Shown: one piece after another, positions 1-64,000 of the stretch
How the letters are laid out: each line of letters opens with the position of its first letter
Position numbering within the stretch: position 1 is the first letter of the stretch
From: Psychrobacillus sp. INOP01
GTDB lineage: Bacteria; Bacillota; Bacilli; Bacillales_A; Planococcaceae
Length of the DNA: 64,000 bases
Reading direction: 5' to 3'
NCBI RefSeq assembly: GCF_018140925.1
Contig: NZ_CP073315.1
Location: forward strand, 4,030,001 to 4,094,000
The notes under the pieces: model-generated
Told to the model about the DNA's origin: nothing
What the model saw: the letters and a program-made list of their open reading frames with translations, nothing else
The model's database searches: none
Program-made: the position numbers and the translations under genes

Positions 1-330
1 GGAGTTTTCGAAGGGCCGACTGTAGTTAGTATGAGACCTATGTCTTCTGCAGATGCAATTAGAGCCACACAAATTACTTCCAGATTTCCAGGGGTACATG
101 GTGCGCCAATTCATATTGGGGATCCAATTCAAATTGGAATAACGGATTTAACAAAGCCAGATTTTGGAGATTCAGTTACGATAAAGGATGGAGAAGTACC
201 GGTGTTCTGGGCTTGTGGTGTCACACCTCAAGCAGTTGCTATGCAAAGTAAGCCTTCTATTATGATCACACATGCCCCTGGTTGTATGTTTATCAGTGAT
301 TTAAAAGACGAAAAACTGAGTTTATTATAA
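1..330 (+). CDS. YcsI/DUF1445 family putative hydro-lyase, C-terminal fragment
   Basis: The reading frame is open from base 1, so the gene begins outside the window. The visible 109 residues start G-V-F-E-G-P and contain [19 protein letters not shown] and [13 protein letters not shown], which are signatures of the C-terminus of the DUF1445 family (B. subtilis YcsI; related to D-glutamate cyclase). The family is annotated as putative hydro-lyase; its substrate in bacilli is not settled. A stem-loop with a T-run follows the stop, so this is the last gene of its transcript. Family assignment is from memory of conserved motifs and is fairly sure; the function is not. Confidence 0.85.
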
Positions 331-347
331 GCTTATCTATTAAATAT

Positions 348-388
348 AAAAACATGAGGACCGTGTGATTACGATCTTCATGTTTTTT
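348..388 (+). terminator. Rho-independent terminator after the ycsI-like gene
   Basis: An imperfect stem of about 15 bp (AACATGAGGACC-type left arm, GATCTTCATGTT-type right arm, one mismatch and one G-U pair) is followed directly by a T-run. It lies 17 bases after the stop codon. Confidence 0.75.
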
Positions 389-417
389 CATTTGTTTTAA
401 TAGATGCAAAGTATAGA

Positions 418-438
418 AAGGGCCTTCTCGAAGACCTA
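418..438 (-). terminator. Weak terminator-like hairpin downstream of gltC
   Basis: On the minus strand GGTCTTC pairs with GAAGGCC across a very short loop, followed by CCTTTC. It sits about 45 bases past the gltC stop. The T-tract is poor, so this is only a candidate. Confidence 0.3.
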
Positions 439-482
439 TTATATTGTTAGCTCCTCAAATACCTCAGGCAAATGCTGACTGT

Positions 483-1385
483 TTATTGATACTGTCCAAG
501 CAACGAGAAAAATTGAATGACAAAATCATGAAAAACCTTTTCTGAAGGGGAAAGATTCCGTGTAGCTGGGCTTATAATTCCAACAGTTCTTCGTATATTA
601 GGTAATTCAATTGGGATTTTCTTCGTGAATCTTGGGGTAGAATCATAAAAAGTACTTTCGGGTAAAAGTGTAAGTCCTATCCCTGCAGCAACTAATCCTT
701 TAATCGCATCCATATCTTCACCCTCCGAGGAAACTTTGGGCGTGAAACCAACAGAGTTGCATGCTTCGAATACCAACTTTTGCATAATGTAGCCTTCAGG
801 GAAAAGGACAAAATCCTCATTTCGAAGATCGATGAGAGGAATCTTATCTCTTTTGGCAAAGGGATGGTTTGCATTCACTAGTATAGAGAAATTCTCCGTA
901 AAAAGAATAGTGTTATTTAAACTACTCTCCTTAGGAGGTAGAGGACCTAAAAACGCCAAGTTAAGTTCTCGTTGTTTAACCGCTTCTATTAAATAATTGT
1001 AGGATCCCTGGCGCAAATGAAAAGCAACGTTTGGATGCTTTTTTTTAAACGCGGAAATCACTGTTGGTAATAAGTGACCGGCTAAACTTGTTGGAAAGCC
1101 AATTTTAATAGTTCCTTTTTCAGGGTCTAAATATTCATCAATTTGTTTCTTCGCAAAATCAATCGCTTGAATGGCGGAGACACTATGCTCCAAGAAAATC
1201 TTACCAATTGGTGTTAACTTTACATTTCTACCTACCCGCTCAAATAATTGAACCCCGAGTTCATCCTCCAAATTAGCTATTTGTCTACTAACTGCGGACT
1301 GTGCAACATGTAAATGGACCGCAGCCTCCGAAATATGCTCTCTTTCTGCGACTTCTATAAAGTATCTTAATTGGCGTAGTTCCAT
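483..1385 (-). CDS. gltC: LysR-family activator of glutamate synthase, GltC
   Basis: A 300-residue LysR-type regulator with an N-terminal winged helix-turn-helix (about residues 1-60, MELRQLRYFIEVAEREH; recognition region AVSRQIANLEDELG) and a C-terminal periplasmic-binding-protein-like effector domain. It closely resembles B. subtilis GltC throughout, including IDEYLDPEKGTIKIGFPTSL, LLPESTF and the end FVIQFFSLLGQYQ. It is divergent from gltA with 121 bp between them, the arrangement known for GltC, which activates gltAB and represses itself. In B. subtilis its activity follows the 2-oxoglutarate/glutamate balance; the same is inferred here. Length is normal and no defects are seen. Confidence 0.96.
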   Translation of the reverse strand: MELRQLRYFIEVAEREHISEAAVHLHVAQSAVSRQIANLEDELGVQLFERVGRNVKLTPIGKIFLEHSVSAIQAIDFAKKQIDEYLDPEKGTIKIGFPTSLAGHLLPTVISAFKKKHPNVAFHLRQGSYNYLIEAVKQRELNLAFLGPLPPKESSLNNTILFTENFSILVNANHPFAKRDKIPLIDLRNEDFVLFPEGYIMQKLVFEACNSVGFTPKVSSEGEDMDAIKGLVAAGIGLTLLPESTFYDSTPRFTKKIPIELPNIRRTVGIISPATRNLSPSEKVFHDFVIQFFSLLGQYQ

Positions 1386-1401
1386 AGAATTCTCCTTATC
1401 T

Positions 1402-1416
1402 ATCTCAAAATTAGAT
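1402..1416. promoter_or_regulatory. Candidate GltC operator (LysR-type dyad)
   Basis: ATCT-N7-AGAT is an interrupted dyad just upstream of gltC in the gltC-gltA intergenic region. Its place and form fit a LysR box (T-N11-A type) used by GltC. Binding is inferred. Confidence 0.5.
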
Positions 1417-1438
1417 GATTTATATCCAAATTATATAT

Positions 1439-1466
1439 TGTTTATATTATTTTGAAAACATACAAT
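1439..1466 (+). promoter_or_regulatory. Candidate sigma-A promoter of gltAB
   Basis: TTGTTT and TACAAT are separated by 16 bp, about 40 bp before the gltA start and downstream of the candidate GltC dyad. The -35 is imperfect, as expected of an activated promoter. Confidence 0.45.
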
Positions 1467-1506
1467 ATTCCTAAGACACTTTTTCAGTTTAAAGGGAGGT
1501 ATAAAC

Positions 1507-4500
1507 ATGACATTTCACCAACTACCACAAGCACAAGGTATGTATGACCCGTCTTTTGAACATGACGCATGTGGGATAGGTTTATACGCACATATAAAAG
1601 GTAATGCAACACACGATATCGTAAAAAAAGGACTTGAGATGTTATGTCGTTTAGAGCATCGCGCCGGCAGAGGTGGCGATGGTAAAACAGGTGATGGAGC
1701 CGGTTTGATGGTTCAAATTCCTGACATATTCTTTCGTGTTGTATGCAACGAATGGGATTTACCCGAAAAAGGTAAATACGGAGTCGGTATGTTATTTTTC
1801 ACAAATGATTCGAATGAACGCAAACTAATTGAACAAAAAATAAATGATTTGATAGCTGCAGAAGGGCAAGTGCTTATAGGTTGGAGAACGGTGCCAATCG
1901 ATGCAAGTGGATTAAGTGATAAAGCAAAGGAAACTGCACCCTTCGTTCGTCAAGTTTTTATTCAATCAAATAACGAAATGGAATCATTAGCTTTTGAACG
2001 TAAATTATATATTATTCGTAAACTAGCTGAGCATTGGGCTGAACGTCAAAGTCTTAAATTCTATTGTGCGAGTCTTTCCAGTCAAACAATTGTTTATAAA
2101 GGACTGTTAACTCCAGAAGAGGTAGATTTGTTTTATGTCGATTTACAGGATGAATTATTCACTTCTGCATTTTCACTTGTACATTCCCGTTATAGTACAA
2201 ATACGTTTCCAAGCTGGGAGCGAGCACATCCCAACCGCTATATTGTTCACAACGGTGAAATCAACACATTACGTGGCAACATCAACTGGATGAAGGCTCG
2301 AGAAAAACAATTTGTTTCAAAAGCTTTTGGCAAAGACCTGTCGAAGCTATTGCCAATTATCGATTCAAACGGTAGTGATTCTTCCATGCTCGACAATGCA
2401 TTTGAATTATTTGTTTTAGCTGGCAGAACACCTGCTCATACCGCTATGATGCTTATACCAGAGCCATGGACTGAGAATCCACATATTACGGAGGAAAAAA
2501 AAGCTTTCTATGCATATCATAGTAGTTTAATGGAACCTTGGGATGGTCCTACTGCTATTTCTTTTACAAACGGGAAACAGATTGGTGCTATTTTAGATCG
2601 TAATGGATTGCGTCCTGCGCGTTATCTCGTAACGAAAGATGACTATATTGTTTTCTCCTCTGAAGTTGGAGTAGTGGACATAGACGAAGAGAGTATTTTA
2701 TATAAAGAACGTCTAAGCCCTGGAAGGATGCTATTAGTTGATTTGGAAAAAGGAAGAATTATTTCTGATGAGGAAATAAAAACAGAAATGGCAAAGGCTC
2801 AGCCTTATCAACAATGGCTATCAGAAAATATGTATAAGATTCCCGTAACGGAAGAAAAAGCAGAAGAGCTTGATGATTTATTATTCCGTCAAAAAGCATT
2901 TGGATATACGTTTGAAGATGTGCATAAGTATATGATTCCAATAGCAACGGATGGGAAGGATCCAATCGGATCTATGGGTAACGACACACCTTTAGCGGTA
3001 CTATCTGAACGTCCCCAGTCGTTATTCAATTATTTTAAACAACTTTTTGCTCAAGTTACTAATCCCCCTATTGATTCGATAAGGGAACATATTGTAACTT
3101 CTACTATGACACTGCTTGGAGCAGAAGGAGATTTGCTACATCCAAATGCCTCAAACGCAAAACGGATTTTCTTAGACACACCTATCTTAACTAATGGTCA
3201 ACTAGCACATTTAAAAAAGAATAATATAGAATCATTTACTACTGTAGACATCCATTTAAATATGTCAGAAGATTTAGAGTTAGATTTAGAAATTCTTTCT
3301 AAAAAAGTGGATGGATTAATTGAACAAGGAATATCATTATTAATACTTTCTGATAGACAAATTCAGGAACAGCAACCCACAATTCCAGTATTATTAGCAG
3401 CGAGTCATGTGCACCAACATTTACTGCGTAATGGAAATCGTACAAAAGTAAGTATCATTGTGGAATCTGGAGAACTTAGAGAAGTACATCAGTTTGCTGC
3501 ACTTATCGGATTTGGTGTAGATGCTATCAATCCTTATCTTGCTTATGCAACGATTGCAGAAGCTATACAGGATGGGCATCTAACAAGTAGTTATTCAGAA
3601 GCAGTTGCTAAATACAGTCAAGGAATTGCAGATGGAGTAGTAAAAGTAATGTCCAAAATGGGGATTTCCACTGTACAAAGCTACCGTGGTGCACAAATTT
3701 TTGAAGCTGTTGGTATTAGTAAAGACGTTATTGAGCGTTATTTTACTGGTACAGTTTCACAACTTAGTGGAATCGATTTAGCAACAATTGCGCGGGAAGC
3801 TTTTAATAGGCATGAACAAGCAGTTGTTGCTTCAGGTAATTCACTAGAATCAGGCAGCGATTTTCAGTGGAGAAGTAATGGAGAGCATCATGCATTCAAT
3901 CCTAAAACAATTCATACGCTTCAATGGGCAACTAGAAGAGGGGACTATGGATTATATAGACAATATGCAGAAATGGCAAATGAGGAGCAAATTGGATTCT
4001 TAAGAAATCTACTAACGTTCAAAAAAGGCCATAAAAGTATTCCAATTGAGGACGTAGAATCTGTTGAGAAAATAGTTAAACGTTTTAAAACAGGTGCAAT
4101 GTCATATGGTTCGTTAAGTCAAGAAGCACATGAAACATTAGCGATTGCGATGAATCGTATAGGTGGTAAAAGTAATAGTGGGGAAGGCGGCGAGCATCCG
4201 AGTCGTTATGAACTAGATGCTAATGGTGATAACCGAAGAAGTGCTATTAAACAGATTGCATCTGGCCGATTTGGTGTAAAAAGTCATTATCTCGTTCAAG
4301 CAAATGAATTACAGATTAAAATGGCACAGGGTGCAAAACCAGGAGAAGGCGGGCAATTACCAGGCAACAAAGTATATCCTTGGGTTGCAGATGTTCGTGG
4401 TTCTACAACAGGAGTAGGTTTAATCTCTCCACCGCCGCATCATGACATCTATTCCATTGAAGATATGGCACAGCTTATTCACGATTTAAAAAATGCCAAT

Positions 4501-6039
4501 AGAACTGCAAGAATTAGTGTTAAACTTGTTGCAAAATCTGGAGTAGGAACAATTGCAGCAGGTGTAGCCAAAGGCGCAGCTGATGTAATTGTAATTAGTG
4601 GATATGACGGAGGAACAGGTGCATCACCTAAAACGAGTATTAAACATACTGGTCTACCATGGGAGCTAGGACTTGCTGAAGCACATCAAACATTAATGTT
4701 AAATGGTTTACGCAATCGTGTAGTGTTAGAAACCGACGGGAAACTAATGACAGGTAAAGATGTTGTAATGGCAGCTTTACTAGGAGCTGAAGAGTACGGG
4801 TTTGCAACAGCACCACTTATTGTAATGGGATGTATTATGATGCGAGCTTGCCACCTAGATACCTGTCCAGTTGGAATTGCCACACAAAATCCAGACCTCC
4901 GTGATAAATTTACGGGAACTGCAGATTATGTAGTTAACTTCATGAAGTTCGTAGCAGAAGAAGTGCGAGAATACATGGCATTATTAGGCTTTAGAACAGT
5001 CGAAGAAATGGTTGGCCGAACAGATGCCTTAGAGGTTAGTGAGCGTGCAAAAGCTCATTGGAAAGCAAAACAGCTAAATTTAGATGCCCTATTATACCAA
5101 CCAGAAGGATCGAGAACTTGGAATACACAGCAGGATCATAAAATTGATGAATCGTTTGATATAAAAGTATTACTTCCTAAGTTGAAAAAGGTGATTGAAA
5201 GTCAGTCAAAAGCTGAATTGTACTTTCCAATATCCAACAGAGAGCGTGTTGTGGGAACAGTGATTGGAAGTGAGATTTCTAAACAATATGGTGCAAGAGG
5301 GTTAGCGGATGATTCGATCGTTTTAAGATTTACAGGGGCAGCAGGTCAAAGTTTTGGTGCATTTATTCCAAAAGGAATGTCGATGTATATTACGGGCGAT
5401 GTAAATGATTATTTTGGAAAAGGATTATCGGGTGGAAAACTAATTGTAACAGCCCCTATTCAAGGTAAGGCTGAACAAAATGTTATTGCTGGGAATGTTG
5501 CGCTTTACGGTGCAACGAGTGGGACTGCATTTATAAATGGACGTGCTGGGGAGCGCTTTGCAGTTCGAAATAGTGGAGTAGATGTTGTCGTAGAAGGTAT
5601 TGGTGACCATGGATGTGAATACATGACAGGTGGCCGTGCTGTGATTTTAGGAGATGTAGGGAAAAATTTCGGGGCAGGAATGTCCGGAGGAATTGCGTAT
5701 GTACTTGTAGATGACGTGAGCGGGTTTAAAGAAAAATGTAATACGGAAATGATTGGATTCGAGCAAATACAAACTACAGATGAGCTACATGCTGTTCGCC
5801 AATTAATAATGGATCATTATTATTACACAAAGAGTACGAAAGCAATGAATTTATTGGATAACTGGGATGAATCAGCTAGTCGATTTGTGAAAGTTGTACC
5901 AAATGATTATAAAAAAATGTTGGATAAAATCCAGTCATTTAAAGTACAGGGTCTAACTGATGATGCGGCAGCAATGCAAGCATTTTTGTCAACTTCTATT
6001 GTGAAGGATAGAAAAACAGAAGAACTAGCAAAAAAATAA
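1507..6039 (+). CDS. gltA: Glutamate synthase (NADPH) large subunit
   Basis: The 1510-residue large (alpha) subunit of GOGAT transfers the glutamine amide to 2-oxoglutarate. Order of domains: a short propeptide ending before Cys22 (DACGIGL), the N-terminal nucleophile of the glutaminase domain (about 22-430); central domain (about 480-760); FMN/2-oxoglutarate synthase domain (about 830-1190) with the three cysteines CIMMRACHLDTC near 1108-1119 that bind the [3Fe-4S] cluster; and the GXGXG beta-helix domain (about 1270-1460). A strong AAAGGGAGGT precedes the ATG. It is followed 17 bases later by the small subunit. Called gltB in enterobacteria. Full length, no lesions. Confidence 0.98.
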   Translation: MTFHQLPQAQGMYDPSFEHDACGIGLYAHIKGNATHDIVKKGLEMLCRLEHRAGRGGDGKTGDGAGLMVQIPDIFFRVVCNEWDLPEKGKYGVGMLFFTNDSNERKLIEQKINDLIAAEGQVLIGWRTVPIDASGLSDKAKETAPFVRQVFIQSNNEMESLAFERKLYIIRKLAEHWAERQSLKFYCASLSSQTIVYKGLLTPEEVDLFYVDLQDELFTSAFSLVHSRYSTNTFPSWERAHPNRYIVHNGEINTLRGNINWMKAREKQFVSKAFGKDLSKLLPIIDSNGSDSSMLDNAFELFVLAGRTPAHTAMMLIPEPWTENPHITEEKKAFYAYHSSLMEPWDGPTAISFTNGKQIGAILDRNGLRPARYLVTKDDYIVFSSEVGVVDIDEESILYKERLSPGRMLLVDLEKGRIISDEEIKTEMAKAQPYQQWLSENMYKIPVTEEKAEELDDLLFRQKAFGYTFEDVHKYMIPIATDGKDPIGSMGNDTPLAVLSERPQSLFNYFKQLFAQVTNPPIDSIREHIVTSTMTLLGAEGDLLHPNASNAKRIFLDTPILTNGQLAHLKKNNIESFTTVDIHLNMSEDLELDLEILSKKVDGLIEQGISLLILSDRQIQEQQPTIPVLLAASHVHQHLLRNGNRTKVSIIVESGELREVHQFAALIGFGVDAINPYLAYATIAEAIQDGHLTSSYSEAVAKYSQGIADGVVKVMSKMGISTVQSYRGAQIFEAVGISKDVIERYFTGTVSQLSGIDLATIAREAFNRHEQAVVASGNSLESGSDFQWRSNGEHHAFNPKTIHTLQWATRRGDYGLYRQYAEMANEEQIGFLRNLLTFKKGHKSIPIEDVESVEKIVKRFKTGAMSYGSLSQEAHETLAIAMNRIGGKSNSGEGGEHPSRYELDANGDNRRSAIKQIASGRFGVKSHYLVQANELQIKMAQGAKPGEGGQLPGNKVYPWVADVRGSTTGVGLISPPPHHDIYSIEDMAQLIHDLKNANRTARISVKLVAKSGVGTIAAGVAKGAADVIVISGYDGGTGASPKTSIKHTGLPWELGLAEAHQTLMLNGLRNRVVLETDGKLMTGKDVVMAALLGAEEYGFATAPLIVMGCIMMRACHLDTCPVGIATQNPDLRDKFTGTADYVVNFMKFVAEEVREYMALLGFRTVEEMVGRTDALEVSERAKAHWKAKQLNLDALLYQPEGSRTWNTQQDHKIDESFDIKVLLPKLKKVIESQSKAELYFPISNRERVVGTVIGSEISKQYGARGLADDSIVLRFTGAAGQSFGAFIPKGMSMYITGDVNDYFGKGLSGGKLIVTAPIQGKAEQNVIAGNVALYGATSGTAFINGRAGERFAVRNSGVDVVVEGIGDHGCEYMTGGRAVILGDVGKNFGAGMSGGIAYVLVDDVSGFKEKCNTEMIGFEQIQTTDELHAVRQLIMDHYYYTKSTKAMNLLDNWDESASRFVKVVPNDYKKMLDKIQSFKVQGLTDDAAAMQAFLSTSIVKDRKTEELAKK

Positions 6040-6056
6040 GGAGAGGGGAGATACTC

Positions 6057-7541
6057 ATGGGAAAACCTACAGGATTTATGGAATATGGACGGGAAAAAAG
6101 TAAAGAGGTGGCCCCTCTCAAACGTATAAACAATTGGAAAGAATACTCTTCCAAGCTAACGGATGAATCTTTACAAAAACAAGGGGCAAGATGTATGGAC
6201 TGCGGAACTCCGTTTTGTCATATGGGAATAGAGGTTAGGGGGGCTACTTCAGGTTGCCCTATAAATAACCTTATCCCAGAGTGGAACGATCTTGTCTATA
6301 AAGGGAAATGGGAAGAAGCACTAGAAAGATTGCTTATGACTAATAATTTTCCTGAGTTTACAGGTCGGGTTTGTCCAGCACCATGTGAAGGTTCGTGTAC
6401 TCTGGCTATTTCAGATCCAGCAGTTTCTATTAAAAATATTGAGCGTACTATTATTGATAAAGGCTTTGAAAACGGCTGGATAGTTCCACGAATTCCATTA
6501 TCAAGAACTGGGAAGAAAATAGCTATTATTGGCTCTGGTCCTGCTGGACTTGCAAGTGCAGATGACCTCAATCAGGCAGGTCATTCTGTTACCGTTTTTG
6601 AGCGTTCTGATCGAGCAGGTGGACTTCTAATGTATGGGATTCCAAATATGAAACTAGAAAAAGATATTGTAGAACGTCGGATTCAATTACTTCAGCGGGA
6701 GGGTATTGATTTTATCCTTAATACAGAGGTTGGAGTGGATATTTCAGCAGAGCAGTTAAAAGAACAGTACGATGCGGTTATTTTATGCATTGGAGCACAG
6801 AAACAACGTGTGCTTCATATGGAAGGCAGTAAATCTAAAGGGATACATCTTGCAATGGATTATCTTACAACGACTACAAAGAGTTTATTGGACTCTAATT
6901 TTAAGGATAATCAGTTTATCAATACAAAAGGTAAAGATGTAATAGTCATTGGAGGTGGAGACACTGGAGCTGACTGTGTGGCGACTGCTCTTCGTCAAAA
7001 GTGTCGGAGTGTTGTCCAATTTGGCAAACATCCTCAACTTCCAGCAACTCGAGCAGAAGATAATCAATGGCCGACTGATCCAACTATTTTCAAACTAGAA
7101 TATGCTTATGAAGAAGCAGATGCAAAGTATGGAAAAGATCCAAGAGAATATTTAATTCAAACGAAGAAAATCATTGCTGATGCGAATGGGAATTTAAAAG
7201 AGCTGCATACGATCCAAATGGAAAAGATTCTTGGAGAAGATGAGTTTTACTTTTTTAAAGAAGTTCCAGGAACAGAGAAAGTATGGCCTGCCCAATTTGT
7301 ATTTATAGCTATTGGTTTTGAAGGACCAGAAACTACTTTAGCAGACCAGTTTGGTGTTCGGGTTTCAAATAAAAAGATTACTGCATCTACAAAAGATTAC
7401 TCAACAAACGTTGAGGGAGTCTTTACAGCTGGTGATGCTAGAAGAGGGCAAAGCTTGATCGTTTGGGCTATCAAAGAAGGGCAAGAAGTAGCAAAACGTG
7501 TAAGTGAATATGTAAGTAATAAACCGGTCATAATCTCATGA
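6057..7541 (+). CDS. gltB: Glutamate synthase small (beta) subunit
   Basis: A 494-residue flavoprotein that passes electrons from NADPH to the large subunit. The N-terminal cysteine motifs (CMDCGTPFC, CPAPCEGSC) bind 4Fe-4S clusters. A first dinucleotide fold (IIGSGPAGLASADDL) binds FAD and a second (VIGGGDTGADC) binds NADPH; the C-terminal GDARRGQSLIVWAI is typical. GGAGAGGGG precedes the ATG. It is co-transcribed with gltA. The terminator stem starts inside its last codons. This subunit is gltD in E. coli nomenclature. Confidence 0.97.
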   Translation: MGKPTGFMEYGREKSKEVAPLKRINNWKEYSSKLTDESLQKQGARCMDCGTPFCHMGIEVRGATSGCPINNLIPEWNDLVYKGKWEEALERLLMTNNFPEFTGRVCPAPCEGSCTLAISDPAVSIKNIERTIIDKGFENGWIVPRIPLSRTGKKIAIIGSGPAGLASADDLNQAGHSVTVFERSDRAGGLLMYGIPNMKLEKDIVERRIQLLQREGIDFILNTEVGVDISAEQLKEQYDAVILCIGAQKQRVLHMEGSKSKGIHLAMDYLTTTTKSLLDSNFKDNQFINTKGKDVIVIGGGDTGADCVATALRQKCRSVVQFGKHPQLPATRAEDNQWPTDPTIFKLEYAYEEADAKYGKDPREYLIQTKKIIADANGNLKELHTIQMEKILGEDEFYFFKEVPGTEKVWPAQFVFIAIGFEGPETTLADQFGVRVSNKKITASTKDYSTNVEGVFTAGDARRGQSLIVWAIKEGQEVAKRVSEYVSNKPVIIS

Positions 7542-7550
7542 CCGGTTTTA
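7521..7550 (+). terminator. gltAB terminator overlapping the gltB stop codon
   Basis: AAACCGGTCAT and ATGACCGGTTT form a perfect 11-bp stem with a 6-base loop, followed by a short T-run. The left arm codes for the last residues of GltB and the stop TGA lies in the right arm. Confidence 0.8.
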
Positions 7551-7633
7551 CTATGCTAGTGCGCTAAAGTTTTTGTTTTGTTTTTCCTCAATAGATGTCA
7601 TAATAGTTACATAACGAATATGGAGGCAATAAC

Positions 7634-8248
7634 ATGATTGGAATTATAGATTATGGAGCAGGAAATTTACATAGTGTGTTAAAGGCAATTAAACAGCTTG
7701 GATATAAAACGAAGCTCATTACGAAGGCAAGTGATCATACCGATGAAATTACTAAGTTAATCCTTCCAGGAGTTGGAAACGCTAAAGTTGCTATGGATGT
7801 TTTGAATAGCACCGGTCTAAGTGATTATTTAAAAGCGAAAGTTTTGGACGGGACTCCATTATTAGGTATATGCCTTGGGATGCAGCTTTTATTAGAAACG
7901 AGCGAGGAAGGAAATGTGCCTTGTCTTGGATTACTAACAGGGACAGTACCTGAATTTACCGATGAATCGGAGAAAATTCCACATATGGGCTGGAACCAAG
8001 TGAAAGATGTTCAAAATCATTTTCTATTTGAAAATATTCCAGATGAAACGGACTTTTACTTTGTTCACTCCTATTTTGCAAAACCAGAGAAACACGAAGA
8101 TATTTTAGGTGAAACAGACTATGGATTAAATTTTGCCTCGGTTATAGGTAATTCTTCTCAAGTAATGGGCGTACAATTTCATCCAGAAAAAAGTGGTAAG
8201 TATGGCATACAGCTTTTAGATAATTACTGTAAACAAGGAGATAAATAG
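7634..8248 (+). CDS. hisH: HisH-type glutamine amidotransferase (imidazole glycerol phosphate synthase subunit)
   Basis: A 204-residue class I glutamine amidotransferase. The catalytic triad is visible: Cys80 in GICLGMQLL, His183 and Glu185 in GVQFHPEKSG. The N-terminal IIDYGAGNLHSV is the HisH signature. It supplies ammonia to HisF, the next gene, which begins 1 base after its stop. TATGGAGGCAATAAC precedes the ATG. No other histidine-biosynthesis gene is in the window, so the pair stands alone. Besides histidine synthesis, isolated hisHF pairs occur in other bacteria as paralogues in sugar or secondary metabolism. Confidence 0.88.
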   Translation: MIGIIDYGAGNLHSVLKAIKQLGYKTKLITKASDHTDEITKLILPGVGNAKVAMDVLNSTGLSDYLKAKVLDGTPLLGICLGMQLLLETSEEGNVPCLGLLTGTVPEFTDESEKIPHMGWNQVKDVQNHFLFENIPDETDFYFVHSYFAKPEKHEDILGETDYGLNFASVIGNSSQVMGVQFHPEKSGKYGIQLLDNYCKQGDK

Positions 8249-8249
8249 C

Positions 8250-9026
8250 ATGTTAAGAAAACGAATTGTACCAGCCATTGATGTATTAAATGATCAAGCA
8301 GTTAAGTATGTTCAATTTAGAAATCCTACTATTATAGGTGATCCTGCAGAGCTTGGTAAAAAGTATACCGAAGATGGTGCAGATGAATTAATCTATCTTG
8401 ACACTACTGCCTCCCTGAAAAACCAAGATTTAAAATTAGAATGGATACAACGAGTTGCCGAACAAGTAAATATTCCATTTTCCGTAATCGGTGGCGTTCG
8501 TACAGTAGAAGATTTCAAAAATTTACTACGGGCTGGAGCAGATAAGGTGGGGGTCAACTCTGCTGCAGTAAGGCGTCCAGAATTACTCAAAGAAGCAGCA
8601 GATATTTACGGCAAACAATGCGTCGTATTAGGGTTAGATGCCATGCCAATTTATAATGAGCATGAAGAAATTATTAGATGGGAAGTTTACACACATTCCG
8701 GTCATGAGAAAACTGGACTCGATGTTGTTGAATGGGCACAGCAAGCCGCAGACCTAGGTGCGGGAGAAATTATTTGTACAAGTATCCATAAAGATGGCAT
8801 GAAAAATGGCTATGATGTAGCGCTGATCAAGCTATTATCGGAAAAAGTAAACATCCCAATAATCGCATCAGGTGGTGCAGGAAAAATCGAACATATTGAA
8901 GAAGTCTTCTTAGAGGGGAAAGCAGATGCTGCTCTTGTTGCATCAATGATTCACTATGGAGATTATACAATAGGGGAAATTAAATCCTACTTGCAAACTA
9001 AAAATGTGAATGTACGTCTTACTTAA
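8250..9026 (+). CDS. hisF: HisF-like imidazole glycerol phosphate synthase cyclase subunit (divergent)
   Basis: A 258-residue (beta-alpha)8 barrel of the HisF/HisA fold. The two catalytic aspartates of HisF are kept (Asp11 in VPAIDV; Asp in LGLDAM) and Lys19 is present. SGGAG, the C-terminal phosphate-binding motif, is intact. Several normally strict positions differ: PCLDV is PAIDV, the DGRVVKG stretch is NDQAVKY, and the triple glycine VGGGIRT is VIGGVRT. It follows hisH by 1 base and must form a complex with it. Either a fast-evolving HisF or a paralogue acting on a related substrate; sequence alone does not decide. Confidence 0.82.
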   Translation: MLRKRIVPAIDVLNDQAVKYVQFRNPTIIGDPAELGKKYTEDGADELIYLDTTASLKNQDLKLEWIQRVAEQVNIPFSVIGGVRTVEDFKNLLRAGADKVGVNSAAVRRPELLKEAADIYGKQCVVLGLDAMPIYNEHEEIIRWEVYTHSGHEKTGLDVVEWAQQAADLGAGEIICTSIHKDGMKNGYDVALIKLLSEKVNIPIIASGGAGKIEHIEEVFLEGKADAALVASMIHYGDYTIGEIKSYLQTKNVNVRLT

Positions 9027-9029
9027 CAG

Positions 9030-9065
9030 AAATGACCTAGCCAATTTTGGCTAGGTCATTTTTTA
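9030..9065 (+). terminator. hisHF terminator
   Basis: AATGACCTAGCCAA pairs perfectly with TTGGCTAGGTCATT, followed by a T-run. It begins right after the hisF stop. Confidence 0.88.
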
Positions 9066-9081
9066 GGGACCAAAATGTTAA

Positions 9082-9234
9082 ATGGGTTGAATATGTATGA
9101 GAATCGGTTGAAAGCCTCGAACAATCGGTCGAATAACTTAAATATCGGTCGGAAATAATAGATTATCGGTTGAAAATCACCGTTAATCAGTCGAATACGC
9201 CAACATCGTTTATCCTCACTTATAATCGAACAAA
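9082..9234. repeat. Imperfect 21-bp-period repeat array (core ATCGGTYGAA)
   Basis: Copies of the core ATCGGTYGAA start at 9082, 9103, 9124, 9144, 9165 and 9186, with decayed copies near 9205 and 9225, giving steps of 21, 21, 20, 21, 21 bases. The core is conserved and the spacers differ. The array lies between convergent hisF and a HAD phosphatase gene and reaches almost to the phosphatase stop codon. A second array with the same core and period is at 36564-36647. Confidence 0.75.
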
Positions 9235-9258
9235 ATTCTCTTAGAAATCATAAAGTGC

Positions 9259-9921
9259 TTAATCCATTACTTCCCATCCACGCTCATTTGCTAAACTCCG
9301 TAGCTTTTCTTCTGGTCTAACGGCCACGGGATTTCCTACTAGCTCTAAAACCGGCAAGTCTGAAAAACTATCTCCATAGGCAAAACTATTTTCCCAGTCA
9401 ATTTTATGTCCACTCAAAGCTTCATGGACCTTCATTGTTTTTTGTTCCCCATTTACATGGGTAAGTATATTCTTGGTATAGACTTTATCGTCCTTATAAA
9501 ATATATCAGTTCCAATTATTTGATTGAACACAAGTCCTTCTGTCACACGTTCTAAAAACTGTGTATAAGCACCGGATACTAGTAAAATATGAACATTCTC
9601 TTTCTGATGAAGTTTGAGTCTTTCTAACACTGTTTGGTTAAAATCTTGCTGCATGACAGCTTTGATTTCCTCAAAATATACATCCATTTCCTGTTTTGTC
9701 AGACCTTCAAATGCTTCTAAATATAATTGCATGGAACGTTTTTTCATTTTGTTATCCGGATATAATTTGATTTTATTTGCTATGTATGGCGGCACGATTG
9801 CTCGGTAAAAACGTTTGTATGATGAATGATAGATAGGGTGTTCTTTTAAATGCTTCATTAATAATGTAAATGTTTCTTCTGCATAAATAGTTCCGTCAAA
9901 ATCAAAAATAGCTACTCGCAT
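9259..9921 (-). CDS. HAD-superfamily hydrolase, SerB-like (HAD-IB) phosphatase
   Basis: A 220-residue HAD phosphatase. Motif I is FDFDGTIY (nucleophile and acid/base Asp), motif II is LLVSGAYTQF, and motif III/IV is AYGDSFSDLPVLE. The helical cap between about residues 15 and 90 and the GDSFSDLP motif place it with the HAD-IB group (phosphoserine phosphatase, phosphoethanolamine/phosphocholine phosphatase type); the substrate is unknown. The start is set at the ATG at 9921 because GGGTGG lies 5 bases upstream; a GTG three codons earlier overlaps that ribosome site. It converges on hisF across a repeat array. Confidence 0.82.
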   Translation of the reverse strand: MRVAIFDFDGTIYAEETFTLLMKHLKEHPIYHSSYKRFYRAIVPPYIANKIKLYPDNKMKKRSMQLYLEAFEGLTKQEMDVYFEEIKAVMQQDFNQTVLERLKLHQKENVHILLVSGAYTQFLERVTEGLVFNQIIGTDIFYKDDKVYTKNILTHVNGEQKTMKVHEALSGHKIDWENSFAYGDSFSDLPVLELVGNPVAVRPEEKLRSLANERGWEVMD

Positions 9922-9975
9922 AAATTCCACCCTTTTCTCAAATAATAATTCATACTATTATTATACATGAATAAA

Positions 9976-10006
9976 TAAAAAATCGCCCCAAACTAATGGG
10001 ACGAGG
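9976..10006 (-). terminator. Terminator of the CotF-like gene
   Basis: On the minus strand TCGTCCCA pairs with TGGGGCGA (one G-U pair), followed by a T-rich tract. It starts 10 bases after the stop of the coat-protein gene. Confidence 0.7.
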
Positions 10007-10015
10007 ATTTATTAT

Positions 10016-10648
10016 TTAGCTCATCATTTTACCTTGAGCAGGGCCAAATGAGTTCGTCATTGCTTGCATGCTTTGCTGATCCAGCTGTGGAACTTGGTAA
10101 TAATGGTGTTTGTTTTGATAAATGGAAAGCTCATAAGCCATTTCAATGCAGTTAGGAATTGAATCTGCTAGCACACGGCGAACAACCGGATTCGTTGTTT
10201 CTAATGCAGCTCCAGTTTTTATAGTGGCGGAGGCTTTCGCAGCTCCAAGAAGGTATCCAGAAATCAGTTCGTCCGAAAGCTCATTGGCAGATTGGATTGG
10301 CTTTTTGGGTTGGGAAGGTTTTATACCATAAATAAAATCATTTCCAGTTTGCATTTTATAGCTAGAAGTTGGGTGTGATGGATCTGTACCTGTTTTAAAG
10401 CATTCTACCGTAATATTATATTCGTCTAATGCGAATGCATATTGTCGATCTAAAATATTCAGCAGTTCCTGGTCTTTTACATGTGGACGAAGAAGTGTTT
10501 TTAAATTTAATCCAGAAACAACTGTCGATAGTACTTCATGCAGGTCAAAAACCTCATGACCGCCATGATTCATATTTTGCGGGATATTACCAGTTTGCAT
10601 ATTTTGATGTGTTTGACCTTGACCTTGTCCAAATGGGTTTTGTGTCAT
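10016..10648 (-). CDS. Spore coat protein, CotF family
   Basis: A 210-residue protein with an N-terminal Gln/Asn/Gly-rich tract (about residues 1-35, FGQGQGQTHQN) followed by a CotF-like helical domain: DLHEVLSTVVSGLNLK, LYDEYNITVEC-type helices, and a second helical half with the end YELSIYQNKHHYYQVPQL. Proteins of this family are incorporated in the Bacillus spore coat. The start is the ATG at 10648 because ACAAGGAGGAAAAG lies just upstream; an in-frame GTG/ATG extension of 25 residues lacks such a site. It implies the organism sporulates. Family call is good; the exact paralogue is not known. Confidence 0.82.
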   Translation of the reverse strand: MTQNPFGQGQGQTHQNMQTGNIPQNMNHGGHEVFDLHEVLSTVVSGLNLKTLLRPHVKDQELLNILDRQYAFALDEYNITVECFKTGTDPSHPTSSYKMQTGNDFIYGIKPSQPKKPIQSANELSDELISGYLLGAAKASATIKTGAALETTNPVVRRVLADSIPNCIEMAYELSIYQNKHHYYQVPQLDQQSMQAMTNSFGPAQGKMMS

Positions 10649-10724
10649 TCCAACTTTTCCTCCTTGTAGAAACTGTGATGAAACATCCTTTGTAGTTTGA
10701 GCAAAAGGATATAAAATATGCATG

Positions 10725-10768
10725 GTATAAAAATAAAAACAATCCCAACATATTTATATTGGGATTGT
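10725..10768 (-). terminator. Terminator downstream of the ypsA-linked gene
   Basis: CAATCCCAA and TTGGGATTG form a perfect 9-bp stem with a 10-base loop; on the minus strand it is followed by a long T-rich tract. It lies 8 bases beyond the stop at 10776. Confidence 0.82.
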
Positions 10769-10775
10769 GTGTCGT

Positions 10776-11348
10776 TTATTTAATAGTCGAAACTAATTTA
10801 AAGATTAATGAGTATAATAATTGATATACTTCTTCGATAGTAAAGGAATCATTGAAACCTTTTAAATAATTTATAGGTAAATTAATTTCCCATAAACCTT
10901 CATTACCAGCAAACATCATACTATATTGCATTTTCTCTGAGTTGTAGTGGTCATCTAAAACCGCTCTAATTTCTTCGTTATATTTTTTTTGTATAAATAA
11001 ACCGAACATTGCAGTGTAAACTTCAAATACTTCATCGTATTCAACTGCAATTGCATCAACGCTAACAACATCCAAAATCGGTGTTTCTAAAAAAACATAT
11101 TCTTGAATATTGTCTTTAAAATAGGATACAGGTGTTTGTAAAAATGTTGTAGATTCTTTAGATATTAACTCATCCGTTTCTTTGTTGTATCTTTCGATAA
11201 TTGCATCGCTAAATAAGTTTTGTTCAATAACTTTTAATCCTTCTGGTAGTAATTGATTTCTTTCTGCAAAATCTTTTTCTTCCATTGTTAACGCTATTTC
11301 ATTGTTTGTTGCTTCCTCGATTTTTTTAGTGAGTTTGTTTGTAATCAT
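10776..11348 (-). CDS. Conserved hypothetical protein translationally coupled to ypsA
   Basis: A 190-residue acidic, probably cytosolic protein that I do not recognise. It has no signal peptide or membrane segment. A charged N-terminal helix (ITNKLTKKIEEATNNE) is followed by an alpha/beta-looking region with SVDAIAVEYDEVFEVY and a C-terminal helix FTIEEVYQLLYSLIFKLV. Its ATG overlaps the ypsA stop by 4 bases (ATGA), so the two are translated together and may act together. The terminator after it closes the unit. Confidence 0.7.
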   Translation of the reverse strand: MITNKLTKKIEEATNNEIALTMEEKDFAERNQLLPEGLKVIEQNLFSDAIIERYNKETDELISKESTTFLQTPVSYFKDNIQEYVFLETPILDVVSVDAIAVEYDEVFEVYTAMFGLFIQKKYNEEIRAVLDDHYNSEKMQYSMMFAGNEGLWEINLPINYLKGFNDSFTIEEVYQLLYSLIFKLVSTIK

Positions 11349-11911
11349 AGAAATTGATTCCTTCCTTCTTCAGCTATTTCTTCTGCCATTACTTGGAGAT
11401 CATATGCATCAATAACGATTAATCGATAATCATTTTTTTCAGCAAATTGCTCGGCTAATTTTTTGATGAACTTCGGTGAGCCTTCATTTTCCTCGTCGTA
11501 TACGATTAACATTCCATCCGAATTACGAACAACGAATTTATTTCTCTCTATAAACTGCCAAGGAGCTTCATACGGTTTTTTAGTGACACTTGTATGATAA
11601 TCAGCTTGCATTAATAGTCGCTCATACATTTCTTTCTTTTGTTCATTCCAATTTTTTTCTTGCTCTAAAAAGGGGGTAATAATTGCAAATTTTACATGTG
11701 GATACTCAACTTTAAGCTCTAAAATTAGTTCAGCAGTCCAAGTTTCTACCCCTTGTTGACCACCTAATATTACCCACTCTAATCCTTCATCCAATAAAAC
11801 ACGAAGTTGAGTTTCTATTGCTTTTTTAATGATAGGAATTCCTTCATGGGATTCATTAAATATTCCTAATTCATGTGCTTTATAACCTGTTACTAATAAT
11901 CTTTTAATCAT
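11345..11911 (-). CDS. ypsA: YpsA, SLOG-superfamily (DUF1273) protein
   Basis: A 188-residue protein closely similar to B. subtilis YpsA: VTGYKAHELGIFN, LDEGLEWVILGGQQGVE, AIITPFLEQEKNWNEQ, QADYHTSVTKKPYE, DEENEGSPKF. SLOG proteins have a Rossmann-like fold that binds nucleotide-type ligands; YpsA has been linked to cell-division inhibition and stress in firmicutes. The start is placed at the ATG at 11911 (MIKRLLVTGYK), which matches the family N-terminus and follows GGGTGA; a 42-residue upstream extension is not family-like. It is divergent from the DUF2642-like gene. Confidence 0.88.
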   Translation of the reverse strand: MIKRLLVTGYKAHELGIFNESHEGIPIIKKAIETQLRVLLDEGLEWVILGGQQGVETWTAELILELKVEYPHVKFAIITPFLEQEKNWNEQKKEMYERLLMQADYHTSVTKKPYEAPWQFIERNKFVVRNSDGMLIVYDEENEGSPKFIKKLAEQFAEKNDYRLIVIDAYDLQVMAEEIAEEGRNQFL

Positions 11912-12021
11912 TACATCACCCAACTTATCTAAACGTCTTAGTCCATCATAGCATGTTCTCGTAACCATATAAAACCTTATCTCATACACTAATATGATTG
12001 TGAGGAAGGGATGGATGTTTA

Positions 12022-12249
12022 GTGAACGACAAACCACAGGCGACCGTAGAATTTGTAAGTCATTTTGAAGGTTATGTATATCAGGTAGCTAAGGGATTGA
12101 AGGACAAAATGATTGCTGTTCAAACTACTAGAAGTACAATACAAGGTAGACTTATGGGTATTGCACCAGATCATCTAGTAGTGGACGTAAGCGGGGTCCC
12201 GTTTTATGTCAGAACACAACAAATAGTGTGGATTTCACCTATAAAATAA
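12022..12249 (+). CDS. DUF2642-like small protein
   Basis: A 75-residue, beta-rich small protein starting at GTG with GGAAGGG upstream. The pattern of a short conserved core (QTTRSTIQGRLMGIAPDHLVVDV, split around Gly) ending in VRTQQIVWISP resembles the DUF2642 family of Bacillus proteins, several of them sporulation-linked, and has an Sm-like look. The catalase gene begins 18 bases later, so the two form an operon. Role unknown; an accessory to the downstream Mn catalase or a coat component is only a guess. Confidence 0.65.
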   Translation: MNDKPQATVEFVSHFEGYVYQVAKGLKDKMIAVQTTRSTIQGRLMGIAPDHLVVDVSGVPFYVRTQQIVWISPIK

Positions 12250-12267
12250 AAGAGAGGAGCTTGTTAT

Positions 12268-13161
12268 TTGTTTCAAAGAGTGGATAAATTATTAATCGAT
12301 CTACCCACTGTCGAATATGGGGATGCTAATGCTGCTTCAGCGGTACAAGAGTTACTAGGCGGGAAATTTGGAGAAATGTCGACATTAAATAATTATATGT
12401 ATCAATCATTCAATTTTCGTGGAAGGACGAAATTAAAACCATTTTATGATTTAGTAGCTAGCATTACTGCAGAAGAGTTTGGACATGTGGAATTAGTATC
12501 CAATACTATTAACCTGCTAAACAAAAATTCTTCTTTTACAGGTGATCCAAATACCACTCCGCTTCAAGATGCTATAGACAAACGAAATACTTACGCTTTT
12601 ATCGCGAATGCTCAAACATCCTTGGCTGGAGATTCCATGGGAAATCCTTGGAGAGGTGACTACGTATTTTCAAGTGGAAACTTAGTATTAGATTTACTTC
12701 ATAACTTCTTTTTAGAATGTGGTGCTAGAACTCATAAAATGCGCGTATATGAGATGACGGATCACCCGACAGCTCGAGAAATGATTGGATATTTACTTGT
12801 ACGTGGAGGAACACATGTTCTTGCGTATGCAAAAGCTATTGAGATAGCGACTGGAACAGATGTCACGAAAATGTTACCAATACCAAACCTAGATAATCGT
12901 GTATTTGATACTGCAAGAAAGTATGAAGATCAAGGGTATGGTAATGTATTATTCACATGGAATAATGTAGGTGACTACAAAGATATTAATCAGATTTGGA
13001 AAGGCACTAATCCGTTGAGTGGAGAACAGCTATATGTGAAAGAGGGAAGTCCAAAAGGGTATGATATTCCTGATTTAAGATCATTACCAGAAGAATTTGC
13101 ACCAGGTATAGGACCGGACGAATATGAAGCTATAGCAAAAAGATTATTGGCTAATATGTAA
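12268..13161 (+). CDS. Manganese catalase-family protein
   Basis: A 297-residue protein of the dimanganese (non-haem) catalase family, similar in plan to B. subtilis YdbD and the coat protein CotJC: LLGGKFGEMSTLNNYMYQSFNFRG, AEEFGHVELVSN (metal-binding Glu and His), a second four-helix half with GGTHVLAYAKAIE, and a C-terminal extension with EEFAPGIGPDEY. It would disproportionate hydrogen peroxide in the cytosol or in the spore. The start is TTG at 12268 (MFQRVDKLL), which fits the family N-terminus; GAGAGGAG lies upstream. Metal content is inferred from the family. Confidence 0.85.
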   Translation: MFQRVDKLLIDLPTVEYGDANAASAVQELLGGKFGEMSTLNNYMYQSFNFRGRTKLKPFYDLVASITAEEFGHVELVSNTINLLNKNSSFTGDPNTTPLQDAIDKRNTYAFIANAQTSLAGDSMGNPWRGDYVFSSGNLVLDLLHNFFLECGARTHKMRVYEMTDHPTAREMIGYLLVRGGTHVLAYAKAIEIATGTDVTKMLPIPNLDNRVFDTARKYEDQGYGNVLFTWNNVGDYKDINQIWKGTNPLSGEQLYVKEGSPKGYDIPDLRSLPEEFAPGIGPDEYEAIAKRLLANM

Positions 13162-13187
13162 AGAAATAGCGTAAAATATTCGAGTAA

Positions 13188-13201
13188 AAGGGAACTCCCT
13201 A
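13188..13201. promoter_or_regulatory. NreC-type inverted repeat upstream of ric
   Basis: AAGGG-AACT-CCCTA matches 9 of 10 arm positions of TAGGG-N4-CCCTA, the palindrome reported for NreC in staphylococci. The same kind of box occurs before narG and narK in this window. It lies 65 bases before the ric start. Confidence 0.55.
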
Positions 13202-13217
13202 GTATTCTTTTTTAGTT

Positions 13218-13239
13218 TACAATTTACAATTAAATTGTA
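13218..13239. promoter_or_regulatory. Perfect 22-bp dyad in the ric leader
   Basis: TACAATTT and AAATTGTA form perfect 8-bp arms around a 6-bp spacer, 27 bases before the ric ATG and 17 bases after the NreC-type box. The layout is that of a dimeric regulator site, such as an NO- or redox-responsive repressor. The protein is unknown. Confidence 0.45.
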
Positions 13240-13265
13240 GACATTTAAAGAAGGGATTGAAGAAA

Positions 13266-13964
13266 ATGACTTTATTATCCGTAGAAACAAATGTTTCAGA
13301 AATTGTAAAAGAAATACCACAAACTGGTGATTTGTTTAGAAAGCTTCGAATAGATTTTTGTTGCGGGGGAAAGGTGCCACTTAGAACTGCAGCGATAAAT
13401 CAACAGTTAGACCCAGAAGAGGTACTAGAAAAAGTGAAAGGTATCCAATCAAAACAAACAGAATATCAACAAACGCTACCAACTTCTTTAGATGAGAAGG
13501 CGTTGATCGAACATATACAAACGAAGCATCATGCTTATTTACGTGAGGAATTACCTTCTTTGACACCTTATATAACAAAAGTATCAAAAGTACATGGCGA
13601 AAATCATCCACATCTCATCAGAGTTAAAGAGATTTTCACTGTTTTAAAAAGAGAATTAATAGACCATACCGATGATGAAGACAATGTTGTATTCCCATTA
13701 ATAAAGGAATTTATAGCGAATCTAACAGAAGAGCATGTAGAGAATTTAAAACCACATGTACTAGAATTAGAAGAAGAACATGAAAATGCTGGTAATCTTC
13801 TTAAAGAGCTACGAGAGATAACTAATAATTTCACACCTCCAGAAAGTGCTTGCGGAACATTCAGATTAGTATATCAACGACTTGAGCAGCTTGAAAAAGA
13901 CACATTTGAACATATTCATTTAGAGAATAATATATTATTTGAAAATGTGAGAAAAGCAATCTAA
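13266..13964 (+). CDS. ric: Iron-sulfur cluster repair di-iron protein (RIC/ScdA/YtfE)
   Basis: A 232-residue protein that restores Fe-S clusters after nitrosative or oxidative damage. The N-terminal ScdA_N (DUF542) domain shows the diagnostic FCCGGK motif (about residues 30-35). The C-terminal hemerythrin-like domain carries the expected His/Glu ligands: HHAYLREE, HTDDEDNVVFP, LEEEHENAG, HIHLENNILFE. The ATG at 13266 is chosen over an upstream TTG because AAGAAGGGA lies 10 bases before it. Its place beside the nar island and the NreC-type box fit a role against nitric oxide formed in nitrate respiration. Called scdA in staphylococci. Confidence 0.93.
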   Translation: MTLLSVETNVSEIVKEIPQTGDLFRKLRIDFCCGGKVPLRTAAINQQLDPEEVLEKVKGIQSKQTEYQQTLPTSLDEKALIEHIQTKHHAYLREELPSLTPYITKVSKVHGENHPHLIRVKEIFTVLKRELIDHTDDEDNVVFPLIKEFIANLTEEHVENLKPHVLELEEEHENAGNLLKELREITNNFTPPESACGTFRLVYQRLEQLEKDTFEHIHLENNILFENVRKAI

Positions 13965-13971
13965 CAGAAAG

Positions 13972-14022
13972 GTCGCTATTTAGTCGAAGTTACTTTGACA
14001 AAAGTAGCGACTATTTTTTTTT
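13972..14022 (+). terminator. ric terminator
   Basis: A long hairpin (outer stem GTCGCTA/TAGCGAC, inner stem GTCGAAG/CTTTGAC) ends in a run of nine T. Confidence 0.88.
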
Positions 14023-14072
14023 GGAGGATTAGGAGCTATAATTAGAGAAAGTGTTTAAGGTAGGAGGACATT

Positions 14073-14855
14073 ATGAACAATATTATCAAATTAATCATAG
14101 CTTGCTTATTAATCGTTTCAGTTCTAGTAGCGTGTTCGCCGTTTAACAGTGAAGAAAATTCAAAAACAGAATTAACTATTTCTATTGCTTCGAGTCTAAA
14201 AGAAGCAGTGGAAGAGATAAAGAATACATATGAAACAGAAAACCCTCATATCAAATTGCACTTTAACTTTGGTGGTTCTGGTTCTCTACAGCAACAAATT
14301 TCCCAAGGAGCCCCAGTAGATCTTTTTTTCTCTGCGGCGGAAGATAAACTTGATTTGTTAGTGGAAGAGGGCCTTATTGATGAAACTGATGTTACTGATT
14401 TATTAGGAAATGAGTTAGTATTGATCGTTCCAAATGGTAAGGAAACATATATTAGTAGCTTTCAAGACCTCGATAAACAAGAAATAGAGAAAATCTCTAT
14501 TGGAACCCCTGAAACTGTACCCGCAGGAAAATACGCAAAAGAATCATTGCAAAACCTAGGGATTTGGAATGATATAGAAGATAAAATAGTGTTTGCTAAA
14601 GATGTTAGACAAGTACTATCATACGTTGAGACAGGTAATGTAACGGCAGGAATTGTCTATAAAACAGATGTAATTTCTTCTGAAAAGGTAAAGGTAATCA
14701 CTGCAGCAGAACAGCAAACACACACTGTAATCACGTACCCACTTGGGATTTTGAAGAAAACCAAACACTATGAAGAAGCAAAAGATTTCTATGATTATCT
14801 TCAAAGTGAGGAAGGATTAAAGGTTTTTAAGGATTATGGATTTACTATTAACTAA
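14073..14855 (+). CDS. modA: Molybdate ABC transporter substrate-binding lipoprotein
   Basis: A 260-residue periplasmic-binding-type lipoprotein. The signal peptide ends in a lipobox with Cys21 (SVLVAC). Mature motifs match ModA: IASSLKEAVEEI, NFGGSGSLQQQISQGAPVDLF, the PAGKYAKESL hinge and the AGIVYKTD segment. It captures molybdate outside the membrane for the Mo-cofactor pathway encoded downstream. GGTAGGAGG precedes the ATG. It overlaps modB by 20 bases. No ATPase gene follows. Confidence 0.94.
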   Translation: MNNIIKLIIACLLIVSVLVACSPFNSEENSKTELTISIASSLKEAVEEIKNTYETENPHIKLHFNFGGSGSLQQQISQGAPVDLFFSAAEDKLDLLVEEGLIDETDVTDLLGNELVLIVPNGKETYISSFQDLDKQEIEKISIGTPETVPAGKYAKESLQNLGIWNDIEDKIVFAKDVRQVLSYVETGNVTAGIVYKTDVISSEKVKVITAAEQQTHTVITYPLGILKKTKHYEEAKDFYDYLQSEEGLKVFKDYGFTIN

Positions 14856-15519
14856 CATTACTTTGAACGAGTTTTTTAATCCCATTTGGTTATCCTTGAA
14901 AATTACTATCATAGCTAGCGTTATAGTTATTATTTCTGGAATACTAGTAGGGAGACTTTTAGCGAGAAATTCATTCAAAGGAAAGTCGATTGTGGAAACA
15001 GTCCTATTGCTACCAATGGTGCTTTCCCCTACTGTTGTCGGATTTTTGCTGATTGTTTTATTTGGTCGAAATAGTATTTTTGGACAAGGGATCGAATGGT
15101 TGTTTAACCAGCCAATTATATTTACTTGGTGGGCTGCAGTGATTGCTTCTGTAGTTGTTGCTTTTCCATTAATGTACCAATCGGCCAAGTCCGGATTTCA
15201 AGCAATTGATACAACAATAGAGGAAGCTGCTAGAGTTGATGGGGCAAGTGAATGGAAGATTCTATACTATTTATCAATCCCTCTCGCATCTAAGTCTATT
15301 ATTTCTGGTGCGATTTTAAGTTTTGCACGGGCGCTAGGTGAATTTGGTGCCACTTTAATGTTTGCAGGTAATATCCCTGGTCAAACCCAAACCCTACCTA
15401 CAGCAATTTATACTGCAATTGATTCCGGAAATATGGAATTGGCTTGGCTCTGGGTTATTTCTATTATATTTATATCGTTTATCATGTTGATGATTATTCA
15501 GCGTAAAGAGAGTAATTGA
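14836..15519 (+). CDS. modB: Molybdate ABC transporter permease
   Basis: A 227-residue inner-membrane permease with about five transmembrane helices. The cytoplasmic EAA loop EEAARVDGASEWKILYYLSIPLA contacts the ATPase. LPMVLSPTVVGFLL and the end AWLWVISIIFI are typical of ModB/CysT. It overlaps the end of modA by 20 bases, so translation is coupled. The usual modC ATPase gene is absent; a terminator follows immediately. B. subtilis has a similar modAB pair without modC, so the ATPase is probably encoded elsewhere or shared. Confidence 0.94.
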   Translation: MDLLLTNITLNEFFNPIWLSLKITIIASVIVIISGILVGRLLARNSFKGKSIVETVLLLPMVLSPTVVGFLLIVLFGRNSIFGQGIEWLFNQPIIFTWWAAVIASVVVAFPLMYQSAKSGFQAIDTTIEEAARVDGASEWKILYYLSIPLASKSIISGAILSFARALGEFGATLMFAGNIPGQTQTLPTAIYTAIDSGNMELAWLWVISIIFISFIMLMIIQRKESN

Positions 15520-15531
15520 ATGCTATTTTGA

Positions 15532-15562
15532 GACTTAAGCAAATATGCTTAAGTCTTTTTTT
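15532..15562 (+). terminator. modAB terminator
   Basis: GACTTAAGCA and TGCTTAAGTC form a perfect 10-bp stem with a 4-base loop, followed by seven T. Confidence 0.92.
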
Positions 15563-15579
15563 GAAGAAGATTATACAAT

Positions 15580-15935
15580 GATACTGCTGATTTCCGTTTC
15601 AGGCGGATGCTTTCCGCGGGCGAGAGGCCGAGCCTCCTCGTTCGCTACGCTCCCTGCGGGGTCTCGAAATTCTCGCTGTTCCCGCTGGAGTTGCCGCCTT
15701 TCTCTCCAATCAATAAAGGGAGTAGTACTTTATAATATGATTTTGCATAGCGTATCGCTGTAATAATAGAATTATATTAAGTTAAATTTATGGCAATTCG
15801 ATCCAATCACCGTTTCTGAATTATGGGATCAATATTTTAACTATTCCCGTTGGAATTTAATGTGTTTTTACGGGATAAAAGTATAAATAATGTGGCTTTC
15901 TTAAAGAAGGCGACGGACAGGCAAATGGCATAAGA
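15580..15935 (+). repeat. Dispersed palindromic repeat, module A, copy 1
   Basis: A GC-rich palindromic core (about 15584-15716) begins GCTGATTTCCGTTTCAGGCGG and closes with GTTGCCGCC: outer arms GGCGG/CCGCC and GCGGG/CCCGC. An AT-rich tail follows with GGGAGTAGTACT, TTAAGTTAAA and GGGATAAAAGTATAAA. The same head, palindrome plan and tail recur at 25535 and, decayed, at 54800. The region has no credible gene. Confidence 0.75.
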
Positions 15936-15939
15936 TTAC

Positions 15940-16085
15940 CGATAAAAGGGAGGATGATTGTGACGTCAGTCACAATCATCCTCTTTAAAAAATCGATCGA
16001 TAATAATATAGCAACAAGTCTGTTCAAAGCCAACCGAAATGATGGAAACATGTTATGAGCATAGAAGGCGTCTTGCACTTTTCAT
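15940..16085 (+). repeat. Dispersed repeat, module B, copy 1
   Basis: It starts with an 18-bp hairpin (15947-15986) and continues TATAGCAACAAGTCTGTTCA, then GATGGAAACATG and GGCGTCTT. Related copies are at 26038, 54940 and, inverted, 63598. Confidence 0.7.
15958..15975. promoter_or_regulatory. Perfect Crp/Fnr-type palindrome inside the repeat hairpin
   Basis: TTGTGA-N6-TCACAA matches the Fnr/Crp consensus TGTGA-N6-TCACA exactly. It is 275 bases before narG, but it forms the top of a repeat hairpin, and a one-mismatch version occurs in copy 3 near lmrB/pepF. It may be a real Fnr site or a by-product of the hairpin. Confidence 0.35.
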
Positions 16086-16111
16086 TTATTTCCCCTAAGA
16101 ATATAGTTCTC

Positions 16112-16125
16112 TAGGGAAATCCCAG
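16112..16125. promoter_or_regulatory. NreC-type box 1 upstream of narG
   Basis: TAGGG-AAAT-CCCAG, 8 of 10 arm matches to TAGGG-N4-CCCTA. It begins 21 bp (two helical turns) before box 2. A further CCCTA half-site lies at 16093. Confidence 0.6.
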
Positions 16126-16132
16126 TAGTGAT

Positions 16133-16146
16133 TAGGACTTTCCCTA
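16133..16146. promoter_or_regulatory. NreC-type box 2 upstream of narG
   Basis: TAGGA-CTTT-CCCTA, 9 of 10 arm matches to TAGGG-N4-CCCTA. It lies about 36 bp before a possible -10 (TATAAG at 16182), with no good -35, as expected for an activator-dependent promoter. Confidence 0.6.
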
Positions 16147-16249
16147 ATGTCGATTAATGTCATAGTCTTTCATAATAATAGTATAAGAATGAGCAAGTAA
16201 TTGATTCCCGTCATGCTATTCATTCGAAAAGGAAGGGTGATCGATACTA

Positions 16250-19200
16250 ATGAAACGTAAATTTGGATTGAAGTATTTTAAGCCTACAGAAAAATATTCA
16301 GGAAGCTGGTCAATTCTTGAGCAAAAAAACCGAGACTGGGAAAATATGTACCGTGAACGTTGGTCTCACGACAAAGTAGTTCGTACGACGCACGGAGTTA
16401 ACTGTACTGGATCATGTAGTTGGAAAGTATTTGTGAAAAACGGAATTATTACATGGGAAAATCAGCAAATAGATTATCCTTCATGTGGTCCTGAAATGCC
16501 AGAGTTTGAACCTAGGGGATGCCCTCGTGGAGCTTCATTCTCCTGGTATGAATATAGCCCGTTAAGAGTGAAATACCCTTATATGCGAGGACGACTATGG
16601 AGACTTTGGAAATCAGCTTTACATGAACACCAAAATCCAGTCGATGCATGGGCAAGTATTGTAGAAGATCCTGAGAAATCATTTACTTATAAACGTGCTA
16701 GAGGTAAAGGTGGACATGTTCGAGTTACGTGGCAAGATGCGATGGAATTGATATGTGCACAATTGATTTATACAATTCGTACGTATGGTCCTGATAGAAT
16801 AGCTGGATTTACACCAATACCAGCAATGTCAATGATTAGCTATGCAGCTGGTTCGAGATTCATCAGCTTACTTGGCGGTGAAATGTTAAGTTTCTACGAT
16901 TGGTATGCTGATTTACCACCTGCCTCTCCGCAAATCTGGGGAGAACAAACAGATGTACCGGAATCATCTGATTGGTATAATTCAGGCTATTTAATTATGT
17001 GGGGTTCAAATGTACCGCTAACTCGTACACCTGATGCCCATTTCATGACAGAGGTTCGTTATAAAGGAACGAAAGTTGTATCGGTTGCTCCTGACCATGC
17101 AGAAAACGTGAAATTTGCGGATAACTGGCTAGCTCCACATCCAGGAACGGATGCTGCTGTTGCTCAAGCAATGACCCACGTTATTTTAGATGAGTTTTAT
17201 GTACAACGAAAAGAAGAAATGTTTATTAACTATGCAAAACAATATACAGATATGCCGTTTTTAATCTTATTGGATGAACATGAAGGAATCCACAAAGCTG
17301 GACGATTCTTACGCGCAAGTGATTTTGGAGATACTACGGAGAATGCTGAGTGGAAGCCAGTAATTATTGATGAAATTACAGCTAAAATAATCGTTCCAAA
17401 TGGAACAATGGGTCAACGCTGGGAAGAAGATAAAAACTGGAATTTGATTTTAGAAAATGAAGATGGTACTAAAATTGATCCTGCTATGAGTGTTGAAAAT
17501 TTTGAAGCAAGTCAAACAGAAATAGTCTTTCCTTTCTTTGATAATGTTTCAAATGGAACATTTAATAGGCATATACCTTCTAAAAAAGTTACGTTGGCAG
17601 ATGGCACTACTCGTTTAGTGGTGACTGTATATGATTTAATGTTAAGTCAGTATGGTATTAATCGTGGTGAAAGTGAATTTAATGCAAAAGGGTATGATGA
17701 TGCAGATTCGTTTTACACACCAGCTTGGCAGGAAAAAGTAACTGGTGTTAAATCCTCAGTAGTTGTACAAGTGGCTAGAGAATTTGCACAAAATGCTATT
17801 GATACAGAAGGTAGATCGATGATTATTATGGGGGCTGGTATTAACCATTGGTTCAATAGTGATACAATCTATCGTTCTATTTTAAACTTAGTTATTTTGA
17901 CAGCTTCCCAAGGTGTTAACGGCGGTGGATGGGCACATTATGTTGGCCAAGAAAAAGTTCGCCCGATTGAAGGGTGGAGTACAATTGCGTTTGCCAAAGA
18001 TTGGCAGGCACAACCGCGTCTACAAAATGCAACATCCTTCTTCTATTTTGCTACCGATCAGTGGAAATATGAAGAAATGGGTAATGATTCATTAAAATCT
18101 CCTCTAGCTGGGGATCTGAAGTACCAACATCCTGCAGATTATAATGTTTTAGCTGCACGTCTTGGTTGGTTACCATCATATCCACAATTCAATAAAAACA
18201 GTTTACTTTTCGCAGAAGAAGCAGCTGCCAAAGGACAAACAACAAATGAAGAAATTATTAAAATTGCATATGATCAAGTCGTTTCAGGGGAAGTGAAAGC
18301 TGCAATCGAAGATCCAGATTCACCAGAAAACTTCCCAAAATCACTATTTGTGTGGAGATCAAACTTAATTTCAAGTTCTGCCAAAGGTCAAGAATATTTT
18401 ATGAAGCATTTACTAGGTGCAAGTGATGGATTATTAGCGACACCAAATGAAGATGAAAAACCGGAAGAAATCAAGTGGAGAGAGGATGTAGAAGGTAAAT
18501 TAGACCTTCTAGTGTCAATCGATTTTAGAATGACAACTACTCCATTATATTCAGACATTGTATTACCAGCTGCAACTTGGTATGAAAAAACGGATATTTC
18601 ATCTACCGATATGCATCCATTCGTTCATCCGTTCAATCCAGCGGTAGATCCATTATGGGAATCGCGTTCCGATTGGGATGTATACCGTTCATTAGCCGAA
18701 ACATTTTCAAAAATGGCAGAGGTGAATCTACCTGGAGTCTATAAAGATGTAGTTACATCTCCACTAGCTCATGATTCGAAAAGTGAAATTTCTCAACCAA
18801 TGGGATTAGTGAAGGATTGGAAAAAGGGCGAAGTGGAACCGATCATTGGTAAAACAATGCCAAACTTTACAGTCGTGGAAAGAGATTATACAAAAGTTTA
18901 TGATAAGTATGTTTCCCTCGGACCTCTAACTGAAAAAGGAAAGATTGGAGCACATGGTGTGAGCTTCTCTGTTTCCGAAGAGTATGAAGATATGAAAAAA
19001 ATAAATGGAGCCCACTTTGATGACACGATAAAAAATGGTCTTCCAATGATTCACTCAGCAAGACAAGCAGTAAACGCTGTACTTCACTTATCTTCAGCAA
19101 CAAATGGTAAAGTATCGCAAAAAGCCTTCGAATCAGCAGAAAAAGATACTGGTGTTCAGCTGAAGGATATTTCTGCAGACCGTGCAGCAGAAAAAATTAC

Positions 19201-19924
19201 GTTCCAAAATATTACCGTTCAACCAAGGGAAGTAATTCCAACTCCAGTGTTTAGTGGTTCGAACAAATTAGGGCGAAGATACTCACCATTTACAACAAAT
19301 ATTGAACGACTTGTTCCATTTAGAACACTAACAGGCCGTCAACATTTTTATATTGATCATGAGATATTCTTACAATACGGAGAATCGTTACCAGTTTACA
19401 AACCAACATTGCCACCTATGGTATTTGGTACAAAGGATAAACCTATTGTTGGTGGGAAAGATGCATTAGTTCTACGTTACTTAACGCCACATGGAAAATG
19501 GAATATCCATAGTACTTATCAGGATAATCTGCATATGCTCACATTATTTAGAGGTGGACCAGTTGTTTGGATTAATAATGATGATGCAGCGGAGCATGAC
19601 ATTGAGGATAACGCTTGGTTAGAAGTATATAACCGAAATGGAGTAGTTACAGCTAGAGCTGTTGTTAGTCATCGTATGCCAAAAGGAACTATGTTCATGT
19701 ACCATGCACAGGATAAGCATATTAACGTTCCTGGTTCTGAAATTACAGAAGAACGTGGTGGAAGTCATAATGCACCTACAAAAATTCATGTAAAACCAAC
19801 GCAAATGGTCGGAGGTTACGCACAACTAAGCTATGGATTTAATTATTATGGTCCGATAGGAAACCAAAGGGATGGGTACGTAGCTGTACGTAAGATGAAG
19901 GAGGTAAATTGGCTTGAAGATTAA
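16250..19924 (+). CDS. narG: Respiratory nitrate reductase alpha subunit
   Basis: A 1224-residue catalytic subunit that reduces nitrate to nitrite on the cytoplasmic face of the membrane with Mo-bisMGD. The N-terminal cluster FS0 ligands are visible: His48, Cys52, Cys56 and Cys91 (THGVNCTGSCSW; RGCPRG). Asp221 in YADLPPASPQIWGEQTD is the molybdenum ligand. No Tat signal, as is usual for NarG. AAGGAAGGGTGAT precedes the ATG. It leads narGHJI; two NreC-type boxes lie upstream. Full length, with the expected C-terminal molydopterin-dinucleotide-binding domain (TPHGKWNIHSTYQ). Confidence 0.99.
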   Translation: MKRKFGLKYFKPTEKYSGSWSILEQKNRDWENMYRERWSHDKVVRTTHGVNCTGSCSWKVFVKNGIITWENQQIDYPSCGPEMPEFEPRGCPRGASFSWYEYSPLRVKYPYMRGRLWRLWKSALHEHQNPVDAWASIVEDPEKSFTYKRARGKGGHVRVTWQDAMELICAQLIYTIRTYGPDRIAGFTPIPAMSMISYAAGSRFISLLGGEMLSFYDWYADLPPASPQIWGEQTDVPESSDWYNSGYLIMWGSNVPLTRTPDAHFMTEVRYKGTKVVSVAPDHAENVKFADNWLAPHPGTDAAVAQAMTHVILDEFYVQRKEEMFINYAKQYTDMPFLILLDEHEGIHKAGRFLRASDFGDTTENAEWKPVIIDEITAKIIVPNGTMGQRWEEDKNWNLILENEDGTKIDPAMSVENFEASQTEIVFPFFDNVSNGTFNRHIPSKKVTLADGTTRLVVTVYDLMLSQYGINRGESEFNAKGYDDADSFYTPAWQEKVTGVKSSVVVQVAREFAQNAIDTEGRSMIIMGAGINHWFNSDTIYRSILNLVILTASQGVNGGGWAHYVGQEKVRPIEGWSTIAFAKDWQAQPRLQNATSFFYFATDQWKYEEMGNDSLKSPLAGDLKYQHPADYNVLAARLGWLPSYPQFNKNSLLFAEEAAAKGQTTNEEIIKIAYDQVVSGEVKAAIEDPDSPENFPKSLFVWRSNLISSSAKGQEYFMKHLLGASDGLLATPNEDEKPEEIKWREDVEGKLDLLVSIDFRMTTTPLYSDIVLPAATWYEKTDISSTDMHPFVHPFNPAVDPLWESRSDWDVYRSLAETFSKMAEVNLPGVYKDVVTSPLAHDSKSEISQPMGLVKDWKKGEVEPIIGKTMPNFTVVERDYTKVYDKYVSLGPLTEKGKIGAHGVSFSVSEEYEDMKKINGAHFDDTIKNGLPMIHSARQAVNAVLHLSSATNGKVSQKAFESAEKDTGVQLKDISADRAAEKITFQNITVQPREVIPTPVFSGSNKLGRRYSPFTTNIERLVPFRTLTGRQHFYIDHEIFLQYGESLPVYKPTLPPMVFGTKDKPIVGGKDALVLRYLTPHGKWNIHSTYQDNLHMLTLFRGGPVVWINNDDAAEHDIEDNAWLEVYNRNGVVTARAVVSHRMPKGTMFMYHAQDKHINVPGSEITEERGGSHNAPTKIHVKPTQMVGGYAQLSYGFNYYGPIGNQRDGYVAVRKMKEVNWLED

Positions 19925-21458
19925 AGCGCAAATTGCAATGGTGATGAACCTAGACAAATGTATTGGGTGCCATACTTGTAGTGTTACATGTAAAAGTACT
20001 TGGACAAATCGTGAGGGTGCCGAATACATGTGGTTTAATAATGTAGAAACTAAACCAGGTATTGGATATCCGAAACGTTGGGAAGACCAAGAAGTATACA
20101 AGGGTGGATGGCAAATGCGAAATGGAAAGTTGGAACTGAAATCGGGTTCCAAGCTTTCTAAAATAGCTTTAGGGAAGATTTTTTATAATCCCGATATGCC
20201 GGAGATGAAAGATTACTATGAACCATGGACATATGACTATGAAAAACTGACTAATTCACCAGAAGTGAAACATTCACCTGTTGCTCGTCCAAAATCAGTA
20301 GTTACTGGAGAATATATGGACTTGGAATGGGGACCAAACTGGGAGGATGATTTGGCTGGAGCCCATATTACCGGGCCAACTGATCCAAATATCCAAAAAA
20401 TTGAGGAAGAAATAAAATTCAATTTTGAACAGTCATTTATGATGTATCTACCAAGACTCTGTGAACACTGTTTAAATCCAAGTTGTGTGGCATCTTGCCC
20501 ATCTGGAGCTATGTATAAACGTGAAGAAGATGGTATCGTTCTAGTTGACCAAGAAGCATGTCGTGGATGGCGCTATTGTATGACTGGATGTCCGTACAAA
20601 AAAGTATATTTCAACTGGAAAACAAATAAAGCAGAGAAATGTACATTCTGTTATCCACGAATTGAATCTGGACTTCCGACTGTTTGTTCCGAAACATGCA
20701 CAGGTCGTATTCGTTATTTAGGAGTACTTTTATATGATGCAGATCGTGTACTGGAAGTAGCTTCAACTCCAGATGAAAAAGATTTGTACAAAGCACAGTG
20801 TGGAATTTTCTTAAATCCAAATGATCCGGAAGTCATTGAGCAAGCAAGAAAAGATGGAATTGCAGAAGAGTGGATTGAGGGTGCACAAAATTCACCTGTT
20901 TACAAACTCGCAATAGAGTACCAGCTTGCATTCCCATTGCATCCGGAATATAGAACATTGCCAATGGTATGGTATGTTCCGCCTTTAAGCCCTATTATGA
21001 ACTATTTCGAAGGGAAGGATTCTATTAAAAATCCTGATATGATTTTCCCTGCAATTGAAGAGATGCGTACGCCAATTCAATATTTAGCAAATATGCTAAC
21101 TGCCGGAGATGCTCAAGCAGTAAAAGGCGCTCTTCAACGAATGGCAATGATGCGCTCCTATATGCGTGCTATGTCTTCTGGTAAAGAGTTTGATGAAAGT
21201 CGTTTGGAACGTGTCGGTTTAACAGCTCATCAAACACAGCAAATGTATAGATTATTGGCAATTGCTAAATACGAGGATCGTTTTGTCGTTCCAACATCTC
21301 ATCGAGAGGGATATATGGACCCTTACCGTGCACAAGGCTCTATGGGCTACGATATGGGCTGTGACGGATGCGGACCAGCATCTCCAAATCCAACACCAAC
21401 TAAAACGGGTAAGGAAATTTATGAAGAGAATTTCTATGGGGGTATTTGGCGTGATTGA
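19914..21458 (+). CDS. narH: Respiratory nitrate reductase beta subunit
   Basis: A 514-residue electron-transfer subunit that carries four Fe-S clusters from NarI haem to NarG. Cysteine groups: C16-C19-C22-C26 (CIGCHTCSVTC), CEHCLNPSCVASCP, CRGWRYCMTGCP (the Trp marks the [3Fe-4S] cluster) and CTFCYPRIESGLPTVC. The start is TTG at 19914 with GGAGGTAAATT upstream, overlapping the end of narG by 11 bases. It lies in the cytoplasm, bound to NarG and NarI. Complete. Confidence 0.98.
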   Translation: MKIKAQIAMVMNLDKCIGCHTCSVTCKSTWTNREGAEYMWFNNVETKPGIGYPKRWEDQEVYKGGWQMRNGKLELKSGSKLSKIALGKIFYNPDMPEMKDYYEPWTYDYEKLTNSPEVKHSPVARPKSVVTGEYMDLEWGPNWEDDLAGAHITGPTDPNIQKIEEEIKFNFEQSFMMYLPRLCEHCLNPSCVASCPSGAMYKREEDGIVLVDQEACRGWRYCMTGCPYKKVYFNWKTNKAEKCTFCYPRIESGLPTVCSETCTGRIRYLGVLLYDADRVLEVASTPDEKDLYKAQCGIFLNPNDPEVIEQARKDGIAEEWIEGAQNSPVYKLAIEYQLAFPLHPEYRTLPMVWYVPPLSPIMNYFEGKDSIKNPDMIFPAIEEMRTPIQYLANMLTAGDAQAVKGALQRMAMMRSYMRAMSSGKEFDESRLERVGLTAHQTQQMYRLLAIAKYEDRFVVPTSHREGYMDPYRAQGSMGYDMGCDGCGPASPNPTPTKTGKEIYEENFYGGIWRD

Positions 21459-22026
21459 TTTAGAAAAGCTATATAAACATAAATCAGCTTTCGGCTTTTT
21501 TGCCCAACAGCTAACTTATCCAGAAAAACTAACCTTTCATCCAACTGCCTTAGGAGAGTCATTTTCACCTGAGGACCCAGCTTACGAGTTAGTTAAAGAA
21601 TACTGGGATGAAATTCATACGTATAGTTTAGATGATATACAGGAACTATATGTACAAACATTTGATTTTCAAAAAAATGCAACCTTATACATGACTTATT
21701 TTAAGTTTGAGGATGCAAAAGAAAGAGGTCAAATGCTTGCAAAGTTAAAAGTGATGTATGAAATGTTTGGTTTAGATATGCCGGCAGAGGAACTTTCTGA
21801 TTATCTGCCACTTATCTGTGAATTTTTATACGCAGCAGAATGGTTAGGCGATCCAAGAGCAAAAGATAGTTTTAATATACTATTCGCTGTACTTGAAGAT
21901 GGGACATATCATTTGATTGAAGCATTGGAAAAATTTAATAGCCCATATCTCCCACTAGTTAGAGGATTACGAGAAACCTTTAAAGCATGTATAGAAAGGG
22001 AGGCTGTAAATCATGAACATGATTGA
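21451..22026 (+). CDS. narJ: Nitrate reductase assembly chaperone
   Basis: A 191-residue cytosolic chaperone (TorD/DmsD/NarJ family, all-helical) needed to insert the Mo cofactor into NarG before membrane attachment. Motifs: AFGFFAQQLTYPEKLTFHP, LYVQTFDFQ, LYMTYFKFEDAKERG, LPLICEFLY. The start is taken as GTG at 21451 (VIDLEKLY), 8 bases after GGGGG and overlapping narH by 8 bases; ATG at 21436 (MGVFG) is the alternative. Longer upstream extensions only read narH in another frame. Confidence 0.9.
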   Translation: MIDLEKLYKHKSAFGFFAQQLTYPEKLTFHPTALGESFSPEDPAYELVKEYWDEIHTYSLDDIQELYVQTFDFQKNATLYMTYFKFEDAKERGQMLAKLKVMYEMFGLDMPAEELSDYLPLICEFLYAAEWLGDPRAKDSFNILFAVLEDGTYHLIEALEKFNSPYLPLVRGLRETFKACIEREAVNHEHD

Positions 22027-22699
22027 TCAGTTTTTATGGGTTATATTTCCTTATATTTGTATAGCAGTTTTTATTATTGGTCATATTTTTCGATATAAAA
22101 CAGACCAGTTTAGCTGGACTGCGAAATCGAGTGAATTTATAGAGAAAAAACAATTAATGATCGGAAGCTTACTTTTCCATATTGGTATTATTCCAGTAAT
22201 AATGGGGCATGTATCTGGGTTAGCTATTCCGAAATCATGGCTTCAAGCAGTTGGCGTAAATGATCATTTATACCATATAGGAGCGATATACATTGGCGGA
22301 TTCTTTGGTTTCGTGACATTAGCAGGAATGATAATTTTAACATCTCGCCGATTCACGAAGTCCACAGTTCGGAAATTGAGTAGTGCTTCAGATTTAATAG
22401 TAAATGTGATATTATTATTTATCGTATTTATGGGGATGTATGCAACGCTTGTCACAAATGCAGTTCAACCTGATTTTGACTATAGAACCTCCATTTCCGT
22501 ATGGTTCAGAAACTTATTTATCTTGCAGCCAGATGCTTCATATATGTTAAATGTTCCAATGTCATTTAAAATCCACGTAGTAACAGGATTTTTAATATTT
22601 GCATTATGGCCATTTACTAGATTAGTTCACGTATGGAGTGTACCATTAAACTACGTAGGTAGAAGCTACATCTTATATAGAAAGAATCGTTCAGAATAA
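22013..22699 (+). CDS. narI: Respiratory nitrate reductase gamma subunit (cytochrome b)
   Basis: A 228-residue membrane subunit with five transmembrane helices that takes electrons from menaquinol and binds two haems b. Candidate haem-ligand histidines lie in IIGHIFRY, LFHIGIIPVIMGHVSG and FKIHVVTGFL...LVHVWSVP. The ATG overlaps narJ by 14 bases and has GGGAGG upstream. It anchors NarGH to the membrane. A hairpin follows, but nreA begins 48 bases later on the same strand, so some read-through is likely. Confidence 0.97.
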   Translation: MNMIDQFLWVIFPYICIAVFIIGHIFRYKTDQFSWTAKSSEFIEKKQLMIGSLLFHIGIIPVIMGHVSGLAIPKSWLQAVGVNDHLYHIGAIYIGGFFGFVTLAGMIILTSRRFTKSTVRKLSSASDLIVNVILLFIVFMGMYATLVTNAVQPDFDYRTSISVWFRNLFILQPDASYMLNVPMSFKIHVVTGFLIFALWPFTRLVHVWSVPLNYVGRSYILYRKNRSE

Positions 22700-22730
22700 A
22701 GAAAAAGGAGACCTCGGTCTTCTTTTTTAT
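22699..22730 (+). terminator. Terminator or attenuator between narGHJI and nreABC
   Basis: AAAAAGGAGACC pairs with GGTCTTCTTTTTT around a TC centre, with one G-U pair, and the T-run is part of the right arm. It overlaps the end of narI and leaves nreA close behind, so it may only reduce transcription into nreABC. Confidence 0.65.
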
Positions 22731-22747
22731 CCATAAGGGGAATTTAT

Positions 22748-23206
22748 ATGAATAATGATCTTGATTTTCAAGAAGTGATAACTGCTATTAAAGACAAGTA
22801 TGAAGTAGATTTAGTGACATTAGCATTTATTCAACCAGCGCAATTGGAATATGTGCTGACATGGCAGTTTGCTATTGGAAATATAAACAATCGACTGAAA
22901 AGAATTGTTCTACAATCCGGTAAAGGGGTTGCAGGTCAAGTTTTTAAGTCTGGAAAACCTATGCTTGTCCGAAATGTCCTCACTGAATTTCCTTCGAAAG
23001 ATTTATTTAATTACCCAATAATTGTTTCAGAAAAGATTAAAAGTTTTTGTGCTCTGCCACTTTATAAAAAAAATAAAGTTCAAGGTGTAATATTATTAGG
23101 GTATAGAGAAGAGAATAAAATGACAAATGAGTTATTTGAACGAATAATTTATAATATTCATAAGGATTTTCCAAAATATTACGGTAAGGAGATGGCTAAG
23201 AATTGA
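22748..23206 (+). CDS. nreA: NreA nitrate-sensing GAF-domain protein
   Basis: A 152-residue single GAF-domain protein. In Staphylococcus NreA binds nitrate and controls the kinase NreB; position (first of nreABC, right after narI) and size match. Visible GAF features: a hydrophobic core, QSGKGVAGQVFKSGKPMLV, and SFCALPLYKKNKVQGVILL. AAGGGG precedes the ATG. It overlaps nreB by 4 bases (TTGA). Cytosolic. Nitrate binding is inferred from the orthologue. Confidence 0.9.
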   Translation: MNNDLDFQEVITAIKDKYEVDLVTLAFIQPAQLEYVLTWQFAIGNINNRLKRIVLQSGKGVAGQVFKSGKPMLVRNVLTEFPSKDLFNYPIIVSEKIKSFCALPLYKKNKVQGVILLGYREENKMTNELFERIIYNIHKDFPKYYGKEMAKN

Positions 23207-24258
23207 CAAATAATTTGCATTCAGATTTAGTTGATAGCTTAATAGGAATGTACGAAAACAGTTCTGAAGGCTTCTTCTTTTTTAATAAAGACAATAAATT
23301 ATTACATTTAAATCCTATTGCGAAAGAAATTTTAGATACTGATGCGATAAATGCAATGTTAGAAGGTCAAGAAAGGTCTCTTTGCCAAACTTGTAAGGGG
23401 TATACGAATACAACAGAGTTAGTTTCCTGTGAAAATTGCTATTTCACCAATCCAGAACAAGATTTCAGTTCCTTTCAGGTATATTTAGATACAAAAGATA
23501 AAGGGGTTCTTCCCTATGTAGCAAGTTTTCATACTATTGATAGTGAAAAAGGAACAAAAGTACTTATATTAAGAAATTTAACCAAGTTACTTGAAACAAG
23601 AGAATTATTATTTAAAAATACAACGATTAAACAAATAATAAAAGCACAAGAGGACGAGCGCAAAAGGATTTCTCGAGAATTACATGATAGTGTAGCACAG
23701 GAAATATTAAGTTCATTAGTAGATTTAAGAGTTATGAAATATTTGAAAAGTCCTGAGGACGTTTCACAGAAGGTTCAACATATAGAAGCATCCTTAACTA
23801 GACTGCTAGATGAAATTAGGAATTTGTCTGTAGAATTAAGACCTTCCTCATTAGATGATTTAGGAATAGAAGCAGCTCTAAGATCACACTTTAAGTGGAT
23901 TGAAAAAAACTATGGTCTAATTGTTCATTATACTTCTGAAATCAAAGGGAAACGTTTTCTTAGTGAAATAGAAACGGTTGTCTATCGAATATGCCAGGAA
24001 TCCATTTTAAACGCACTAAAATATGCAGATGTAGACGAGGTCATGGTCGAACTGTATGAGAAAGATGATAATTTAATGCTTAGAATAGTAGATGAGGGTA
24101 TTGGCTTTGATACTACAAAAAGAGTGATAAAAGGTACAGGTTTAGGGTTGTTTGGTATGAAGGAAAGGGCAGAACTTGTAGGTGGTAAATTATCTATTAT
24201 GTCTTCAAAGGATAAGGGCACTGAAGTTCTTCTATATATTCCACTAAAGGAGCGTTAA
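23203..24258 (+). CDS. nreB: NreB oxygen-sensing histidine kinase
   Basis: A 351-residue soluble kinase. The N-terminal PAS domain carries four cysteines C61-x2-C64 and C76-x2-C79 (CQTCK...CENC) with the spacing of S. carnosus NreB, where they bind an oxygen-labile [4Fe-4S] cluster. The HisKA_3 dimerisation domain has the phospho-acceptor His161 ([12 protein letters not shown]), followed by a HATPase domain ([20 protein letters not shown] N box; [19 protein letters not shown]). No membrane segment. Start is TTG with GGAGATGG upstream. It phosphorylates NreC under anaerobiosis. Confidence 0.95.
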
Positions 24259-24262
24259 ATGG

Positions 24263-24910
24263 ATGAAAATTGTTATTGCAGATGACCATGCAGTTGTACG
24301 AAGTGGGTTTTCGATGATATTAAACTATCAAGAAGATATGGAAGTTGTAGCGACTGCGGCCGACGGAATAGAAGCACATTTGATGGTTGCTAAGCATCAA
24401 CCAGATATACTTCTCCTTGACTTAAGTATGCCACCTGGAGAGAGTGGGTTAATAGCAACTGGTAAAATTAGTGAAGATTTTCCGAACACAAAAATACTTG
24501 TTTTAACAATGTACGACGATCAAGAGTATATGTTCCATGTGTTGAAAAGTGGTGCTTCTGGATACATATTAAAAAATGCACCAGATGAGGAACTTTTGAG
24601 TGCCATACGTATGGTTTATAAAGGTGGAACCTATATACACCCCAAAATGGCAACTTCTCTCGTAAAAGAATTCATAAAGAAAGATCAAAATATTATAGAC
24701 GACGATCCATTTAGTGTTCTTTCCAAAAGAGAAATAGAGATTTTACCGTTAGTTGCAAAAGGGTATGGCAATAAAGATATTGCAGCAAAACTGTTTATAT
24801 CTGTAAAAACCGTAGAAGCACATAAAGCAAAAATAATGGAAAAACTAAATTTAAAAAGTCGTCCAGAGATAGTTGAGTATGCGTTGAAAAAGAAATTATT
24901 AGAATTTTAA
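24263..24910 (+). CDS. nreC: NreC response regulator (LuxR/NarL family)
   Basis: A 215-residue response regulator with an N-terminal receiver domain (phospho-acceptor Asp53 in [12 protein letters not shown]; acidic pocket ADDH) and a C-terminal LuxR-type helix-turn-helix ([39 protein letters not shown]). AAAGGAGCG lies before the ATG, 4 bases after nreB. In staphylococci NreC activates the nar, nir and narT promoters at GC-rich TAGGG-N4-CCCTA palindromes; such boxes lie upstream of narG, narK and ric here. Confidence 0.95.
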
Positions 24911-24928
24911 AAAGTGAGGTCTTTAATA

Positions 24929-25453
24929 ATGGTTAATACTAATTTCCAAAGTCCCGTTCCCGCTATGAGAATTTTAGAAAACGAACACCAATATTTAATG
25001 CACTTGATGAATGAATGGCATACTATCGTTCTAAACTTTGAAAATGATATTTACGAGGAAATAGAAGCTCGTTCAGAGTTTAAGAGTTTGCGAAAGTTGT
25101 TAATAGATTTTTTAGAGCCTCTTAAAAATCATACAGATAAAGAAGAAAAGTTCTTTTTTCCATTATTAGGACATTATATCGGTACAGAGCAAGGTCCTAT
25201 TGTCACTATTGAAGCTGAGCATGAAGAAATTGATGCCTATATCGGTCACTTTTTACATCATACTCGGACAGGTGTGGATCAGTTGAGTCTAGATGATATG
25301 AAACAGATAGCAAAAGATGCAGGCGAAGCTTTTGAAGTGTTGATGGTTCATTTTGTAAAAGAAGAATCTGTATTATTTCCGATGACGGATAAAGTGATGA
25401 AAGCAGTAGATCAGGATAAGTTATTGGAACAACTGAATACGTTAATTGTGTAA
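24929..25453 (+). CDS. Hemerythrin HHE-domain protein
   Basis: A 174-residue four-helix protein with hemerythrin-type ligands: ENEHQYLMHLMNEW, HTDKEEKFFFP, EAEHEEIDAYI and MVHFVKEESVLFP. Such proteins bind a di-iron centre and react with oxygen or nitric oxide. The start is the ATG at 24929, 8 bases after GTGAGGT; the in-frame GTG at 24914 is part of that ribosome site. It is 18 bases after nreC, so it belongs to the nre transcript and may help oxygen or NO sensing, which is inference. A terminator follows. Confidence 0.88.
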   Translation: MVNTNFQSPVPAMRILENEHQYLMHLMNEWHTIVLNFENDIYEEIEARSEFKSLRKLLIDFLEPLKNHTDKEEKFFFPLLGHYIGTEQGPIVTIEAEHEEIDAYIGHFLHHTRTGVDQLSLDDMKQIAKDAGEAFEVLMVHFVKEESVLFPMTDKVMKAVDQDKLLEQLNTLIV

Positions 25454-25488
25454 AATAACTCATTTCACTCTATGGGTTATTTTTTTCT
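25454..25488 (+). terminator. Terminator of the nreABC-hemerythrin unit
   Basis: AATAACTCAT and ATGGGTTATT pair (one G-U) around an 8-base loop, followed by a run of T. Confidence 0.85.
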
Positions 25489-25534
25489 ATTTAATATATT
25501 AAATGGATTATCGTGCTTCGAATCCGGTGTTCAA

Positions 25535-25850
25535 GGTACTTTAAAGAATTAAAACGATATCGCTGATTTCCTCTTCAGGTGGACGCGTTCCGCAGGGTGA
25601 GCGATGAACCATCACCGACGCTCCGTCTTCGCCTGTGATGGTTCATCTGTCTCACTCATCCTACTGGAGACGCCACCTTCTACTACAATCATTATAGGGA
25701 GTAGTACTCAGGTAATAAGATTTAGCATAGACAGTCACTAAGGTAATAGAATTTGTTTAAGTTAATGTAGTAATAATAACATCCTGTAATTGCTATGTTA
25801 CAGGATAAAAGTATAAAAAATGCTCTGCAATAAGTGTTAATAGCATTTTC
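25535..25850 (+). repeat. Dispersed palindromic repeat, module A, copy 2
   Basis: The head TACTTTAAAGAATTAAAAC and GCTGATTTCC lead into a large palindrome: outer arms GGTGG/CCACC (copy 1 has GGCGG/CCGCC) and a perfect inner pair GATGAACCATCAC/GTGATGGTTCATC. The tail contains GGGAGTAGTACT, GTTTAAGTTAATGTAG and GGATAAAAGTATAAA, as in copy 1. No gene is credible here. Confidence 0.8.
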
Positions 25851-26037
25851 ATGTTACTAAATTAAGGATGAAGAAGACAGTAGATATATTTTTATAATAG
25901 TGAAGATCTAGAGGAAGAGTAAGTGTTTACTCAATAAAGAAGGAGGGAGCGCCCGAAATAGTATCTTCGGGCGCTTATTCTATGAGTAGGAAGGTATTTT
26001 TTCTCTAGTTATCCAAATGCACTTACCTGTTTCTAAA

Positions 26038-26176
26038 AGTTGTAGGAGGGCGACGAACAGACGACCAGCATCTCCAAAAAAACAACCGGTAATAGGGTAT
26101 AACAACAAGTCTGTTCAAACCACTTCGAAAATGATAGAAACAGGTTTTGACCTTAAAGGACCGGGCGTCTTTTTGG
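26038..26176 (+). repeat. Dispersed repeat, module B, copy 2
   Basis: It contains AGTTGTAGGAGG, CCAGCATCTCC, AACAAGTCTGTTCAAA, GATAGAAACAGG and GACCGGGCGTCTTTTTGG, all shared in order with copies at 15940, 54940 and (inverted) 63598. An open frame of 79 codons runs through it but looks like no protein. Confidence 0.75.
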
Positions 26177-26194
26177 TTGGTTTTTCTTATTATT

Positions 26195-26208
26195 TAGGGA
26201 ATACCCTT
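26195..26208. promoter_or_regulatory. NreC-type box 1 upstream of narK
   Basis: TAGGG-AATA-CCCTT, 9 of 10 arm matches to TAGGG-N4-CCCTA, 108 bases before the narK start. Confidence 0.6.
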
Positions 26209-26216
26209 GGCTGTAA

Positions 26217-26230
26217 AGGGGAGTCCCCTA
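26217..26230. promoter_or_regulatory. NreC-type box 2 upstream of narK
   Basis: AGGGG-AGTC-CCCTA, with a perfect AGGGG/CCCCT dyad, 22 bp after the start of box 1. The pair repeats the spacing seen before narG (21 bp). Confidence 0.55.
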
Positions 26231-26315
26231 TTAGAAACTATTTAAAATTTAGTTAAACTAATAGTAGGGAATCAATACGTGAATCATTCAATACCAAATA
26301 GAAAAGGTGATATGA

Positions 26316-27830
26316 ATGATAAAGAAAGTCCAATTGCCGTTACAGACGATGAACTTAGTTTTAGGATTTATGATCTGGGTAATCATTTCTTCTTTACTTC
26401 CATTTATTAAAGAAGATATTGATATACCTGCAGACAAAATAGCTATTTTAACTGCTATACCTGTAGTATTAGGGTCAATATTGCGAATTCCACTTGGCTA
26501 TTATGCGAATGTAATAGGTGCAAGACTCGTATTTCTAATTAGCTTTGTATTATTAATGTTCCCCGTATTTTATATCAGTGAAGCCTCTAGTTATATAGAT
26601 TTAATGATTGGGGGATTATTTTTAGGAGTTGGGGGAGCGGTTTTTTCTGTAGGTGTTACATCATTACCAAAATATTATCCTAAAGAAAAGCATGGGTTTG
26701 TGAATGGTATATACGGTGCCGGTAATATTGGTACTGCGATATCAACATTTGCAGCTCCAATGATTGCAACTCAAATAGGTTGGTCTTTAACGATAAAATT
26801 ATATTTAGTATTACTATTGATATTTATCGTTATTAATATCTTTTTAGGTGATAAACACGAAGTAAAAGTAAAAACACCAATTATTGAACAGATTAAAGGA
26901 GTTTGGAAAAATGATAAACTATGGTTTTTCTCATTATTCTATTTCATAACATTTGGCTCGTTTGTAGCGTTTACTGTTTATCTACCAAACTTTTTAGTAA
27001 GTAACTTCGAATTAGATAAAGTCGATGCTGGGTTAAGAACTGCTGGATTTATAGCTGTTGCAACAGTTTTTAGACCAGTTGGTGGATGGTTGGGAGATAA
27101 ATTTCAACCGCTATTCCTTTTGATGGGTGTATTTTCGGTCTATACAATTGCTGCAATATTATTAGCTTTTTCACCTTCAATAATGCTATATACGATTGGA
27201 TGTATAGTAATTGGTATTAGTGCAGGAATAGGAAATGGTGTAATTTTCAAGCTGGTACCATTCTATTTCAACAAACAAGCAGGTATTGCTAACGGTATTG
27301 TTTCTATGATGGGTGGTCTAGGAGGCTTTTTCCCACCACTCTTATTAGCTTCTATATTCTCGATAACTGGACAGTATTCAATTGGATTTATGCTCCTATC
27401 TTCTGTATCATTGGCAAGCTTGGTTTTAGTAGTATTCATGTACTATCAAGATAGATTAAAGCTAGCACAGGAAGTATTTAAATCAACTGGCCAAGGAATT
27501 ATGGTAACAAATACAGCGGGTACAATAGTTACAGTAAACCCGTCATTCACACAACTGACAGGATTTAGTGAAGAGGAAGCTATAGGGCAAACTCCAAGAA
27601 TTTTAAAATCTAAACGTCAGGAAAAAGCATTTTACGATGAAATGTGGGGAAGTATTCAAAAAAATGGAATGTGGCAAGGTGAAATTTGGAATCGTAGAAA
27701 AAATGGAGAAGAGTACTTGGAATGGTTGAATATTAGTGCAGTAAAAGATGAAACAGGCGAAGATGTCAGATATGTTGGAACCTTCACAGATATAACTGCA
27801 CACCGGACCGAAGAGGGCAACCAATCGTAA
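26316..27830 (+). CDS. narK: NarK-type nitrate/nitrite transporter fused to a C-terminal PAS domain
   Basis: A 504-residue protein. Residues 1-376 are a 12-helix major-facilitator transporter of the NarK/NarT nitrate porter group, with the nitrate-signature stretches GAGNIGTAISTFAAP (134-148) and GGLGGFFPP (334-342). Residues 384-495 are a PAS plus PAC domain (GIMVTNTAGTIVTVNPSF; TGFSEEEAIGQ; GMWQGEIWNRRKNGE; VRYVGTFTDIT) facing the cytoplasm. The frame is unbroken from helix 12 into PAS. Typical NarK proteins end near helix 12, so about 115 residues are extra. AAAAGGTGATATGA precedes the ATG; two NreC-type boxes lie upstream. PAS may gate transport or report nitrate/redox state; this is inference. 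Confidence 0.95.
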   Translation: MIKKVQLPLQTMNLVLGFMIWVIISSLLPFIKEDIDIPADKIAILTAIPVVLGSILRIPLGYYANVIGARLVFLISFVLLMFPVFYISEASSYIDLMIGGLFLGVGGAVFSVGVTSLPKYYPKEKHGFVNGIYGAGNIGTAISTFAAPMIATQIGWSLTIKLYLVLLLIFIVINIFLGDKHEVKVKTPIIEQIKGVWKNDKLWFFSLFYFITFGSFVAFTVYLPNFLVSNFELDKVDAGLRTAGFIAVATVFRPVGGWLGDKFQPLFLLMGVFSVYTIAAILLAFSPSIMLYTIGCIVIGISAGIGNGVIFKLVPFYFNKQAGIANGIVSMMGGLGGFFPPLLLASIFSITGQYSIGFMLLSSVSLASLVLVVFMYYQDRLKLAQEVFKSTGQGIMVTNTAGTIVTVNPSFTQLTGFSEEEAIGQTPRILKSKRQEKAFYDEMWGSIQKNGMWQGEIWNRRKNGEEYLEWLNISAVKDETGEDVRYVGTFTDITAHRTEEGNQS

Positions 27831-27831
27831 A

Positions 27832-27855
27832 GATAGGGGGCCTTCCCCTATTTTA
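27832..27855 (+). terminator. narK terminator
   Basis: ATAGGGG and CCCCTAT form a perfect 7-bp stem with a 5-base loop, then TTTT. Confidence 0.75.
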
Positions 27856-27864
27856 AAGAATAAT

Positions 27865-27945
27865 AAAGTATATGGATTATGATGTTACAAAGCTTATCGC
27901 TATGATGATAAAATTAGTTTAAGTTAATGTAGTGATAATAAGGAA
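27865..27945 (+). repeat. Relic of the module A tail
   Basis: GTTTAAGTTAATGTAGTGATAATAA here nearly repeats the tail of module A copy 2 (25750-25785 region), and the flanking TTATCGCTATGATGATA resembles that of copy 1. The GC-rich palindrome is missing. It lies just before moeB. Confidence 0.55.
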
Positions 27946-27953
27946 GTGTTTAA

Positions 27954-28973
27954 ATGGATTCAAGATATTCAAGACAACTATTATTTAAAAAAATAGGAGC
28001 AACTGGTCAAAAACATTTAGGTAAAGCAGCTGTTGCAATTATCGGCTGTGGCGCACTTGGTTCAGCAATTGCAGAAACATTGGTAAGGGCAGGTGTTGGA
28101 ACTATCCATATAGCCGATCGTGATTATGTGGAGTTATCTAATATTCAGAGACAACAACTATTTACAGAAGAAGATGCTGGGGAAATGCTTCCAAAAGTAG
28201 TTGCAGCTGAGAAAAGATTAAAATCGATAAACTCCAGTGTTGTTTTGCATACTTATTTACAAAATGTAGATCATTTGCTAATAGAATATTTAGTAACAAG
28301 AGTGGATGTAATTATAGATGCAACCGATAACTTTGAAACAAGACTATTAATCAATGACGCAGCATATAAGCATAATATTCCATGGATCTATGGAGCATGT
28401 GTTGGTAGCTCAGGAGTAGTTTTTCCCTTTATACCAGAACAAACAGCCTGTTTCAGATGCTTACTTCCAGTTTTACCCACAGTAAATGAAACGTGTGACA
28501 CTGTTGGAATAATATCACCTGCAGTTCAAATTACAGCAGCAACACAATGTGCAGAAGTTCTTAAACTTTTAACAGGAAACCATGAAGCTGTTCGTACTAA
28601 GGTTCATCATTTTGACTGTTGGAATAATACTTTTTTAGATATTGGTATTTCAAAAGTGAAAAATGAAACATGTGAAACATGCAGTGAAAATGCGACTTTT
28701 CCATCACTAGAAAGAGATCATCAATCACAATATGCAGTGTTATGCGGAAGAGATGCAGTGCAAGTTTTACCAAGTCCAGATAGAAAAGTTACGTTGAAAG
28801 ATGCAGAAAAATTAGCGAAAAATTTAAATGCATTCAAGAGAAGGACCCCTTACTTTGTAGAGTTTGAACGGGAACATTATAGAATGCTTTTGTTTGAAGA
28901 TGGGAGATTATTAATACACGGCATTAAAGATGTAAACCTCGGAAGAAGATTGTATACAGAAATTTTTGGATGA
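27954..28973 (+). CDS. moeB: MoeB/ThiF-family sulfur-carrier adenylyltransferase
   Basis: A 339-residue E1-like enzyme that adenylates the C-terminal Gly-Gly of MoaD (and possibly ThiS). ATP-binding loop IIGCGALGSAIAETL (about residues 30-44), RDYVELSNIQRQQLF, ATDNFETR, and two zinc cysteine pairs (CFRC, CETC). After about residue 245 a short C-terminal domain follows, as in Bacillus MoeB, without a rhodanese cysteine motif. GGAAGTG precedes the ATG. First gene of the Mo-cofactor cluster; its substrate MoaD is encoded at 32314. Confidence 0.93.
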   Translation: MDSRYSRQLLFKKIGATGQKHLGKAAVAIIGCGALGSAIAETLVRAGVGTIHIADRDYVELSNIQRQQLFTEEDAGEMLPKVVAAEKRLKSINSSVVLHTYLQNVDHLLIEYLVTRVDVIIDATDNFETRLLINDAAYKHNIPWIYGACVGSSGVVFPFIPEQTACFRCLLPVLPTVNETCDTVGIISPAVQITAATQCAEVLKLLTGNHEAVRTKVHHFDCWNNTFLDIGISKVKNETCETCSENATFPSLERDHQSQYAVLCGRDAVQVLPSPDRKVTLKDAEKLAKNLNAFKRRTPYFVEFEREHYRMLLFEDGRLLIHGIKDVNLGRRLYTEIFG

Positions 28974-28993
28974 ATACATGGGGAGCTGGTTAG

Positions 28994-29491
28994 TTGTCAA
29001 CTAAATTTACATTGAATCGTACATTACAAGCTGCGATTTTAACGATAAGCGATACAAGAACAGAGGAAACAGATAAAGGTGGTCATTTAATTTCTCAATT
29101 ATTGGAGCAGGCATCTGTCGATGTAGTGGAGAAGTTAATATGTAAGGATGAAATAAGTGAAATTCAGACTATACTCAAAACTTGGACAAGTAATAACAAA
29201 ATAGATGTCATTATTACAACTGGTGGGACAGGTATTGCGAAAAGAGACTGTACAATTGAAGCTATACTCCCAAGCTTTACAAAAGAAATTAGTGGTTTTG
29301 GAGAGTTATTTCGTTTTCTAAGTTTTACGGAGGATGTTGGAACTAAGGCAATGCTTAGTCGTGCAGTTGCTGGTGTAGTGAATGATAAAGCAGTTTTTGT
29401 TCTTCCAGGATCGGTCGGAGCTATCAAGTTAGCAATGACAAAGCTAATACTTCCAGAGCTAGAACATATTGTATTTGAATTAACGAAATAA
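28994..29491 (+). CDS. moaB: Molybdenum cofactor biosynthesis protein MoaB/Mog
   Basis: A 165-residue MoaB/MogA-type protein that adenylates molybdopterin before Mo insertion by MoeA. Motifs: [35 protein letters not shown] (substrate-binding TGGTG) and [19 protein letters not shown]. The start is TTG at 28994 after GGGGAG. 20 bases after moeB, hence same operon. It converges on moaC. Confidence 0.93.
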
Positions 29492-29518
29492 AAACAAGAA
29501 ACTATTAAATAGTTTCTC
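29490..29518 (-). terminator. moaC terminator overlapping its stop codon
   Basis: AGAAACTAT and ATAGTTTCT form a perfect 9-bp stem; on the minus strand it is followed by TGTTTTTATTT. The moaC stop codon lies in the loop. It may also serve moaB from the other side. Confidence 0.7.
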
Positions 29519-29990
29519 GTTGATAATCGCCATTTTTTCCGCCAGTTTTAGATAATAACATGGTAGACCCGATGATCATATCTTTTCCAGAAGCTTTACA
29601 CATGTCATAAATGGTTAAAGCGGCTGCAGAAGCGGCAACTAGGGCTTCCATTTCGACACCGGTGGAACCTACTGTTTTTACTTCAGAGCGAATATTAATG
29701 ACGTATGCTTCTTTAACAGACCATTCAAAAGTAATGTTAATCCCTGATAAGAAAATGGGATGACACATTGGTATTAAGGAAGAGGTATTTTTTGCAGCCA
29801 TTATTCCTGCTACTTGTGCTACAGCAAATACATCTCCTTTTTTATTCGTTCCTTCAGTGATTTGGCTTTTGATAGATTCATTTACAGTTATGGAGGAAAC
29901 GGCAATAGCTGTTCTAGTAGTTTCGTTTTTATCCGAAATATCTACCATCTTTGCGCGACCTTGTTCATTAAAGTGTGTGAGTTCTGACAT
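29505..29990 (-). CDS. moaC: Cyclic pyranopterin monophosphate synthase MoaC
   Basis: A 161-residue protein that acts with MoaA in the first step of Mo-cofactor synthesis (GTP to cyclic pyranopterin monophosphate). Motifs: [34 protein letters not shown] (substrate site), [11 protein letters not shown] and [13 protein letters not shown]. The second Met (29990) is chosen because AAAGGATG lies 9 bases upstream; the first ATG would abut that site. It is the only Mo-cofactor gene on the minus strand, divergent from moeA. Confidence 0.95.
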
Positions 29991-30028
29991 TATTAACATC
30001 CTTTCAAATGGGATAAAGTGAAACTTCT

Positions 30029-30060
30029 ATCAGTGGGGTTTTTCTTCATCACCCACTGAT
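30029..30060. promoter_or_regulatory. Dyad between divergent moaC and moeA
   Basis: ATCAGTGGG and CCCACTGAT form a perfect 9-bp inverted repeat around 14 bases, in the 128-bp space between the two genes. It could be an operator shared by both promoters or an RNA hairpin in one leader. It lacks a T-run on either side and does not look like a full Mo-cofactor riboswitch. Confidence 0.4.
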
Positions 30061-30118
30061 GGTTAGTTAAACCGGGATAAACAAATTATAGCATGTGTAG
30101 TAGAAGGAGTTGTTAAAA

Positions 30119-31375
30119 ATGGTAGAAATCAGAAAACCAATACCTGTAAAGGATGCTATACAACGAGTAATGGAAAAGACTAGTTCCTTGCCCTTAGTCG
30201 AAATCTCTCTTTCTGATAGTTATGGTTATATTCTAGCAGAACCGATTATTGCGAAGCATGATGTGCCATCATTTAATAATTCACCGTATGATGGATTTGC
30301 GATTCGATCCGATGATTCTATCGGTGCAAGTGGAAATAATCGTATTCGCTTTCAAGTAAAAGATTATATAGGTGCTGGACAAGTTTCTAATCATACTCTA
30401 GGTAAATTAGAGGCAGTACGTATTATGACTGGTGCTCCTATTCCAAAAGGTGCAGATGCCGTTGTTATGCTTGAGCAAACAGTGGAAAGTGAAGAATCCT
30501 TTAATATTCGCAAGACATTTAAACCTTTTGAAAATGTCTCTTTACAGGGTGAAGACTCGAAAAAAGGCGAAACGTTGATCCCAGCTGGAACTTTTATACA
30601 TCCAGGTACTATAGCACTTTTAGCGACGTTTGGTTATGCAAAAGTGAAAGTTAGAAAAAAACCTGTTGTTGGTATTCTTTGCACAGGGACTGAACTTCTA
30701 ACGGTAGAAGATGAATTAGAACCAGGAAAAATACGAAATAGTAATGGACCGATGATTGAAGCTCAGTTAAAAAGACGGGGTATTGAATCTAGATATTATG
30801 GAATTCTTTCGGATGATTTAGATAGCTGTTATCAACTAGTGAAAACGGCGTTGGAAGAAACTGACTGTGTTATAACTACAGGTGGGGTTTCTGTAGGTGA
30901 TTTTGATCATTTACCAGAGATTTATCGTAGACTACAGGCGGAAGTATTATTTAACAAGGTAGCGATGCGACCTGGTAGCGTGACAACTGCAGCATTTGCA
31001 AATGGTAAATTACTGTTTGGACTTTCGGGTAACCCTTCTGCTTGCTTTACGGGGTATGAATTGTTTGCAAAACCAGCTATTGAAAATATGATGCTAAATA
31101 ATTCTCCCTATACTACTCATACAAAGGCAAAATTAACAGAGGACTTTTTAAAGCCTAATCCGTTCACAAGATTTGTTCGAAGTGTGTACAGGTTTGAAGG
31201 GAATGATGCAATTATAACTCCCGCAGGCTTTAACAAATCTAACGCAGTGTCGTCTATTGCTAGAGGAAATGCATTGATGGTACTACCAGGTGGATCACGT
31301 AATTTTGTAGCTGGTGATCTAGTGGATGTTCTTTTGTTGGGTAATGAAAACGGTGTGCCTTCATGGAATCTGTGA
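30119..31375 (+). CDS. moeA: Molybdopterin molybdenumtransferase MoeA
   Basis: A 418-residue enzyme that inserts molybdate into adenylated molybdopterin. The N-terminal DVPSFNNSPYDGFAIR is the MoeA signature; IMTGAPIPKGADAVVMLE, TGTELL and VITTGGVSVGDFDHLPE follow; GNPSACFTGYELF and the C-terminal domain IV complete it. The ATG at 30119 is preferred, with AAGGAG upstream; the TTG at 30110 lies against that site. It overlaps mobB by 13 bases and begins the moeA-mobB-moaE-moaD-mobA-moaA run. Confidence 0.96.
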   Translation: MVEIRKPIPVKDAIQRVMEKTSSLPLVEISLSDSYGYILAEPIIAKHDVPSFNNSPYDGFAIRSDDSIGASGNNRIRFQVKDYIGAGQVSNHTLGKLEAVRIMTGAPIPKGADAVVMLEQTVESEESFNIRKTFKPFENVSLQGEDSKKGETLIPAGTFIHPGTIALLATFGYAKVKVRKKPVVGILCTGTELLTVEDELEPGKIRNSNGPMIEAQLKRRGIESRYYGILSDDLDSCYQLVKTALEETDCVITTGGVSVGDFDHLPEIYRRLQAEVLFNKVAMRPGSVTTAAFANGKLLFGLSGNPSACFTGYELFAKPAIENMMLNNSPYTTHTKAKLTEDFLKPNPFTRFVRSVYRFEGNDAIITPAGFNKSNAVSSIARGNALMVLPGGSRNFVAGDLVDVLLLGNENGVPSWNL

Positions 31376-31884
31376 GTATTTTACAAGTTGTAGGGTATAA
31401 AAATAGTAGAAAGACAACTTTAATCGAAAATTGGGTAAAGGAAATCGTTGCAATAGAAAAAGAGGTTGCTGTTATTAAGCATCATGGACATGCTAGTGGT
31501 CTAGACCTTCCAAGCAATGAGACAGATAGTATGAAAATTTTTCATTCTGGAGCCACTTGCTCGATTGCAGTTGATGATCAAACGATTCAAATGCATCAAT
31601 TAAAGAAGGAATGGAAGCTTGAGCAATTACTACAATTAGTAAAAATCAGTGAACCTGAGGTTATTTTCATCGAAGGATACAAACAAGAACATTATCATAA
31701 AGTAGTTATTTTAAAAGATTCAAAGGATTGGGAAACACTTCAGCATCTAAAGAATATCGTTTGTGTAATCGTACATGGTGACCTGGAAATAGAAAATTAT
31801 CCAATGATACATATAGAAAATACAGTTCTATTAAAAGAATGGTTAATAGATTGGATTGGTGGAGATAAGCTTGAAACTATTTGA
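31363..31884 (+). CDS. mobB: MobB, molybdopterin-guanine dinucleotide biosynthesis adaptor (altered P-loop)
   Basis: A 173-residue MobB-type GTP-binding protein that assists MobA. Typical motifs: AVIKHHGHASGLDLPSNETDS, GATCSIAVDDQ and VIFIEGYKQEHYHK. The Walker A loop reads GYKNSRKTTL, where the family has GYKNSGKTTL: the glycine before the lysine is an arginine (AGA for GGA). This should weaken nucleotide binding, if it is not a sequencing error. ATG overlaps moeA by 13 bases with no clear ribosome site; GTG at 31372 is an alternative start. Confidence 0.9.
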   Translation: MESVSILQVVGYKNSRKTTLIENWVKEIVAIEKEVAVIKHHGHASGLDLPSNETDSMKIFHSGATCSIAVDDQTIQMHQLKKEWKLEQLLQLVKISEPEVIFIEGYKQEHYHKVVILKDSKDWETLQHLKNIVCVIVHGDLEIENYPMIHIENTVLLKEWLIDWIGGDKLETI

Positions 31885-32317
31885 AATCGTTGAAACAGAA
31901 ATTGACCCAGAAACTTATAGAAAAGCAGTGCTACATGCATCTGCTGGAGCAGTAACCGTATTTACGGGTCATGTACGGGAATGGACAAAGGGAGTAAGAA
32001 CTATTTACTTGGCTTATGAGGCATATATACCGATGGCTGAAAAAAAACTTACTCAAATTGGGAAAGAAATTGAAGAACAGTGGCCCAATACAAAAGTTGC
32101 TATAGCACATCGAATAGGGAAATTAGAAATATCAGATATTGCAGTTGTTATCGCAGTTTCATCTCCTCACCGAAAAGTCGCATATGAGGCAAATGAATAT
32201 GCAATTGAGCGAATAAAAGAAATTGTGCCAATATGGAAGAAAGAAATTTGGGAGAATGGTCAGGAATGGATAGGAGACCAAAAACAGAAGCCAGTAGTGG
32301 AAGGAGAATTAAAATGA
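31871..32317 (+). CDS. moaE: Molybdopterin synthase catalytic subunit MoaE
   Basis: A 148-residue catalytic subunit that transfers sulfur from MoaD thiocarboxylate to cyclic pyranopterin monophosphate. Motifs: AGAVTVFTGHVREWTKG, LAYEAYIPMAEKKL, AIAHRIGKLEISDIAV, SPHRKVAYEANEYAIERIKEIVPIWKKE. The start is TTG at 31871, just after GGTGGAGA; the upstream TTG lies before that site. Overlaps mobB by 14 bases and moaD by 4. Confidence 0.95.
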   Translation: MKLFEIVETEIDPETYRKAVLHASAGAVTVFTGHVREWTKGVRTIYLAYEAYIPMAEKKLTQIGKEIEEQWPNTKVAIAHRIGKLEISDIAVVIAVSSPHRKVAYEANEYAIERIKEIVPIWKKEIWENGQEWIGDQKQKPVVEGELK

Positions 32318-32547
32318 TTACGGTATTGTATTTTGCAGGTTTGAAGGAAAAGACCGGCACAGATAAAGAAGAGTTTGTGTTTTCAGGAAAAACAGTAAAA
32401 CAATTATTAGAGGAACTTCAGCGTAAATATGAAGGATTGGCAGATGGAATAATTCAAGTAGCTATCAATGAGGAATACGCTTTACTAGACGATATTATTC
32501 ATGAGAGAGATACGATTGCATTAATCCCACCAGTTAGTGGCGGTTGA
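32314..32547 (+). CDS. moaD: Molybdopterin synthase sulfur carrier subunit MoaD
   Basis: A 77-residue ubiquitin-fold carrier ending in the required Gly-Gly (IPPVSGG). MoeB adenylates this end, a sulfurtransferase then thiolates it, and MoaE uses the sulfur. The ATG overlaps the moaE stop (ATGA) and is preceded by AAGGAG; a longer in-frame extension only reads moaE in another frame. FAGLKEKTGTDKEEF is typical. Confidence 0.94.
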   Translation: MITVLYFAGLKEKTGTDKEEFVFSGKTVKQLLEELQRKYEGLADGIIQVAINEEYALLDDIIHERDTIALIPPVSGG

Positions 32548-33104
32548 TGAAGACTGTTGGGATTTTACTTGCAGGAGGAAGGTCTAGGAGATTTGGTTCA
32601 CCCAAAGCATTCGCAACATGGAATAATCGGTATTTCTATGAGTGGTCCTATGCAGCATTAGAAAGTGTATGTGATGATGTGGTAGTTATTACGAGAGAAG
32701 AATTAATTCCGTTATTTCCAAGTAGTCTATTCATATTAACAGACGAACAGAGTTTTCAAGGATTAGGACCTTTGGCTGGTATATATACTGCTATGAACAG
32801 ATTAAAAGGAGATCAATATATAGTACTACCATGTGATATGCCTTTTATTACAGAAGAGGTGTTAAAAAATTTAGTACGTTTCCCTTTAAATGAAGATATT
32901 AAAGCAGTAAAGCAAGAAGAAATATTTCATCCACTTGTAAGTATATGGAATAGTAGTTTAAAAGAAAAACTTTACCAAAGTTTAATAGCTGAAAAATTAG
33001 GTGTCATGCAATTTTTATCAACTGTCGGTACAGAATGGATACAAGCAAATCAGATTAGTGAGGAACCAGCTATCGTTTTCCAAAATATAAATAAACCTCT
33101 ATGA
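32547..33104 (+). CDS. mobA: Molybdenum cofactor guanylyltransferase MobA
   Basis: A 185-residue nucleotidyltransferase that joins GMP to Mo-molybdopterin to give the MGD form used by NarG. The motif [16 protein letters not shown] binds [15 protein letters not shown] and [13 protein letters not shown] complete the fold. The ATG shares one base with the moaD stop (TTGATG), so it is translated by coupling; TTG at 32544 is an alternative start. Weak own ribosome site. Confidence 0.94.
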
Positions 33105-33120
33105 AAAGGAAGTGAAATGT

Positions 33121-34137
33121 ATGTCGGTTAATATATTGCGAGATCAATTAGATAGACCAATGAGAGATCTGCGAATTTCAGTAACCGATCGCTGTAATTT
33201 CCGTTGTTCATATTGTATGCCTAAAGAAATTTTCGGTGATGATTATGTATTTTTACCTCGTGAAGAATTATTAACGTTTGAAGAAATGGAAAGATTGGCA
33301 AAAATATTTGAGAGTTTTGGTGTAAAAAAAATCCGCTTAACAGGTGGAGAGCCGTTAATGCGGAGAAATATAGATGAACTTGTTAAAAAACTACTCAGTA
33401 TGGACAATATTAAAGACGTTGGTCTAACTACAAACGGAGTATTATTGAAGCAATATGGTCAAAAATTGAAAGATGCTGGATTAACTAGACTTAATATAAG
33501 TCTAGATGCATTAGACGAAAACTTATTTGGAAATCTCAATGGAAGAGGGATTAAACCTTCCTTCATTTTAGAAAATATACAATTTGCAAAAAAACTTGGC
33601 TTTGAAATTAAAGTAAATATGGTCGTCCAAAAAAATGTGAACGATCAAGAAATAATTCCAATGGCTAAGTATTTTAAAGAACAAGGAATTACACTCCGCT
33701 TTATTGAATTTATGGACGTCGGGAATGATAATGCCTGGAGTTTTGAAAAAGTAGTAACAAAGAAACAAATTTTAATGATGTTGCAGCAAGAATTCGATTT
33801 AGATCCTGTAGATAAGGATTATTTTGGTGAAGTTGCAGAACGTTATCAATATGCAGGATCTGAATCTCAAGTAGGTTTTATCACATCTGTTTCAGAATCT
33901 TTTTGTTCGTCCTGTACAAGAGCAAGACTTTCATCGGATGGAAAGTTTTATACATGTTTATTTGCTACTAATGGATTTGACTTAAGAAAACTCATAAGAA
34001 ATGGAGCTACAGATGATGAGTTAGCGGAAGCGATCAGAAATGTGTGGGAACGTAGAAAAGATCGATATTCTGATGAAAGAACGGAAGAAACTGCTAAAAA
34101 TCGTACGAAAATAAATATGTCCTACATTGGGGGATAA
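33121..34137 (+). CDS. moaA: GTP 3',8-cyclase MoaA (radical SAM)
   Basis: A 338-residue radical SAM enzyme for the first step of Mo-cofactor synthesis. N-terminal cluster Cys25, Cys29, Cys32 (CNFRCSYC), then [12 protein letters not shown] and TNGVLL; the C-terminal substrate-binding cluster is [19 protein letters not shown]. It ends in Gly-Gly (SYIGG), needed for activity in the family. ATG at 33121 is chosen with AAGGAAGTG upstream; the GTG at 33112 is within that site. Last moa gene in the run; the hemerythrin gene follows 18 bases later. Confidence 0.97.
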
Positions 34138-34155
34138 TTTAAAAGGAGCGGGAAA

Positions 34156-34572
34156 ATGACTAAACCAGGACCAGCTTTGAAACAATTACATTCGCATCAT
34201 GCTATTCATGAGGGTGGACTTTCAGGGGCAATACAAAAAACGAATAATTTTTTAGAATTATTGAAATCAGGAGAGTTAGAGGCAGCAAATTTAGCTGCGG
34301 ATGACTTATTAGATTATTGGGAGACAAGAGTTATTAGCCATGCGGATGCTGAGGAATCAGGATTCTATCAAGAAAAAGTGGAAGAAAATCCAGCTCTAAG
34401 AGATGTTGTTATAAAACTAGAAAGAGACCATGATTTACTCCGGATTATCTCCAAAGACATAAAGGTAATTCGAAGCGAGCACGGACTAAATGAGGCCGTG
34501 ATCCAGCGATTTTATGCACTTCTAACAGTCAATGAAATTCATAGTAGAGACGAGGAACGTCTATTATTTTAA
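34156..34572 (+). CDS. Hemerythrin-like HHE protein
   Basis: A 138-residue helical protein with possible di-iron ligands in HSHHAIHEGGL, ISHADAEESGFY, LERDHDLL and EIHSRDEERLLF. It differs clearly from the HHE protein at 24929. AAAGGAGCG precedes the ATG, and the gap to moaA is 18 bases, so it is in the Mo-cofactor operon. A role in oxygen or NO handling for the cofactor or nitrate reductase is inference. Confidence 0.78.
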   Translation: MTKPGPALKQLHSHHAIHEGGLSGAIQKTNNFLELLKSGELEAANLAADDLLDYWETRVISHADAEESGFYQEKVEENPALRDVVIKLERDHDLLRIISKDIKVIRSEHGLNEAVIQRFYALLTVNEIHSRDEERLLF

Positions 34573-34622
34573 TAGAATTGTAACGAATTGAAAGAATAGT
34601 TCAATGTAAAGGAGCTAAACAA

Positions 34623-36467
34623 ATGACTGGCAGAAATGACCCTTGTCCATGTAATAGTGGAAAAAAATATAAAGCTTGTTGTCTAAAGAATGAAAATATC
34701 ATTTCAATAGACGAAGAAGTAGATAAAGAATTACAACAAGTGCTACAAAACTTTTTTCATGCTCACCCTACTAAAATGGAAACAAACGAAATTTATGAAT
34801 GGATTGGTGACAGAGAGGAGTACTTATCGGACCGCTTCGAAAATGATAAAGTGAGTGCCATTATGGGAGATTGTTATTACTTCAATCATCGTGTAGATAT
34901 TTGGCAAATGCATTTAGAACGAGAATCTGCCAAATCGAAAAGACCACGAGTTCAAACTGTTCTAGAAGGATGGATGAATCCAGAAGTAATTCTTGGAACT
35001 ATTTCACAAATCCATAATAATAGAGCTGAAGTATTGGATGTATTTTCGAAAGAAAAAGTAGTAATTGAAATATCCAATCCATTCGAAGGTGGAGTGGGAG
35101 ACTTTATTTTCGGATATTTTCTATTAGACTCCAGGCATCGCGAGCGATACTTTCAATTATTAAATTCGTTAATCGTATTCCCAGCGAAAAATGAATCATT
35201 AGTTGAACGTGTGAAGGTTTTGTATAACAGTAGTAAGTGTCATTCAGTCGCAGATTTTTATAAAAAATATATTATTGAATGTTATGTAATCTTAGGAGAT
35301 AAAGAAACTGCCATCGAGGAGCTATTTAGCGAAGATGAGCTGGATGTTATTTCTATTTTACATAGTAGTTTAGTAGAAATGGATGTCAAAAGTGATAAGC
35401 TTATGTACATCTTTATCGAATTTATCCAAAGAAAAGGTATTCCAAAGAGTATTAAGAAACCTGCTGCGTTAGTGGCAGGAGCTTTGCAATTTGGTATGCT
35501 AAATTCAATCATACCATATATATGGACAAAAAAGGAAATCTCCACATTTTTAGAGGTATCACCTAGTACCGCGAACAAATATGAAGGATTATTCACAGAT
35601 TTTTATGATGATGAAATTTCAAAAGAAGACCTAACTCAGAATACTGTTTTTGCGTTTGAAGCTGGAACAGATGCAAACCAAGTAGAGTTTTCAAACTGGA
35701 AAATGGGTATGCATCTCAGTAAAGTTTCTATTAAAAACGAGAAAGAGATGAGTAGATATATAGATATTTACAAAAACAAAGAATATAATCCCGAAGATAA
35801 TAAAGAAGCATCACAAAAATATGCGTATGAAGCGTATATTTCAACCGATTTAATGGAAAGAGGGAGACTGGCTTCTATTGCTTATGCGCGTGATCCCCAG
35901 AACATTGATGCGATATTGTTAAAAGTAGATTATACAGAAGAAACAGATCAATCTGCTCTATTTGATGAAGCTATACGTATTGGTGAAAAGCAGTTTGATC
36001 CAAATTTTGAGTCCAATTGGGGTTATTTACCGAATAGACCTTATTTAAGAGCGATGTTCAAATACGGATTATGGTGTTTTGAACAGAAACAATTCAAAGA
36101 GGCGTTCAACCTATTCAATACAATACTACAAGTAAATCCATCTGATCATCAAGGCGTACGATATCCTGCAGCTGCAACATTAATCGCTTTAAACAGATTA
36201 GAGGAAGCAGAGAGCCTAATGAGTCATTACCAAGATTCAGATAATGCGTTTTTTAGCTGGTTCCGTTGGACAATAGAGAAAAAGAAAAGCTTCTTTTCCA
36301 AAGAAACACAGGATGCTTACGAATTGGCTATTGAGGATAATGCATATGTAGCGAACTATTATCGTATAAAAGCACCAGTTTTACCGTATCCAAATTCTAT
36401 TGCTATTACTCCAGACAGTCCCGAAGAAGGGAAAGTAATTTGGACATTATTGCAGCCAATAATTTAG
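34623..36467 (+). CDS. SEC-C metal-binding motif and TPR-like repeat protein
   Basis: A 614-residue cytosolic protein. The N-terminus is a SEC-C zinc motif with Cys8, Cys10, Cys19 and Cys20 (DPCPCNSGKKYKACC). The rest is mostly helical; the C-terminal third (RGRLASIAYARDPQNIDAIL; FKEAFNLFNTILQVNPSDH; AAATLIALNRLEEAESLM) looks like tetratricopeptide repeats. Such proteins occur in firmicutes with unknown role; the SEC-C motif often mediates zinc-dependent contact with SecB, ribosome or other partners. AAGGAG precedes the ATG. 50 bases after the hemerythrin gene; possibly the same transcript. Confidence 0.8.
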   Translation: MTGRNDPCPCNSGKKYKACCLKNENIISIDEEVDKELQQVLQNFFHAHPTKMETNEIYEWIGDREEYLSDRFENDKVSAIMGDCYYFNHRVDIWQMHLERESAKSKRPRVQTVLEGWMNPEVILGTISQIHNNRAEVLDVFSKEKVVIEISNPFEGGVGDFIFGYFLLDSRHRERYFQLLNSLIVFPAKNESLVERVKVLYNSSKCHSVADFYKKYIIECYVILGDKETAIEELFSEDELDVISILHSSLVEMDVKSDKLMYIFIEFIQRKGIPKSIKKPAALVAGALQFGMLNSIIPYIWTKKEISTFLEVSPSTANKYEGLFTDFYDDEISKEDLTQNTVFAFEAGTDANQVEFSNWKMGMHLSKVSIKNEKEMSRYIDIYKNKEYNPEDNKEASQKYAYEAYISTDLMERGRLASIAYARDPQNIDAILLKVDYTEETDQSALFDEAIRIGEKQFDPNFESNWGYLPNRPYLRAMFKYGLWCFEQKQFKEAFNLFNTILQVNPSDHQGVRYPAAATLIALNRLEEAESLMSHYQDSDNAFFSWFRWTIEKKKSFFSKETQDAYELAIEDNAYVANYYRIKAPVLPYPNSIAITPDSPEEGKVIWTLLQPII

Positions 36468-36496
36468 ACCGATTGCAGAGCAATCGGTCTTTTTTC
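36466..36496 (+). terminator. Terminator of the SEC-C gene and Mo-cofactor run
   Basis: GACCGATTGC and GCAATCGGTC form a perfect 10-bp stem with a 3-base loop, followed by TTTTTT. The right arm contains AATCGGT, the same word as the core of the repeat array that follows. Confidence 0.92.
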
Positions 36497-36563
36497 TAGT
36501 TAGACTTTGATAGTGTTCATAAAACTTGGGGGATTGATCGATTTGCCCCCCCAAAAATGGTGA

Positions 36564-36647
36564 ATCGGTTGAATAACATGAAGAATCGGTCGAATATTAC
36601 CTACAATCGGTTAAATATCACCATCAATCGGTTGAATTCCAAGATTA
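36564..36647. repeat. Imperfect 21-bp-period repeat array (core ATCGGTYGAA), second locus
   Basis: Cores start at 36564, 36585, 36606 and 36627, exactly 21 bases apart, with variable spacers. The array lies between the SEC-C terminator and the stop of the convergent CaiB gene. Same core, period and genetic position as the array at 9082-9234. Confidence 0.78.
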
Positions 36648-36652
36648 ACGAA

Positions 36653-37846
36653 TTACCTATTCATGATTTTATCGGACATAAATGTCTGTACTTCGTCTTC
36701 TGTGTATCCAAGCTCAGTAAGAATTTCTTTGTTATGCTGACCAAGCAGAGGAGCTGCGTGTCTGATTTGCCCGGGTGTTTCTGAGAATTTAGCTGGAAAA
36801 CCAATTGTTTTCATCGCTCCTGCTACAGGATGCTCGTAATCTAATATCATTTCTCTCGATAGTATATGTTCATCATTCAACGTCTGATCATACGAATAAA
36901 TAGGTCCAGAAGGGACGCCACCAGCATCTAATAACTCTAGCCAGTAGGAGGAGGGGTGTTCGCTTAATACTTCCTCTATTTCTATTTCAAGTTGACTAGC
37001 ATTTTTTGCTCTAATACTATTTGTTAAAAATCGTTCGTCCGTTAGCCATTCTGGTTTATGGACAACGAGTAGGCAAAAATTTTCCCAAAGCTTCTGATTT
37101 CCTGCACCAATAAGGATAAATCCATCCTGTGTTTTATAGCCTTGATAGGGTGCAGAAACACGATGTGCTGTGCCATTTCTTTGGGGTACTTCACCTTTAC
37201 CAAAATAGGCTGCTGCTTCCCACACAGTCCATGCTAGACCCGAATCTACTAGGGAGACGTCAATATATTGTCCTATGCCTTTTTTCAAACGATAAATATA
37301 GGCGGATAAAATAGATTGGATGGCTGTTTGTGCAGCTGCTATGTCATGTATTGCAATACCTACTTTGACAGGATTTCCAGCTTTTTCTCCAGTCATATCT
37401 ATCAGTCCAGAAAGTCCTTGGGCCATAATATCATAGCCACCCTTATCTTTATATGGTCCTGTTTGACCATAACCGGAAATAGAACAATAGATCAAAGCCG
37501 GATTTATAGCTTTCAACGTATCATAATCAATTCTAAGTTTCTTCGTAACACCTGGACGATAATTTTCTATAAAAACATCCGCTTCTTTAATGAGTTTATA
37601 AAGTACCTCTAGACCTTGATCTGTCTTTAAATTCAGACATAACCCGCGTTTATTACGATTTACCATCATATACATATAGCTTTCTTCGTTTATATATGGC
37701 CCCATGCTTCTAGTGTCATCACCATTTGGATATTTTTCCACTTTAATAACGTCTGCACCCATATCTGCTAAAACCATCGTGCAATAGGGTCCAGCGAGAA
37801 CCTGTGATAAATCAAGTACTTTCATACCTTTTAATGCTTGCTCCAT
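36653..37846 (-). CDS. Class III (CaiB/BaiF) CoA-transferase
   Basis: A 397-residue family III CoA-transferase that moves CoA between carboxylic acids. N-terminal MKVLDLSQVLAGPYCTMVLADMGADVIKVE is the family signature; Asp168 (IAIHDIAAAQ) is the expected catalytic aspartate; NYRPGV, ISGYGQTGPYKDKGGYD and the C-terminal ellipse of helices follow. AAGGTGGTATAAACG precedes the ATG. It is the last of six genes on the minus strand starting at metQ. Substrate unknown; see the finding on this cluster. Confidence 0.9.
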   Translation of the reverse strand: MEQALKGMKVLDLSQVLAGPYCTMVLADMGADVIKVEKYPNGDDTRSMGPYINEESYMYMMVNRNKRGLCLNLKTDQGLEVLYKLIKEADVFIENYRPGVTKKLRIDYDTLKAINPALIYCSISGYGQTGPYKDKGGYDIMAQGLSGLIDMTGEKAGNPVKVGIAIHDIAAAQTAIQSILSAYIYRLKKGIGQYIDVSLVDSGLAWTVWEAAAYFGKGEVPQRNGTAHRVSAPYQGYKTQDGFILIGAGNQKLWENFCLLVVHKPEWLTDERFLTNSIRAKNASQLEIEIEEVLSEHPSSYWLELLDAGGVPSGPIYSYDQTLNDEHILSREMILDYEHPVAGAMKTIGFPAKFSETPGQIRHAAPLLGQHNKEILTELGYTEDEVQTFMSDKIMNR

Positions 37847-37870
37847 CGTTTATACCACCTTATTTTTCCC

Positions 37871-39007
37871 TTAATCTTTAAATAGTTGAAGTTTCTTTAC
37901 TTCTTCTAAATTACGAGCACCGCTCAATGAAATGGAAACTCGGGTCTCTTGTAAAAAGTTCTCTAAAACTCTTTCCACACCGCTTTCACCACCAGATGCT
38001 AACCCCCAAATTACAGGTCGCCCTATACAAACTGCAGTTGCTCCAAGTGCTAAAGCCTTTACTGCGTCAGAACCTCTTCTTATTCCACTATCGAATAAAA
38101 CAGGAATTTGTCCATTTACTACTCGAACTACTTCTGGAAGGGCATCGATGCTCGCAATAACCCCATCTAATTGACGACCTCCATGATTAGAAACAATTAT
38201 TCCGTCTATTCCTTTTTCGATTGCAAGTTTAGCGTCCTCAGGGTGAAGTATACCCTTTATTAGAATTGGTAAAGTTGTATGCTCACGTAACTCTGAAATG
38301 TTCGTCCAATTTAAAGTAGGATGGTATATATTTTCTATAATATTATTTACGATAGTTTCTTGAGAATGATCAACCAATGATGCCATAAATACTGGATCTG
38401 ATGCATAGTTTCCTTGTCCGAAACCACGTTTTAATGGAGAGTATTGATTGCGAACGTCTTCCTCTCGCCAACCAAGCATCGTTGTATCGACTGTTAATAC
38501 AATTGCTTCATAGCCTGCTGCTTCAGCTCTTTTTACCATACTAAAGGAGATTTCTTTATTTTGAGAGGACCAATATAATTGGAACCATTTTGAACTACCT
38601 TTTGTTTCAGCGGCAATTTCCTCTATAGAATAGCTGGACACCGTACTTTGAATATATGGAAATCTAAATTTTGCAGCTGCTTTGGAAACAGCTAATTCGC
38701 CGTCTTCATGGGCTATTTTATTCACACCAACAGGGGCAATGAAAAGGGGGTGGGGATATGTATGTCCTAAAATAGTTACCTCTGTATTTAAAGTAGATAC
38801 ATCCGTTAAAAAACGGGGAATGATGGAGTACTTTAAAAAGGAATCCGTATTTTTTCTGTAGGTTTCTTCACCACCAGCAGAAGAACGAATGTACCCGAAA
38901 GGACCGGGTTCTAATGTTTGCTTTGCGGCTTCTTCTAATTCGGCAAAATTAATCGGATATTGGATGTTCGCCTCGATATTTTTTAATAATAAATCATTAG
39001 TGGACAT
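37871..39007 (-). CDS. FMN-dependent alpha-hydroxy-acid oxidase/dehydrogenase
   Basis: A 378-residue (beta-alpha)8 enzyme of the lactate oxidase/lactate 2-monooxygenase/glycolate oxidase family. FMN and substrate motifs: FIAPVGVNKIAHEDGE, STVSSYSIEEIA, LYWSSQ, LTVDTTMLGWREEDVRN, ILIKGIL and the active-site VSNHGGRQLDG, with DSGIRRGSDAVKALALGA binding phosphate. It oxidises a 2-hydroxy acid to the 2-oxo acid. The ATG at 39007 is used, with AAGAGGTG upstream; the GTG three codons earlier lies in that site. 12 bases separate it from the enoyl-CoA hydratase gene. Confidence 0.9.
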   Translation of the reverse strand: MSTNDLLLKNIEANIQYPINFAELEEAAKQTLEPGPFGYIRSSAGGEETYRKNTDSFLKYSIIPRFLTDVSTLNTEVTILGHTYPHPLFIAPVGVNKIAHEDGELAVSKAAAKFRFPYIQSTVSSYSIEEIAAETKGSSKWFQLYWSSQNKEISFSMVKRAEAAGYEAIVLTVDTTMLGWREEDVRNQYSPLKRGFGQGNYASDPVFMASLVDHSQETIVNNIIENIYHPTLNWTNISELREHTTLPILIKGILHPEDAKLAIEKGIDGIIVSNHGGRQLDGVIASIDALPEVVRVVNGQIPVLFDSGIRRGSDAVKALALGATAVCIGRPVIWGLASGGESGVERVLENFLQETRVSISLSGARNLEEVKKLQLFKD

Positions 39008-39019
39008 ATGGAACACCTC

Positions 39020-39796
39020 TTAAGAGAAATTTGGTTTTCTTTTTTCTAAAAATGCTTGGATGCCTTCTTTATAGTCATCGGAGCTAAAGGATTCTAAGAT
39101 AAGCTCCTCAATCTCTTTTGTTTCTTCGTTATCTCCATCAATAATTGCTTGGATTACTTGTTTAATACCATTATTGGCAACGGAAGACTTACGAATAATT
39201 TGACCAGCAAACTCCAGACATTTTTCCTCTAAAACTTCCATCGGATAAACATAGTCAATTAAGCCGATTTCTTTTCCTTCTTCGGCTGTAATTAGTTTTG
39301 CTGTATATAACAACTCTTTTGCTTTTGTAGGTCCGATGAGATTTACTAAACGTTTTGTACTAACAAGATTATAAATAATGCCTATGTTTGCAGCGGTTAT
39401 GCCAAGTTTACTACCCGAAGATGCGAATCGGAAGTCGCAGGAATTAGCAAGTTCTAATCCACCACCAATGGCTAACGTCTTGATGAGTGCAATGGTAGGT
39501 TTAGGGAACCGATATAATTTTTCAATAGATTCAAGTGTAGCATCATTATAATCCTTTGCTTTTTGGGCAGAGAAGCGAATTTCTAGAAACTCAGTTATAT
39601 CTGCACCAGAGGAGAATGCAGTTTCATCCGCTCCTTTAAGTATTAATAGTTTAACTTGATGATCTTTCTCCAGTTCATCCAATAATTCACCTAATTGTTT
39701 AAACATAGCGAGGGAGAATGAATTCTTCTTATCCGCTCGATTAAAGACAAGAGTCGCAATAGAACCATTGCGCTCTACATATAATAGATTTGTCAT
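39020..39796 (-). CDS. Enoyl-CoA hydratase/isomerase family protein
   Basis: A 258-residue crotonase-fold protein. The CoA/oxyanion motifs AFSSGADITEF and IGGGLELANSCDFRFAS are intact. Of the two hydratase glutamates, the second is kept (KAKELLYTA) but the first is missing: the usual PE...GIIPG segment reads TAANIGIIYNLV. The enzyme may therefore be an isomerase, lyase or decarboxylase and not a hydratase. AGGAGGCTCC precedes the ATG. 14 bases after metI, so probably same operon. Confidence 0.85.
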   Translation of the reverse strand: MTNLLYVERNGSIATLVFNRADKKNSFSLAMFKQLGELLDELEKDHQVKLLILKGADETAFSSGADITEFLEIRFSAQKAKDYNDATLESIEKLYRFPKPTIALIKTLAIGGGLELANSCDFRFASSGSKLGITAANIGIIYNLVSTKRLVNLIGPTKAKELLYTAKLITAEEGKEIGLIDYVYPMEVLEEKCLEFAGQIIRKSSVANNGIKQVIQAIIDGDNEETKEIEELILESFSSDDYKEGIQAFLEKRKPNFS

Positions 39797-39810
39797 TTTG
39801 GAGCCTCCTA

Positions 39811-40482
39811 CTAATCTTTTTTAATACTAGCTGCGATACGGTTCCCGATAGATTGGATACTTTGTACAAGGATGATTAAAATTACTACTGTCGCATACAT
39901 AACATCAACTTCATAACGTAAATGTCCAAAACGATATGCTAAGTCACCTAAACCACCTGCACCAACCATACCAGCCATTGCTGTAGCACCGATTAAACTG
40001 ACGGTTGAAATGGTTAATCCTAAAATAATAGAAGGGCGGGCTTCACGAAGTAAGACATTCCAAATGATGGCGCGTGTACTAATACCCATCGCAGTGTATG
40101 CCTCAATCACACCGTTTTCCACTTCTAGCAGGGCAGATTCCATAAGTCTAGCAATATACGGAGCAGTGTAAATTACTAATGGTACGATAACTCCTTGCAC
40201 ACCAATCGTTGTACCTACAATCATTCTTGTAAAAGGAAGTATGAAAAATAGTAAAATAATGAAAGGAACGGAGCGTACAATATTTATTATCAAATTACTT
40301 AATTGATAAACAATTTTGTTTTCTAATGCCTGGCCAGGTCTAGTTAGGACAATTAAGATACCTAATGGAATCCCGATTAATACAGAGAAAAATAGGGAAA
40401 TACCAACCATTTGAAATGTTTGTACAACAGATTCGCCGATAATCGGTAGCCATTGTTCTATAAATTGATCAATTCTACTCAT
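39811..40482 (-). CDS. metI: Methionine ABC transporter permease
   Basis: A 223-residue permease (MetI; MetP in B. subtilis) with about five membrane helices. The EAA loop reads AYTAMGISTRAIIWNVLLREA, and AMAGMVGAGGLGDLAYRFG is diagnostic for methionine permeases. The start overlaps metN by 8 bases. It works with MetN and MetQ. Confidence 0.95.
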   Translation of the reverse strand: MSRIDQFIEQWLPIIGESVVQTFQMVGISLFFSVLIGIPLGILIVLTRPGQALENKIVYQLSNLIINIVRSVPFIILLFFILPFTRMIVGTTIGVQGVIVPLVIYTAPYIARLMESALLEVENGVIEAYTAMGISTRAIIWNVLLREARPSIILGLTISTVSLIGATAMAGMVGAGGLGDLAYRFGHLRYEVDVMYATVVILIILVQSIQSIGNRIAASIKKD

Positions 40483-41500
40483 TAGATTGTCCCTCCAGTT
40501 CTTCTGTTGCTACACCCTGTGATTCTAAATAGTGGATAGCACTTCTAACCTGTTCTTTTTCCCCAATTAAGTGAACGACAATATTTCCAACGATACCATT
40601 CTTCAGTTCGATAATATTGGCAGTTAAAATGTTAGGCTGAACATGGAATTTCTGACTAACTTCTGCTAATAATGGTTTTCCAGTGCTTTCCCCGACAAAT
40701 GTTAAGCGAGTAACTGCACCCGTAACATTAAGCTGAGAAATCAAAGAGGAAGATAAATTACGCTGACTGATTGTATTTAAAAACTTTTTAGTAGTAGGGT
40801 GGGTAGGTTTGGTGAAAAGATTAATGGCTGTATCTTGTTCAACAATTTCTCCATTTTCCATGACATATACATGATCACAAATTTTTTGAATGACATTCAT
40901 TTCATGCGTGATTAAAAGTATGGTGATTCCTAATTCGCGATTAATCTTTAGAAGTAATTCTAAAATGGAGTCAGTTGTTTCCGGGTCTAGTGCGCTTGTT
41001 GCTTCATCACTTAGTAATACTTCGGGTTCCTGTGCTAGTGCACGGGCAATTGCGACCCGCTGCTTTTGACCACCAGATAACTGGGTAGGATAGTTCGTAT
41101 GCTTGTCAGTTAATCCAACTATTTCTAAATATTGTTCCACTCGTTTTTTTACTTCGGTTTTATTATAGCCAAGCAGCTTTAGTGGTATGGCGATATTATC
41201 ATAAACAGTTGCTGTTTTTAATAGATTAAATCCTTGAAAAATCATGCCGATTTTATTGCGGGTTTCACGCAGTTTAGGAAGTGGGAGGGAAGTAAGTTCT
41301 ACTCCGTTAATGAAAACTTTTCCTTCCGTAGGTTTTTCAAGTAAATTTACGCATCGAATTAGCGTACTTTTACCAGCACCACTATATCCAATGACTCCGT
41401 GGATTTCTCCTTTATTCACCTGAATGTTTACTTGCTTCACTGCTTTTACTGTTCCACTCTTGCTATTAAACTCTTTCGAGACATTTTCTAATACAATCAT
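40475..41500 (-). CDS. metN: Methionine ABC transporter ATP-binding protein
   Basis: A 341-residue ATPase. Walker A GYSGAGKSTLIR, signature LSGGQKQRVAIARAL, Walker B VLLSDEATSALDPET, and His in LLITHEM. The C-terminal 100 residues form the NIL domain that binds methionine and inhibits transport when it is plentiful (VTRLTFVGESTGKPLL; VHLIGEKEQVRSAI). It overlaps metI by 8 bases; the spacer to metQ holds a hairpin. Confidence 0.96.
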   Translation of the reverse strand: MIVLENVSKEFNSKSGTVKAVKQVNIQVNKGEIHGVIGYSGAGKSTLIRCVNLLEKPTEGKVFINGVELTSLPLPKLRETRNKIGMIFQGFNLLKTATVYDNIAIPLKLLGYNKTEVKKRVEQYLEIVGLTDKHTNYPTQLSGGQKQRVAIARALAQEPEVLLSDEATSALDPETTDSILELLLKINRELGITILLITHEMNVIQKICDHVYVMENGEIVEQDTAINLFTKPTHPTTKKFLNTISQRNLSSSLISQLNVTGAVTRLTFVGESTGKPLLAEVSQKFHVQPNILTANIIELKNGIVGNIVVHLIGEKEQVRSAIHYLESQGVATEELEGQSNE

Positions 41501-41517
41501 TTGTTATCTTCCTTTCT

Positions 41518-41552
41518 AAAGAAAACGCTACCGAGGTCGGTAACGTTTTCAA
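41518..41552 (-). terminator. Intercistronic hairpin between metQ and metN
   Basis: GAAAACG-x-TACCG pairs with CGGTA-x-CGTTTTC (one mismatch) with a 4-base loop; on the minus strand TTTC follows. It probably stabilises or partly terminates the message so that metQ is made in excess. Confidence 0.55.
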
Positions 41553-41557
41553 GTCCA

Positions 41558-42379
41558 TTATTCGTCCCAGCTTGGTAAAACAGAACCTTTAAACTCTTCT
41601 TCGATGAATTTTTTTACCTCTTCAGATTGATATGCTTTTACAAATTTTTGGATCGTTGGATCATCTTTGTTTTCCGCACGAACAACAACAAAGTTCACAT
41701 AAGGGGAGTTTGATGATTCTAGTAATATAGAATCATCTTTTGGACTAATACCTGCTTCAAGTGCAAAGTTGGTATTGATAGCAGCTGCATCTACTTCACT
41801 TAGCTGTTTTGGTATTTGAGCAGCTTCTAGTTCAATAAATTTAAGGTTTTTTGGATTCTCTTCAATGTCATAAATACTAGCTGTTTCTCTTTTGTCTTCT
41901 TTAATTTTGATGTAGCCATTTTCTTCTAAAATGTATAATGCACGTGCGCCGTTTGTAGGGTCATTTGGTAAACCAAAAGTTGCACCGTCCGGCAGGTCAT
42001 CAATTGACTTGTATTTTTCTGAATACACGCCCATCGGATTCAATATTGTTTTTCCTACTGGCACTAAGTCTGTGCTGTGATCCTCATTAAACGTGTTAAG
42101 GAAAGGTTCGTGTTGGTAGCTATTCGCATCTAAGTCACCCTCTGATAATGCAGTATTAGGTAAAATATAATCAGAGAATACTTTAAGTTCTACTTCTAAT
42201 CCGTCCTTAGCTGCGACTTCTGCAGCCACTTCCACAATTTGTTCATGTGGTCCAGCAGTTACACCTACTACTATTTTGTCCTCATTGATCGCTTTAGTTT
42301 GTGAGGCTGCATCAGACCCACAAGCTGCAAGAGTCCCAGTTAATAGTACCGTTGATAATAAAAATCCAATTTTCTTCAT
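41558..42379 (-). CDS. metQ: Methionine-binding lipoprotein MetQ
   Basis: A 273-residue NlpA-type lipoprotein. The lipobox TGTLAAC ends at Cys20. Mature motifs: VGVTAGPHEQIVEVAAEVA, LDANSYQHEPFL (methionine-binding), NPMGVYSEKYKS, ALPNDPTNGARAL-type FGLPNDPTNGARALYIL, and YVNFVVVRAENKDDP. It brings methionine to MetNI. First gene after the SAM riboswitch. Confidence 0.96.
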   Translation of the reverse strand: MKKIGFLLSTVLLTGTLAACGSDAASQTKAINEDKIVVGVTAGPHEQIVEVAAEVAAKDGLEVELKVFSDYILPNTALSEGDLDANSYQHEPFLNTFNEDHSTDLVPVGKTILNPMGVYSEKYKSIDDLPDGATFGLPNDPTNGARALYILEENGYIKIKEDKRETASIYDIEENPKNLKFIELEAAQIPKQLSEVDAAAINTNFALEAGISPKDDSILLESSNSPYVNFVVVRAENKDDPTIQKFVKAYQSEEVKKFIEEEFKGSVLPSWDE

Positions 42380-42420
42380 TTGTCATTCCTCCGAATAATT
42401 ATTAAGAACTTTGTATAAAT

Positions 42421-42592
42421 ATAAAAGCCTCTCTTCCATTAGAAAGAGAGGCGCAAAAGTACATTTGTCCTCTCTTATCTATCAAAACAAAATGTTTTGC
42501 AGGATTTAGCACCTTTCCACATACATTTAATATGCGGATGGTTGCCGAGCTTCATCGGGCCAGTCCCTCAGCTACTCTTGATAAGAGATATC
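42421..42592 (-). promoter_or_regulatory. SAM-I (S-box) riboswitch with terminator
   Basis: On the minus strand the aptamer (about 42590 to 42472) shows CTCTTATCAAGAG, GCTGAGGGACTGGCCC, GATGAAGCTCGGCAACC, GGTGCTAAATCCTGC and a closing GATAAGAG, the conserved S-box core. The expression platform follows: GCCTCTCTT/AAGAGAGGC stem (42428-42452) and TTTTAT. With SAM bound, the terminator forms and the metQ transcript stops; when SAM is scarce, the run to metQNI and beyond is made. Confidence 0.97.
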
Positions 42593-42741
42593 AGCTATTA
42601 AGTTTTCCAACAGTTCATAAAATATAATTTACTACATCAATTTGTTAAAGTCAACAGGCTTTTTTTTATAGTTGCATATAACATTCGAAATAGTTTATGT
42701 TTAATAACAATAAATAATTATACATTAGGAGTGTGTAAGCG

Positions 42742-43248
42742 GTGTCAAAAATAAGGGTAAATTTTGCTGTAGGGCAATTCGGTAAGGTGGTAGGTGCACG
42801 TTTAGTTTATGGAACTGACCTACTTGAAGGGATAGAGGAACTGTGTAAAGTAAATGGAATTCAATCAGCTACGATTCTTAGTTGTTTTGGTAGTTTTCAA
42901 AGGAGTGGATTTGTTTATTTGATTCCGAGCGTTAATTCGCCTATAGGTGTAGGATACAATAATCTTGTTGTAAAAGAGGGACCAATTGAGTTTTTGCAGG
43001 GTACAGGAGTTGTGTGCCAAAGAGATGGTCAGTTTGAAACACATTTTCATGGCACAATATGTGACCAAAATGGTAATATTTTTGGTGGTCATTTTATTAA
43101 AGGTGAAAATCCTGTAATTACAGTAGACCTAGTGTTAGCAGAAACTGTTGATATGGAGTTTCGGAGACAGTTTGACGAAGAAACAGGGGCTAATCAGTTT
43201 TATCCGGTAGAAACGAATAAAGAAACACCTAACGAGCTACTTAAGTGA
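42742..43248 (+). CDS. PPC-domain (DUF296) protein
   Basis: A 168-residue cytosolic protein made of one PPC/DUF296 domain: FGKVVGARLVYGTDLLEGIEELC, ATILSCFGSFQRSGF, and the conserved metal-like histidines in ETHFHGTICDQNGNIFGGHF. These trimeric domains are DNA-binding in plants, but the role in bacteria is unknown. The start is GTG at 42742 with TTAGGAG upstream. It is divergent from the met riboswitch and converges on mtnE, so its link to methionine metabolism is only positional. Confidence 0.82.
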   Translation: MSKIRVNFAVGQFGKVVGARLVYGTDLLEGIEELCKVNGIQSATILSCFGSFQRSGFVYLIPSVNSPIGVGYNNLVVKEGPIEFLQGTGVVCQRDGQFETHFHGTICDQNGNIFGGHFIKGENPVITVDLVLAETVDMEFRRQFDEETGANQFYPVETNKETPNELLK

Positions 43249-43289
43249 GTAAATGAAAACTGCAGCCCTTCATAAAAGGGCTGCGGTTT

Positions 43290-44453
43290 TTAAAATAAAT
43301 TAAGCTCTCCAATACGTGTAATTGCTTCTTTTAATCGTTCTTCATCGACTAATAGACCCACTCGAACATATCCTTCACCGTATACACCAAATCCATTACC
43401 AGCAGCAACAGCTACGTCTGCTTCTTTCAAGAGTAAATCTGCAAAAGCTTCACTCGAATAATTATCGGGAACAGGTAACCATGCGAAGAAGGAACCTTTG
43501 GGTGCATTTACCTGCCAACCAATACTGTTACAAGATTCGATCAGGGCATTTCTTCTACCTTCATATAAATCAACCAATTCCTTTACACATTCTTGACTAT
43601 CATTCAGCGCTATGGTTGCCGCATCTTGAATAGCAGGGAAGAGACTTACAAATAGATGATCTTGAATTATATTAATAGCTTCAATAATTTTAGCATTTCC
43701 TACAGCAAAACCAACTCTCCAGCCGGCCATATTATAAGTTTTGGATAGAGTATACATCTCTATGCCAACTTCTTTCGCACCTTCTGCCTGTAAAAAACTT
43801 ACTGGCTTCACGCCATCGAAGCCAATTCCTCCATATGCAAAATCATGAACAATAGCAATATCAGTTTCTTTTGCTAAAGTAACAGTTTCCTGGAAAAACT
43901 CTAGTGTAGCAATAGCGCCAGTAGGGTTATTAGGATAATTTAAGTACATTAGTTTCGCTTTTTGTTTTTGCTCCTCAGTTAAAGAGCTGTAATCAGGTAG
44001 GAAATTATTTTCTTCGATTAATGGCATCGTGTTAAACTCAACATTTGCAATTCCCACCCCTGATAAATAATCAGGATAGCCAGGGTCAGGAAGCAACATT
44101 AAGTCATTTTCATTCATCAGTGCTAACGGAAGCTCTACTAAACCAATTTTAGTTCCAAATAAAACAGCGACCTCAGTTTCAGGGTCAATATCAACATTAT
44201 ATTCTCGTTTATAGAAATTGGCCGCAGCTTTTTTAAAATCTCCAGTTCCACGAAATGGGCTATACTTATGATTTAGTGGATTAGCTGCAGCTTTTTGTAG
44301 TGCTTGTACAATATGATTGGGTGTGGGCTGATCAGGATTACCCTGTCCTAAATTAATCACATCTCTACCTTCAAGAACTGCATCTCCTACTTTTTTTACT
44401 AGCGTAGCAAAAAACTGTGTAGGTAAATTTTTTAAACGGTTTGAAAATTCCAT
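43290..44453 (-). CDS. mtnE: Methionine-salvage aminotransferase MtnE
   Basis: A 387-residue PLP-dependent class I aminotransferase very like B. subtilis MtnE (YkrV): LPTQFFATLVKKV, VINLGQGNPDQPTP, HKYSPFRG, YPNNPTGAIAT, the PLP lysine in YTLSKTYNMAGWRVGFAVGN, and the end RVGLLVDEERLKEA. It transaminates 4-methylthio-2-oxobutyrate to methionine, the last salvage step. The ATG at 44453 has CGAGGT upstream; 14 extra residues of the longer frame are not family-like. Divergent from mtnU, as in B. subtilis. Confidence 0.92.
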   Translation of the reverse strand: MEFSNRLKNLPTQFFATLVKKVGDAVLEGRDVINLGQGNPDQPTPNHIVQALQKAAANPLNHKYSPFRGTGDFKKAAANFYKREYNVDIDPETEVAVLFGTKIGLVELPLALMNENDLMLLPDPGYPDYLSGVGIANVEFNTMPLIEENNFLPDYSSLTEEQKQKAKLMYLNYPNNPTGAIATLEFFQETVTLAKETDIAIVHDFAYGGIGFDGVKPVSFLQAEGAKEVGIEMYTLSKTYNMAGWRVGFAVGNAKIIEAINIIQDHLFVSLFPAIQDAATIALNDSQECVKELVDLYEGRRNALIESCNSIGWQVNAPKGSFFAWLPVPDNYSSEAFADLLLKEADVAVAAGNGFGVYGEGYVRVGLLVDEERLKEAITRIGELNLF

Positions 44454-44537
44454 GTACGTAACCTCGTTTTCTAATAAGTTGCATTTGTTAGTCAAATCTT
44501 ATAACCTTTTTATAATTATGTCTATAGGAGTGTCAAA

Positions 44538-45314
44538 ATGAGAATTGCATGTGTCCAGTTAAATATAGCTTTTGGTAACCAAAAAGAAAATTTTAGGAAA
44601 GTTGAAGAGAAGATTCGAAAAGCAGCCATGTTAAATGCAGAAATCGTAGTACTGCCTGAAATGTGGAATACTGGTTATGATCTAACGAATCTTGAAGAAA
44701 TAGCTGATGTAAACGGGGAAGAAACTAAAAATCTTCTGACTCGATTGGCAAAAGAGTTACATATTCATATTATTGGTGGTTCTGTTTCAACGAAAAAAGA
44801 TAATCAGTTCTTTAATACGATGTACACGGTAAATAATACTGGAAAGCTGATTGCTGAATATGACAAAGCACATTTATTTAAATTAATGGATGAACATCTT
44901 TACTTAGCAGCAGGATCAAACAAAAATATATTCACCCTGAATGATGTCGAAATGGGTGGCGTTATATGTTATGATTTACGCTTTCCAGAGTGGTTCCGGG
45001 TACATTCGTTGGCTGGAGCAAAAGTCATTTTTGTACCTGCACAATGGCCGGCAACTAGAGTTGATCATTGGAAAATATTATTACAGGCTCGGGCGATTGA
45101 AAATCAATGTTACATCGTTGCAGTAAATCGAGTTGGAGACGATCCTAATAATTCATTTAACGGAAATTCGATGGTAATTGCACCGTGGGGGGAAGTTCTT
45201 TGGGTTGGGGCCGATGAAGAAACAATCGGTTTAGTTGATATCAACATAGAAGAAGTAGAAGAAGTAAGAAAGAGAATTCCTGTATTTAAAGACCGTAGAG
45301 TGGATATATATTAA
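44538..45314 (+). CDS. mtnU: Carbon-nitrogen hydrolase, MtnU-like (omega-amidase type)
   Basis: A 258-residue nitrilase-superfamily hydrolase. The catalytic triad is visible: Glu in VVLPEMWNTGYDL, Lys in YDKAHLFKL, and Cys in GGVICYDLRFPEW. It closely matches B. subtilis MtnU (YkrU), thought to hydrolyse 2-oxo-acid amides formed by glutamine-dependent transamination in methionine salvage. TATAGGAGTG precedes the ATG. Divergent neighbour of mtnE, with 84 bp between them. Cytosolic. Confidence 0.92.
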   Translation: MRIACVQLNIAFGNQKENFRKVEEKIRKAAMLNAEIVVLPEMWNTGYDLTNLEEIADVNGEETKNLLTRLAKELHIHIIGGSVSTKKDNQFFNTMYTVNNTGKLIAEYDKAHLFKLMDEHLYLAAGSNKNIFTLNDVEMGGVICYDLRFPEWFRVHSLAGAKVIFVPAQWPATRVDHWKILLQARAIENQCYIVAVNRVGDDPNNSFNGNSMVIAPWGEVLWVGADEETIGLVDINIEEVEEVRKRIPVFKDRRVDIY

Positions 45315-45323
45315 TATAATATT

Positions 45324-45356
45324 GCTATCTGTATTGACGTACAGATAGCTTTTTTG
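45324..45356 (+). terminator. mtnU terminator
   Basis: GCTATCTGTA and TACAGATAGC form a perfect 10-bp stem with a 6-base loop, followed by six T. Confidence 0.92.
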
Positions 45357-45383
45357 TATGGTTTTCTTAAGGGGGAATTAAAA

Positions 45384-45863
45384 ATGGTAGAAAAAATTCA
45401 CGCTATTCAAGATGAATACCCAGAGGATTTCGCATGGTGCTACGGTTGTGGGAGGATGAACAAAGAGGGGTATCACTTTCGCACCACTTGGGATGGGGAA
45501 CAGACAGTGACGAATTACGAACCGAAGGAAGAACATATTGCGATACCTGGCTTCGTATACGGTGGGCTGATTGGGGCATTAGTCGATTGTCATGGTACAG
45601 GGTCTGCTTCACTTGCACTACATCGAAAAAATGGGTTTGAACCAGGTAGTGGAGAAACACCGCCTCGCTTTGTGACTGGTTCTCTGCATGTAGATTTTCT
45701 GAAACCAACGCCTCAAAAAGTTACACTAAAAGCAGTTGGCAAAGTGGAAGAAATCCATCCTAAGAAATTCAAAGTCACTACAGAAGTGTTTGCTGGACAA
45801 GAGCTCTGTGCTCGCGGTGAAGTTATCGCTGTATTAATGCCTGCAACTTTTGGAAAACAATAA
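45384..45863 (+). CDS. PaaI-like hotdog-fold thioesterase
   Basis: A 159-residue hotdog-fold protein: WCYGCGRMNKEGYHFRTTW (CxxCG-type start common to this group), AIPGFVYGGLIGALVDCHGTGS (active-site helix with Asp), and GSLHVDFLKPTP, GKVEEIHPKKFKV. It probably hydrolyses an acyl-CoA; the substrate is unknown. ATG at 45384 with AAGGGGG upstream. Its neighbours act on CoA and sulfur compounds, but no direct link is shown. Confidence 0.83.
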   Translation: MVEKIHAIQDEYPEDFAWCYGCGRMNKEGYHFRTTWDGEQTVTNYEPKEEHIAIPGFVYGGLIGALVDCHGTGSASLALHRKNGFEPGSGETPPRFVTGSLHVDFLKPTPQKVTLKAVGKVEEIHPKKFKVTTEVFAGQELCARGEVIAVLMPATFGKQ

Positions 45864-45873
45864 ATTATATATA

Positions 45874-45926
45874 GAACCAGTGTAATAAAAACAAGTGTTT
45901 TTATTACACTGGTTCTTTTTATTTTC
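45874..45926 (+). terminator. Terminator of the thioesterase gene
   Basis: A 20-bp perfect palindromic stem (GAACCAGTGTAAT left end, ATTACACTGGTTC right end) is followed by TTTTTATTTT. Confidence 0.92.
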
Positions 45927-45992
45927 TATAAATAATTCCTGCGATTAGAATATTCGAAATTTGGGAATGTGAAGAGAGGGAGGGTGGTTTTA

Positions 45993-46661
45993 ATGGATAC
46001 TTTTTTATACTTTCTATACGCAACTTTATATACAGTATTATTAGTCTGGGGATTATATGGTATTGGAAAGTTTGAGTTAACAAAATGGACAAGTGTTATA
46101 TATATAGTCATATTGCCTCTGATTTATGATAATGCAATACTTGCAACAGGTAAGTGGATTGGAGAAGGTGAGTTATTGGAAAGTTTAAACTTCTCTCGTT
46201 TTTGCTTACATGCTTTAATTACACCATTACTTGTTATGTATTCTATAGGAACTTTGCAGGAAAGTGGTATCAAGTGGGCAAAGAAAAAGTGGTTTGTTAC
46301 CTCAGGTAGTATTTATACGATTGGTTTAATGGTATTAGAATTTTCGTTAGAAGTTGTTGGATTGGAAATTGAAATAGTAAAGGAATACGGAGTCATAAGC
46401 TACTCAAATGTAGAAGAGGCTACTGGTCCACCAATTATGGTGTTATTGGTTGTTCTTATTCTTATTGTAGCTAGTGCTATCTTGTGGAATAAAACAAAAT
46501 GGCCAGTTTTTTTTATTGGTGCCATAGTTATGACTATTGGAAGTGCAGTACCTATTAATGTAGGTAGTGGAGCATTGACAAACGCATTTGAGTTATTTTT
46601 GATTTTTACATTGATTTGGACTAAACGACGTTTGATAACAAATCAGTTATATATTAAATAA
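45993..46661 (+). CDS. Unrecognised polytopic membrane protein
   Basis: A 222-residue hydrophobic protein with about seven membrane helices (first TLYTVLLVWGLYGIG, last NAFELFLIFTLIW). No motif I know; the charged loop GLEIEIVKEYGV and the polar FSRFCLHAL segment are notable. ATG at 45993 follows a strong GGGAGGGTGG; eight upstream codons of the longer frame cover that site. It converges on the MFS gene with a shared terminator. Function unknown. Confidence 0.7.
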   Translation: MDTFLYFLYATLYTVLLVWGLYGIGKFELTKWTSVIYIVILPLIYDNAILATGKWIGEGELLESLNFSRFCLHALITPLLVMYSIGTLQESGIKWAKKKWFVTSGSIYTIGLMVLEFSLEVVGLEIEIVKEYGVISYSNVEEATGPPIMVLLVVLILIVASAILWNKTKWPVFFIGAIVMTIGSAVPINVGSGALTNAFELFLIFTLIWTKRRLITNQLYIK

Positions 46662-46691
46662 AAAAAAGGCATACTAATTTTTAGTATGCCT
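46661..46691. terminator. Bidirectional terminator between the membrane protein and MFS genes
   Basis: GGCATACTAA and TTAGTATGCC form a perfect 10-bp stem; a run of A precedes it, which gives a T-run for the minus strand, and AT-rich sequence follows. Confidence 0.8.
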
Positions 46692-46699
46692 AAATAATT

Positions 46700-47998
46700 T
46701 TACGCTTTTACTAGTTCATCGACTGGAACCGCTTCTTTTGGTTCTGGTACTCTTGTTAAAATGATAAAGCCAATGATAAATAAGATAACTAAACTAAACA
46801 CGCCATACGCTGAGTTTCCAGTTAACTGAGCAGTAACACCTACTAATAATGGTCCCATGATAGACGCAAATTTACCGAAGATATTATAAAACCCGAAAAA
46901 CTCGTTTGAATTTTCTTTTGGAACTAATTTACCAAAATAGGATCTACTAAGCGCTTGTATACCGCCTTGAGATGTTGCCACGAGCATTGCTAATATCCAA
47001 AAATCTACAATAGTATCTAAGAAAAATGCATATGTACAAATAATTATATAAACAATTATTCCAACATAAAGCATTTTCTTTTCAGAAAACTTAGTAGCTA
47101 ATTTTCCATATAGTATGGCAAAAGGTGCAGCAACAACTTGTGTTGCAAACAAAACTATAAGCAAACTCGTAGGTTCCAAGCCTAAATCAGAACCATAAGC
47201 TGTAGACATGGAGATAATGGTACCTACTCCGTCAATATAAAAAAAGTAAGCTATTAAAAATAAAAAAACAGTTCGGTATTGTCGTATTTCTTTGAAGGTA
47301 TTTCCTAATCGTTTAAAACTTTCTATGAATATATTTCCATCTTTTTCGATAAAGTGGATTTGTTTCACATTTTTGAACATTGGGATAGAGAATATCACCC
47401 ACCATGCTCCAGTTATTACAAAAGCAATTCGGCTAGCGTTGGTTGTTGAAATAGGAATAATCTCTTGCCCCGCCAGCAAAATAATGATGATACTAAGTAA
47501 AAAAGGAATAGTTGAGCCTATATAGCCAAAACCATATCCACGTGCTGATACTTTGTGCATCCGTTCATTGGTTGTAACATCGACTATAAAGCCGTCGTAG
47601 AAGACATTCGCCCCAGTTGCACCGAGTGCAGCAAGTGTATAAAAAATTAATAATAACAGCCAATTATCAAAAGGCACGAATGCTAGCATTGTAGTAAATG
47701 TAACTCCCAATACAAAGAAGAAAGTAAAAAATTTCTTTTTCATCCCACGATAGTCTGCAATTGTTCCTAAAATTGGTCCTATCATGGCCAGTATAAAAGT
47801 AAAAATGGCAATCGTATATCCGAGATAAGCAGTGGAATCTGCTGCATCTAGCCCCCCAGCTGTTGCAGATGCCTTATAAAAGATAGGAAAAACAGCTGTA
47901 GTAATGATGATTGAATAGGCGGAAGAGCCCCAATCGTAAAGAGACCAACTATTCTCTTCTTTCGTGAATTTTTTCAAAATATCCATCCTTCCAACCAT
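46700..47998 (-). CDS. MFS transporter, UMF1/Atg22-like
   Basis: A 432-residue 12-helix transporter of the UMF1 (vacuole effluxer Atg22-like) group: NSWSLYDWGSSAYSIIITTAVFPIFYK, TAYLGYTIAIF, GPILGTIADYRGMKKKFF, FYDGFIVDVTTNERMHKVSARGYGFGY-type loop, SQGGIQALSRSYFGKLVP. Substrate unknown; Atg22 relatives export amino acids. The start is uncertain: ATG 47998 has no ribosome site, ATG 47986 abuts GGAAGG, and TTG 47977 lies 9 bases after it and gives the family-like MKKFTKEENSW. Confidence 0.85.
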   Translation of the reverse strand: MVGRMDILKKFTKEENSWSLYDWGSSAYSIIITTAVFPIFYKASATAGGLDAADSTAYLGYTIAIFTFILAMIGPILGTIADYRGMKKKFFTFFFVLGVTFTTMLAFVPFDNWLLLLIFYTLAALGATGANVFYDGFIVDVTTNERMHKVSARGYGFGYIGSTIPFLLSIIIILLAGQEIIPISTTNASRIAFVITGAWWVIFSIPMFKNVKQIHFIEKDGNIFIESFKRLGNTFKEIRQYRTVFLFLIAYFFYIDGVGTIISMSTAYGSDLGLEPTSLLIVLFATQVVAAPFAILYGKLATKFSEKKMLYVGIIVYIIICTYAFFLDTIVDFWILAMLVATSQGGIQALSRSYFGKLVPKENSNEFFGFYNIFGKFASIMGPLLVGVTAQLTGNSAYGVFSLVILFIIGFIILTRVPEPKEAVPVDELVKA

Positions 47999-48096
47999 TG
48001 TTATAAATTATTGTACATCATACAAAACAAGTGAAGTGAATAATTCTGGAAAATAACTTAAATTTTACAATGAAAGTTACTATAATAATAACAACA

Positions 48097-48135
48097 TTAA
48101 GAATATTTTTGTATAAAATTTACATACTTTTAACA
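48097..48135 (+). promoter_or_regulatory. Candidate PhoP box array upstream of ppx-ppk
   Basis: Hexamers TTAAGA (48097), TTTGTA (48108), TTTACA (48119) and TTAACA (48130) follow each other at exactly 11 bp, the layout of PhoP direct repeats (TTHACA with about 5-bp gaps) in B. subtilis. A further TTTACA at 48064 is in phase. They end 48 bases before the ppx start. AT-rich context makes chance matches possible. Confidence 0.5.
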
Positions 48136-48183
48136 TTCTAGAGATGAGTTAAGGAATAAACTATATATTGAGGAGTAAAAAAT

Positions 48184-49731
48184 ATGGAAACTAATAGCAA
48201 GCAGAAAGCAATTATAGATATAGGGTCCAACTCTATACGCCTTGTAGTTTATAGTTATAACAGAACAGTAGGTTTAATAGAGCATCATAACTTTAAAACA
48301 GTCGCTAGATTAAGTATGCATATAGATGCAGAAGGGAACTTGAGTGAAGAAGGTATACATATATTAATAGATACTTTATTGAAATTTAAAAAAATATTAA
48401 ATGATATTTCAGTGAAAAATGTGTTTGCTGCGGCTACTGCGGCTATTAGACAGGCAAACAATCGTGACATTATTTTAAATGAGGTTGAAACACAAACAGG
48501 CATTGATATTACACTATTATCTGCTGAGCAGGAAGCATACTATGGGTATCTGGCTGTTATCCACTCCACGAATATTCAAACGGCAGTAACGATAGACATG
48601 GGTGGAGGAAGTACGGAAGTTACATACTTTGAAAATAAAGAAATAAAGTTCTTACATAGCTTTCCCTTTGGAGCAGTTTCATTAAAAAAGAAATTTATTA
48701 ATGCTAGTTCCATCACATTGGAAGAAAAAGAAAATCTTATTGCTTATGTGTGGGAACAATTTCACACATTACCATGGTTGTCGGACTTGCAAATACCGAT
48801 AGTTGCTATCGGAGGAAGTGCACGGAATTTAGCGCAGGTAGATCAGCAACGTAAAAATTTTTCACTGCATGGAATACATCAATATGAGTTGAGTGGGTTG
48901 GATTTACAGGAGATTAGCAATGAATTCGCTAATTCAACTGTAGAGGATTTAAAGAAAGTAGATGGACTTTCCAGTGATCGAACAGATATTATTGTTCCTG
49001 CATTAGAAACCTTTCGAGTATTTATGGAGGTAGTTAAAGGTACTGCATTTATATATAGTAAGAAGGGTTTGAGAGAAGGAGTTATTTTAGCTCAGCTAAT
49101 AAAAAAATCTCCGAATGATTTTAATCTAAACGATGTGACAACGAATGCAATGCGGCATGTATTGGGTAAGTTTAATGTAAATGAAAATAAATCACTACAA
49201 CAATATGAAATTTTTTCATCTATTTATAATACTCTTTCAGAGTGGAATTATATTACTCCCCTCCAAAACAATCATTTACTACGATATGCATTCCAACTCT
49301 TTCATATCGGTAAGAAAATTGATCAGGACGCATATAGTCAACATACTTTTTATCTTTTAACTAATTTAACGATTGATGGTATTTCTGATAGAGATCGCTT
49401 GAAGATTGCTTTACTCGCATCTTATAAAAATAAGGATACATTCAAACAATATATTGGTCCCTATCAACATATTATTAATAATGTGGAAAATAAGCAGCTT
49501 CGAGATATTGGAGCATTAATCCGTTTTACGAAAGGAATGGATGTACTCGGGAGAGCTCATATAAAAAATGTGTCCATTAATAAATTTTTCGATAACATTG
49601 AATTGACATTTTTAGTTGCAGGAAATTATATATTAGAACAATACCAAGCTGAAAAATTAAAGAAGCATTTAGAGAAAATAGTTCATATAGAAGTGAAGTT
49701 GAAGTTTGTTAACATGGAGGAAATTGAGTGA
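48184..49731 (+). CDS. ppx: Exopolyphosphatase (Ppx/GppA family)
   Basis: A 515-residue ASKHA-fold hydrolase that removes phosphate from polyphosphate ends. Motifs: IIDIGSNSIRLVVY (phosphate 1), ATAAIRQANN, ITLLSAEQEAYYGYLAV and TIDMGGGSTEV (phosphate 2), IVAIGGSARNLA. The C-terminal 200 residues form the long helical domain of Ppx/GppA (HD-like). TTGAGGAG precedes the ATG. It overlaps ppk by 4 bases (GTGA). Expected to counterbalance Ppk; the phosphate-starvation control is inferred from the boxes upstream. Confidence 0.94.
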   Translation: METNSKQKAIIDIGSNSIRLVVYSYNRTVGLIEHHNFKTVARLSMHIDAEGNLSEEGIHILIDTLLKFKKILNDISVKNVFAAATAAIRQANNRDIILNEVETQTGIDITLLSAEQEAYYGYLAVIHSTNIQTAVTIDMGGGSTEVTYFENKEIKFLHSFPFGAVSLKKKFINASSITLEEKENLIAYVWEQFHTLPWLSDLQIPIVAIGGSARNLAQVDQQRKNFSLHGIHQYELSGLDLQEISNEFANSTVEDLKKVDGLSSDRTDIIVPALETFRVFMEVVKGTAFIYSKKGLREGVILAQLIKKSPNDFNLNDVTTNAMRHVLGKFNVNENKSLQQYEIFSSIYNTLSEWNYITPLQNNHLLRYAFQLFHIGKKIDQDAYSQHTFYLLTNLTIDGISDRDRLKIALLASYKNKDTFKQYIGPYQHIINNVENKQLRDIGALIRFTKGMDVLGRAHIKNVSINKFFDNIELTFLVAGNYILEQYQAEKLKKHLEKIVHIEVKLKFVNMEEIE

Positions 49732-51833
49732 TAATTGACAATACGGTAGAAAAACATCCTTTTAATGACTATGCCTATTATAACAACAGGGAAATAAGCT
49801 GGCTCGCATTTAATGAGCGGGTGCTCGAAGAAGCGGAAGATGAATCGAATCCTCTTTTAGAACGATTGAAATTTTTAGCTATATTCAGTTCCAATCTAGA
49901 TGAGTTTTTTATGGTTCGTGTAGCCGGTTTACAAGATCAGGTTCGAGCTGGATTCAATAAACCTGAAAACAAAGCAGGATTGACACCTAAAGAACAGTTA
50001 AATCGTATTGCTTCAATAACGAAACAATTAGTATCAAGGCAAATGAAAATCTATAAAGAGCTGATTGAAAAACAACTCCCTAATCATGGTATTTCTTTAG
50101 TCAAATATGCAGAATTATCTATCGCTCAAAAGAAAGAATTACAGAAGCAATTTGAGGAAGAAATTTTTCCAGTATTAACTCCAATTGCGGTAGACGCATA
50201 TCGACCGTTTCCTATATTGTTGAGTAAAACTATGAACATTTTAGTCATGATAGAAGACAACCAAGATGATATTGTTGAACAAAACAAGATCGCAATTGTA
50301 CAAGTACCATCTGTTTTAAAACGATTTATCCAAGTTTCTACGGAAGATGGTTCATTTGTAGCTGTCCTACTAGAGGATGTCATTATTGAACATATTTCCA
50401 AGCTTTTTCATGGGTATCATGTAAAGCATGCAAACCCTTTTAGAATAACGCGAAATGCAGATTTAACTATCCATGAAGAGGGTGCACGAGATCTGCTTAT
50501 TGAAATAGAAAAAGAATTGAAAAAGCGAAAATGGGGTGCGGTTAGTAGATTAGAAGTAAAGGTGAGCGAGATTAAACCGAAATTATTAAATTATTTGCTG
50601 GATGAACTAGAAATATTGCCAGAGGATGTCTATAAAATAGATGGACCCTTAGACGTAACTTTCTTATTTTCCTATATTAAAATATTTGAAGGGAAGTATA
50701 TGAATCTATTCTATGAACCTTTTATCCCACAACCGCCATTGGATATAGCGAGTGATGAGGATATTTTCGCTAAAGTTCAAAAACAAGATTTGTTTTTTCA
50801 TCACCCCTATGAATCATTTCAACCAATTATAGATTTTATAGAAAAAGCAGCTGACGATCCTTCCGTTTTGGCTATTAAGCAAACGCTATACCGAGTTAGT
50901 GGGAATTCTCCTGTAATTCTTGCTTTAAAGCGCGCTGCAGAAAACGGAAAACAGGTTACTGTGTTAGTTGAGTTAAAAGCACGCTTTGACGAAGAAAATA
51001 ACGTGCAATGGGCAAAAGAGTTAGAGAAGGCAGGCTGTCTCGTAATTTATGGAATGCATAATTTAAAAACACATTCTAAAATAACATTAGTAGTTCGTAG
51101 AAGAAATAATAGAATTGAGCAATATGTACATCTTGGTACAGGAAATTATAATGACCAAACTGCGAGAGTATATACTGATATGGGAATGATAACAGCAAAT
51201 AAAAAAATTGGTTCAGATGCGACACAATTTTTTAATTTTCTTAGTGGTTATACGGATAAACCAAATTATGATAAATTAGTCGTTTCACCCTATGATATTC
51301 GAGATAAATTTATTAGTTTAATAGATGAAGAAATGGAGTACCATCAGGCGTTTCAAAATGGACATATAAAACTAAAGATGAATTCTCTTACAGATAAAGA
51401 TTTAATATTAAAGCTTTATGAAGCTTCATCTGTTGGAGTAAAAGTTGATCTTATAGTAAGGGGAACATGTTGTTTACTACCTCAAATTCCAGGAGTTAGT
51501 GAAAATATTACTGTGATAAGTATTGTTGGAAGATTTTTGGAGCATTCTAGAATTTATTGGTTCCATCGAAATGGCGCTTCTAGATTATATCTTTCTTCTG
51601 CGGATATGATGACTCGAAATATGGTGAAACGTGTAGAGATATTATTTCCTGTTCTATTTCCTCCTATTAAAAAAAGAGTAATGGAAATTTTGGATTTAGA
51701 GTTACGAGACACCGTAAAAGCTCGAGTCCAAGATGAAAATGGAAAATATCACTTTAAAGACAAATCGGAAGGCGAAGTAGATAGTCAGCAAATTTTGTTG
51801 GAAAGATCATTAAAATATATACCAGAAGAATAA
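49728..51833 (+). CDS. ppk1: Polyphosphate kinase 1
   Basis: A 701-residue kinase that makes polyphosphate from ATP. The N-terminal helical and head domains include NREISWLAFNERVLEEA and FSSNLDEFFMVRVAG. The phospholipase-D-like catalytic half has the autophosphorylated His449 in LKTHSKITLV, HLGTGNYNDQTARVYTD, and the C-terminal EHSRIYWFHRNG with the second histidine. Start GTG at 49728 with GGAGG upstream, coupled to ppx. Membrane-associated in some bacteria; full length. Confidence 0.97.
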   Translation: MIIDNTVEKHPFNDYAYYNNREISWLAFNERVLEEAEDESNPLLERLKFLAIFSSNLDEFFMVRVAGLQDQVRAGFNKPENKAGLTPKEQLNRIASITKQLVSRQMKIYKELIEKQLPNHGISLVKYAELSIAQKKELQKQFEEEIFPVLTPIAVDAYRPFPILLSKTMNILVMIEDNQDDIVEQNKIAIVQVPSVLKRFIQVSTEDGSFVAVLLEDVIIEHISKLFHGYHVKHANPFRITRNADLTIHEEGARDLLIEIEKELKKRKWGAVSRLEVKVSEIKPKLLNYLLDELEILPEDVYKIDGPLDVTFLFSYIKIFEGKYMNLFYEPFIPQPPLDIASDEDIFAKVQKQDLFFHHPYESFQPIIDFIEKAADDPSVLAIKQTLYRVSGNSPVILALKRAAENGKQVTVLVELKARFDEENNVQWAKELEKAGCLVIYGMHNLKTHSKITLVVRRRNNRIEQYVHLGTGNYNDQTARVYTDMGMITANKKIGSDATQFFNFLSGYTDKPNYDKLVVSPYDIRDKFISLIDEEMEYHQAFQNGHIKLKMNSLTDKDLILKLYEASSVGVKVDLIVRGTCCLLPQIPGVSENITVISIVGRFLEHSRIYWFHRNGASRLYLSSADMMTRNMVKRVEILFPVLFPPIKKRVMEILDLELRDTVKARVQDENGKYHFKDKSEGEVDSQQILLERSLKYIPEE

Positions 51834-51870
51834 GTAAAGGAGCTGAATCTATTGGTTTCAGCTCCTTTAC
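51834..51870 (+). terminator. Hairpin after ppk1
   Basis: GTAAAGGAGCTGAA and TTCAGCTCCTTTAC form a perfect 14-bp stem with a 9-base loop, directly after the stop. There is no T-run, so it may act with Rho or as a 3' stabiliser. Confidence 0.6.
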
Positions 51871-51903
51871 CATGAAAGAGATATTAATATCTGTTAATAC
51901 AAA

Positions 51904-52173
51904 CTACGTTTTTGCCGCCTCTGAAACTACAAAAGCTAGATCATCATTTCCGAACAATTGAAGTACATATAAAACGGTCCCGGTATCTATTAACGTAGAA
52001 TTTTTCTCAGTGCTTTCCATTACTTCTAGCATAACCTCGTTGGAAGCCTGGTTTGGGTATGCTCTACTATAAAGATCTACAGGATTGATATCATGATTAA
52101 AGCACCATTGTACATAGATTTGAATCATCATATTTTCATCTGCTTCATATTGCTCAATTACTTTATTTTTCAT
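51904..52173 (-). CDS. Small conserved cytosolic protein of unknown function
   Basis: An 89-residue acidic helical protein (KVIEQYEADENMMIQIYVQW; CFNHDINPVDLYSRAYP; LYVLQLFGNDDLAFVVSEA). I recall similar Bacillales proteins but not a family name. A strong AAAAGGAGGTATAAA precedes the ATG. It lies 13 bases after the TetR gene on the same strand, so the two are probably co-transcribed. Confidence 0.75.
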   Translation of the reverse strand: MKNKVIEQYEADENMMIQIYVQWCFNHDINPVDLYSRAYPNQASNEVMLEVMESTEKNSTLIDTGTVLYVLQLFGNDDLAFVVSEAAKT

Positions 52174-52186
52174 TTTATACCTCCTT

Positions 52187-53056
52187 TTATAGAGAATCGA
52201 TTACCTGCCATATATTTGAGGATATTTCTTTTATTTCATAATTGTGGGCAGTATCTTTTAATATATTGGAGAAACTATTTAGGACAGTTTCCAATAAATA
52301 TTTCCTTGGTTTACTATTATTTAATTCTTCCACAATGAAGTCAATTAACTCAATTTCCTGTAACTTCAAATTCTTTTCATTGGTCTCTTTAAAAGTTTTT
52401 ATCAACTGAATGACATGCTCTTTTGTGATGTGGACTTCATCATAGAAATGATCAAATACAAAGGTATCAATTAGAACCTCATCAGAGTCTATTAAATCAG
52501 GGATAAAGGATTCCATCCGCTTCATAATATATTTGATTAATTCCTCTGTAGCTAGTGGCCTAGACTTTATAGTCCATGGATGCTGCAATTGTTGAATCAT
52601 CCCTAGCATCAAAATAGCACAGTCAACAGAAAATTTATGAAGCTTTGCTCCAAAAACATCTACTAAACGTCTAGCTAACCACTTTACTTCCTCGTAATGG
52701 TTTTCCTTTACAACATTTCTAAGACCAGAATCCTGGGAATGGAAGATTACAACAAAAAGAGGGATAAGGTTTCTCTCTTTATATACTTTCATTCGAGCTA
52801 TCAATTGTTGTATTAATATATCTTTATCGGCTATGTCTTGCTGTATTAACAGCTCTCTTCTTTTAAGTGCAGTTTCTTCTTTGGCAGCTTCAATTATTGC
52901 TATTATGCATTCATCTTTTGAAGAAAAATAATTATAAAAAGTACCTTTTGAAATTTTGCTTTCATTTATAATATCTTGAACCGAGGTAGCTACATATCCT
53001 TTTTCTATAAATAACTTTTGTGCAGTCAGTAACACCTGATGTTTTCTGTTTTTCAT
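52187..53056 (-). CDS. TetR-family regulator
   Basis: A 289-residue TetR/AcrR repressor with an N-terminal HTH (about residues 8-50: LLTAQKLFIEKGYVATSVQDII...KISKGTFYNYFSSKDEC). It is longer than the usual 190-210 residues; the extra 90 residues are a helical C-terminal extension (EIELIDFIVEELNNSK...). AAGGTGAG precedes the ATG. It is divergent from lmrB and probably controls it. In B. subtilis lmrB is controlled by LmrA, also TetR-type but shorter. Confidence 0.9.
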   Translation of the reverse strand: MKNRKHQVLLTAQKLFIEKGYVATSVQDIINESKISKGTFYNYFSSKDECIIAIIEAAKEETALKRRELLIQQDIADKDILIQQLIARMKVYKERNLIPLFVVIFHSQDSGLRNVVKENHYEEVKWLARRLVDVFGAKLHKFSVDCAILMLGMIQQLQHPWTIKSRPLATEELIKYIMKRMESFIPDLIDSDEVLIDTFVFDHFYDEVHITKEHVIQLIKTFKETNEKNLKLQEIELIDFIVEELNNSKPRKYLLETVLNSFSNILKDTAHNYEIKEISSNIWQVIDSL

Positions 53057-53091
53057 TTTAACTCACCTTTTATACTGTTAGTCTAATCAAT

Positions 53092-53120
53092 ATAATACAT
53101 AATAAAGTTAGCTATATCAA
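53092..53120 (-). promoter_or_regulatory. Promoter of the TetR gene
   Basis: On the minus strand TTGATA and TATTAT are 17 bp apart, a near-consensus sigma-A promoter 36-65 bases upstream of the start. The short dyad TTAG-T-CTAA (53078-53086) lies just downstream of the expected start point and is a candidate repressor site. Confidence 0.6.
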
Positions 53121-53238
53121 CAATTAAGATGATAAGAGTATTTCGTGATTGCTTTTTTTGAACTAAGAGTATAAAATGTTCAAAGTAGTGTACAACTCGT
53201 GCAATTATAGTCCCAAAATATTAGGAGGAAAAAGAAGA

Positions 53239-54720
53239 ATGAAAGAAACGCAACAAAAGCCACCCTATGCCATGATTGCTATCCTATTTGTAGGAGCATT
53301 CATAGCTTTTTTAAATAATACGTTATTAAACGTAGCTTTACCTACTATTATGACTGAATTTGCAGTCAAAGCCTCCGTTGTTCAATGGCTAACAACTGGA
53401 TACATGCTGATAAATGGTATTTTAATACCAGCAAGTGCGTATTTTGTAACTAAGTTCTCAAATAGAAAATTATTTATTACTGCAATGTCATTATTTTCGT
53501 TGGGTACATTATTAGCAGCTATCGCACCAGAATTTTGGGTGCTTATTTTAGCTCGTATGATTCAAGCAGCGGGCTCAGCCGTAATGATGCCTTTACTTAT
53601 GAATGTTATGTTAACAGCATTCCCTATTGAACGAAGAGGGACAGCAATGGGGTTATTTGGTTTAGTAATGATTATGGCTCCAGCTATCGGACCAACATTG
53701 TCTGGGTTCATCATTGAGCATTATACTTGGAGAGTATTGTTTGAGCTGATTTTACCATTGGCTGTAATCGTATTGTTACTCGCTATTTTCAAACTAAAGA
53801 ATATTACACCTAACAAAGATATGAAACTAGATGTTTTATCACTAGGTTTATCGACCATAGGTTTTGGTGGTCTATTATATGGATTTAGTACAGCTGGAGA
53901 TAAAGGCTGGGATGCACCAATTGTATATAGTACGATTGCAATTGGAGTAATTGCACTAGTGATTTTTGTCCTTAGACAATTAAAACTAGATGAACCATTA
54001 TTAGATTTACGTATTTATAAATATCCTATGTTTGCTTTATCTTCTATTATTTCTGTAGTTGTTTCAGCTGCAATGTTCTCAGGCATGATTTTAACACCCT
54101 TGTACGTGCAAACAATTCGAGGTATTTCACCTCTCGATTCTGGTCTGTTAATGCTTCCAGGTGCCTTGGCTATGGGGTTAATGTCTCCAGTAACAGGGAA
54201 GTTGTTTGATAAATACGGTGCTCGATCGTTAGCGATGATCGGTTTAACAATTACTGCGATTGCGACATATATGATGAGTAATTTAGCTGCGGATTCAGAT
54301 TATTACTACATCATGATTGTTTATACAATCCGAATGTTTGGTATGTCCATGGTAATGATGCCTATTATGACTAATGGTCTTAATGAATTACCTATGAAGA
54401 TGAACCCGCACGGAACTGCAGTAAATAATACGTTACAACAAGTATCAGGTGCTATAGGTTCTGCAATATTTATCACAATTATGAATGCAAGAATGGAATC
54501 AAAAGGTGCTAGTCTATTCGCAGAAGCTACGAAAGCAGGGAATGTTCCAACTGCTGCAGATGCTTTAGAGCAGTTTAAAATGCAAATTAGTGGTCAAGCA
54601 ATGTTAGAAGGGATTAATTTCACTTTCTTTATAGCAACGCTTGTTACAGTTTTAGCTTTAGTGTTATCACTATTTGTAAAACGAGTAGATATATCTAAAA
54701 AACACACAGATGTACAATAA
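53239..54720 (+). CDS. lmrB: LmrB-like multidrug efflux MFS transporter (DHA2 family)
   Basis: A 493-residue drug:proton antiporter with 14 predicted helices. It closely matches B. subtilis LmrB, a lincomycin/puromycin-resistance pump: LFVGAFIAFLNNTLLNVALPTIM, WLTTGYMLINGILIPASA, AAGSAVMMPLLMNVMLTAFP, LSTIGFGGLLYGFS, YVQTIRGISPLDSGLLMLPGA, MNPHGTAVNNTLQQVSGAIGSA. ATG at 53239 with TTAGGAGGAAA upstream; a 21-residue longer frame is not family-like. Divergent from the TetR gene. Substrate range here is inference. Confidence 0.94.
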   Translation: MKETQQKPPYAMIAILFVGAFIAFLNNTLLNVALPTIMTEFAVKASVVQWLTTGYMLINGILIPASAYFVTKFSNRKLFITAMSLFSLGTLLAAIAPEFWVLILARMIQAAGSAVMMPLLMNVMLTAFPIERRGTAMGLFGLVMIMAPAIGPTLSGFIIEHYTWRVLFELILPLAVIVLLLAIFKLKNITPNKDMKLDVLSLGLSTIGFGGLLYGFSTAGDKGWDAPIVYSTIAIGVIALVIFVLRQLKLDEPLLDLRIYKYPMFALSSIISVVVSAAMFSGMILTPLYVQTIRGISPLDSGLLMLPGALAMGLMSPVTGKLFDKYGARSLAMIGLTITAIATYMMSNLAADSDYYYIMIVYTIRMFGMSMVMMPIMTNGLNELPMKMNPHGTAVNNTLQQVSGAIGSAIFITIMNARMESKGASLFAEATKAGNVPTAADALEQFKMQISGQAMLEGINFTFFIATLVTVLALVLSLFVKRVDISKKHTDVQ

Positions 54721-54723
54721 ATA

Positions 54724-54758
54724 AAAAATCACTTGCGAAAGCAAGTGATTTTTATTTT
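54724..54758 (+). terminator. lmrB terminator
   Basis: AAAAATCACTTGC and GCAAGTGATTTTT form a perfect 13-bp stem with a GAAA tetraloop, followed by ATTTT. Confidence 0.92.
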
Positions 54759-54799
54759 GAAGAAAGTCTAAAATTTGTGCCTTGAAATTTGATATACTG

Positions 54800-54935
54800 G
54801 TATTTTAAAGAATTAAAACTATATAATGATATTGCTGATTTCCGTTGAAGGAGGGCACTTTACGCGGGCCAATAGGGGTTGGTCACGAAGACGTTGTCAC
54901 TTGAAGTGGAGCCAGTTTCCAAAAGTTGTAGGAGA
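54800..54935 (+). repeat. Dispersed palindromic repeat, module A, copy 3 (decayed)
   Basis: The head TATTTTAAAGAATTAAAAC and GATATTGCTGATTTCCGTT match copies 1 and 2, but the palindrome is short and eroded (CGCGGGCC remains). Module B follows. Confidence 0.65.
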
Positions 54936-55080
54936 TTTACTTACAGTTAAATGTAATATGATTACCCAAAAATGAGATGCTAGTTGTGACGTCTGCCACA
55001 ACCAGCATCTCTAAAAAATATATAGCAACAAGTCTGTCCAAAGCTCTCCTAAAACAATATGGGACAGGTTTTTTCGGACT
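54915..55080 (+). repeat. Dispersed repeat, module B, copy 3
   Basis: AAAAGTTGTAGGAG, a hairpin GAGATGCT-x-GTTGTG/CACAAC-x-AGCATCTC, ATATAGCAACAAGTCTGTCC and GGACAGGTTTTTTCGG repeat the plan of copies 1 and 2. It ends just before the pepF stop and may provide its terminator. Confidence 0.7.
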
Positions 55081-55088
55081 TGCATACC

Positions 55089-56903
55089 TTAAGAGTTTTG
55101 ATTTATTTCATCTGTTAGTGATTCTAACTCATCTATCAATGAACCGATATAAGCAATTGTATCCTTTAATGGTTCATCCGTCGTAATATCTACACCAGCC
55201 ATTTGAGCTAACTCTACAGGAGATTTAGTGCCCCCAGCTTTCAATACCTCTGTCCATTCATTTACAGCAGTTTGACCTTCATCCAAAATTCGCTTAGACA
55301 CTTGAGTGGAGATAGTTAGCCCAGCGCTATATGTGTATGGATACAATCCCATATAGTAATGTGGTTGACGCATCCAAGTAAGCTCTGCACCCTCTGTAAT
55401 TTCTACCGTATCTCCCCAGAATTCTTCTAATACGCTGCGTTTATATTCATTTAGGATTTGTGCATTTACATTTAACCCTTGATCAATTCGGTCATAAACT
55501 TTACGTTGATAGGCAGCCTCCAATAGATGTGTTACAAAATTATGATAATACGTACGAGCTACTATGGAAGAAATAACCCAACGTTTAAATTTAGGGTCAT
55601 CCGAACTTTTCAGTAGATGATTGGCTACTAGCATTTCATTCATTGTTGATGGAGCTTCGATGAAATAAAGAGAAGGACGAGAATTAAAGATGTTCTGTTC
55701 TTTATTTGCATAATAGAAATGGCCGGCATGGCCTAATTCATGTGCAAGAACAAAAACCTCGTTCATCCGACTAGACCATGAAATAAGAATATATGGGTGG
55801 CTTCCATAAGGACTAGAACAGAAGGCACCCGTTGATTTTCCGACGTTTTGAGGGAAATCTATCCAACGTTCTTCATATGCGCGATTAACCATTTCGATAT
55901 ATTCTTCACCCATAACTGATAGAGCATCGTCAATATACTTCTTTGATTCCTCAACTGAAATTTTGGGTTCATACGTTGGGTCTAAAGAAATTTTCAAGTC
56001 CGCGAACGTCATTTTATCCAGCCCATGTTCCTTTTGAAGTAATTTTGCGTACTTGCGCATATGAGGTGCAAGTTCCTTAGTGATTAAATCAATTTGTCTG
56101 TTATATAAAGAGTGGTCAACGTCCTGGTTGAATAATAAGTAATCATAAATAGAATCGTAGCCTCGCAAATCTGATGTTGTTTTTTCCATTTGTAAATGCA
56201 TATCGTACGTATTAGCAGTTGTGTGCTGATATTCTTTTAACTTTTTGGAGAAAGCCTCAAATGCTGCTCTTCTTATTTCTGGATCTGTTTCGGCTTCCCA
56301 GTCATTCTCAAATGACACATAACTTAGGGGATATTCTTGACCATTTACCTCAAAATTATCAAACGAAATATCAAGCATTTTAGTTGTATCATACAATTTG
56401 TATGGTGCTCCAAAAGAAGCAGAGTAGGCAGCAAGTGTTTTTTCTACTTCAGGATGGAGCTGGTATTTTTTCTTTTGTAGTAACTTTTCTAAATAAAGCT
56501 GATGGGATGGAGATTTTTTGATAGCTTCTTCAATTATATTATCAGGGAGTTCTACTAGCTCACTATTCAAGAAAGATAATTGACTGCTTACCTTTGCGGA
56601 AAGGGAACCAAATTTACTTGCTCTCATCTGAGCGTCTGTATTTGTTTGGTCAGTACTTAAGGATAGACTAGCAAATGCTCCAGCCGGTACTATTTTTTCG
56701 TATAGTTTAGTATATTCTTTTAGTGCATCGACAACATCATTAGCATTACCGATTTTACCATGGAAGCGAGTATTAAACTCTTGTGCTCCGTTTTCTATCT
56801 CTTTTAATGCATCTTCAAAATCGTTTTCTGTCATAAATAAATCATCTAAATTCCAAGTTTCTTCCATCTTTACTTCTTCTCGTCTTGCCATTTGGTTTAC
56901 CAT
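55089..56903 (-). CDS. pepF: Oligoendopeptidase F (M3B metallopeptidase)
   Basis: A 604-residue cytosolic zinc peptidase that cuts oligopeptides of about 7-17 residues. Active-site motif LAHELGHAGH (HExxH) with the third ligand Glu in FIEAPSTMNEMLVANHLL. N-terminal helical domain RREEVKMEETWNLDDLF and C-terminal WGDTVEITEGAELTWMRQPHYYMGLYPYTYSAG are typical. The ATG at 56903 with AAGGAGAGATAAA upstream is chosen; the 28-residue longer frame is an upstream artefact. Stands alone. Confidence 0.95.
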   Translation of the reverse strand: MVNQMARREEVKMEETWNLDDLFMTENDFEDALKEIENGAQEFNTRFHGKIGNANDVVDALKEYTKLYEKIVPAGAFASLSLSTDQTNTDAQMRASKFGSLSAKVSSQLSFLNSELVELPDNIIEEAIKKSPSHQLYLEKLLQKKKYQLHPEVEKTLAAYSASFGAPYKLYDTTKMLDISFDNFEVNGQEYPLSYVSFENDWEAETDPEIRRAAFEAFSKKLKEYQHTTANTYDMHLQMEKTTSDLRGYDSIYDYLLFNQDVDHSLYNRQIDLITKELAPHMRKYAKLLQKEHGLDKMTFADLKISLDPTYEPKISVEESKKYIDDALSVMGEEYIEMVNRAYEERWIDFPQNVGKSTGAFCSSPYGSHPYILISWSSRMNEVFVLAHELGHAGHFYYANKEQNIFNSRPSLYFIEAPSTMNEMLVANHLLKSSDDPKFKRWVISSIVARTYYHNFVTHLLEAAYQRKVYDRIDQGLNVNAQILNEYKRSVLEEFWGDTVEITEGAELTWMRQPHYYMGLYPYTYSAGLTISTQVSKRILDEGQTAVNEWTEVLKAGGTKSPVELAQMAGVDITTDEPLKDTIAYIGSLIDELESLTDEINQNS

Positions 56904-57327
56904 TTTATCTCTCCTTATTATTACGGATTTCGAACTATCAACAGTATATATAAAAATAACTGAAAAGTAAAAACAATAAATTCCCATTAAATGTATGGAA
57001 TATTAGTATAAATAATAAAATATATTGCATAAAATTAAAATATAAAAATATTTTTATAAAAATAATGGAAATCTTAAGGCGAGTAAATTGACCTATAAAA
57101 CCTTATTTTATAAGGACTTAACGACTGCATTTGAAAATTATTTTAATGTAATATTATAAATTTTCTAATAATATAGAAAAATTAGTGTAGACTGAATTTA
57201 AAGTTTGTTTTACAATAGGGTTGTTCTTACAAAATGATAGTGTTTGAGTTTATGCTTGCTATAGGGAGAAGGCAAGTAGTATAACTTATAAATTCAAAAT
57301 TATCAAACAAAATAGGGGGTTCATTTT
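56904..57327. other. Intergenic region upstream of the liv operon (424 bp, AT-rich)
   Basis: No gene is seen. It contains the leaders of divergent pepF and livJ. CCTTAT-TTT-ATAAGG (about 57101-57115) is a perfect dyad. TTTTCTA-N6-TAGAAAA (57161-57180) is another; its left part AATTTTCTAATAATA at 57159 matches 12 of 15 bases of the CodY motif AATTTTCWGAAAATT. Much of the region is plain A/T, so these matches are weak evidence. Confidence 0.5.
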
Positions 57328-58509
57328 ATGAAAAAGTCGAAATTTGCTTCACTTTTCCTATCATCTACATTATTGATTGGAATTCTTGCTGGTTGCGGAA
57401 GTGGGGAAGAAGCAGGATCTAGTTCAGAAGGCGGAGACACTATTAAAATTGGTGCCAATCTTGAGCTTTCAGGAGGGGTAGCTTCTTATGGTACATCAGA
57501 AGCGGATGCTATTGATCTAGCTGTTGAAGAAATCAATGCTGCTGGTGGTATTAATGGAAAGAAAATCGAACTTATCAAGGTTGACAATAAATCGGATGCT
57601 GCCGAAGCAACTAATGCAGCTATTAAATTAACGAGTCAAGACAAAGTAACAGCTATTATTGGAGCTGCGACTAGTGGTAACTCAGTTGCACAAGTTCAAA
57701 TAGCAACTGATACTAAAACACCTATGATTTCGCCTTCAGGAACAAGTACAACGGTTACTGTAGGAGAAGATGGAAAAGTAAATCCATTTACATTCCGTAC
57801 AGCGTTTATCGATCCATTCCAAGGAACGGTAGCTGCTAACTTTGCTTCTAAAGAGTTGAAAGTAAAAACAGCTGCAGTATATGCGGACAATGCAAGTGAT
57901 TACGCAAAAGGTCTTGCTGCCGCTTTTATTAAAGATTTTGAAGCAGCAGGAGGTAAAATTGTTGCAGAAGAATCTTATGTTGCAAAAGATACTGATTTCC
58001 GATCAAATCTAACTCGTATTAAATCTGCTAATCCGGAATTTGTCTTTATCCCTGGTTACTACGAAGAAGTGGGACTTATCGTTAAGCAAGCTCGTGAATT
58101 AGGAATCACTGTTCCATTGATGGGAGCAGATGGTTGGGATTCTCCAACACTTGTCGACTTGGCTGGAGCAGATGCTTTAAATAATACATTCATTATTACT
58201 GCTTATTCATCCGAAGATCCAGATAGTAAAGCGAAGGAGTTTTCTGATAATTTCAAAGAAAAATATGGTAAAGAGCCTAACTCATTCAATGCACTTGGAT
58301 ATGATACTGTTTATTTATTAAAAGACGCTATTGAACGCGCTGGTTCTACAGATGGAACTAAAATTAAAGAAGCGATTGAAGCTACTGATCAATTAGAACT
58401 TGTAACAGGATTATACTCTGTTGATGAAAATCACCATCCGATTAAATCGGCAATAATAATTGAATACGTAGATGGAAGTCAAAAATTTAAAACGAAAGTT
58501 AATCCTTAA
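57328..58509 (+). CDS. livJ: Branched-chain amino-acid ABC transporter substrate-binding lipoprotein
   Basis: A 393-residue type I periplasmic-binding lipoprotein. Lipobox LIGILAGC ends at Cys23. Mature motifs: IKIGANLELSGGVASYGTSEADAIDLAVEEIN, GKKIELIKVDNKSDAAEATNAA, AVYADNASDYAKGLA, PLMGADGWDSP. It binds Leu/Ile/Val or a related amino acid. A GGGGGTTC site precedes the ATG. A hairpin after it separates it from livHMGF, so it is likely made in excess. Substrate is inferred from the operon. Confidence 0.94.
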   Translation: MKKSKFASLFLSSTLLIGILAGCGSGEEAGSSSEGGDTIKIGANLELSGGVASYGTSEADAIDLAVEEINAAGGINGKKIELIKVDNKSDAAEATNAAIKLTSQDKVTAIIGAATSGNSVAQVQIATDTKTPMISPSGTSTTVTVGEDGKVNPFTFRTAFIDPFQGTVAANFASKELKVKTAAVYADNASDYAKGLAAAFIKDFEAAGGKIVAEESYVAKDTDFRSNLTRIKSANPEFVFIPGYYEEVGLIVKQARELGITVPLMGADGWDSPTLVDLAGADALNNTFIITAYSSEDPDSKAKEFSDNFKEKYGKEPNSFNALGYDTVYLLKDAIERAGSTDGTKIKEAIEATDQLELVTGLYSVDENHHPIKSAIIIEYVDGSQKFKTKVNP

Positions 58510-58524
58510 GATTTGTAGGTTTTA

Positions 58525-58554
58525 GGGGGGGATTGATATCCCTCCTTTTCTATT
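58525..58554 (+). terminator. Attenuating hairpin between livJ and livH
   Basis: GGGGGGAT and ATCCCTCC pair (one G-U) around a 4-base loop, followed by TTTTCTATTT. livH starts 42 bases later, so it probably lowers downstream transcription. Confidence 0.75.
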
Positions 58555-58595
58555 TCTAAATTAGTTGAAATCTTAAGCAATAGGAGTGAAAATTT

Positions 58596-59471
58596 ATGGA
58601 ATGGATACAGCAATTGATAAACGGCATTTCACTCGGGAGTATTTATGCATTAATTGCCCTCGGTTATACGATGGTTTATGGAATTATTAAGCTGATTAAC
58701 TTTGCACATGGTGATGTGTTCATGGTTGGTTCGTTCATCGGATTTTATTCTATTACCGTTTTTGGGTTAGGATTTTTCCCTGCACTTATTTTATCGATGG
58801 CAGCATGTGCATTATTCGGTGTAATTATTGAGCGAATTGCATATAAACGCTTACGGAATGCAACAAGAATTGCTGCTCTTATTACCGCGATCGGAGTATC
58901 GTTATTAATTGAGTATGGAGTAATTTATATTAGAGGGGCTCAACCAGAAGCTTATCCAGATGTGTTTTCCAATCGTTCATTTGAATTTTTAGGTGCACAA
59001 ATTAGCATGCAATCTATTCTTATTCTTTCGGTTTCTGTTGTATTAATGATCTTGCTACAGTTCATCGTACACAAAACAAAAACAGGGAAAGCGATGAGAG
59101 CTGTTTCTCATGACACAGAAGCTGCTAAATTAATGGGGATTAACGTTGATAATACTATATCTGCAACTTTCGCAATTGGTTCAGCTTTAGCTGGAGCAGC
59201 TGGTGTAATATTCGGAGTATATTATACAAAGATAGATCCGCTAATGGGTGTGATTCCCGGAGTGAAAGCGTTTGTTGCTGCGGTTCTTGGTGGAATTGGA
59301 ATAATTCCCGGAGCAATGGTTGGTGGATTGGTACTTGGAGTTGTTGAAACGATTGTTAGTGCTTTAGGATTTTCTTTGTGGAGAGATGCTGCAGCATTCA
59401 TCATTTTAATATTAATTCTCATCTTCAGACCTTCTGGAATCTTTGGAAAAAATACACGAGAGAAAGTGTAG
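58596..59471 (+). CDS. livH: Branched-chain amino-acid ABC transporter permease LivH
   Basis: A 291-residue permease with about eight helices. Signatures: LINGISLGSIYALIALGYTMVYGIIKLINFAHGD, RAVSHDTEAAKLMGINVD (ATPase contact loop), LAGAAGVIFGVYY, KAFVAAVLGGIGIIPGAM. TAGGAGTG precedes the ATG. Followed by livM after 13 bases. Confidence 0.96.
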   Translation: MEWIQQLINGISLGSIYALIALGYTMVYGIIKLINFAHGDVFMVGSFIGFYSITVFGLGFFPALILSMAACALFGVIIERIAYKRLRNATRIAALITAIGVSLLIEYGVIYIRGAQPEAYPDVFSNRSFEFLGAQISMQSILILSVSVVLMILLQFIVHKTKTGKAMRAVSHDTEAAKLMGINVDNTISATFAIGSALAGAAGVIFGVYYTKIDPLMGVIPGVKAFVAAVLGGIGIIPGAMVGGLVLGVVETIVSALGFSLWRDAAAFIILILILIFRPSGIFGKNTREKV

Positions 59472-59484
59472 GTGATACATAATT

Positions 59485-60435
59485 ATGAAAAAGTCAAAAC
59501 AGTTTTGGCTATTTATTATAGCGGCAGTATTGGTATACACAGTGGTTCAAGTTTTTATTGCAAATGGAACGATGAATCAATTTTATTCTAATACACTTAT
59601 ATTTATAGCTATCAACATAATTTTAGCAGTCAGCCTACATCTAGTAATAGGTATTACAGGACAGTTTTCTATTGGTCATGCTGGTTTCCTAGCAGTAGGA
59701 GCATATATTTCGGCAATCGTGACAATGAAATTGGATCTTCCCTTTTTCGTCGCTATTATTGTAGGAGGAATTATTGCTGCTTTAGCTGGACTGATTGTAG
59801 GTATTCCAAGTTTAAGATTAAAAGGCGATTACTTGGCGATTGCGACCCTTGGTTTTGCTGAAATTATTCGTATTGTATTTTTGAATATTGACTATGTTGG
59901 TGGGGCTGCAGGGATGCAAGTTTCTCATTTAACGACTTGGACATATGCGTTTGTTTGCCTTGTCATCACCATTGTAGTAATAGTGAATTTTACTAATTCA
60001 AGACATGGAATTGCAGCTATCTCTGTTAGAGAAAATGAAATTGCATCAGATGCGATGGGGATAAATACTACTTATTATAAAGTAGTTGCATTTGCAATTG
60101 GCTCCTTTTTTGCAGGGGTAGCGGGTGCTTTGTATTCTCATAACTTTTATATCATTCAACCAAGTCAATTCGGATTTTTAAAATCTTTTGATATTTTAAT
60201 ATTTGTTGTTCTGGGTGGATTGGGAAGTCTCTCGGGTGCTGTACTTTCAGCTATTTTATTGACAGTTGTTTCTACTTATCTTCAAGGATATCCTGAAACT
60301 CGAATGATTATTTATAGTCTTGTATTAATCCTTGTAATGCTGTATCGTCCAAAAGGCCTGATGGGTACGATGGAAATTACGGATTATTTCAAGCTATGGA
60401 GAACGCCAAAAGGAGGCGATCAGCATGGAAAATAA
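59485..60435 (+). CDS. livM: Branched-chain amino-acid ABC transporter permease LivM
   Basis: A 316-residue second permease. Signatures: AVSLHLVIGITGQFSIGHAGFLAVGAY, GDYLAIATLGFAEIIRI, SVRENEIASDAMGINTTYYK (coupling loop), FVVLGGLGSLSGAVLSA. It overlaps livG by 11 bases. AGGTGAT precedes the ATG. Confidence 0.96.
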   Translation: MKKSKQFWLFIIAAVLVYTVVQVFIANGTMNQFYSNTLIFIAINIILAVSLHLVIGITGQFSIGHAGFLAVGAYISAIVTMKLDLPFFVAIIVGGIIAALAGLIVGIPSLRLKGDYLAIATLGFAEIIRIVFLNIDYVGGAAGMQVSHLTTWTYAFVCLVITIVVIVNFTNSRHGIAAISVRENEIASDAMGINTTYYKVVAFAIGSFFAGVAGALYSHNFYIIQPSQFGFLKSFDILIFVVLGGLGSLSGAVLSAILLTVVSTYLQGYPETRMIIYSLVLILVMLYRPKGLMGTMEITDYFKLWRTPKGGDQHGK

Positions 60436-61213
60436 ACCGTTACTTGAAGTAAAAAATGCTGGTATTCAGTTTGGTGGTTTAAAAGCAGTACAAAACTTAA
60501 ACTTGATACTAAATCAAGGGGAACTTGTTGGACTAATTGGCCCAAATGGTGCTGGTAAAACTACAAGCTTTAATTTATTGACTGGTGTATACGTACCAAC
60601 TGAAGGAGATATTCTTTTTAATGGAGAAAGAATAAACGGTTTACAGCCATTTAAAGTAACTAGAAAAGGGATTAGTAGAACATTCCAAAACATTCGTCTT
60701 TTCAATGAATTATCTGTATTAGATAACGTAAAAGTTGCTTACCATTCTCTTGCCACACATACGATGTTAAGCTCTATACTTCGTCTGCCTTCTCATTTCA
60801 AGGGCGAAAAAGAGATGGAAGAAAAATCATTAGAATTTCTAAAGATTTTCAAGCTTGAAAAGTATAAAGATGAACTAGCAAAAAATTTGCCTTATGGTCA
60901 ACAAAGAAGATTGGAAATTGCTAGAGCTCTAGCCGCAGGACCAAAATTATTGCTACTAGATGAGCCAGCAGCTGGTATGAATCCACAGGAAACAAAGGAT
61001 TTAATGAACTTAATTGGATTTGTTCGCGATAAATTCGATTTAACTATTTTGTTGATAGAGCATGACATGAACTTAGTAATGGGAGTTTGTGAAAGAATAT
61101 ATGTACTCGATCATGGTCAACTTCTTGCGGAAGGATCACCAGAAGAGATCCGTAACCATCCTAAGGTTATAGAGGCTTATTTAGGGGAGGAAGTTCGCGA
61201 TGACAATGCTTAA
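60425..61213 (+). CDS. livG: Branched-chain amino-acid ABC transporter ATPase LivG
   Basis: A 262-residue ATPase. Walker A GPNGAGKTTSFN, signature LPYGQQRRLEIARAL (the family uses YGQQR), Walker B LLLLDEPAAGMNPQET, switch IEHDMNLVM. AAAGGAGGCGATC precedes the ATG. It overlaps livF by 14 bases. Pairs with LivF. Confidence 0.96.
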   Translation: MENKPLLEVKNAGIQFGGLKAVQNLNLILNQGELVGLIGPNGAGKTTSFNLLTGVYVPTEGDILFNGERINGLQPFKVTRKGISRTFQNIRLFNELSVLDNVKVAYHSLATHTMLSSILRLPSHFKGEKEMEEKSLEFLKIFKLEKYKDELAKNLPYGQQRRLEIARALAAGPKLLLLDEPAAGMNPQETKDLMNLIGFVRDKFDLTILLIEHDMNLVMGVCERIYVLDHGQLLAEGSPEEIRNHPKVIEAYLGEEVRDDNA

Positions 61214-61913
61214 AATAGAAAATATAGATGTGTTTTACGGGAATATTCAAGCGCTGCGTGATGTTTCTATTACTGTTAATGAAGGGGAAATTGTTTCCTT
61301 GATTGGTGCTAACGGAGCAGGGAAAAGTACTTTGTTAAAAACTCTCTCTGGTTTGTTGAAACCCAAAAAAGGAAAAATAGAATTTCTAGACAAATCAATC
61401 TCAGGCAAACAAGCGCAATCAATAGTAAAGGCTGGGATTTCTCATGTGCCGGAAGGAAGACGTGTTTTTGCCAATTTAACTGTTGAAGAAAACTTAGAAC
61501 TAGGTGCATTTCTTAGGAAAGATAAAAAAGGAATTCATCAAGACATGCAAAAGGTATATGAGATTTTTCCGAGATTATTAGAGCGAAAAAAACAGCATTC
61601 TGGGACCCTTTCAGGGGGGGAACAGCAGATGTTGGCTATGGGAAGAGCCATTATGGCAAAACCTAAACTTGTATTATTAGATGAACCTTCAATGGGACTT
61701 GCTCCATTAATGGTCAAAACAATATTCAAGGTAATTGAGGATATTAATCGTGAAGGGACTACCGTTTTATTGGTTGAACAAAATGCTAATATGGCCCTAT
61801 CTATAGCAAGTCGAGGATATGTTATTGAAACAGGAAGAGTTGTACTTTCTGGATCAGCACAAGAATTACAAAATAGTGAAGAAGTTAAACTTGCCTACCT
61901 TGGTGGACATTAA
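61200..61913 (+). CDS. livF: Branched-chain amino-acid ABC transporter ATPase LivF
   Basis: A 237-residue ATPase. Walker A GANGAGKSTLLKTLSG, signature LSGGEQQMLAMGRAIMA, Walker B LVLLDEPSMGLAP, switch VEQNANMAL. GGGGAGGAAG precedes the ATG. Last gene of livJHMGF; a strong terminator follows. Confidence 0.96.
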   Translation: MTMLKIENIDVFYGNIQALRDVSITVNEGEIVSLIGANGAGKSTLLKTLSGLLKPKKGKIEFLDKSISGKQAQSIVKAGISHVPEGRRVFANLTVEENLELGAFLRKDKKGIHQDMQKVYEIFPRLLERKKQHSGTLSGGEQQMLAMGRAIMAKPKLVLLDEPSMGLAPLMVKTIFKVIEDINREGTTVLLVEQNANMALSIASRGYVIETGRVVLSGSAQELQNSEEVKLAYLGGH

Positions 61914-61917
61914 TAGT

Positions 61918-61951
61918 AAACTACGACTAGGTTTAGTCGTAGTTTTTTTCG
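61918..61951 (+). terminator. livJHMGF terminator
   Basis: AAACTACGACTA and TAGTCGTAGTTT form a perfect 12-bp stem with a 4-base loop, followed by TTTTT. Confidence 0.93.
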
Positions 61952-62024
61952 TGTTAATGTAATATGATAGGTATTAATTATTAATGGGAATTAAATAGAA
62001 ATTCCTATTATTAGGAGGGATTTA

Positions 62025-63560
62025 TTGAAAACTTTAAGGTTTTGGATTTTAGCGCTTATCTGTTTTACTATGCTTGGAATAATATTTAGCACTCTAACTT
62101 CGAGTTATTTTGTAACAAAAAAAAGCTTGATAGAAAACTCTTTAGAACAAAATAGAGTTTACTCTAAGAAATTAGCTCAAATGACAGATGAAGTTTTTTC
62201 ATCTATGCAAAATAACTTGGAAGCTCGAAAGTCAGATGTGGTCAAGGATATAGATAATCACGCAACAGTTACCAATATATTAGAACAGCTAAATATAAGT
62301 GGCAAGAACTTCAACTCTTTATCCGTTATCAATGATCAAGGAATTGCAATTGCTACCACACCGAATATAGGTCTTGTTGGTAATAAAATTAACTCGAACG
62401 CTGTTAAGGAAGCCTTAGTAAAAAAGGAACCATTCATATCTAAACCGTATTATGCGCAAACAGGAAGACTTCTAATACTTATTTCTACCCCATTATTTAA
62501 TGGAGGTGATGAATATGTAGGGATGTTGAATGGAACTATTTATTTGGAGGAAGACAACTTTATTAATCATATACTTGCCGAACATTATTCTAAAGACGGT
62601 TCCTATGTTTACGTAGTTGATCGAGATGGAACTCTAATCTATCATCCTGAGAAAACTAGAATAGGGGAATCTGTTGAAAGTAATCCTGTTGTTCGGAAGT
62701 TAATAGATGAGAAAAGTGGAGCTTTACAAATAGATAATACACTTGGAAATAACTTTTTGGCAGGCTATACATACATAGAGAAAAGTAGATGGGGAGTAGT
62801 CTCACAGACCCCATTTAAAAGCGCATTAAAACCTTTATCTGGAATAATGTTAACGATTTTTACATTTTCTTTGCCGTTCATTCTTATCTTTATAGTAATA
62901 GCGTTTTACGTATCAACTAAGTTAGCATCACCATTACGTGAGCTCGCCATTTACACGTTACGGGGGAGAGATGAACAAGAAGAAGCACTCGATATCCCTA
63001 CTTGGTATTTTGAGGCAAAACAACTGACAGAGACGATTGAAAATTATAGGAAACGCCAGGAAGAAACTGTCGATAATATGAAGGTAATATCTTTAACAGA
63101 CCCTTTGACAGGCTTGAAAAATAGAAGATATGCAGATATTTTATTCGATAAATTACTCGACCAAAAAGAGAAGTTTTCTTTAATTATGTTAGATATTGAT
63201 CATTTTAAACAAGTTAATGATCAATTTGGACATATTGCCGGTGATGAAGTTCTCAAATTTATCTCCAAAATTTTGAAGGACTTATGTGTTGAAGATGAAG
63301 AGTGTATCCGACTTGGTGGGGAGGAATTTCTCATTTTACTTCCAAAAAAGTATGTTCAAGAAGCATATATACTGGGAGAACGTATAAGAATGACTGTAGA
63401 GGATTCTGTTTCTCCTATTCATAAAAAACTAACAATATCTTTAGGTGTTGGTGAATATAAATGTGGTGAAACGCTAACACAAACTATGCAAAAGATTGAC
63501 TTAGCTCTTTACGAAGCAAAATCAAATGGGCGTAATAATGTAGTGATTGCAAAATCATAA
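62025..63560 (+). CDS. Membrane diguanylate cyclase with extracellular Cache-type sensor
   Basis: A 511-residue protein. One membrane helix (residues 8-30), an extracellular sensor domain of the Cache type (about 35-275; FSKPYYAQTGRLLILISTPLF-like FISKPYYAQTG and VYVVDRDGTLIYHPEK), a second helix (about 278-300, IMLTIFTFSLPFILIFI), a HAMP-like stretch (STKLASPLRELA), then a GGDEF domain (about 350-505) with the active motif GGEEF in IRLGGEEFLILLP. It makes cyclic di-GMP from GTP on sensing an external ligand. No RxxD inhibitory site is seen five residues before GGEEF. Start TTG at 62025 with TAGGAGGG upstream. Confidence 0.92.
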   Translation: MKTLRFWILALICFTMLGIIFSTLTSSYFVTKKSLIENSLEQNRVYSKKLAQMTDEVFSSMQNNLEARKSDVVKDIDNHATVTNILEQLNISGKNFNSLSVINDQGIAIATTPNIGLVGNKINSNAVKEALVKKEPFISKPYYAQTGRLLILISTPLFNGGDEYVGMLNGTIYLEEDNFINHILAEHYSKDGSYVYVVDRDGTLIYHPEKTRIGESVESNPVVRKLIDEKSGALQIDNTLGNNFLAGYTYIEKSRWGVVSQTPFKSALKPLSGIMLTIFTFSLPFILIFIVIAFYVSTKLASPLRELAIYTLRGRDEQEEALDIPTWYFEAKQLTETIENYRKRQEETVDNMKVISLTDPLTGLKNRRYADILFDKLLDQKEKFSLIMLDIDHFKQVNDQFGHIAGDEVLKFISKILKDLCVEDEECIRLGGEEFLILLPKKYVQEAYILGERIRMTVEDSVSPIHKKLTISLGVGEYKCGETLTQTMQKIDLALYEAKSNGRNNVVIAKS

Positions 63561-63597
63561 TATAATAGTGAATAATTCAATAAAAAGCGCAGGCAAG

Positions 63598-63735
63598 TAT
63601 TACAATATAACATATACCAAAAACCGGGCAAAAAAAACGCCCGGTCTTTTAAGTTCAACTCCTGTTTCTACCATTATCAGTAGGCTTTGAACAGACTGTT
63701 CGCTATTTATACCTTCATTAACTATGAATAATGCT
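63598..63735 (-). repeat. Dispersed repeat, module B, copy 4 (inverted)
   Basis: Read on the minus strand it gives AACAGTCTGTTCAAAGCC, GGTAGAAACAGG and AGACCGGGCGTTTTTTTTG, matching copy 2 at 26097-26176. The stem ACCGGGC/GCCCGGT at its end, next to T-runs on both strands, may terminate the diguanylate cyclase gene. Confidence 0.72.
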
Positions 63736-63880
63736 GTCGTCCTAGCGATTGACTGTGCTATATCCTATCGATAGATACTACAAACTTCACTACAGTCAGC
63801 AGTATTATACATCTCTTAAAGTACTATGACATTGTGTTCATGTTCATTTCATATAAAACGAGTAGGAGGAATCATCTAAA
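63736..63880. other. Intergenic stretch without visible features
   Basis: AT-rich. It holds a Shine-Dalgarno-like TAGGAGGAATCATC on the plus strand (63863) with no open frame after it. I see nothing else. Confidence 0.4.
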
Positions 63881-64000
63881 CTAATCCTTATGTTCATTCT
63901 TTCTTAGTAAATAATATATAGCTTCAACTATTAACCCAATCACAAATCCAAATGCAGTGAAAATAAACAAGGAGAGAATTCCTGCTAAGTCTCCAAATTC
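63881..64000 (-). CDS. C-terminal end of a small membrane protein (cut by window edge)
   Basis: The minus-strand frame is open from 64000 to a TAG at 63881-63883: 39 residues with a hydrophobic helix (LAGILSLFIFTAFGFVIG) and a charged tail LLRKNEHKD. The start lies outside the window. The strongly hydrophobic composition and charged end look like a real membrane protein. Family unknown. Confidence 0.6.
   Translation of the reverse strand, partial: EFGDLAGILSLFIFTAFGFVIGLIVEAIYYLLRKNEHKD

Follow-up and report, generated by a model that had tools for sequence, protein, structure and literature searches.

The window analysed here is the whole 64,000-nucleotide stretch of the Psychrobacillus sp. 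INOP01 genome (4.30 Mb, single contig). It contains a nar-nre region in which narGHJI is followed by nreA, nreB, nreC, a gene for a haemerythrin-domain protein, narK-PAS and then genes that read as molybdenum-cofactor genes (Table 1). The genome carries one full copy of narK-PAS. The haemerythrin gene is often found between nreC and narK across families, also in the PAS-less loci L078, L079 and L099, and its product is possibly a further O2 or NO component. Between this gene and narK-PAS lie about 860 bp (25454-26315) with no ORF of 90 residues or more and no Rfam match. The corresponding gap measures about 770 and 1030 bp in the congeners L081 and L080 and is far shorter in L082 and L083. Elsewhere in the window, a SAM riboswitch is found on the minus strand (42472-42587, 95.3 bits).

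Table 1. Features of the narK-PAS locus (positions in the window).
Feature	Position	Strand	Remarks
narG	16250..19924	+	Named from gene order and sequence; order conserved
narH, narJ, narI	19914..22699	+	Named from gene order and sequence; ORF starts unrefined
nreA (GAF nitrate sensor)	22748..23206	+	NF038250, 129.3 bits, under the cut-off of 175
nreB kinase (HisKA_3, HATPase_c)	23203..24258	+	N-terminal four-Cys motif read from the sequence
nreC-type response regulator	24263..24910	+	Pfam and NCBIfam matches
Haemerythrin-domain protein	24914..25453	+	Often retained between nreC and narK
NreC-like palindrome AGGGAATACCCT	26196..26207	+	120 bp before the narK ATG
Second NreC-like palindrome	26217..26229	+	One mismatch; 21 bp after the first box, 99 bp before narK
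narK-PAS	26316..27830	+	504 aa; nitrate porter of the NarK type, ending in a PAS domain
Transporter part (MFS), residues 1-376	26316..27443	+	
Arg57	26484..26486	+	phmmer alignment to E. coli NarK; Arg in 136/136
Arg253, second conserved arginine	27072..27074	+	Aligned to NarK; Arg in 136/136
Linker, residues 377-393	27444..27494	+	Constant length; predicted model and alignment
PAS domain, residues 394-495	27495..27800	+	No output domain after PAS
Trp444, helix F-alpha	27645..27647	+	Site of the published FAD-determining Trp; 136/136; aligned with Trp of MmoS and NifL
Asn459	27690..27692	+	Site of the flavin-bonding Asn; 136/136; aligned with Asn of MmoS and NifL

narK-PAS is a single uninterrupted open reading frame of 504 codons that begins with ATG. 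Pfam places MFS_1 at residues 15-339 and PAS_9 at residues 393-495, both above their cut-offs. PAS_9 reaches 63.7 bits against a cut-off of 27, and the NCBIfam PAS S-box model TIGR00229 reaches 62.6 against 22.9. The best NCBIfam match of the transporter part is TIGR00886 (NarK), but its 205.5 bits stay below the curated cut-off of 311.7. In the structure search with the predicted model, NarK is the closest MFS fold. Because VIA-align with the full-length model listed transporter folds only, the PAS domain was folded and searched separately. Folding of the protein, which the initial annotation had proposed as a check, yields a model in which the helix of TM12 continues unbroken through the linker up to residue 390 and a PAS fold ends the chain. 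The match to the NCBIfam DibA model starts at residue 378, which suggests that the junction of the fusion is at the end of TM12. Both substrate arginines of NarK/NNP porters are present, as Arg57 and Arg253. By counting along the phmmer alignment, we take Arg57 to be Arg89 of E. coli NarK, the number and the substrate role of that residue being assumed; Arg253 presumably corresponds to Arg305. The product is predicted to be a respiratory nitrate (or nitrate/nitrite) porter. Two conserved arginines are discussed in the accessible part of PMC5217062.

The unbroken frame from TM12 into a complete C-terminal PAS domain, as initially annotated, is confirmed by the same fusion in 136 distinct sequences, including the one studied here. 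These proteins are 494-518 aa long, end shortly after the PAS domain and have no kinase on the same chain. A frameshift or assembly artefact is ruled out by these sequences and by congeners that carry the same fusion at 97% identity. The closest named relative among 80 retained of at least 520 confirmed relatives is from Psychrobacillus psychrodurans (97% identity, L100). All 80 match over nearly their full length and, by title, all are from Bacilli, which does not bear on absence from other groups; the genera include Planococcus, Sporosarcina, Paenibacillus, Cytobacillus, Peribacillus, Halobacillus and Shouchella. Fused full-length matches occur in 3 of the 19 genomes of the genus, own genome included, and in 72 of the 250 genomes of the family (counted by rows). 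At the level of the class (398 genomes), the matches listed spread the fusion over at least 11 family codes. With a threshold of E <= 1e-60, 8 genomes of a 398-genome sample of the phylum match, namely our own and 7 of the same class, one of which (G338) has weak matches only (32-39% identity); narK-PAS was not found outside the class in this sample. At the same threshold, plasmids give one record, from Niallia taxi. A single chain made of NarK, PAS and kinase was not noticed among the homologue matches listed for genus, family and class. The fusion is real and widespread within one transporter clade.

An open frame of 1224 aa in G592 contains a NarK ORF of 400 aa. In L086 (1548-5233) narG is split over two frames, and in L089 (609-10303) moaB, moeB and part of narK are repeated; both arrangements may be real or due to assembly faults.

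As the initial annotation had advised, the C-terminal PAS domain was mapped on a tree of NarK homologues. The tree was built from the transporter part only (69 rows) by a quick method with SH-aLRT support only; some rows (L074, L185, L186) are long, as is the stem of family f9 (0.91). The fusion is widespread in a single Bacilli clade, supported at 100, that groups 51 fused and 7 PAS-less rows. The latter are scattered among the fused ones and make up five lineages: the three f9 rows, which lie inside a branch supported at 99, and the single rows L099, L071, L075 and L076. Six changes between presence and absence of PAS are needed, at least four of them forced by starred branches. Change counts alone do not say whether PAS was gained or lost; a junction that stays constant and PAS sequences that are related make one old gain followed by repeated losses the likeliest history. 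An entire NarK clade of Bacilli thus probably descends from a PAS-bearing porter, and the fusion is not peculiar to this locus. L099 (11616-12818) encodes a PAS-less NarK of 401 aa, 78% identical, inside an otherwise complete nreABC locus, and probably represents a recent clean loss. Searches for PAS remnants beside the PAS-less genes L099, L071, L075, L076 and L077 gave nothing or weak matches (E >= 0.3).

In trees, the PAS domain of NarK groups with those of GGDEF-type proteins. Its nearest relatives outside NarK belong to GGDEF or GGDEF-EAL proteins, with 46% identity for L002 of the same genome. According to Pfam, L002 and L003 are PAS-GGDEF-EAL proteins and L004 is PAS-GGDEF without EAL. 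A GGDEF-type PAS is therefore the probable donor type. An adjacent PAS-kinase was rejected as the likeliest donor in view of this grouping; the PAS domains of neighbouring kinases keep the His and the Arg of the Aer/MmoS type, 32/32 each. NarK PAS domains are not monophyletic in the best tree (3 changes) nor in any of 200 bootstrap trees (0%), but monophyly is not rejected (p-AU 0.322). For this tree, group labels were assigned from the locus of origin and 5 of 106 rows were dropped (weak PAS scores of 19.5-29.9 bits, branches of 4.45 to 10).

The PAS domain is under purifying selection, yet it is freer than the transporter. Over 115 pairs, which are related and non-independent, the transporter has a median omega of 0.039 and PAS one of 0.068, with a maximum PAS value of 0.47 in one pair. 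Mean entropy over the 136 sequences is 1.21 in PAS versus 0.72 in the transporter, and invariant columns number 10 of 108 versus 104 of 376. In all 136 sequences, residues 355-490, the linker stretch 355-398 included, align without insertions or deletions. The constant linker is weak evidence, because the protein is nearly indel-free everywhere: two rows of 136 differ, both in the TM6-7 loop.

What could such a domain bind? Its top fold match is the FAD domain of NifL, tied with 3lyx, and many LOV domains follow closely; LOV domains score nearly as high in both sequence and fold searches. Among the sequence and fold matches shown, the titles that name a ligand or a class are those of flavin, LOV or redox-sensor proteins. 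The F-alpha helix spans residues 437-450 in the predicted model and contains Trp444. Matched by motif, Trp444 and Asn459 correspond to Aer W70 and N85, and the PAS domain thus has both the F-alpha Trp and the flavin-bonding Asn of FAD-PAS domains of the NifL type. In the accessible text of PMC10468136, the F-alpha Trp is the primary determinant of FAD binding and the Asn occurs in the NifL and Aer clusters; the roles of N85 and W70 in Aer are shown in PMC9668731, also available in part. Tyr440, Trp444, Trp453 and Asn459, like Arg57 and Arg253, are invariant in the 136 fused proteins. The His and Arg of the Aer/MmoS sub-type (Aer H53 and R115) are absent, their sites, as placed by motif alignment, being occupied by Pro427 (135/136) and Phe490 (133/136).

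Over columns 383-499 of the 136 sequences, no position has Cys or His as its commonest residue. Three other classes were rejected on these columns: a LOV domain would need a conserved adduct Cys, an Fe-S PAS of the NreB type its four Cys, and a haem PAS (FixL, DosP, Aer2) a conserved ligand His. In the GGDEF-type PAS domains compared, the Trp is present in 17 of 18 and the Asn in 15 of 18. Since both are usual there as well, they mark a PAS subfamily rather than prove a cofactor, and may be inherited from the donor. The best reading is a candidate FAD/redox-type domain. The redox or ligand input first proposed stands as an idea, and the PAS is of the flavin type to judge by its sequence, its fold and the two residues published as determinants. 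The idea that nitrate is an input through this PAS domain found no support.

Expression of narK-PAS was approached by scanning for palindromes with what we take to be the NreC consensus. A pair of NreC-like boxes precedes narK-PAS (Table 1), and narG also has one (16113-16145), 137 and 116 bp upstream, with the same 21 bp spacing. Such boxes are not enriched over the whole window (10 observed versus 8.43 expected); what is telling is solely that some of them stand upstream of narG and narK. With one mismatch allowed, 80 of the 136 fused genes have a site within 250 bp upstream, versus 5.0% of base-shuffled upstream regions, and 46 of 136 have pairs spaced 20-22 bp. A site is found for 2 of 19 genes in loci with a sensorless kinase (see below), for 0 of 11 genes in loci where no kinase was found and for 78 of the 106 remaining genes, which come mainly from Fe-S NreB loci together with short loci whose kinase type was not classed. 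In nreABC loci, narK-PAS is therefore probably transcribed from a separate promoter under NreC control, and PAS would act post-transcriptionally. An exact NreC-like palindrome also lies at 13189-13200, roughly 57 bp upstream of the start given for 13257-13964; this gene, for a Fe-S repair di-iron protein (RIC/ScdA type), may share the NreC control.

The tie to nreABC drawn in the initial annotation is not a general one. Fe-S-type NreB is encoded within 4 kb of 71 of the 109 distinct fused genes. Another 19 genes (18 loci) have, within the same distance, an NreB-like kinase core lacking a sensor; 3 have a distant kinase only and 16 have no NreB-like kinase within the locus DNA examined, which is short for some (L102, L154). 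The sensorless kinase lies 2-193 bp downstream of narK-PAS in 16 of 19 rows. Pfam detects HisKA_3 and HATPase_c only in those of L143 and L084. The His, N and DxGxGF boxes are all kept in the 18 aligned sensorless kinases, and the G2 box has diverged in 17. For comparison, the seven PAS-less narK genes, a small set from non-independent lineages, have an Fe-S-type NreB nearby in three cases and none in four; a sensorless kinase is near none of the seven. In genus g10, from the same family as the window, the two genomes examined, L084 (9739-10428) and L220 (8120-8824), retain narK-PAS beside an NreB that has lost its N-terminal sensor part and consists of the kinase core alone; nreA was not found in these two loci.

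The gene order around the sensorless kinases was also recorded. In L143 (7974-13117), L070 (6362-11424), L174 and others, narK-PAS and the sensorless HisKA_3 kinase gene form a row with genes for an NreC-like regulator, for an NreA-like protein and for a kinase that has two PAS domains; L143 and L070 were inspected in detail. The order is similar in most other named loci of this type. In L143 the row is preceded by genes for a NasC-like molybdenum oxidoreductase, an Fe-S protein and a Rieske-like protein. Such a row is possibly a second nitrate-respiration module of Bacilli.

We tentatively favour, at somewhat less than an even chance, a nitrate porter whose covalently attached FAD-type PAS domain is a redox module that gates transport. 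FAD in the PAS domain would track the cytoplasmic or quinone-linked redox state, and a redox change would pass through the helix shared by TM12 and the PAS entry, biasing the porter. In the simplest direction, an oxidised cell, with oxygen at hand, would shut nitrate import off and a reduced cell would turn it on. NreABC would set the amount of porter, probably through the NreC-like boxes of nreABC-type loci, and PAS would trim its activity. Oxygen is known to halt respiratory nitrate porters. The part of PMC3445494 available presents this oxygen/redox control as general, tied to the redox state and of unknown mechanism, and reports NarK2 mutants, cysteine ones included, to be unchanged in it. 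M. tuberculosis NarK2, which has no PAS, is redox-controlled in the same account, so that PAS is not needed for such control and is not a universal answer. Several results weigh against redox gating: the Trp and Asn are usual in the GGDEF-type PAS domains compared as well, LOV domains score nearly as well, the Aer His and Arg sites are Pro and Phe, PAS evolves faster than the transporter with omega reaching 0.47 in one pair, and the constant linker says little.

The sensorless kinases fit a signalling role better. As a transceptor, the porter would use PAS as a sensor or docking module feeding a separate histidine kinase. Its report, on nitrate flux or on the redox state, would reach a soluble kinase core (the sensorless NreB-like one where present, NreB here), and this kinase would drive an NreC-type regulator; the whole would amount to a CbrA-like system divided between two proteins. 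The close spacing of kinase cores that have no room for a sensor domain, their retained His, N and DxGxGF boxes, the truncated NreB of L084 and L220 and the lack of such kinases near PAS-less genes are all consistent with this. It nevertheless appears rather unlikely: most fused genes, as here, stand near an Fe-S-type NreB or, in part in short loci, near no NreB-like kinase, the diverged G2 box makes the activity of the sensorless kinases uncertain, these arose in few lineages, the PAS-less comparison covers seven genes, and the loci of this type that were inspected contain, besides an nreA-like gene, a further kinase whose PAS domains are MmoS/Aer-like and which might itself act on the core. 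Gating and kinase signalling are compatible, and gating may be the common function with signalling a later use. PAS domains commonly dimerise, and an adaptor that dimerises the porter or docks it on NarGHI or another partner, with no sensing, would suit a terminal PAS with no output domain and a relaxed DIT exit motif (Thr494 in 92/136, Ile493 in 110/136). Such a role is quite unlikely, as the invariant candidate FAD residues in the cavity go beyond what docking alone would require, and three of the five PAS-less lineages (L076, the f9 rows and L099) adjoin nar genes, where PAS docking must be dispensable. Very improbable, finally, are direct sensing of nitrate or nitrite by the PAS domain and a PAS domain that is a functionless passenger. 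The nitrate context of the locus and NreA, a nitrate-binding GAF protein in staphylococci (PMC8139620, accessible part), would suit a nitrate sensor, and the PAS-less members show that PAS is dispensable in some lineages. The matches naming a ligand or class point to flavin and redox instead, and the low median omega with ten invariant PAS columns argues against a passenger.

On the redox-gating reading, the PAS domain joined to TM12 becomes a direct candidate for the redox control of nitrate uptake, so far unexplained, in this clade. The PAS-less members of the same clade (the f9 rows, L099, L071, L075 and L076) provide natural controls, and the copies that have a sensorless kinase next to them may show how a receptor could evolve from a transporter. 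A fuller proposal, that a flavin-gated porter explains the oxygen block of nitrate uptake and that in Cytobacillus-type loci PAS has become the sensor half that an orphan kinase lacks, is unlikely as a whole. If true, one family would show the passage from a regulated transporter to a split transceptor.

A literature search, to which most subscription journals were closed, yielded no paper recognisable as dealing with a NarK-PAS fusion. Both parts are of known kinds and transporter-sensor chains are known (CbrA); the combination appears undescribed in the literature searched. The narK genes of Bacillus azotoformans and B. bataviensis, which are 1500 and 1503 bp long and linked to narGHJI, are assigned to NarK2-type antiporters in the accessible parts of PMC3475470, where a PAS domain is not named in them. 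Their length, about 500 codons, indicates that they are probably of the same fused kind. The solved chains of E. coli NarK and NarU (MFS, NNP family; 4u4w, 4jre, 4iu8) align to model residues 1-381 at most, with 24% identity over the aligned part, and have no PAS there. Closer are the f9 porters (family taken as Staphylococcaceae; the name NarT is a putative assignment), 52-58% identical in the transporter. In L078 and L079 the order narGHJI-nreABC-HHE-narK is that of the narK-PAS locus, but the f9 porters stop after helix 12, PAS having probably been lost. On the PAS side, the FAD-PAS redox sensors NifL and MmoS share the fold, the F-alpha Trp and the Asn. Their PAS domains sit on regulatory or kinase proteins, whereas that of NarK-PAS ends a transporter. 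For the GGDEF and GGDEF-EAL proteins of the DibA type, domain names indicate c-di-GMP turnover as the output. CbrA and other transceptors have, like NarK-PAS, a transporter and a PAS domain on one chain. In the portion of the CbrA literature available, that chain is SLC5-STAC-PAS-kinase, whereas NarK-PAS is MFS-PAS with no kinase attached.
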